DNA from: a bacterium | Lineage (GTDB): Bacteria > JAJVIF01 > JAGGVT01 | Direction: 5' to 3' | Assembly: GCA_021157815.1 (NCBI GenBank) | Contig: JAGGVT010000064.1 | Span: 1-24,253 of the forward strand | Length of the DNA: 24,253 bases | Part shown: in pieces, positions 1 to 24,253 of the stretch | How the letters are laid out: the number at the start of each line of letters is the position of its first letter | How positions within the stretch are numbered: position 1 is the stretch's first letter | Notes under the pieces: model-generated | The model's input: the letters and a program-made list of their open reading frames with translations, nothing else | Told to the model about the DNA's origin: nothing | The model's database searches: none | Made by a program: the position numbers and the translations under genes

Positions 1-47
1 AAATCTGTCATCATAAGTTAAATTAAATGTGCAGAACGGTTATTCAT

Positions 48-121
48 GGATCCATAGCTCAGTTGGTTAGAGCAGCTGACTCATAATCAGCGGGTCGCAG
101 GTTCGAGTCCTGCTGGATCCA
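48..121 (+). tRNA. tRNA with CAT anticodon (elongator Met, or Ile2)
   Basis: A full cloverleaf can be folded. The 7-bp acceptor stem pairs 48-54 with 114-120, with A121 as discriminator. The D arm is closed by GCTC/GAGC. The anticodon stem GCTGA/TCAGC encloses loop CTCATAA, with anticodon CAT at 82-84. The variable loop has five bases and the T arm is GCAGG-TTCGAGT-CCTGC. The first base pair is G-C, so this is not the initiator tRNA, which has an unpaired first position. CAT is shared by elongator Met and by lysidine-modified Ile2, and I cannot separate these by eye. The CCA end is not encoded; a T run follows A121. Confidence 0.95.
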
Positions 122-152
122 TTTTTTCATCCATCGAAGCATCACAAAGACA

Positions 153-650
153 ATGAGACTGATACTTGTTACATTAATTCTAGCGGCAATCAGCGTGTAT
201 GTTTACATCAATTACGACGATGTAAAGTGCTGGATTATGGGTGAGAATCCGAATCATGATGCGATTGAACAATCCATTGAAAAGCCTGATAATCATGCAA
301 CAGCGGTAAAAAACAACGAACCAAAAGAGCCCCAAACCAAATTCCAGCCGGGCGAAGTTGTGTATATTGATTCATCCGTTGGCGACACAATTAAATGGCA
401 TCAAAATGAAGTCCCACTGTGGAAAACCTATGACGGTTCAGACCAGGAGGAATATCAGAATACAAATGTTAGCCTGCCGCACAGGATAAAGGTTAAAGTC
501 GTCAAGTCGGCTCAGGGAGCGGATGATATAACCTGGTATTACATAAGAACCGCAAAGGGACTGCCGACATCCGGATGGGTTCAGGAGCAGTATCTGTCAA
601 AAGAACTTCCCAAAAGAAGAAGAGGAAAAACCGGCGGCTGGGGGTTGTAA
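153..650 (+). CDS. Membrane-anchored SH3-like domain protein
   Basis: This 165-residue protein has an N-terminal hydrophobic segment (about residues 2-20) that reads as a single membrane anchor or uncleaved signal. A charged, probably flexible linker follows (about 25-62). The rest (about 64-150) resembles a bacterial SH3 fold: short beta strands, the phrase WYYIRTAKG and the closing GWVQEQYL typical of SH3b domains, which often bind cell-wall peptide. The C terminus is basic (KRRRGK). No good Shine-Dalgarno site precedes the ATG. It starts 31 bp after the tRNA, so read-through from the tRNA promoter is possible. It converges on glmS with a 13-bp gap. The exact role is unknown; the SH3 assignment is inferred from sequence pattern. 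Confidence 0.75.
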   Translation: MRLILVTLILAAISVYVYINYDDVKCWIMGENPNHDAIEQSIEKPDNHATAVKNNEPKEPQTKFQPGEVVYIDSSVGDTIKWHQNEVPLWKTYDGSDQEEYQNTNVSLPHRIKVKVVKSAQGADDITWYYIRTAKGLPTSGWVQEQYLSKELPKRRRGKTGGWGL

Positions 651-663
651 ATGAAATATTCCC

Positions 664-2496
664 CTACTCCACTGTGACGCTTTTTGCGAGGTTTCGAGGC
701 TGATCCAGGTCGGTGCCGCGCTGGTCGGCTATGTGATACGCCAGTAGCTGCATCGGAATTGTCATTACAATAGGTGTCAGGTCGTGAATGGTTTCCGGCA
801 CTTCAAAAATGTGATCCACATTATATTTATCAACCTCGCTTTTATCCTGGCAGAATACGATTGTTTCACCGCCACGCGCTTTAACCTCTTGAAGATTCGT
901 TAGTGTTTTATCGAGAAGATGGTTTTTTGGCGCGAGTATCACGACAGGCATATCCTGGTCAATAAGAGCGATAGGGCCATGCTTCATTTCACCAGCCGGA
1001 TATCCCTCGGCATGAATGTATGATATTTCCTTTAGTTTAAGAGCGCCCTCAAGCGCGATGGGATAATTTATACCCCTTGCAAGAAACAGAAAATCCTGCT
1101 TGTAGATATATCGTCCGGCAAGTTTTTTAAGGTCATTGTTCATCTCAAGAGTTTTTTCAAGGAGGTCGGGAATCTCAACTATGTCATTCAGCATCTTGAT
1201 TCCCTTGGCTTTGTCAATTGTTCCGCTGATTCGTCCGAGGTAGATTGATATCATGAAAAGGCTTACAAGCTGGGTTGTGAAAGCTTTCGTGGATGCCACG
1301 CTTATTTCGGGACCCGCGCGCGTGTAGAGAACGCCGTCTGATTTACGCGCGACCGTGCTTCCAAGCACATTGCAGATCGACAGAATCTTTGCTCCCCGTT
1401 TTTTACCCTCTTCCAACGCGGCGATTGTGTCCGCAGTCTCGCCTGACTGCGAAACGCAAATCATCAGCGTTTTGTCATCAACCTTTGGATTACGATATCT
1501 GAATTCATGTGAATAATCGACGTGCGCTATGAAAGGGCTTCGCTTCTCAATAAGATATTTCCCAACCAGGCATGCATGCCATGCTGTTCCACATGCGACA
1601 AGGTAGATTCGTGAAATGTTTTTCATGAAATCCTCATCGAAGCCCTCAATTTCATCGAGGTAAATGCTGGCGTCATCCCAGTTGATGCGGCTCATGAGGG
1701 TTTCTGAAATAGCGCTGGGCTGCTCGAAAATCTCCTTAAGCATATAGTGCTTGTATCCCTGCTTCTGCGCCATTACAGGATTCCAGTCGATGTGAGTGGT
1801 TTCCTTTTTAATGCTTTCCAAATCTGAATTGAAGAATTCGATCTTCTCGTTTTTTAATACACAAACCTCCCCGTTTTCAAGGAAATACAGATCTTTTGAA
1901 TGCTCTAAAAGAGCGGTAATATCCGATGCAAGGAAAAGCCCTGAACCATTTTTCCCGATTATAAGCGGTGAGGCATTGCAGGTCGCGATAAGAGTTTCGG
2001 GGTCATCGATATGCATGATTCCAAGGGCGTACGCTCCCTGAAGTGATTCGACTGTTTTCTTTACGGTTTTCAGAAGATCTCCGGAATGGTTTTCCTCGAG
2101 AAGATGAGCTACCACCTCTGTGTCAGTTTCCGATTTGAAAACGTGGCCTTTCTTTATCAGGTCCTGTTTAAGGTCGTAGTAATTCTCGATGATTCCGTTA
2201 TGCACGACAACGAATTTGCCTTTACAGTCAGTGTGGGGATGCGCGTTATCCTCGCTGGGACGACCATGTGTTGCCCATCGGGTGTGGCCAAGTCCGGTTT
2301 TAGCGCTGAATGTCTCATTTTCCAGAATTTTTTTAAGCTCAATGATTTTTCCCAAACTGCGCCTGAGTTCAAGTTTACCATTTTCAATAAGCGCCACTCC
2401 GGCGGAATCATATCCGCGGTATTCCATTCTTTGCAATCCTTCCATTATTATGGGAAGGGCATCCAGTTTGCCCGTGTATCCAATTATTCCACACAT
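664..2496 (-). CDS. glmS: Glutamine--fructose-6-phosphate aminotransferase (isomerizing)
   Basis: GlmS makes glucosamine-6-phosphate from fructose-6-phosphate and glutamine, the first step towards UDP-GlcNAc for peptidoglycan and lipid A. The 610-residue length is normal. Cys2 follows the initiator Met (MCGIIGYTG) and is the glutaminase nucleophile. The glutaminase domain (about 1-220) also has RGYDSAG and HTRWATHG. Two SIS sugar-isomerase domains follow (about 285-425 and 460-600), with SQSGETADT, STKAFTTQ and EMKHGPIALID. The protein ends in the conserved LAKSVTVE. GGGAG lies about 10 nt before the ATG. The gene is last in the run ligase, transglycosylase, glmS, which fits a cell-wall role. 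The 78-bp leader is too short for a glmS ribozyme but holds a GC-rich hairpin. Confidence 0.98.
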   Translation of the reverse strand: MCGIIGYTGKLDALPIIMEGLQRMEYRGYDSAGVALIENGKLELRRSLGKIIELKKILENETFSAKTGLGHTRWATHGRPSEDNAHPHTDCKGKFVVVHNGIIENYYDLKQDLIKKGHVFKSETDTEVVAHLLEENHSGDLLKTVKKTVESLQGAYALGIMHIDDPETLIATCNASPLIIGKNGSGLFLASDITALLEHSKDLYFLENGEVCVLKNEKIEFFNSDLESIKKETTHIDWNPVMAQKQGYKHYMLKEIFEQPSAISETLMSRINWDDASIYLDEIEGFDEDFMKNISRIYLVACGTAWHACLVGKYLIEKRSPFIAHVDYSHEFRYRNPKVDDKTLMICVSQSGETADTIAALEEGKKRGAKILSICNVLGSTVARKSDGVLYTRAGPEISVASTKAFTTQLVSLFMISIYLGRISGTIDKAKGIKMLNDIVEIPDLLEKTLEMNNDLKKLAGRYIYKQDFLFLARGINYPIALEGALKLKEISYIHAEGYPAGEMKHGPIALIDQDMPVVILAPKNHLLDKTLTNLQEVKARGGETIVFCQDKSEVDKYNVDHIFEVPETIHDLTPIVMTIPMQLLAYHIADQRGTDLDQPRNLAKSVTVE

Positions 2497-2522
2497 GTGT
2501 CTTTTTCTCCCGCACTCTGTTT

Positions 2523-2542
2523 CCCGGCGAAGGGACGCCGGG
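2523..2542 (-). other. GC-rich hairpin between lytic transglycosylase gene and glmS
   Basis: A perfect 7-bp stem, CCCGGCG with CGCCGGG, closes a six-base loop about 27 nt before the glmS start. No T run follows on either strand, so it does not look like a rho-independent terminator. It may be an mRNA processing or stability element that separates glmS expression from the upstream gene. The function is inferred. Confidence 0.5.
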
Positions 2543-2574
2543 TTACATCTAGAACTGTAAGATCTAACATTATT

Positions 2575-4992
2575 TTAGAAATACACTTTCTCACTTTCGT
2601 TTTTAAGCATGATTTCATATATTCTCTGGTTTACATGGACGTGCCTGATAAAATTCCTTGTCTCCATTGATGGAATCATCTCATAAAACAGATACTTATC
2701 CTTGTCCCAGACTGGGAACATACCTTTCCATTTTTCCACATTACCAGGCCCCCCATTATGTCCTGCAAGAATCATGCCGGCTTCGTTTCCAAGAATATCC
2801 CTAAGATGTTTCTGATACCATACACCATATTTAAGATTTGTGTTTGGGTCTGTCAGTTTGGATTTCTTGAATCCCCTGCTCTCTTTGAAATATTGAGCTA
2901 TCCATTTTCCGGTCGATGGCATTATCTGCATTAGTCCCAGTGCGCCGGCTGATGATTTCGCATTTTTTCTGAAATAGCTTTCCTGCCTGATTATTGCAAG
3001 TATAAAGGAGATGGAAAAATTATATTCAATCGCAAGTTTTTCAATTTCATCCCTGTATTTCATTGGAAACGCACTTTGGAAAAACCAGTCTGAGTAACCT
3101 TTTTCTAATTGAGCCTGGAAATTCCCGGCTGTGAAATCGCGCGTTTTGAGGATGCCATCATGAGGCCCTTTATTGATAAATGCGAGGTGGCATAGAACCA
3201 TTCTGCCGTAGGGGTCGTTTTGATTGTTAAGAAATTCGTATTCCTTCTCGGCAAGGTCGTAACATCCGGCAAGGAAATATTCCCAAGCGAGATTGCTCTT
3301 GTTTTGGTTTACCGCCGGATATGCTCTGGATGGCTCGATGTGCATATCGACAGGGCATTTCTTTGCAATGAAACTATAATACGCCAGTGGATACTCCTCG
3401 CAGTATTTCAATCTCCCCTTCCCTATCTTGTTCAGGTAGTAATCGCCTTTCAGCCTGTCCTCGTATAGCGTTCCGTTTTCCTTCAGTAGTCTGGCGTATT
3501 TTTCAGTTTTTGCTTTATCCTTATTATAGTGCGACAGGACAACGAGGTAGTTTAATCCCTCGGAGGCGTATTGTGAATCGGGGAAGGATTCGGCGAGTTC
3601 GCTGTAATATTTTTCAGCTTTTTTTCTCCATCCGTTCTCGTATGCGATTCTCGCAATCTCTCTGAGCGCCCAATCGCTCATTGAGCCTTTTGCCTTGCCC
3701 GCGAGAGAGTAATATTTTTCCGCGGATGCGACATCCTTTTTTAATCCGTACACTTCGCCCATCAGGGCGTAAATCGAGGTTTTGAGTTCTTTGTCGTCTG
3801 TAAGCGCAATCGCAGACTTACATTCCTTCAAGCTGGAATCTAGCTCCCCTACTCCCTTCTGGCGTTTTGCCAGTATTAATCGCGCGTACGCGAGGTTGTT
3901 TTTCTCAAGTGTAGGAATGAGCTTGTCGATAAGTTTCTTTGACTGATGAAACCTGCCGTTTACGACAAGAACGTTGCATGTTTCAAGAAGGACATCCGAT
4001 TTGTCGATTTGCATCAAGCCTTTATCCCAATCCTCGTAAACCTGAATCGCGCGCTTGAATACTTCATTATCTAATGGAAAGCGCTTGAGAAGGCTGGAAA
4101 GCGCACTTCCTGCAAATTCAGATGATGTTACATCCAAAGCTGCTTCCTGAGCAATGAGCAGTTCCTGCAGGTATTCGGAGTTTTCGCCTATTTTAATTCC
4201 CCTGTCAGCAGATTCAAGAGCCTCTTTGTTTTTACCAGTTTCATGAAGCATTGATGAGAGGTAATAGCACGCAAGTGGCGCAAGGCGGGAATTTTGATTT
4301 CGATCGATGAACTGATTAAACAGTCCAATGCTTTTCGATTTGTCATCATCAGGCATATATGTTTTAGCTAGAAGATAACCGGATGTTTCGGCAAGGACTC
4401 CGCCATTTTTGGATAAATCCTGGAATACTCTCCTTGCCTCGGTTCGACGCCCCTCTTTAAGAAGAAGGTATCCTTTTAAAAATAGGTTGCGAACGTGGAT
4501 GTATCCGGTATCACTTAGCTTCAAAATATTATTAATAATCTTGTAGGCTTCCCCGTAAGTGAACGGTTCATTCTGGAAGTTACGTTCTACATATAGCCAG
4601 TTTTCCAAATCGCCCCGTAGAGTTTTGTAGCTATTGATTTTGGATTTTAAGGATTTGTACTCTCTGCTGTTTTTATCCGCCTTGGACAGGAAATACTCCG
4701 CTTCATGGATTTCGCCTTGAAGAAATGCCGATTCAGCGCGGGTGATGTCGCTTTTTGAATTGCCCAGTGAGATATTCGTGAATGAATTTAGCTGCTGGCG
4801 TCGTTTTGCCAGTTCCTCCAGTTTATAAGGGTCTTTTCCTGGGAATTTTTTCTGTATGGCTGGCAGGTTGGAAATAATATGGAAAGCGATGAAAATCGCG
4901 ATTATAAACAGGACACATAACGCGCAGGTGTATCGACTAACGCCGCCTTTATCACTCAGAAGAAATATATGAAACGTTGATTGTTTGCCCAT
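2575..4992 (-). CDS. Soluble-type lytic murein transglycosylase with TPR-like superhelix
   Basis: This 805-residue protein should cleave the MurNAc-GlcNAc bond of peptidoglycan on the outer side of the inner membrane. Residues about 21-43 form a membrane anchor. About 60-600 is a long array of TPR-like helical repeats (for example AEKYYSLAGKAKGS, AEKYYSELAESFPDS), comparable to the superhelical part of E. coli Slt70. The C-terminal SLT domain (about 655-790) has the catalytic Glu671 in RQESYF and the GLMQIMPST motif. The third family motif, usually AYNAGPG, here reads GHNGGPG (around residue 746), so the Tyr is replaced by His. No clear Shine-Dalgarno site precedes the ATG, which lies 13 bp after the ligase stop, so coupling to the ligase gene is likely. 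Confidence 0.92.
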   Translation of the reverse strand: MGKQSTFHIFLLSDKGGVSRYTCALCVLFIIAIFIAFHIISNLPAIQKKFPGKDPYKLEELAKRRQQLNSFTNISLGNSKSDITRAESAFLQGEIHEAEYFLSKADKNSREYKSLKSKINSYKTLRGDLENWLYVERNFQNEPFTYGEAYKIINNILKLSDTGYIHVRNLFLKGYLLLKEGRRTEARRVFQDLSKNGGVLAETSGYLLAKTYMPDDDKSKSIGLFNQFIDRNQNSRLAPLACYYLSSMLHETGKNKEALESADRGIKIGENSEYLQELLIAQEAALDVTSSEFAGSALSSLLKRFPLDNEVFKRAIQVYEDWDKGLMQIDKSDVLLETCNVLVVNGRFHQSKKLIDKLIPTLEKNNLAYARLILAKRQKGVGELDSSLKECKSAIALTDDKELKTSIYALMGEVYGLKKDVASAEKYYSLAGKAKGSMSDWALREIARIAYENGWRKKAEKYYSELAESFPDSQYASEGLNYLVVLSHYNKDKAKTEKYARLLKENGTLYEDRLKGDYYLNKIGKGRLKYCEEYPLAYYSFIAKKCPVDMHIEPSRAYPAVNQNKSNLAWEYFLAGCYDLAEKEYEFLNNQNDPYGRMVLCHLAFINKGPHDGILKTRDFTAGNFQAQLEKGYSDWFFQSAFPMKYRDEIEKLAIEYNFSISFILAIIRQESYFRKNAKSSAGALGLMQIMPSTGKWIAQYFKESRGFKKSKLTDPNTNLKYGVWYQKHLRDILGNEAGMILAGHNGGPGNVEKWKGMFPVWDKDKYLFYEMIPSMETRNFIRHVHVNQRIYEIMLKNESEKVYF

Positions 4993-5005
4993 TCAATTAT
5001 TCAAG

Positions 5006-6487
5006 CTATCCGCACTGATTGCGGATATCGATAATTCGCTTTTCCTTTAATTCGGTTTCCATGCCTAATCTTTTTAGAACGTCATCTGTTGATTCAATAA
5101 CAATTCTGTTTGGAGCGAACTCAAATCTCTTTGTAAATTCATGCACTATTTCTCGGGTTAAACGGTCCTGGTCGGAGTCCTTTTTTAGTGAGATATAAAA
5201 TGTAACGCTGTCGGTTTCCAGAGGGTCGTTATTCACTTTGCCGATTTCAACCTGCCATTCGACAATCTCATTGAAAGCGTGAATAATTTCATCAACATCA
5301 TTCATATTGACCAGTGTGCCTTTTACCTTCGCAAGATTGAGTTCCTTTTTGTTTGTCAGCCTTGTAAGGTTGGAGGTCAGCCTGGGTACTGTACGGCCGC
5401 AAGCCGGACATGGCTTGTAGAGAATTCCACCCTTGGTATAATCGCCTGTCCTGAAGCGAATAACGACACTTCCCCGTGAATCGATTGATGTATAAACGAT
5501 TTCACCCGGCTGCCCCTCGCCAACCGGTTCGCCTGACTCAGTATCGACAATTTCAAATATGCCCATATCGGGAAACAGATGGTATCCCATTTGCTCACCC
5601 TCTGGACATTCTATGAACGCCATTTTTGCTTCGGTGAAGCCGTAAGTGCTAAGTATTGCAACATTATCCGCGCCACCGGATTGCAGAAAACGTCTAAATT
5701 TATCGCGATGTCCCTGTGTTGTCCTTTCAGCGCCAAGAGCGATTGATCTAATGGAACTTAGGTCCATACCTTTTTCAGACGCTATCCTGAGAATATGATA
5801 TACATATCCCGGAACACCTGTAATATTGGTAGGTTTCAGAGTTGATATTAGGTCGAGTATTCTGTGAGTTCCCAGAGTTTTGCCGCCGCCGGAATGGAAT
5901 CCGGGAACTCCAGATGATTCGGAACCAGCATACACCACCCAGAACGCCAGATGAGGAGCATAGGGAAACAGGTTTAACAGAAAATCCTTTCCTTTGACCA
6001 TGCCTGCTACATCATAGAGGCGCTTTCCAGCTTCCTTTAGCCGAAGAACATCGTGGCTAGAATATACAAACGGAACCTGTCCGGCGGAACGTCCTGTGGT
6101 AGCAGTGAAAAAGACAGGCAGGTACTCGTCAAGGATTTGGGATTTTGGTGATTTTCCCCTGATTAGTTTACCGGCAATCAATTCTGATTTTCGTTTGGTT
6201 GTCAGTTGAGACGAGACAGTATCCGGGTTGGGCTGCAGAATAAACTCACGCGATTTGGCAGGATTCTCCTCGGTTGGGATCATGTCGAGCTTTGTGGTAA
6301 ACGGAAGGTGTTTTAAATCATCCAGCGTTTTGAGTTTCTCCACTTGAAATTTGCCTTCTTTATGGAGTCGCGAGTAATGGGGACTGAACCGGATTACCTG
6401 ATTCACCAGAAATTTCTTCAACATGCTTAGTTGATATGAGCGTTGTTTTTCAATTGTCCATTTATCCCAGTTTGACGCAAATCTCAT
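5006..6487 (-). CDS. PaaK-like (phenylacetate--CoA ligase family) AMP-forming acyl-CoA ligase
   Basis: This 493-residue protein belongs to the adenylate-forming enzymes of the PaaK/coenzyme F390 synthetase group, which activate a carboxylic acid with ATP and pass it to CoA. The N-terminal region has the family pattern of a long helix followed by LPFTTKLDM. The phosphate loop is TATTGRSAG (128-136). Other landmarks are YGFTEAK (282-288), RTGDY (346-350) and CPACGRTVPRL (360-370), a signature of the PaaK group. The small C-terminal domain ends KEKRIIDIR, which probably carries the catalytic Lys. The substrate is unknown; no phenylacetate pathway genes are nearby. The phosphate loop differs slightly from the usual SSGTTG. 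GGTGA lies 6 nt before the ATG. Confidence 0.85.
   Translation of the reverse strand: MRFASNWDKWTIEKQRSYQLSMLKKFLVNQVIRFSPHYSRLHKEGKFQVEKLKTLDDLKHLPFTTKLDMIPTEENPAKSREFILQPNPDTVSSQLTTKRKSELIAGKLIRGKSPKSQILDEYLPVFFTATTGRSAGQVPFVYSSHDVLRLKEAGKRLYDVAGMVKGKDFLLNLFPYAPHLAFWVVYAGSESSGVPGFHSGGGKTLGTHRILDLISTLKPTNITGVPGYVYHILRIASEKGMDLSSIRSIALGAERTTQGHRDKFRRFLQSGGADNVAILSTYGFTEAKMAFIECPEGEQMGYHLFPDMGIFEIVDTESGEPVGEGQPGEIVYTSIDSRGSVVIRFRTGDYTKGGILYKPCPACGRTVPRLTSNLTRLTNKKELNLAKVKGTLVNMNDVDEIIHAFNEIVEWQVEIGKVNNDPLETDSVTFYISLKKDSDQDRLTREIVHEFTKRFEFAPNRIVIESTDDVLKRLGMETELKEKRIIDIRNQCG
5008..5026 (-). other. Hairpin over the ligase stop codon
   Basis: ATCCGCA pairs perfectly with TGCGGAT around a five-base loop. 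The stem covers the last codons of the acyl-CoA ligase and part of its stop, 16 nt before the transglycosylase ATG. No T tract follows, so it is not a standard terminator. It could influence coupling between the two genes; that is an inference only. Confidence 0.35.
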
Positions 6488-6533
6488 AAGCTGTCACCAC
6501 GAAATCCCTGGATTAGAACACATATAAATAGCC

Positions 6534-6795
6534 ACTATTGTCCGGTTAAGTTAAAACCAATTCCCGGCTTATTGGTATTTATCAGACATGAATCGCAAGT
6601 GAATATCAAATCGTTCTATCCGTAAAAAGGGGACAGTCCACAACAGGCTTCAAATCTGATATTATCAATCTACTTCACTGCAAACCCTCATGTATGCTGT
6701 ATTTATTCACCTGGCTGGGACAGTCCCCTTTTTTATACCGTTATAGAGTAATCCTTTATTTTTCTGCTTCTATTCAAATTTAATCGGACATTAGT
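6534..6795. repeat. Degenerate element with TGTCCG-type inverted ends
   Basis: The 23-bp sequences 6534-6556 and 6773-6795 are imperfect inverted repeats (18 of 23 matching), with the shared core TGTCCGnTTAA read inwards. They bracket most of the 320-bp non-coding gap between the acyl-CoA ligase and the propeller-like gene. The right-hand end also matches 21923-21966 in another gap (34 of 44 positions from 6759-6802). This pattern fits the decayed ends of an insertion sequence or MITE; no transposase remains. Outside these repeats and the nested element, I see no gene in 6488-6807. Confidence 0.5.
6624..6734. mobile_element. 111-bp MITE/REP-like element, copy 1
   Basis: The element begins AAAAAGGGGACAGTCC and ends GGGACAGTCCCCTTTTTT, so the ends are inverted repeats. 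The 13-bp core GGGGACAGTCCCC is itself a palindrome around one base. A homologous copy lies at 18726-18854, sharing both the ends and internal phrases such as CCACA, CTTCAAA and ATTATCAA. No coding capacity is present. The hairpin ends followed by T runs mean a transcript in either direction would end in a terminator-like structure, which could serve the propeller-like gene upstream on the minus strand. Mobilisation by a transposase elsewhere in the genome is an inference. Confidence 0.75.
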
Positions 6796-6807
6796 AATAA
6801 ATAGCGC

Positions 6808-7926
6808 TTACTGAAAAGCCTTTAGTTTGAATTTACTTTTTATCTTGCCCTCTTCGTCGTAATCGACAACAAGAAGGTCTCGTTTTTCCTCAAATGGATA
6901 GAATAGTTTAATACTGTCCTTTGTCCGCGTAAAGAAAACATGGTTGAGGTTGTATCCGAGAAAAACCTCTTTTGGCAATTCCAGCGAAAGCAGGTTGAAA
7001 AAGTGGAATTTCTCTTTCATCGACCAATCGAGAATTGACAATCCACGAAGATCAGGTTCGCCTTTGATACCCTCCCTGAATCCAAGCACTGAGCCGTAAA
7101 GACCATCATCCCGGATAAAGCTCTTCCCTTGGAGCGGTTTGAAAAAAGATGGTGAATCCGGAGTTTTAGGAAACCATGGAACCTCCAGTTCCATGTGATT
7201 GATTAGTTTGCCGTCCTTGTCAAGTTCGAGAGCCGAGAAATATTCACCACGCGACCACTCATCGCCTGATACTTTCATATTACCAACCAACAATAATTTT
7301 TCATCCTTCAGCGCGAATAAGTTTCTGCCATAGTAATGCTCCAATCTGCCCCCAATCATGTTTTCAGGAAAGATGTTTTTCAACTCGCGAATTCTGCGAA
7401 GTATGCCTGTATCGTCGAATTTATGCAATTCAAGAATGTTATTCAGAACCCAGATATCTCCTTCAGGTGATACATCAAAATCCTTCAGTTTGAATCCCGG
7501 AGGAAATATCAAAACGCCTTTGTCGCCAAACTCCCTGTCCTGCCTTCCGGTTTTGTCAATACGTACAAGCTGAAGATCAGCGCCCATTATGAAGCCTTCC
7601 TTGCCCGGAAGGAGGACATATAAGTAACCGTCCTGAGAGCAAACAAGTTTCAGAGGGAATGGTTCGCAGCAGAAATTGGGAAGAACCAGCCTGAATATTT
7701 TTCGATTTTCACCGTCAGCCGTAAACGCTTTGAGATGCGGCCTGTCAGTAGCCCAGTGAATCGCGATAACGTAAATGTTGCCGTCATCATCAATCACAAC
7801 ATCCCTAAGAGGATAATCGTCACTTTGCGGAATAATGGTTCCTCTGGCTACTGCGCTTGTGATGAGTAATCCAAGAAGGCTCGCAGCCAGAAGGAATGTA
7901 ATTGTGATTTTCAACGCTGTTTTCAT
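6808..7926 (-). CDS. Exported protein of unknown function, probably a beta-propeller
   Basis: This 372-residue protein has a clear signal peptide (about 1-28: MKTALK, a hydrophobic core, then TSAVARG). The mature part shows repeated short phrases of NHL or six-bladed-propeller style, such as DVVIDDDGNIYVIA, LVCSQDGYLYVLLPG, LKDFDVSPEGDIWVLN and LLVVDYDEEGKIKSKF, spaced roughly as propeller blades. I see no catalytic motif. AAGGA stands 9 nt before the ATG. It lies 17 bp after the acyl-CoA dehydrogenase gene and is probably co-transcribed with it, though the functional link is unclear. It may bind a ligand or act as an extracytoplasmic scaffold. The propeller assignment is from pattern only. 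Confidence 0.7.
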   Translation of the reverse strand: MKTALKITITFLLAASLLGLLITSAVARGTIIPQSDDYPLRDVVIDDDGNIYVIAIHWATDRPHLKAFTADGENRKIFRLVLPNFCCEPFPLKLVCSQDGYLYVLLPGKEGFIMGADLQLVRIDKTGRQDREFGDKGVLIFPPGFKLKDFDVSPEGDIWVLNNILELHKFDDTGILRRIRELKNIFPENMIGGRLEHYYGRNLFALKDEKLLLVGNMKVSGDEWSRGEYFSALELDKDGKLINHMELEVPWFPKTPDSPSFFKPLQGKSFIRDDGLYGSVLGFREGIKGEPDLRGLSILDWSMKEKFHFFNLLSLELPKEVFLGYNLNHVFFTRTKDSIKLFYPFEEKRDLLVVDYDEEGKIKSKFKLKAFQ

Positions 7927-7943
7927 TATATTTAATCCTTAAG

Positions 7944-9077
7944 TTACATGAAATGCTTTGCGATAACGATGCGCTGTATCTCGTTTGTGCCCTCGAAAAT
8001 CTGCGTGCATTTAATATATCGGAGCAAACGTTCCACGGGATAATCCTGCATGTAACCGTACGCGCCCATAACTTGGACAGCTTCGGAGCATACTTCGTTC
8101 GCGAAATCGGTTGAGATTAATTTTGCGATTGATGCCTCTTTTGTGCAGGGCAATCCTTTGCCTTTCAACCACGCCGCTTTTTTCGTCAGAAGTGATGACG
8201 CTTCAATTTTTGCCGCCATGTCCGCAAATTTAAACTGCATGGATTGGAATCGTATTATCTCTCTTCCGAATTGAATTCTTTCTTTTGCGTATTTGAGCGA
8301 CTCATCGAAAGCCCTCCGCATGACACCGGTTGCGTTTGCCGCAATTCCAATACGTCCGCCATCAAGCGCGCCAAGCGCGATTTTCAAGCCTACGCCCTCA
8401 TCTCCAACGCGATTTTCCTCAGGCACAAAAACATCCTCGAGAATAACCTGGCTTGTTATAAGACCATTTCCACCCATTTTCTTTTCAGGTTCACCAAAGC
8501 TTAAACCATCCCAGCCTTTTTCAACAATGAACGCTGTAATCCCTTTTGATTTCAATTCAGGATCAACAGTAGCCATGACAAGAAAATAATCGGCGGCTTC
8601 GCCAAATGTTATCCATGCTTTTGTTCCGTTTATTACATATCCTCCATCTTTTTTCACAGCTCTTGTTTTAATTCCAGCGGCATCGGAACCATAGTCGGGC
8701 TCGCTGAGAGCGAACGCGAATAGTTTTTCGCCAGCCATGCATTGCGGAACATATTTTTCAGATAGCTCTTTTGAACCCCAGGTATATGTGGCATGAGTTG
8801 ACATCGTGTGTACGCCCATCATCAAGCCCGTATTGAAGCATCCAGTGGCTATTTCCTCAAGCACGATTGCATAGGTCAGGAAATCCAGTCCTAATCCGCC
8901 AGCTTCTTCTGGAAAGATGATTCCATAGAAACCAAGTTCTCCTAATTGCTTGAAAATATCCCACGGATGAGCGTGAGCATCGTCAATCTCAGCCATTCTT
9001 GGAGCAAGTTCATTCGTTGCGAAATCCCTTGCCAAATCTCTGATTTGTTCACTTGTTTCATCGAGAGCGAAATCCAT
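7944..9077 (-). CDS. Acyl-CoA dehydrogenase
   Basis: This 377-residue flavoprotein has the normal length for a short- or medium-chain acyl-CoA dehydrogenase, which oxidises acyl-CoA to trans-2-enoyl-CoA and passes electrons to ETF. The helical N-terminal domain ends at about residue 120. The FAD/substrate motif FALSEPDYGSDAAG is followed by the beta domain with YVINGTKAWITFG. The C-terminal domain has RIQFGREI, QVMGAYGYMQDYPVERL and the catalytic Glu362 in IFEGTNEIQR. All usual motifs are intact. GGGAGGT lies 10 nt before the ATG, and an extended -10 promoter lies at 9108-9116. The preferred chain length cannot be told from sequence, and no other beta-oxidation genes are in the window. Confidence 0.95.
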   Translation of the reverse strand: MDFALDETSEQIRDLARDFATNELAPRMAEIDDAHAHPWDIFKQLGELGFYGIIFPEEAGGLGLDFLTYAIVLEEIATGCFNTGLMMGVHTMSTHATYTWGSKELSEKYVPQCMAGEKLFAFALSEPDYGSDAAGIKTRAVKKDGGYVINGTKAWITFGEAADYFLVMATVDPELKSKGITAFIVEKGWDGLSFGEPEKKMGGNGLITSQVILEDVFVPEENRVGDEGVGLKIALGALDGGRIGIAANATGVMRRAFDESLKYAKERIQFGREIIRFQSMQFKFADMAAKIEASSLLTKKAAWLKGKGLPCTKEASIAKLISTDFANEVCSEAVQVMGAYGYMQDYPVERLLRYIKCTQIFEGTNEIQRIVIAKHFM

Positions 9078-9107
9078 ATTCCGATAAACCTCCCATGGAA
9101 ATACGTA

Positions 9108-9116
9108 ATTATAGCA
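9108..9116 (-). promoter_or_regulatory. Extended -10 promoter of the acyl-CoA dehydrogenase gene
   Basis: Read on the minus strand the site is TGCTATAAT, a perfect -10 hexamer with the extended TGn. No good -35 hexamer stands at 17 bp; ATGACA occurs but at 21 bp. Transcription would start near 9101, giving a short leader with the GGGAGGT ribosome site. It sits just past the terminator of the upstream HtrA unit, where a promoter is expected. Confidence 0.55.
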
Positions 9117-9157
9117 TGATTAATTTACAGCGAATGTCATTTAACGCCTGTCTTTCA

Positions 9158-9187
9158 AATAAAAAAACCGGCAGGTTATGCCGGTTT
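9158..9187 (-). terminator. Rho-independent terminator of the HtrA-like trio
   Basis: On the minus strand a 9-bp perfect stem (AAACCGGCA with TGCCGGTTT, loop of five) is followed by a run of seven T. It starts 25 bp after the stop of the third protease-like gene and separates the trio from the acyl-CoA dehydrogenase gene. Confidence 0.9.
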
Positions 9188-9212
9188 GATAAATTCCAGA
9201 AACCATTCAGCA

Positions 9213-10352
9213 CTATATTGATGCTACCCAACCAAGGTTTGCGTAATCCGTCGCTCTTTCAGAAACACGAATCCTTTTGTAGAAAACCTCGCCATTTCTA
9301 ACTATCGTGATGGCAAAAGTCTCGTCTTCTTCCATAGCAAGAATTAGCTTCTCAAGTTGTTTTTGTGTTTTAAGAAGGATACCGTTAAGCTCAAGAATCA
9401 GGTCACCCTTTCGAATTCCGGAACGTGCCGCGGGTGATGTAGCAGCTACGTCATCAATCAACACACCGACAATTCCGTAAGGCTCATCAGTGTCCGGATT
9501 AACTTCCCGCATCGGTATTCCCAAATATACAGCAAGGCGTTTGTCCAATTTATTGTAGGGGAAAACACCAAACCACGGGTGAAATATTTCTCCACGTTCA
9601 TACAATTGATCGAACATATTCTTCATAAGGTTACTTGGAATTGTGTAGTTCATATCCTCGCTTCCAGAAGCAAGACGATTAACCACAGCAATAACCTCGC
9701 CTTTTCTATTGAAAACGGGACCGCCATAGTTGCCGCGAGTAATTGATGCGTCAATTTCAATAGCGTCTGAAATAAGGACACCATCAAAGTTATGCGGACC
9801 GGCAAGCCTTAAATCCCTGAAGTTGGTAACGAATCCGTAAGTGAGTGTTTTATCAATCCCACCCGCGGGGTCGCCAACAACAACCACAGGATCACCACGA
9901 AGGATATCTTCTGAGTCTCCCCATTGAATTGGAGAGAATTCGATTCCTTCCGCATCAGGGTCATCAATTTTTAAAAGCGCGATATCGAAAAAATCATCAG
10001 TTGCCACGACATCAGCTTCATACTCATCCTCACCAATTGTAACCTTGACTATTTCACTTTCCTCCACCGTTCCAAGGTAAGTCAGGACATAGCCATCTTC
10101 AGTCACGATGAAGCCGGTACCACCAGATGTGAGAATGGTTTTTGTGTAAGCTGAGTATCTACCATAACCTGAGTATGGCAGTTCCACTGATGTAATGCTA
10201 ACCATTGAGTCTTTAACTTTTTCAAAAACCGAGATTGACGGGAAATCACTTCGAATTGCAGCCGGGTCAACCTGTGAAAAAGCTGGAAGGCTAATAGTGA
10301 TTATTGCTGTTGAGATCAGCGCTGAAAGAATAAATCTGTATATGCGCAACAT
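9213..10352 (-). CDS. HtrA-like trypsin-fold/PDZ protein, catalytic His and Ser lost (pseudoprotease)
   Basis: This 379-residue protein has a signal peptide (about 1-27, ending PAFSQ), a trypsin-like domain (about 40-250), the HPWFGV linker typical of HtrA proteins and one PDZ domain (about 286-355). The catalytic machinery is broken. Where DegP-type proteases have TNxHVV it has TYLGTV, so His is replaced by Gly94. Asp123 is kept in FDIALLK. The nucleophile motif GNSGGP is GNYGGP, so Ser is replaced by Tyr209. It should therefore not cut peptide bonds but could still bind peptides or join an HtrA trimer. GGAGGT stands 10 nt before the ATG. It is the last of three tandem paralogues and is followed by a terminator. 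Confidence 0.93.
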   Translation of the reverse strand: MLRIYRFILSALISTAIITISLPAFSQVDPAAIRSDFPSISVFEKVKDSMVSITSVELPYSGYGRYSAYTKTILTSGGTGFIVTEDGYVLTYLGTVEESEIVKVTIGEDEYEADVVATDDFFDIALLKIDDPDAEGIEFSPIQWGDSEDILRGDPVVVVGDPAGGIDKTLTYGFVTNFRDLRLAGPHNFDGVLISDAIEIDASITRGNYGGPVFNRKGEVIAVVNRLASGSEDMNYTIPSNLMKNMFDQLYERGEIFHPWFGVFPYNKLDKRLAVYLGIPMREVNPDTDEPYGIVGVLIDDVAATSPAARSGIRKGDLILELNGILLKTQKQLEKLILAMEEDETFAITIVRNGEVFYKRIRVSERATDYANLGWVASI

Positions 10353-10454
10353 TGATTAAATGACCTCCACCGATAATGGATAATTATCTATGAATCCTGC
10401 TAAATTTTAAATCATTACTAAAATAACACCGTTTTTTAAAGGTAACACTTAATA

Positions 10455-11735
10455 TTAGTAAGTAAGTGTTGCCTGATATGGTTTCGAGTAATTCTTCATT
10501 GAGTAAGTATTAACGCGAATAGTATCGTATCGCACTTTCTTCTCAGCGAGTTCAACAGTAATTGGCGCCAACCCCACACCATTACGTTCAATCATTGCGG
10601 TCACTTTCTGGCCTATTCGTCCGTTGAGGAAATATTTATACAGTTCAAAAACGTTGGAGAAATGAATATTATCGATACTCAGGATTTTGTCACCCTCACG
10701 AATTCCCGCTTTATAAGCCGGACTGTATGGATTTACGTGCTGGACAACCGGATAATCGACTTCGACATCGAACCATAAATCCCACTCATTTGTAATTCCA
10801 AGTGGTGAATCAAAATACGCCCACTTATAGGGAATATTGGATGGATGACAAAGAACACCGAACCATGGAGTAAGTGCGCGACCATACTGGATTATGTCTC
10901 GAGCGCTTCTTTTAAGGAAATTTGTTGGTACACTGAATCCAACATTTTCCAAGCCGCCGTAACCCCATGTGTTTGTGCCGATTGCTTCCGCATTTGCATT
11001 AATGCAAGGTCCACCTGAGTTACCATGGTTAATGGCGGAAGAAACGTGGAAGAGATACTGCACACCGGAACCGTAATACTGGCCATATGCTTCTCGCCCG
11101 GAACCACCACCCATTGAATAGAATGTCCAGGCATGTTCAAAATCCAGGATTTCATCAACCACACCAAGGTTGAAGTTGAAGAAATCAAGCCAGTTCGCAG
11201 ATGAGAAACTTCTGTCACCTGAATCAACATTGCCGGCATCTCCACCTGGGCTGCCAAGTGTGCCGACAACATCACCAATTTTTACTTTGTCGCTGTCGGC
11301 AAGTTTGATAGGGTGAAGGTTTTTAGGATCTGTAACAACTTTTATAATAGCAAGGTCAAGTTGCGGGTCCTCGCCAATAACAATTGCCTTGTGCCGTACA
11401 CCAGTATCCTCATCGCCAAAGAAAGCAACTTCGACAATCTGTGAATTGGCAACAACGTGCTTGTTCGTGATTGCGTGTCCTTCCTTGTCGATAACATAAC
11501 CGCTTCCAGCGCCACCACCCCAGGAGACGTAGTCAAGGTTGAAAATCTGGATCATGCTGGGTGATACTTCCTTGAAGAGTTCAGCGCCACCTTGCTGAAG
11601 ATCCATAAGCAGACGGTCTTCACCCCACTGCTGCGCGTTTATTCTTGTTGAGCTCATACCTGCAAAGCAGAATACCGCAAGCAGTAACGAAAGAAACATC
11701 AATTTGAAAGGTTTTCCTAGAAATATTTTATCCAT
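10455..11735 (-). CDS. HtrA-like serine protease with PDZ domain, triad intact
   Basis: This is the only member of the trio with a complete catalytic triad. Numbered from the ATG at 11735, His93 is in TNKHVV, Asp127 in QLDLAIIKV and Ser240 in HGNSGGP. A signal sequence (about 10-36) suggests action in the periplasm. Between the LGSPGG strand and the Ser loop there are about 75 residues, some 40 more than in DegP, with Gly-rich YSMGGGSGREAYG; this may be a specificity or regulatory insertion. A PWFGV linker and one PDZ domain (about 326-388) follow. A GTG at 11741 is possible, but the GGGGGT site is 8 nt from the ATG and only 2 nt from the GTG, so ATG is preferred. It probably degrades or checks misfolded envelope proteins. 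Confidence 0.94.
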   Translation of the reverse strand: MDKIFLGKPFKLMFLSLLLAVFCFAGMSSTRINAQQWGEDRLLMDLQQGGAELFKEVSPSMIQIFNLDYVSWGGGAGSGYVIDKEGHAITNKHVVANSQIVEVAFFGDEDTGVRHKAIVIGEDPQLDLAIIKVVTDPKNLHPIKLADSDKVKIGDVVGTLGSPGGDAGNVDSGDRSFSSANWLDFFNFNLGVVDEILDFEHAWTFYSMGGGSGREAYGQYYGSGVQYLFHVSSAINHGNSGGPCINANAEAIGTNTWGYGGLENVGFSVPTNFLKRSARDIIQYGRALTPWFGVLCHPSNIPYKWAYFDSPLGITNEWDLWFDVEVDYPVVQHVNPYSPAYKAGIREGDKILSIDNIHFSNVFELYKYFLNGRIGQKVTAMIERNGVGLAPITVELAEKKVRYDTIRVNTYSMKNYSKPYQATLTY

Positions 11736-11804
11736 TTTCACACACCCCCGATGTTGATATGTAATGTTTTATAAATAATGATTCATTCAGTAATTAACGA
11801 ACTT

Positions 11805-13025
11805 CTAGAGATATTTCCTTGCTCTTTCTCGAGCTCGTTCCAGTTCATCTTCTTCATCGGTTTCCTTGACTTCCAATGTGTATTCAGAAGTAACCGAATC
11901 CCAAACATTGAAATCTCTATGGAAGAACTCAATTTCAACAACAGCGCCAATTTTCTTTTTCTCGAATGTATTCATAATGGTTGATACGTCTTCGAGAATC
12001 TCACCATCCCACATGTAGATCACATCGCCTTTAATAAGGCCTGCATCTTCAGCCGGACTATCCGGTTCAACATACGCCACATACAAGCCTTCATCAAAAT
12101 CTATATCCTCCTGTAATTTAAGAGACTCATTGAGTTCTAAAAGTGTAAAACCATAAAAAGGCCTGTGATAAACTCCCTTATCAATAAGGCTGTTACATAC
12201 CTTGGAAATGATGTCAACGGGGATGCCGTAATGGAGTTCCGATGTTTCCCGATAGGGGGTATAGGAACTGACCATGGCAAGAACACGGCCATAGACATCA
12301 ATGATGATACCGCCATCATTGCCTCCGATTTTAGGGAAATTAATCATCATGAATTCACTTTCAGATTGGTCAAGTGAGGCATACTGTCCACGAAGCGCGG
12401 CAACAACGCCAAACGCACCACCAAGAAGGTTCTTGGCGATATAATTGTAGTTTAGAATCATTACCGGTTCGCCGACCTCGATATCGTCAACAGGCCCGAA
12501 AACTACTGGCTGAAGTTCATCCGGATTTGCTCTTTTTAATTTCAAAACGGCAAGACCTGTAGAACCATCGATTCCCACAAAATCGGCCTCAAAGCTATCA
12601 CGGTTATAAAGAGTAACTTTTATGTAATTACCAATCTGTGCTCCTTTTTGCCTTGGACTCAAAGGGCTCATGAAACCGGATGGGAATTGGAGGACATTTC
12701 TCAGATCGGTAATAACGTGTCCTTCACGGTCAAAGATGAATCCGCTTCCGTAGTTGCCCTCTTCATAGATGGTGCGAATGTTGCCGTCGCCATCGCGAAC
12801 ATCACGCGTGAATCGAGTTTCGACACTCACGACACTGAATCGAAGCGCTTCGGCCACATTTCTGAAATGGTCCGAATAGACACGCTTGAATTCTCGTGTG
12901 CTTAGAATTTCCTTCTCACCTTCTCTTGCACCCTGAGCCGGCATTTGAAAGCATGTAAACATTAAGATAATAATCATTACAGGAAATATCTTTCCTGCGG
13001 TTTTCATCAATAGCTGGGTCGTCAA
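11805..13025 (-). CDS. HtrA-like trypsin-fold/PDZ protein, all three triad residues lost (pseudoprotease)
   Basis: This is the first gene of the trio. Numbered from an upstream ATG at 13040, the His site TNxHVV is TDLRNV (Arg114), the Asp site TDLAVLK is TGLAVLK (Gly162) and the Ser site GNSGGP is GNDGGI (Asp242). Fold landmarks remain: GSGFIFDREGHVIT, the strand pattern, the YGIPVDII segment and a PDZ domain (about 315-378) with SPAEDAGLIKGDVI. It has a hydrophobic leader (about 18-36) and a charged C-terminal tail (DEEDELERARERARKY). The start is chosen as TTG at 13025, because GGAGGT lies 8 nt before it; the ATG at 13040 has no ribosome site and the ATG at 13007 is too far. A consensus promoter precedes it. 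Confidence 0.9.
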   Translation of the reverse strand: MTTQLLMKTAGKIFPVMIIILMFTCFQMPAQGAREGEKEILSTREFKRVYSDHFRNVAEALRFSVVSVETRFTRDVRDGDGNIRTIYEEGNYGSGFIFDREGHVITDLRNVLQFPSGFMSPLSPRQKGAQIGNYIKVTLYNRDSFEADFVGIDGSTGLAVLKLKRANPDELQPVVFGPVDDIEVGEPVMILNYNYIAKNLLGGAFGVVAALRGQYASLDQSESEFMMINFPKIGGNDGGIIIDVYGRVLAMVSSYTPYRETSELHYGIPVDIISKVCNSLIDKGVYHRPFYGFTLLELNESLKLQEDIDFDEGLYVAYVEPDSPAEDAGLIKGDVIYMWDGEILEDVSTIMNTFEKKKIGAVVEIEFFHRDFNVWDSVTSEYTLEVKETDEEDELERARERARKYL

Positions 13026-13069
13026 ATCCTCGACCTCCATGCGAATGAAAGTATAAAACCAATAATTTC

Positions 13070-13090
13070 AGGGTAATTTCAGATTACCCT
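13070..13090 (-). promoter_or_regulatory. Hairpin at the 5' end of the HtrA-trio mRNA
   Basis: AGGGTAAT pairs with ATTACCCT (8 bp, loop of five). Given the promoter at 13100-13128, transcription should start near 13093, so the stem begins about three bases into the message. A stem-loop this close to the 5' end commonly protects mRNA from decay, as in E. coli ompA. It is too close to the start for transcription termination and has no T tail. Confidence 0.55.
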
Positions 13091-13099
13091 AAAACAGAT

Positions 13100-13128
13100 A
13101 TTATATTCTATCAAATCAGCCTGGTCAA
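13100..13128 (-). promoter_or_regulatory. Consensus sigma-70 promoter for the HtrA-like trio
   Basis: On the minus strand the -35 TTGACC (13123-13128) and the -10 TATAAT (13100-13105) are exactly 17 bp apart, matching 11 of 12 consensus bases. The site lies in the 163-bp gap after the carbonic-anhydrase-like gene and points at the first pseudoprotease gene. This argues for housekeeping expression rather than purely stress-dependent expression, and for the trio as its own transcription unit. Confidence 0.85.
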
Positions 13129-13202
13129 AGCCTTTTTGCTGTTATTAAATCCATTTTATCAATGAACCACAATAGGCTTAAGACCATTGTCCAGTTTAAT
13201 CC

Positions 13203-14078
13203 CTATCTTCCACTCAGATAACCCTGTACAATCTCCTGATTTTCATCAAGCATTTCCTTATTAATGCTTTCAAATCTGTACTTCGATGTTATCATCGGCA
13301 ACGACTGTACTATCTTCTGGCTTGTCACGGATAATCCCGCGGGCACAAAACGGCCATCCGGTATTTCCGCATTAATCACAAGCGCTCCTGGTTCTATGAC
13401 ACAATTCATACCGATTTTAGCCCAAAATATTAATGCGCCCATTCCGATAAATGTATTGCTCCCGATATATGCCGGCCCATGTATTTTCACACCCTGAGAA
13501 ACTGTTACCTTATGAGCAATGTAGATTGGATATTCATTATCTCCCACTCTAATCAGTCTCTGCGCCAACTTCTTCCCTTCTCGTCTGGTTGGAAGAGAAT
13601 TTACAATTGTTCCCTCCAGAATAGCTGAGTCGCTACCAATAAATATCGGCTCATCCTCATCTCCCCTTACTGAGGTGAAGGGGGCAATGAAAACGCCGGA
13701 GTTGATAATTACGTTTCCAATCACAAGTCCGCGCGGATGAATATAGGCGCCCGAGTCAACCATTGGCTTTATTCTTGTTGGCGACCATGATGTCGCGATG
13801 TTTGACTCAACAGGCGATGTATCCCGTGATGAAAACGGGGCATGCCTTTCCGTTGAGGATATCGTTGACATGTTTAACATGCCGGAAGACCCCGGTTCTT
13901 TAACATTTACTTCCCTTTTATAAACAGTGGATTCCTCTTCCGGTTTTTCCTCGATAATTTCCTGAGAGACAGGTTGCTCTGTGATGATTTGGCTTTTAAT
14001 TCTTTCACTCTGTTCCAATGATGACAATTTAACCGGACCTGAACCGGAAAACAATTTGCTATCTTTTTTATCGGGCAT
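13203..14078 (-). CDS. Gamma-carbonic-anhydrase-like left-handed beta-helix protein, zinc site incomplete
   Basis: The 291-residue protein has a low-complexity, probably disordered N-terminal part (about 1-95) and a left-handed beta-helix matching the Cam/CamH class of gamma carbonic anhydrases: VIGNVIINSGVFIAPF, SVRGDEDEPIFIG, IHGPAYIG, TFIGMGALIF, IPDGRFVPAG. Against the three zinc histidines of Methanosarcina Cam (81, 117, 122), the first aligns with Asn160 (GTIVNSL) and the second with Gln195 (TVSQGVKIHGP); only the third, His200, remains. Arg and Glu of the RGDE motif are kept. It is thus probably not an active carbonic anhydrase in the usual way and may be structural or bind another ligand. 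An ATG at 14093 is possible, but GAGGT fits the one at 14078. There is no signal peptide. Confidence 0.85.
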   Translation of the reverse strand: MPDKKDSKLFSGSGPVKLSSLEQSERIKSQIITEQPVSQEIIEEKPEEESTVYKREVNVKEPGSSGMLNMSTISSTERHAPFSSRDTSPVESNIATSWSPTRIKPMVDSGAYIHPRGLVIGNVIINSGVFIAPFTSVRGDEDEPIFIGSDSAILEGTIVNSLPTRREGKKLAQRLIRVGDNEYPIYIAHKVTVSQGVKIHGPAYIGSNTFIGMGALIFWAKIGMNCVIEPGALVINAEIPDGRFVPAGLSVTSQKIVQSLPMITSKYRFESINKEMLDENQEIVQGYLSGR

Positions 14079-14154
14079 GATAAAACACCTCATCTTTCCA
14101 AGATGTGAATATTCTATTACATACTCAGGTTTTTAAAAAGGTAAAATATACGAG

Positions 14155-14811
14155 TTAGCGTTTTGTGAACCACGTCCATGCGTGGTAGCCTTTTTTGCGA
14201 AGTTCCTCAGCAAGGTTATTGGCGTTGTTCTCATCCGCAAACGCTCCGATTTGAACGCGATAATGCTTCACATTGTTTTCGACAATTACTTCAATGTAAG
14301 GCTGGTAATTATCCTGCCTGAGAAGATTGCACAGTTTTTCAGCGCTTTCGCGGTTTTGGAATGTTCCAACGTGGACTTTATGAATCAATCCTGATGCTGG
14401 TTTGGTTTTGTTTACCTCTTCGTCTGGTGAATCCGGGTTCTCTGTGTTCTCCGCAAGATCGAACAAATCCCTTGCCGTTTCGCTGTTTCCGGCATATTTC
14501 ATTTCAACTCTGGCGGATTCCGCCAATACATCATCCTTATCCGGCCTTTCAGCTATGTAATCCCGGAATTCATTTTGTGGAAATTCATCAGGATTGAACT
14601 TGAATCTGGATGAAACAAGCGGAGAATAATCCTGATCAGACTCCGATGTTTGCTCCACCACAGCTTTTAGTTTTTCATCCTGTTGAATATCGCCCATTAG
14701 GAAATAGCCGAAATTCCGACCGAGCACAAACGACACTACCAGTGACGCAATCAGAAAAACCAGCAATATGGTTATCTTTAAGTAAAACGCTTTGGTAAAA
14801 CGAAAAGCCAA
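14155..14811 (-). CDS. SPOR-domain membrane protein
   Basis: This protein of about 218 residues has one N-terminal membrane segment (about 10-33), a variable acidic linker (about 50-135) and a C-terminal SPOR domain (about 140-215). The SPOR halves are visible as KVHVGTFQNRESAEKLCNLLRQ and YRVQIGAFADENNANNLAEEL. SPOR domains bind glycan strands lacking stem peptides and often bring proteins to the division septum. The start is uncertain. An ATG at 14817 directly abuts the GGAG site, while the TTG at 14811 has a 6-nt spacing, so TTG is preferred. It lies between folC and the carbonic-anhydrase-like gene on the same strand with short gaps, probably in one operon. Confidence 0.88.
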   Translation of the reverse strand: MAFRFTKAFYLKITILLVFLIASLVVSFVLGRNFGYFLMGDIQQDEKLKAVVEQTSESDQDYSPLVSSRFKFNPDEFPQNEFRDYIAERPDKDDVLAESARVEMKYAGNSETARDLFDLAENTENPDSPDEEVNKTKPASGLIHKVHVGTFQNRESAEKLCNLLRQDNYQPYIEVIVENNVKHYRVQIGAFADENNANNLAEELRKKGYHAWTWFTKR

Positions 14812-14873
14812 TTTCATCTCCGATGTATGTTGTTCTAATGATTAAGAACGAATATGCCTTAACTTTAGTTCAC

Positions 14874-16253
14874 TTAAGTTCGATTAATTTTCCCATCAAT
14901 AGTATCAACATTGAATTTGTCAGCGTACCTGTTTTTTATTTCACCAGCCAGATAAAGCGAACCTGTAATGGCAATGATGTCCTTTGATGAATCATCGATA
15001 TCATCATACGCCTTGTCCAAAGCGGTAACAGGGTCATCAACGGTTTCAACCACAGGCTTGAAATCGCTGTTGATTTTCTCGAATTCACATTTCAACTCCT
15101 CCGGCTGCACTCCTCCCTGTTTTTCAAAATTCGTGAAGATAATCTTGTCGAATGAATGATTCAGCAACGGAAGAACATCGTAGTAGTTCTTACCATTTTT
15201 AAATCCCATCACCAGGATTATTTTCCCGTTCAGCTTATATGCTTTTAATTCGTTCATGAAATTTCTTATTCCATGAACATTGTGGCTGCCATCGATAATT
15301 ACTGCAGGATTTGTGCCAACAATCTCGAGTCGACCGGGTAAATGGTGTGAAATAACCAGGTTTAATCCTTTGCTGACAACTTTACTGTCTAATTTCTTTG
15401 CAAAACCTTTAATGATATCGAGTTCAGCGATTTTTTCAGCCGCGAGAATTGCAAGAGAGGCATTATATATTTGATACTGCCCATTCATGCTGAGGCATAA
15501 ATCATCCTGGATTGAATCGCTGAATTTGTAGCGGAATTTTACCGGCTCAAGAAGTTCTCCCTCCAGGCGTGTGAATCGTTTGATATCGAGAAACTGAAGA
15601 TGAACTGAGAATTTCCGGGCGACATCGCTGATTACTTTTCTAACCTGAGGAGACTGCGGAGCGCTTACAGCAACGCCACCTGCTTTCATAATATGCGCTT
15701 TTTCCTGAGCTATCGCCTGAAGCGAATCCCCCAGATAACGGCAGTGGTCGTAGTGAATGGGAGTAAAAATACTCAGATTGTTATCGATAATATTGCATGC
15801 GTCATATCTGCCACCCATGCCGACTTCCATTATCGCGTAATCGACTTTCTCATCTGCGAACAGATAAAACGCCATTGCGGTCATGAGCTCGTGAAAAGTG
15901 GGGCGTTCCACTCCCTTTGGCCATTTCTCGACTATGACATCCTTGAACACTGAGGTTAAATCCGCAAAATGCTGATTATCAATCTGTTCCAGATTGACAA
16001 GAAATCGCTCGGTAATATCCTGCACATGGGGAGACAGGTTTGTACCCACTTTTAAACCAGCGGATTTTAAAATCGCGCTGAGGTATGTCGCGGTGCTTCC
16101 TTTGCCATTGGTTCCGGTAACAATCGCGCAGGGATAGTCATTCTGCGGGTTTCCAACAAGGGACATTAATGCTGTAACTCTCTCAAGCCCAAGGATGATT
16201 CGTTTTTCCTCATAGAGAGTTCGAATATATTCTCTTGCTTCTTCGTAGTTCAT
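14874..16253 (-). CDS. folC: Folylpolyglutamate synthase / dihydrofolate synthase
   Basis: FolC adds glutamate to dihydropteroate and to reduced folates using ATP. The 459-residue length fits the family. The N-terminal Mur-ligase-like ATP domain has the P loop TGTNGKGST near residue 50 and the FolC phrases TPIHYDHCRYLGDS and QEKAHIMK, where the last Lys is expected to be carbamylated and help bind magnesium. The C-terminal domain has VIIDGSHNVHGI, in place of the usual DGAHNP. The ATG at 16253 is preferred over a GTG at 16268: both have a GAGG site, but NYEEAREYI matches the usual FolC N terminus. It lies 58 bp after coaE and is probably in one operon with it. Confidence 0.95.
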   Translation of the reverse strand: MNYEEAREYIRTLYEEKRIILGLERVTALMSLVGNPQNDYPCAIVTGTNGKGSTATYLSAILKSAGLKVGTNLSPHVQDITERFLVNLEQIDNQHFADLTSVFKDVIVEKWPKGVERPTFHELMTAMAFYLFADEKVDYAIMEVGMGGRYDACNIIDNNLSIFTPIHYDHCRYLGDSLQAIAQEKAHIMKAGGVAVSAPQSPQVRKVISDVARKFSVHLQFLDIKRFTRLEGELLEPVKFRYKFSDSIQDDLCLSMNGQYQIYNASLAILAAEKIAELDIIKGFAKKLDSKVVSKGLNLVISHHLPGRLEIVGTNPAVIIDGSHNVHGIRNFMNELKAYKLNGKIILVMGFKNGKNYYDVLPLLNHSFDKIIFTNFEKQGGVQPEELKCEFEKINSDFKPVVETVDDPVTALDKAYDDIDDSSKDIIAITGSLYLAGEIKNRYADKFNVDTIDGKINRT

Positions 16254-16311
16254 TAAAACCTCGGACACTGGTTTCCTCGAATTTGGTTATCTGCGCTAAT
16301 CCGCAGGATTA

Positions 16312-16905
16312 TCAGCTTATTTTAGTAATAACCTTATCCACCTGCCTTGCCAACTCGTTCACATCAGAATTGTTATCTATAATGATATCCGCGTTTTCGC
16401 TTCTTTCAGTATCGCTTATCTGAGCGTTTATCCTGCTGAGAATCTCATCTCTATCCACCGTGTTTCTTTTTTCAATACGCGTTATTCTGGTTTCAACATC
16501 TGCTATAACAACTATGACAAGATCACACAGTTTATCCATTCCTGATTCAATCAATAATGGAACGACAATTATAACCGTTTTCACATCAGCTTTCTCAATC
16601 TGGATGATAATTTGTGAAATAATCTTTGGATGAAGAATCTGTTCGAGATATTCGCGCTCTTTTTGATTTTGAAAAACAATCGACGCGAGCTTCGCGCGAT
16701 TAAGGCTGCCATCGCGGTTTAGAATATCCTTCCCGAAATGCGTGGTTATTTTGATCAGAAGTTCACTGCCGGGCTTTACCACATCCCGCGCGACATCATC
16801 AGCGTCAATGATATGAAATCCACGCTCTCGAAAAAGGTTCGCGACAGTTGATTTGCCTGAGCCGATTCCGCCTGTAATTCCAATTATGTATTTTTCATCC
16901 GGCAT
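16312..16905 (-). CDS. coaE: Dephospho-CoA kinase
   Basis: CoaE phosphorylates the 3' hydroxyl of dephospho-CoA, the last step of CoA synthesis. The 197-residue protein starts with the P loop GITGGIGSGKST (9-20), followed by the family motif IIDADDVARDVV and the HPKI motif near residue 93. The lid region and the closing RITRIEKRN segment are present. AGGA lies 6 nt before the ATG. It is the first gene of the run coaE, folC, SPOR, carbonic-anhydrase-like, downstream of the rpsA terminator. A TATAAT hexamer overlaps the T tail of that terminator but lacks a good -35, so the promoter remains uncertain. Confidence 0.96.
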   Translation of the reverse strand: MPDEKYIIGITGGIGSGKSTVANLFRERGFHIIDADDVARDVVKPGSELLIKITTHFGKDILNRDGSLNRAKLASIVFQNQKEREYLEQILHPKIISQIIIQIEKADVKTVIIVVPLLIESGMDKLCDLVIVVIADVETRITRIEKRNTVDRDEILSRINAQISDTERSENADIIIDNNSDVNELARQVDKVITKIS

Positions 16906-16929
16906 AAATTTTCCTGATTAATCATTATA

Positions 16930-16962
16930 AAAAGAAATCCCCCATCCTGTATGGATAGGGGA
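16930..16962 (-). terminator. Rho-independent terminator of rpsA
   Basis: On the minus strand a stem of 5 + 4 bp with one mismatch (TCCCC/GGGGA and ATCC/GGAT, loop of five) is followed by ATTTCTTTTT. It lies 33 bp after the rpsA stop and before coaE, so it should end the rpsA message. Confidence 0.8.
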
Positions 16963-16994
16963 ATTATATTCATTATGCGAAACTTCTCAAATAG

Positions 16995-18500
16995 TTACTC
17001 GGTTTTTTCAGCAGAATCCTCAGGTTCAGGCTCATCCGGAGTCTCATTAGTTGAAGACGCTTCTTCTTCTGTTTTAGCCTCTGTCTCATCAGTTGAAGTA
17101 TCGTCCTCTTCGGTTTTAGCCTCGGATTCCGGTTCCGCTACGACAGCGGGGTCATCCTCAGATGGTTCTGCAACCTCCACTGTATCGACTTCAACATTAG
17201 ATTTGGATGCATCGCCATTCTCAACATGCGTATCTTCCGTTTCGGGTTTTGCCGCTTCTTCCTTATCGGAGGAATCCCCGACAGACAGGCCGCTTAGAGC
17301 ATCGCCAAATCTTGATCCAAGTGTATTGTCAAGTTCACTCTGCTGTTTAAGAAAGCTGTTGACTTCACGTTCAGTCTGCTTTTCAAGAGCTTTCTTAACC
17401 GATAACCTGATTCGTTTTCGCTTTTTATCCACATCGAGAATCAGAACGGTAACTTTGTCTCCGGGAGTGAAAACCTCTTTCGCATGACTAATTCGCTGAT
17501 CAACCAGTTCGGAGATGTGAGCAAGGCCCTCGAAATATTCATCGAGTTTGATGAAGCATCCAAAAGTTGCCACGCGTGTTACAACACCCTCCGCGATTGT
17601 GCCAGCTTTGAATTTTTCATTGACCAGGTCCCATGGTTCAGGCAAAGTGGCTTTTCGTGAAAGGGAAATTTTCTTTTTCTCGTTGTCAGTCTTAAGGACT
17701 TTAACTTTTATGACATCCCCAATCTTGAGAATCGACCTTGGATTGTCCACTCTTTCCCATGACAATTCTGAAACATGCAGCAATCCGGTTACGCCATTTC
17801 CAAGGTTGACGAAAACGCCGTAATCGACAATCTTCTCAACTTTTCCTTCAATGATGGAACCTTTCTTGATGCTTTCAAAAGCTTGAAGTTTCTCACTGTC
17901 AAGGTCTTCCTCGATGCACATTCTTCTGCTGACCACAAGACGGTTCTTTTCACGGTCATGCTCAAGAACCTTAACCTCGACATCCTTGCCAATCAGGTTT
18001 TCAAGATCATCGACTCGCTTAATGTCGATCTGTGATTGGGGAAGAAAGGCTCGCCCACCGATGTCGATTATCAATCCGCCATTTACAGCGGCAATGATTT
18101 TCCCGGTCATGCGCTGGTTCGCCTCGTGAGCTTTCGCAACACGGTCCCAGATTTTCTTCTCGTCAACCCGGCGTTTCGAGAGTGTGTAAACATCCTCACC
18201 CTCTTTGATGACCATTACATCGATATCCTCGCCAACCTCGAATTTTTCAGTTGTGGGATTTGGAGCAAAACTGATTTCTTCCTTTGGAAGAATTCCCTCG
18301 CTTTTGGTTTTGATGTCGATCAGTACTGCATCATCTCTGATCTCAACAATTTTTCCCGAAACGATATCACCATTTTTATAGCTCTTCATTTCGCCAAAAT
18401 CATCCGGGAATTTACTTTCTACATCTTTCTGAAGAGTTTCCGGAATATTTTCCGGTGTGTCCCCTAACGGGGTTCCTTCTCCGATAAATTCATTCAACAA
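16995..18500 (-). CDS. rpsA: S1-domain RNA-binding protein, ribosomal protein S1
   Basis: S1 binds mRNA on the 30S subunit and helps start translation. This 501-residue protein has four S1 (OB-fold) domains at about 43-110, 128-195, 215-283 and 300-370. The third and fourth are the most typical (VDYGVFVNLGNGVTGLLH, VATFGCFIKLDEYFEGLAH). Many Gram-negative S1 proteins have six domains. The last 110 residues are strongly acidic, low in complexity and contain an internal repeat. The start is TTG, with GGAGGT 6 nt upstream; a second TTG follows directly. A near-consensus promoter gives a leader of about 98 nt. Ribosomal identity is likely but a separate S1-domain protein cannot be excluded. Confidence 0.9.
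   Translation of the reverse strand: MLNEFIGEGTPLGDTPENIPETLQKDVESKFPDDFGEMKSYKNGDIVSGKIVEIRDDAVLIDIKTKSEGILPKEEISFAPNPTTEKFEVGEDIDVMVIKEGEDVYTLSKRRVDEKKIWDRVAKAHEANQRMTGKIIAAVNGGLIIDIGGRAFLPQSQIDIKRVDDLENLIGKDVEVKVLEHDREKNRLVVSRRMCIEEDLDSEKLQAFESIKKGSIIEGKVEKIVDYGVFVNLGNGVTGLLHVSELSWERVDNPRSILKIGDVIKVKVLKTDNEKKKISLSRKATLPEPWDLVNEKFKAGTIAEGVVTRVATFGCFIKLDEYFEGLAHISELVDQRISHAKEVFTPGDKVTVLILDVDKKRKRIRLSVKKALEKQTEREVNSFLKQQSELDNTLGSRFGDALSGLSVGDSSDKEEAAKPETEDTHVENGDASKSNVEVDTVEVAEPSEDDPAVVAEPESEAKTEEDDTSTDETEAKTEEEASSTNETPDEPEPEDSAEKTE
17041..17121. repeat. Imperfect tandem repeat in the rpsA 3' end
   Basis: Units of 39 bp (17041-17079) and 42 bp (17080-17121) lie next to each other and encode near-identical acidic segments around ETEAKTEE. 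They form part of the acidic tail of the S1 protein and suggest growth by in-frame duplication. Confidence 0.7.
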
Positions 18501-18511
18501 TTCAACACCTC

Positions 18512-18598
18512 CGACTGTGACTGCGCGCTAATTAAAGCGCCGACGACGTAACTTTACGACGACTGTGTTATGCGTTAAGTAATTAAAATAATTGCAAC
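18512..18598 (-). promoter_or_regulatory. rpsA 5' leader with hairpin and short direct repeats
   Basis: The leader of about 98 nt holds a 5-bp hairpin GCGCT/AGCGC (18525-18540) just upstream of the ribosome site, and the 8-bp sequence CACAGTCG occurs twice (18512-18519 and 18560-18567, minus strand), the nearer copy running into the GGAGGT site. E. coli S1 represses its own translation through leader structure, so a similar role is possible, but this is inference. Confidence 0.35.
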
Positions 18599-18604
18599 CT
18601 TATA

Positions 18605-18633
18605 ATTATATCAAAATAATATTATCTTGTCAT
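18605..18633 (-). promoter_or_regulatory. Sigma-70 promoter of rpsA
   Basis: On the minus strand the -35 ATGACA (18628-18633) and -10 TATAAT (18605-18610) are 17 bp apart, 11 of 12 consensus bases. The surroundings are very AT-rich, as in strong promoters. Transcription would start near 18598. Confidence 0.8.
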
Positions 18634-18725
18634 TAACAATTAACTTTACAGTGAAATAATCGGAGTCTTGATGTGATTTCTTAATGTGGGTGTGTTGCGA
18701 AAAGGATATGTCTATTGGAACTCGC

Positions 18726-18854
18726 AAAAAAGGGGCATTCCACAATCATGGGGTACGTCCACACCAGACTTCAAACATGATGCAATTAATTATCAAATAA
18801 AGAACCCCAGTGTTTATCGCATCTATAAACGTTGTTGGGACAGTCCCCTTTTTT
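18726..18854. mobile_element. 129-bp MITE/REP-like element, copy 2
   Basis: The element begins AAAAAAGGGGCATTCCACA and ends GGGACAGTCCCCTTTTTT. It is homologous to 6624-6734, with the same right end and internal phrases. It is 18 bp longer because the left end appears partly duplicated (GGGG..TCCACA occurs twice, about 18 bp apart), and the outer left copy has lost part of the palindrome. It lies between the polA stop and the rpsA promoter and may act as the polA terminator through its T-tailed ends. The remainder of the gap 18634-18890 shows no gene. Confidence 0.75.
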
Positions 18855-18890
18855 ACTCAACGTTCTGAAACAAATGAATACACAGCGTTT

Positions 18891-21608
18891 TTATAGATCC
18901 TCCAACTCATACCAGTTTTCTCCTGATTTTAAATTCACGATAAGAGGAACCTCAAGTTTGCATGTATTGCTTAGAATATCCTCAGTCAGGTTTTTAACGA
19001 TATCGAATTCATTTTTCGGCACTGACAGTAAAACCTCATCATGCACCTGAAGAAGTATTCTGGATTTCAGGTTCTTTTCCAGTAAAGCGTTTCGCAGTTC
19101 GACCATGGCTTTTTTCATGATATCCGCGGCTCCTCCCTGCAGGGGCATGTTTATAGCGGCTCTTTCAGCGTTTGAACGCCTAAGGCCATTCTTGGAATTT
19201 AAATCCTGTATGTACCTACGGCGTCCCATGAATGTTTCAACGTATCCGTTCTTTCTTGCGTTTTCAAGAAGCTCATCATAGAAAACGCGTACCTGTGGGT
19301 AACGCGCGAAATAACCATCTATGAACGACTTCGCAATTGAGCGGGAAATCCCAAGTTCCTTTGAAAGGCTAAACGCGCTCATGCCGTAAATGATTCCGAA
19401 GTTAACCACCTTTGCCATTCTGCGGTCATCAGGCGTTACAACACCGTTCTCAAGCGGAAGGATTTCTCTGGCTGTTCTTGCGTGAATGTCCTCACCCTCC
19501 TTGAATGCCTTTATCAGCGCCGCGTCTTTTGAGTAATGCGCGAGAAGGCGTAGCTCAATCTGTGAATAATCAGCTGAAAGCAGAACATGATTATCTGAAT
19601 TGGGCATAAACGCTTTTCTAATGAGCCTTCCTTTTTCAGTTCTTATTGGGATATTTTGAAGGTTTGGCTTTGATGAACTAAGGCGTCCGGTAGATGTCAA
19701 AGCCTGATTGAATGATGTGTGTATCCTGCCATCCTCCGGATCAACCTCATGAAGCAGGCCTTCAGCATAAGTGCTTCGGATTTTGGATATCGAACGATAC
19801 TCAATTACCAATGGGACAATCGGGTGAGTGTCCTTGATTTCAAGCAGAACGTCAATGTTGGTTGATCCCTTTTTAGGATTTGGAAGATTCAACTCATTGA
19901 ACAATACATCTGATAGCTGCTTTGGTGAATTAAGGTTAATGTCCTTGCCAAGTATTTTAATGGAATCGGCAGCCAGTTCGTTTATATCCTTTTGCAAAGT
20001 GGTTGATATTTCACGAAGCACTCCAGCGTTAAGTCGTATTCCCTCACGCTCCATTTCCGCGAGCACTGTTACAAGCGGCAGTTCAATTTCATAATAGAGC
20101 TTATCCATTTTGGATTTTTCCAGCTCGTTCTTGAATTTCTCATATAGGCCCCACGTTACGGATGCGTCATCGACAGCATAGGATGCAACAGTTTCAATCG
20201 CGACATCACTCATGGATGCCTGATTTTTACCGCTGCCAATCAGGTCTATTATTGGAACCATCTTGCGGTTAAGCCATTGCAGCCCAAGTTCCTTCAGGTT
20301 GTGCCTGTCATCAGGATTGATAATGTAACTGGCAATCATCGTGTCGAACGAAAGATTCCTTAGTTCGATTCCATGCCCCGACATTACCAGATATTCGAAT
20401 TTCGCGTTCTGTGCAATCTTTCCGATTTTATCCGATTCAAGAACCGGCTTTATTCTGCTGATTACATCTTTCAGTGTAAGATTGAAATGCTTGCTTTCGA
20501 GCATAGAAAGCAGATCACCGGTATCAGCGTGCCCGAGAGGAATGTACCAGCCGCTGTTTGAACCAATCGCAAGTGCGATGCCAACCAGTTTTGTTTTTCT
20601 CGCATCCAGAGAGGAGGTTTCAACATCGAACGCGACTTCGCCTTTGTTCTCAATTTGTATAATGACGTTTTCGAGTTCGTCGATGGATTGAATGATTGTG
20701 AAATCAACCTTCGTGTCAGGCTTTAATACTGGCGCTTTTTCTTTATCCTCCAATCCAAGCCTTTTAATGAATGAACTAAATCCGAGTTCATTAAAAATAT
20801 TAAACGCAGTTTCAGGATTGAAATAATTTCTGCTTTCACCGGGTAGTTTGATATCGAGTTCGGTTCGGATTGTCGCGAGTTTCCTTGAGAGAAAGGCGTT
20901 TTCTTTTGAGTGGCCAAGTTTTTTTTTCAGGGTTTCCTGCTTGATATCATCGATGTGGCTGTATATCTCATCGATGTCCTTGTATTCAGCAAGGAGTTTT
21001 TTCGCGGTTTTATCCCCTACTCCCTTCACTCCGGGGATATTATCCGATGAATCCCCAACCAGCGCCTTGTAATCAATAAGATGCTCAGGCGAAACACCGA
21101 ACCTTTCGAAAACCGCTTCGTGATTATATTCCTTGAATTCACTGGTTCCTCTGAGTGTGTAGAGGACTTTAATATCATCGCTTACCAGCTGGCATAGGTC
21201 GTGGTCGCCTGTTACGATTGCCACTTCATAACCATCGTTTACAGCTGAATTTGCCAGCGTACCGATTACATCATCCGCCTCCTGCTCCGCAACCTCCATC
21301 CAGGAGATTCCCATTGATTCAATAAGGTTTCTAAGTCGCGCGATTTGAGATTTTAAATCTTCGGGGGCTTCATCGCGATTCGCCTTGTATTCGGAATATT
21401 TTTTTTTCCGCTGCGTTTCACCGTGCCAGTCGAGCGCGACAAGAAGAGCGTCCGGCTCTCTCTCCATGATTTTGAGAATCATCGCGACAAATCCGAAAAG
21501 CGCGTTTGTTGGCTGCCCATGGAATGACATTTCGCGAACGGTATAGAATGCCCTGAAGATAAGACCGTAGCCGTCAACTAAAATCAGGAGCGGTTTTTTT
21601 TGCGCCAT
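18891..21608 (-). CDS. polA: DNA polymerase I
   Basis: This 905-residue enzyme carries all three classical activities. The 5' nuclease domain (about 1-300) has LVDGYGLIFRAFY, VTGDHDLCQL and VGDSSDNIPGVKGVG. The proofreading domain (about 320-500) is intact: the DVE motif at 328-330, Asp422 and YAVDD at 477-481, so unlike Taq or Bacillus Pol I it should proofread. The polymerase domain has motif A SADYSQIELR (catalytic Asp680), motif B RRMAKVVNFGIIYG and motif C QVHDEVL (Asp857). It fills gaps during repair and replaces Okazaki primers. GGAGGT lies 5 nt before the ATG. The gene is divergent from the membrane-protein pair at 22011-24211, with no clear promoter visible between. Confidence 0.98.
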   Translation of the reverse strand: MAQKKPLLILVDGYGLIFRAFYTVREMSFHGQPTNALFGFVAMILKIMEREPDALLVALDWHGETQRKKKYSEYKANRDEAPEDLKSQIARLRNLIESMGISWMEVAEQEADDVIGTLANSAVNDGYEVAIVTGDHDLCQLVSDDIKVLYTLRGTSEFKEYNHEAVFERFGVSPEHLIDYKALVGDSSDNIPGVKGVGDKTAKKLLAEYKDIDEIYSHIDDIKQETLKKKLGHSKENAFLSRKLATIRTELDIKLPGESRNYFNPETAFNIFNELGFSSFIKRLGLEDKEKAPVLKPDTKVDFTIIQSIDELENVIIQIENKGEVAFDVETSSLDARKTKLVGIALAIGSNSGWYIPLGHADTGDLLSMLESKHFNLTLKDVISRIKPVLESDKIGKIAQNAKFEYLVMSGHGIELRNLSFDTMIASYIINPDDRHNLKELGLQWLNRKMVPIIDLIGSGKNQASMSDVAIETVASYAVDDASVTWGLYEKFKNELEKSKMDKLYYEIELPLVTVLAEMEREGIRLNAGVLREISTTLQKDINELAADSIKILGKDINLNSPKQLSDVLFNELNLPNPKKGSTNIDVLLEIKDTHPIVPLVIEYRSISKIRSTYAEGLLHEVDPEDGRIHTSFNQALTSTGRLSSSKPNLQNIPIRTEKGRLIRKAFMPNSDNHVLLSADYSQIELRLLAHYSKDAALIKAFKEGEDIHARTAREILPLENGVVTPDDRRMAKVVNFGIIYGMSAFSLSKELGISRSIAKSFIDGYFARYPQVRVFYDELLENARKNGYVETFMGRRRYIQDLNSKNGLRRSNAERAAINMPLQGGAADIMKKAMVELRNALLEKNLKSRILLQVHDEVLLSVPKNEFDIVKNLTEDILSNTCKLEVPLIVNLKSGENWYELEDL

Positions 21609-21702
21609 CGTTTACCTCCGATGCGAACCATTCTACAATTTTGTCGCTTCAATAAATAGTCGTCACTGAAAAACTTTCTTCTAACTATGAGTTATTGTTT
21701 TT

Positions 21703-21881
21703 CCTGGGAGCGCTGGTCTCTGACCGGCACCTGAGCATTCTAACTTGAAATTATAAAATGGACAATTTTCAGACATGGTTTATAAATTCAATCTCTTTCT
21801 TTTAGCATATTGTCTGTTAGATATACTCTATAATTTCTATTAACTTTGTCCAAGTGCCGGTCAGAGACCAGCGCTCCCAGG
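21703..21881. mobile_element. 179-bp long inverted-repeat element (MITE-like hairpin)
   Basis: Perfect 28-bp inverted arms (21703-21730 and 21854-21881) begin CCTGGGAGCGCTGG. A second inner pair, GAAATTATA at 21747-21755 and TATAATTTC at 21829-21837, lies symmetrically, with 16 bp between inner and outer arms on each side. The whole is therefore a palindrome with arms of about 53 bp around an AT-rich centre. The outer arms are much richer in GC than their surroundings. No coding capacity and no clear target-site duplication are seen. It occupies the gap between divergent polA and the membrane-protein genes. In 21609-21702 I see only the polA leader. Confidence 0.75.
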
Positions 21882-21922
21882 TTCGGCAATTTGCTGATAT
21901 TACAAAATAGCCAGGTTTTAAG

Positions 21923-21966
21923 TTTTTCTACTTTCCTTTAAATTTAAACGGACAGAAGTAACAATT
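21923..21966. repeat. Copy of the TGTCCG-type repeat end
   Basis: This 44-bp stretch matches 6759-6802 at 34 positions in the same orientation, with the shared core AAATTTAA, one variable base, then CGGACA. In both places it lies just outside a palindromic element in a non-coding gap. A matching left end was not found with confidence; 21635-21657 resembles one weakly. It is probably a relic of an insertion-sequence end. Confidence 0.45.
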
Positions 21967-22010
21967 TTTAATGATGAACTTCGAACATGATGATATGATT
22001 TTACGACTTG

Positions 22011-22154
22011 ATGAAAACGTGGGAGAAAATATTTTTAACTTTCAGTTTCGCATGGATTGCGATTGTCTATTTCGCGTATTATAAAGGCATCGTTAACGGA
22101 ATTCTTCTGTTTCATCCCAACCTGATTGAGCGAATAAAAGGACTGCTTTCGTGA
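22011..22154 (+). CDS. Small 47-residue membrane protein
   Basis: The ATG at 22011 opens a 47-codon frame with one hydrophobic segment (about residues 7-24, around FSFAWIAIVYFAYY) between charged ends (MKTWEK at the start, ERIKG near the end). Its TGA overlaps the GTG start of the next gene by 4 bp (GTGA), the usual arrangement for translational coupling. An in-frame stop lies 15 bp upstream of the ATG. No good Shine-Dalgarno site is visible, which lowers confidence. It could assist or regulate the membrane enzyme encoded downstream. I do not recognise a family. Confidence 0.55.
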   Translation: MKTWEKIFLTFSFAWIAIVYFAYYKGIVNGILLFHPNLIERIKGLLS

Positions 22155-24211
22155 CATTCCTGTTCGGAATAATCCTGTCATCATGCCTGATTTTTGGTTC
22201 ATACATAATCGGCGCGTTTTTCTATTGCGATAATGATGAGGCAAGCGTTAAACGTTTTGTGATTCGAACCGTTCTGGGGTTGGGAATATTCTCGTACTTC
22301 TCTTTTCTTGTCGGTCTTTTCACAACCAAAGTTCCCATGTTTGTTGTTTTAGGCCTGATTGTTTTTTTTGGATTGATTTACAAATTTGTTATCCGAAAAG
22401 AAAGATTTTCGTTTCGCATTTCGTCACTCGTATCATTATCTATCGTTAGCTGGTTAATCATCGCGGCACTGGCTTTAATTGCGTTTGGGCATTTTCTGAT
22501 TGCGATTTCACCACTGATTACATGGGATGCCGCAACACAGCATTATCTGGTTCCCAAAATCTGGCTTCAGTCTGGAAGGATAGTCGCTATTGACAGAATC
22601 ATTTTCGCGGAGTATCCATCGACGATAGAACTTCTCTACATGATGGGTCTGCAGCTGGGCAGCGAATGGGCGGCGAATATCGTTGGCTGGTCTTTATCCG
22701 TTTTACTCGGGCTTGCAATTTTCAGTTTCACATCTGACAGGATAAATCCTCGCGCGGGATTGATTGCGGCGGTTGTGTTTTTCTCAATGCCGCTTACTAT
22801 TGAGATATTCACCGGTGGATTGATAGATATCGGTTACTCGCTTTTCTGCCTGATGTCATTCTGGATGTACCTCGATTATCGAAAGACTGAAAATAAATCA
22901 CGGCTTATACTTGCTGGATTGTTCGCCGGATGGGCATTAGGCTCAAAACATCTGGCGGTGGAATTTCTAGCGGCTGTTTTTCTGGGCGTTGTGATTTATG
23001 ACTTGTTCAACAAAAAGATAAGTTTCAAAAATTGGATGTCGCACTTCGGGATTTTGTTTGTGTTGGCTTTGGCTGTCGCGCTTCCGTGGTATATAAAGAG
23101 CTACATTCACACCGGTAATCCCATTCACCCATTTTTGCCGGGCCTTTTCTACGGATGGCGGGAAGTCAAGGAGCCAATCAGCGTGCATGCGTGGAGCCGT
23201 CCGGACTACAGCCGAACAATAATTTCGTTTCTCTCATACCCCTGGAAATTAACTACTGATTTTAAGTTCATTGATTTCTGGGTTATGGGAATAAGCCCGT
23301 TGTTTGTCGGCACGCTCCCGCTGTGGTGGTTTTATCGCAAACGATTTCCAAAGCCGTTTTTCCCGCTCATGATTTTGGTCATCGCCGTATTCATGTTTAT
23401 CGCGTATAAAATAGCGCCGTCATCGACACGATACATGCTCCCGATTTTCTGCCTGATGTCTGTGCTGACTGCGGCGTGTCTTGGGTACATAATCGATGAT
23501 TTTAAACGATTCGGGAAAGCGCTCGTGGTGCTGGTTTTGATTGTGCCTTTTGTTTTCAACATTTTCGTAATTGCGAAAAGAGTTCGCGATGTTCTTCCCG
23601 TGCTCACTGGAAAACAGACAATAGAGCAATTGTATCGCGCCAAGTTCGACGGTTACAGCGCAATCGAGTGGATTAACAACAATCTTCCGGATGATGCGGT
23701 TATTCTCACAACCGACCCCAAAGGTTACTTCCTTGAACGTGAGTTTTATATTGGAACCGCGGGAAAGCAGTCGCAGATTCTCCCTCCGTGGTCGGAGAAA
23801 AGCAGTGATGTTGTTTTAAAAGGCTGGCAGGAGTTGGGAATCACGCATCTATTATTTAACCTTTCAAAAAATGTCATGATGAATTCGTATTTTGTATACT
23901 CGGTTACAAAGGGAATCGAGGAGCATGGTGAGCTTATAATGACGGCCCAACAGCTTGCCGAGCTGACAAAAATGGAAACTGAGTATTCATACAAGCCGGA
24001 GGAAATCGCGGAGTTTGGCACGATTACCCAGACACCAACAAAAATAATAAACGGCGAGGTTTATTATCATTTATACAAGGAATGGTGGGAAAAGACTGTG
24101 AGGAGAGATCGTACGCAGTTTATGCTGAATCATTATTTGAATCTGCGTCCGCATTTGAAGGAGATTGAGCGGTTCAGGGGGGCTGTGCTTTATGAGATCG
24201 ATTATAATTAG
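22151..24211 (+). CDS. Multi-spanning membrane protein, probable glycosyltransferase of the ArnT/PMT (GT-C) type
   Basis: This 686-residue protein has many hydrophobic segments through about residue 480, followed by a soluble C-terminal part of some 190 residues. GT-C enzymes use polyprenyl-phosphate sugars and carry an acidic residue in the first large external loop. Here Asp126 in ITWDAATQHYLVPKIWLQSGRI lies in such a loop, followed by a segment with YPSTIELLYMMG. The phrase GLFAGWALGSKHLA is also typical of this broad group. The start is GTG, with AAAGGA 8 nt upstream, overlapping the small gene by 4 bp. The sugar and acceptor are unknown and no cluster of glycan genes is in the window. 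The family assignment is moderately sure, the function less so. Confidence 0.75.
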   Translation: MTFLFGIILSSCLIFGSYIIGAFFYCDNDEASVKRFVIRTVLGLGIFSYFSFLVGLFTTKVPMFVVLGLIVFFGLIYKFVIRKERFSFRISSLVSLSIVSWLIIAALALIAFGHFLIAISPLITWDAATQHYLVPKIWLQSGRIVAIDRIIFAEYPSTIELLYMMGLQLGSEWAANIVGWSLSVLLGLAIFSFTSDRINPRAGLIAAVVFFSMPLTIEIFTGGLIDIGYSLFCLMSFWMYLDYRKTENKSRLILAGLFAGWALGSKHLAVEFLAAVFLGVVIYDLFNKKISFKNWMSHFGILFVLALAVALPWYIKSYIHTGNPIHPFLPGLFYGWREVKEPISVHAWSRPDYSRTIISFLSYPWKLTTDFKFIDFWVMGISPLFVGTLPLWWFYRKRFPKPFFPLMILVIAVFMFIAYKIAPSSTRYMLPIFCLMSVLTAACLGYIIDDFKRFGKALVVLVLIVPFVFNIFVIAKRVRDVLPVLTGKQTIEQLYRAKFDGYSAIEWINNNLPDDAVILTTDPKGYFLEREFYIGTAGKQSQILPPWSEKSSDVVLKGWQELGITHLLFNLSKNVMMNSYFVYSVTKGIEEHGELIMTAQQLAELTKMETEYSYKPEEIAEFGTITQTPTKIINGEVYYHLYKEWWEKTVRRDRTQFMLNHYLNLRPHLKEIERFRGAVLYEIDYN

Positions 24212-24253
24212 CATGAATCTGTTTCGAGCACAAGACCTCCCCCACCCCAACCC

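Follow-up and report, generated by a model that had tools for sequence, protein, structure and literature searches.

HtrA proteases are usually regarded as homo-oligomers. Periplasmic sensor proteases of this kind, DegS and AlgW, are active as homotrimers, with PDZ domains that bind hydrophobic C-termini. The closest precedent for the locus described here is found in magnetosomes, where an active HtrA, MamE, stands beside a pseudoprotease paralogue, MamO. The latter is required non-catalytically for MamE-dependent proteolysis, and pairs of an active and an inactive HtrA evolved separately in three groups of magnetotactic bacteria (PMC4794232). Other systems combine paralogous or variant subunits within one protease. 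Arabidopsis Deg5 and Deg8 are HtrA paralogues that form 1:1 hetero-oligomers (PMC4877387), inactive protomers restore the activity of a defective partner in HTRA1 mixed trimers formed in vitro (PMC11252331), and ClpP and ClpR bring catalytic and non-catalytic paralogues together in one protease core (PMC6508832).

The locus analysed here lies in a window of 24,253 nucleotides (the whole stretch of DNA that was studied, contig JAGGVT010000064.1) and comprises three HtrA-like genes, which we call A, B and C in the order of their transcription (Table 1). All three reading frames are intact and lie head to tail on the minus strand, separated by spacers of 63 bp (A-B) and 102 bp (B-C), and each product carries a hydrophobic leader at its N-terminus. 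The preliminary description of this DNA had proposed three tandem exported trypsin-PDZ paralogues, and this was confirmed: A, B and C all matched Trypsin_2 (PF13365; 45.0, 75.9 and 84.2 bits, respectively, against a cut-off of 27.6) and scored above the cut-off for PDZ (PF13180). The promoter and terminator that it had assigned to the unit are both present as consensus matches, before A and after C. Its upper limit, position 13025, corresponds to a TTG start five codons within the longest A reading frame, and both this internal TTG and position 13040 remain candidates for the start codon of A.

Table 1. Features of the A-B-C locus: feature, position in the window, strand, product or motif, and basis of the assignment
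Gene A	11805-13040	minus	411 aa; exported HtrA-like pseudoprotease, trypsin-like domain and one PDZ	
Gene B	10455-11741	minus	428 aa; exported HtrA-like protease, triad intact, C-terminus ...TLTY	
Gene C	9213-10352	minus	379 aa; exported HtrA-like pseudoprotease, C-terminus ...VASI	
Candidate sigma-70-like promoter	13100-13128	minus	TTGACC-17-TATAAT upstream of A	11/12 consensus match
Candidate intrinsic terminator-like hairpin	9165-9187	minus	9-bp stem and T run just after C	consensus match
A, codon at catalytic His position	12699-12701	minus	Arg114	alignment
A, codon at catalytic Ser position	12315-12317	minus	Asp242 (GNDGG)	alignment
B, catalytic His	11457-11459	minus	His95	alignment
B, catalytic Asp	11355-11357	minus	Asp129	alignment
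B, catalytic Ser	11016-11018	minus	Ser242 (GNSGG)	alignment and codon read
C, codon at catalytic His position	10071-10073	minus	Gly94	alignment
C, codon at catalytic Ser position	9726-9728	minus	Tyr209 (GNYGG)	alignment and codon read

The three proteins have the domain layout of the HtrA/Deg family, a trypsin-like domain followed by at least one PDZ; the His-Asp-Ser triad that also defines this family (S1C) was found in B and in none of the A and C copies. None of the three reached the cut-off of the NCBIfam subfamily models compared: for the Do family DegP/HtrA (TIGR02037, cut-off 416 bits) the scores were 176.6 (C), 156.7 (B) and 106.3 (A), for the NCBIfam MamE and MamO models (cut-off 800 bits) they were at best 102 and 41.8, and for NCBIfam DegS, with a cut-off of 423 bits, they were far below it, at best 98. 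AlphaFold (AF2) models of A and C adopted the HtrA fold (mean pLDDT 76.5 and 81.6, respectively). Their best PDB matches were Deg1, DegQ and DegP for A and Deg1, DegP and DegQ for C, and in both cases DegS and AlgW, which share the layout of one trypsin-like domain and one PDZ, were also near the top. The trio thus belongs to none of the MamE, MamO, DegS and Do families, and plausibly works like the precedents described above.

It nevertheless differs from each of those precedents. Unlike MamE/MamO, it has two different ancient pseudoproteases flanking a single active gene; the proteins of the window lack a TauE-like domain, and no magnetosome genes were seen within the window. MamO has a di-histidine metal site, whereas the A and C alignments hold no invariant His column, although a lineage-specific site is possible. 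Deg5 and Deg8 are both treated as proteases and are the products of two genes acting in the plastid, while here there are three genes and the setting is bacterial. The HTRA1 trimers were made from engineered variants of one human protein, whereas the trio consists of natural paralogues, and ClpP/ClpR has an unrelated fold (Clp, ATP-dependent), so that the analogy is one of principle only. We did not find a description of such a trio in the open-access papers searched.

We then compared the catalytic positions. The alignment bore out the proposal that only the middle gene keeps His, Asp and Ser: the triad of B is intact (H95/D129/S242), all three positions are replaced in A (R114/G162/D242), and C has lost His and Ser and kept Asp123 (G94/D123/Y209). 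The same pattern held in the alignments covering three lineages. Both His and Ser were absent from 14/14 copies of A and 15/15 copies of C, and every covered triad position was kept in 18/18 copies of B, one of which (from G234) was counted without its His position because this lies off the contig. Among the comparison HtrAs from the sampled genomes, His and Ser were kept in 74/74. The replacing residues are not fixed. Depending on the genome, the His position of A is occupied by R, S, T, F, I or D, for example, and the Ser position of the A and C copies by D, Q, T, M, Y, E or R; among the A and C copies, the His position is just as free to vary. With replacements that change from genome to genome, it is the lack of catalysis that has been conserved, and no particular new residue. 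A and C are therefore HtrA homologues by fold that are not expected to be proteases.

B has a further peculiarity. The distance between Asp and Ser is 109-122 residues in B, compared with 77-86 in A and C and 73-80 in the comparison HtrAs, and an insertion of about 35 residues in this stretch is found in B alone. In known HtrA proteases the LD activation loop sits between these two residues, making the enlarged region of B a candidate contact site. This loop has been described previously (PMC4877387). The hydrophobic-Gly-hydrophobic loop of the PDZ domain is retained in nearly all copies, suggesting that the PDZ domains are usable. The C-terminal residue is hydrophobic in 32/32 of the B and C proteins (18 B and 14 complete C) versus 14/74 of the comparison HtrAs, a contrast that is a lead and not a statistic because the tail sequences are related (three lineages, no phylogenetic correction). 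The B proteins always end in Ser or Thr followed by a hydrophobic residue.

To follow the trio, we compared the genome of the window (G000) with three others of its own class (G001-G003) and with a broad sample of other lineages. In the phylum of the window, the order A-B-C on one strand was present in 4/4 sampled genomes, all of that class. Two more lineages, whose kinship to the window is that of the same domain and which we read as different phyla, also carried it. In the second phylum, that of G019, 8/10 genomes had the trio in identical order and on a single strand; the remaining two, G040 (77% complete) and G048 (85% complete), had no C-type gene. In the third lineage the C-type gene was found in 3/3 genomes, with complete trios in G094 and G362; in G234, B and C are present and the contig begins inside B, so that A is cut off. 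B is duplicated (A-B-B-C) in G002, G044 and G046, and in G043 and G094 the B and C genes overlap by four bases. The relatives therefore carry all three genes, and not one alone.

With the C profile, no other genome in the sample of 385 came near the scores of these three lineages; the lowest trio member listed scored 278.8 bits, and the next genome, at 234.3 bits, carries an ordinary HtrA with its triad intact. A rule by which everything below 250 bits would be an ordinary HtrA was rejected, since G094 and G362, which scored about 180 in the scan behind that rule, carry the trio. Scanning the genome contigs with a single A sequence gave no matches, whereas a 5-row C alignment was usable for scanning. 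To A profiles, remote A genes look no different from ordinary HtrAs, and some remoter trios may therefore have been missed. Four trio loci match public records of uncultured bacteria by sequence, one of them labelled Planctomycetota by its depositor. The surroundings of the trio differ between lineages: G001-G003 have a SPOR or gamma-carbonic-anhydrase-like gene on the upstream side and gpmI on the downstream side, the phylum of G019 has a proS-like gene immediately upstream, and GroEL-like and enolase-like genes lie nearby in the third lineage (G094). With three unrelated neighbourhoods, the conserved unit is the trio itself.

Next we asked how the inactive genes have evolved. In two same-genus pairs (NG86), the dN/dS of A was 0.091 and 0.077, that of B 0.097 and 0.084, and that of C 0.073 and 0.063; these values rest on two informative pairs, the others being saturated or nearly so, with saturation or a very high dS in the pairs G001/G003 and G046/G047. 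Constraint on the inactive genes, at 0.06-0.09, is thus as strong as on the active one, with no relaxation relative to B. In a tree of two lineages, A (100/99), B (100/98) and C (99/85) each formed a single clade, inside which the two lineages separated. With the third lineage added, B (98/94) and C (92/86) were recovered and A only at 73/20. A and C were joined weakly in the first tree (87/73) and not in the second. One origin for A and C together gave an AU p of 0.336, and A, B and C as one clade gave a borderline p of 0.042. That each gene forms one clade across lineages indicates an ancient origin of the pseudoproteases, with the set inherited, or transferred, together. The trio may predate the split of the lineages or may have moved between them as a block, and the data do not decide between the two; equally, catalysis could have been lost once or twice in A and C, neither course being shown or rejected.

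The trio is real, conserved and under selection, well beyond one genome. Its identical order in three distant lineages argues that the dead copies are kept under selection, and the selection on them that the preliminary description had suggested is strongly supported by the trio in relatives, the shared constraint and the loss of the triad in every A and C copy. Missing catalytic residues are also what duplicates of B on their way to becoming pseudogenes would display. However, the frames of A and C are open in every copy, their dN/dS is as low as that of B, their clades are ancient and single across lineages, and neither relaxed selection nor frameshifts were seen in the A and C genes of close relatives, which leaves decay with a negligible chance of being right. 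We regard it as highly improbable that A and C are active hydrolases using a different catalytic set. The Asp kept in C in several genomes would suit such enzymes, as would the Glu often found at the Ser position of C in the phylum of G019 (GNEGC), but the residues at the Ser and His positions are unconstrained across genomes and the A and C alignments contain no alternative invariant nucleophile or base.

The explanations in which A and C are non-catalytic differ in what they do. They might have jobs of their own, such as chaperoning or binding a ligand or metal, and merely be co-expressed with B under envelope stress. For MamO, also a pseudoprotease, an independent role in metal binding is described (PMC4794232), and the wide variation of the replacing residues is what would be expected once the catalytic site stops mattering. 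Against this, an active B accompanies A and C in every case, in a fixed order, in three lineages and among different neighbours, and neither alignment has an invariant His or Cys column, which makes a shared metal site unlikely; separate jobs are an explanation that we take seriously but consider unlikely. A and C could instead act upstream of B as receptors or decoys, their PDZ domains binding C-termini, including the tails of B and C, in the absence of any mixed ring. The PDZ loop, kept by almost every A and C copy, and the hydrophobic tails of all B and C proteins would fit this, but the C-terminal tail in the C model has very low confidence, and we consider such an arrangement improbable.

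A and C are most likely non-catalytic partners of B, kept to control or feed it. We favour, as probable though well short of certain, a conserved envelope proteolysis module in which B would be the sole protease and A and C ancient pseudoproteases acting on it. The three exported proteins would meet in the periplasm, where A and C may assemble with B through the HtrA trimer interface, a heterotrimer with one copy of each being the simplest form of the assembly. As an alternative to a ring, A and C may dock on B by way of PDZ domains to which the hydrophobic C-terminal tails of B and C bind. Either way, A and C would determine the timing of B activity and the choice of substrates delivered to it. 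The gene order, the triad states, the purifying selection and the ancient shared inheritance are seen in the data, and from them we infer that A and C touch B, in what ratio and to what effect; the mixed oligomers, the PDZ receptor role and the control of the active subunit envisaged in the preliminary description are all plausible and have precedents (PMC4794232, PMC11252331, PMC4877387). The duplication of B in three genomes fits poorly with a rigid 1:1:1 stoichiometry. In addition, no physical contact between MamE and MamO could be demonstrated (PMC4794232), so activation might also occur without contact. A dedicated envelope protease in the form of an obligate A:B:C hetero-oligomer, one catalytic and two distinct, ancient pseudoprotease subunits joined by PDZ-tail contacts into one gated machine, is a rather doubtful version of the module.

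Tandems of this sort were also seen elsewhere. Several Planctomycetota have, behind an active HtrA, an HtrA-like gene that lacks His and Ser, and at four Planctomycetota loci a second HtrA-like gene follows, with Tyr at the Ser position. The inactive genes of these bacteria formed clades of their own in the trees and were not placed firmly relative to A and C. Tandems of active and inactive HtrA genes may thus be a recurrent theme.

The reading of the trio as a mixed complex is an attractive one. The trio extends the pairing of active and inactive HtrAs, known from magnetosomes, to bacteria with no magnetosome gene seen in the window. It offers a way to test whether mixed HtrA complexes are built by natural selection and what part an inactive subunit plays in them, and its many diverged copies provide material for structural and biochemical work.

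The hairpin found ahead of A, the first of the three tandem HtrA-like genes, lies within the presumed 5' untranslated region of that gene. The gamma-carbonic-anhydrase-like protein of the window carries an N-terminal extension of about 100 residues and scored 202 bits against NCBIfam carb_anhyd, the cut-off being 380; in G001 and G003, two other genomes of the window's class, A is likewise preceded by a similar gene. In both genomes, proteins of 386-415 aa comparable to the exported protein of the window, for which no Pfam match was found, adjoin an acyl-CoA dehydrogenase gene. In G001, the open frame of the pseudoprotease gene C spans 383 codons; translation from its first ATG, GTG or TTG would yield only 312 aa.

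Four Planctomycetota loci contain an active HtrA gene and, behind it, two HtrA-like genes whose products lack His and Ser and are of the GAAGG and NYGGP types. The third protein of L112 has two PDZ matches, and its C-terminal part has no Pfam match. Only the active HtrA and the first inactive gene are present in L116, L119, L120 and L121.

Three genomes carry two adjacent copies of the gene encoding the active protease B (A-B-B-C), and the triad is intact in each copy (L036, L074 and L076). G019, a genome of the second phylum with the trio, encodes a stand-alone B-like protease, which clusters with B in the tree and ends in EFSL, a C-terminus of the same type as that of B.

Coordinates of the features in the window and in loci from other genomes
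Feature	Locus	Position	Strand	Remark
Hairpin	window	13065-13095	minus	12-13 bp; between promoter-like site and A
Gamma-carbonic-anhydrase-like hexapeptide-repeat protein	window	13203-14093	minus	immediately upstream of A
Exported protein	window	6808-7926	minus	372 aa
Membrane protein	window	22151-24211	plus	PMT_2 (mannosyltransferase-like) match
C of G001	L038	6717-7655	minus	
Tandem B pair	L036	7182-9983		
Tandem B pair	L074	6934-9292		
Tandem B pair	L076	7905-10319		
Stand-alone B-like protease of G019	L039	6504-7739	minus	
Planctomycetota active and two inactive HtrA-like genes	L112	5980-10855		
As above	L113	5764-10730		
As above	L114	5818-10805		
As above	L118	4200-10430
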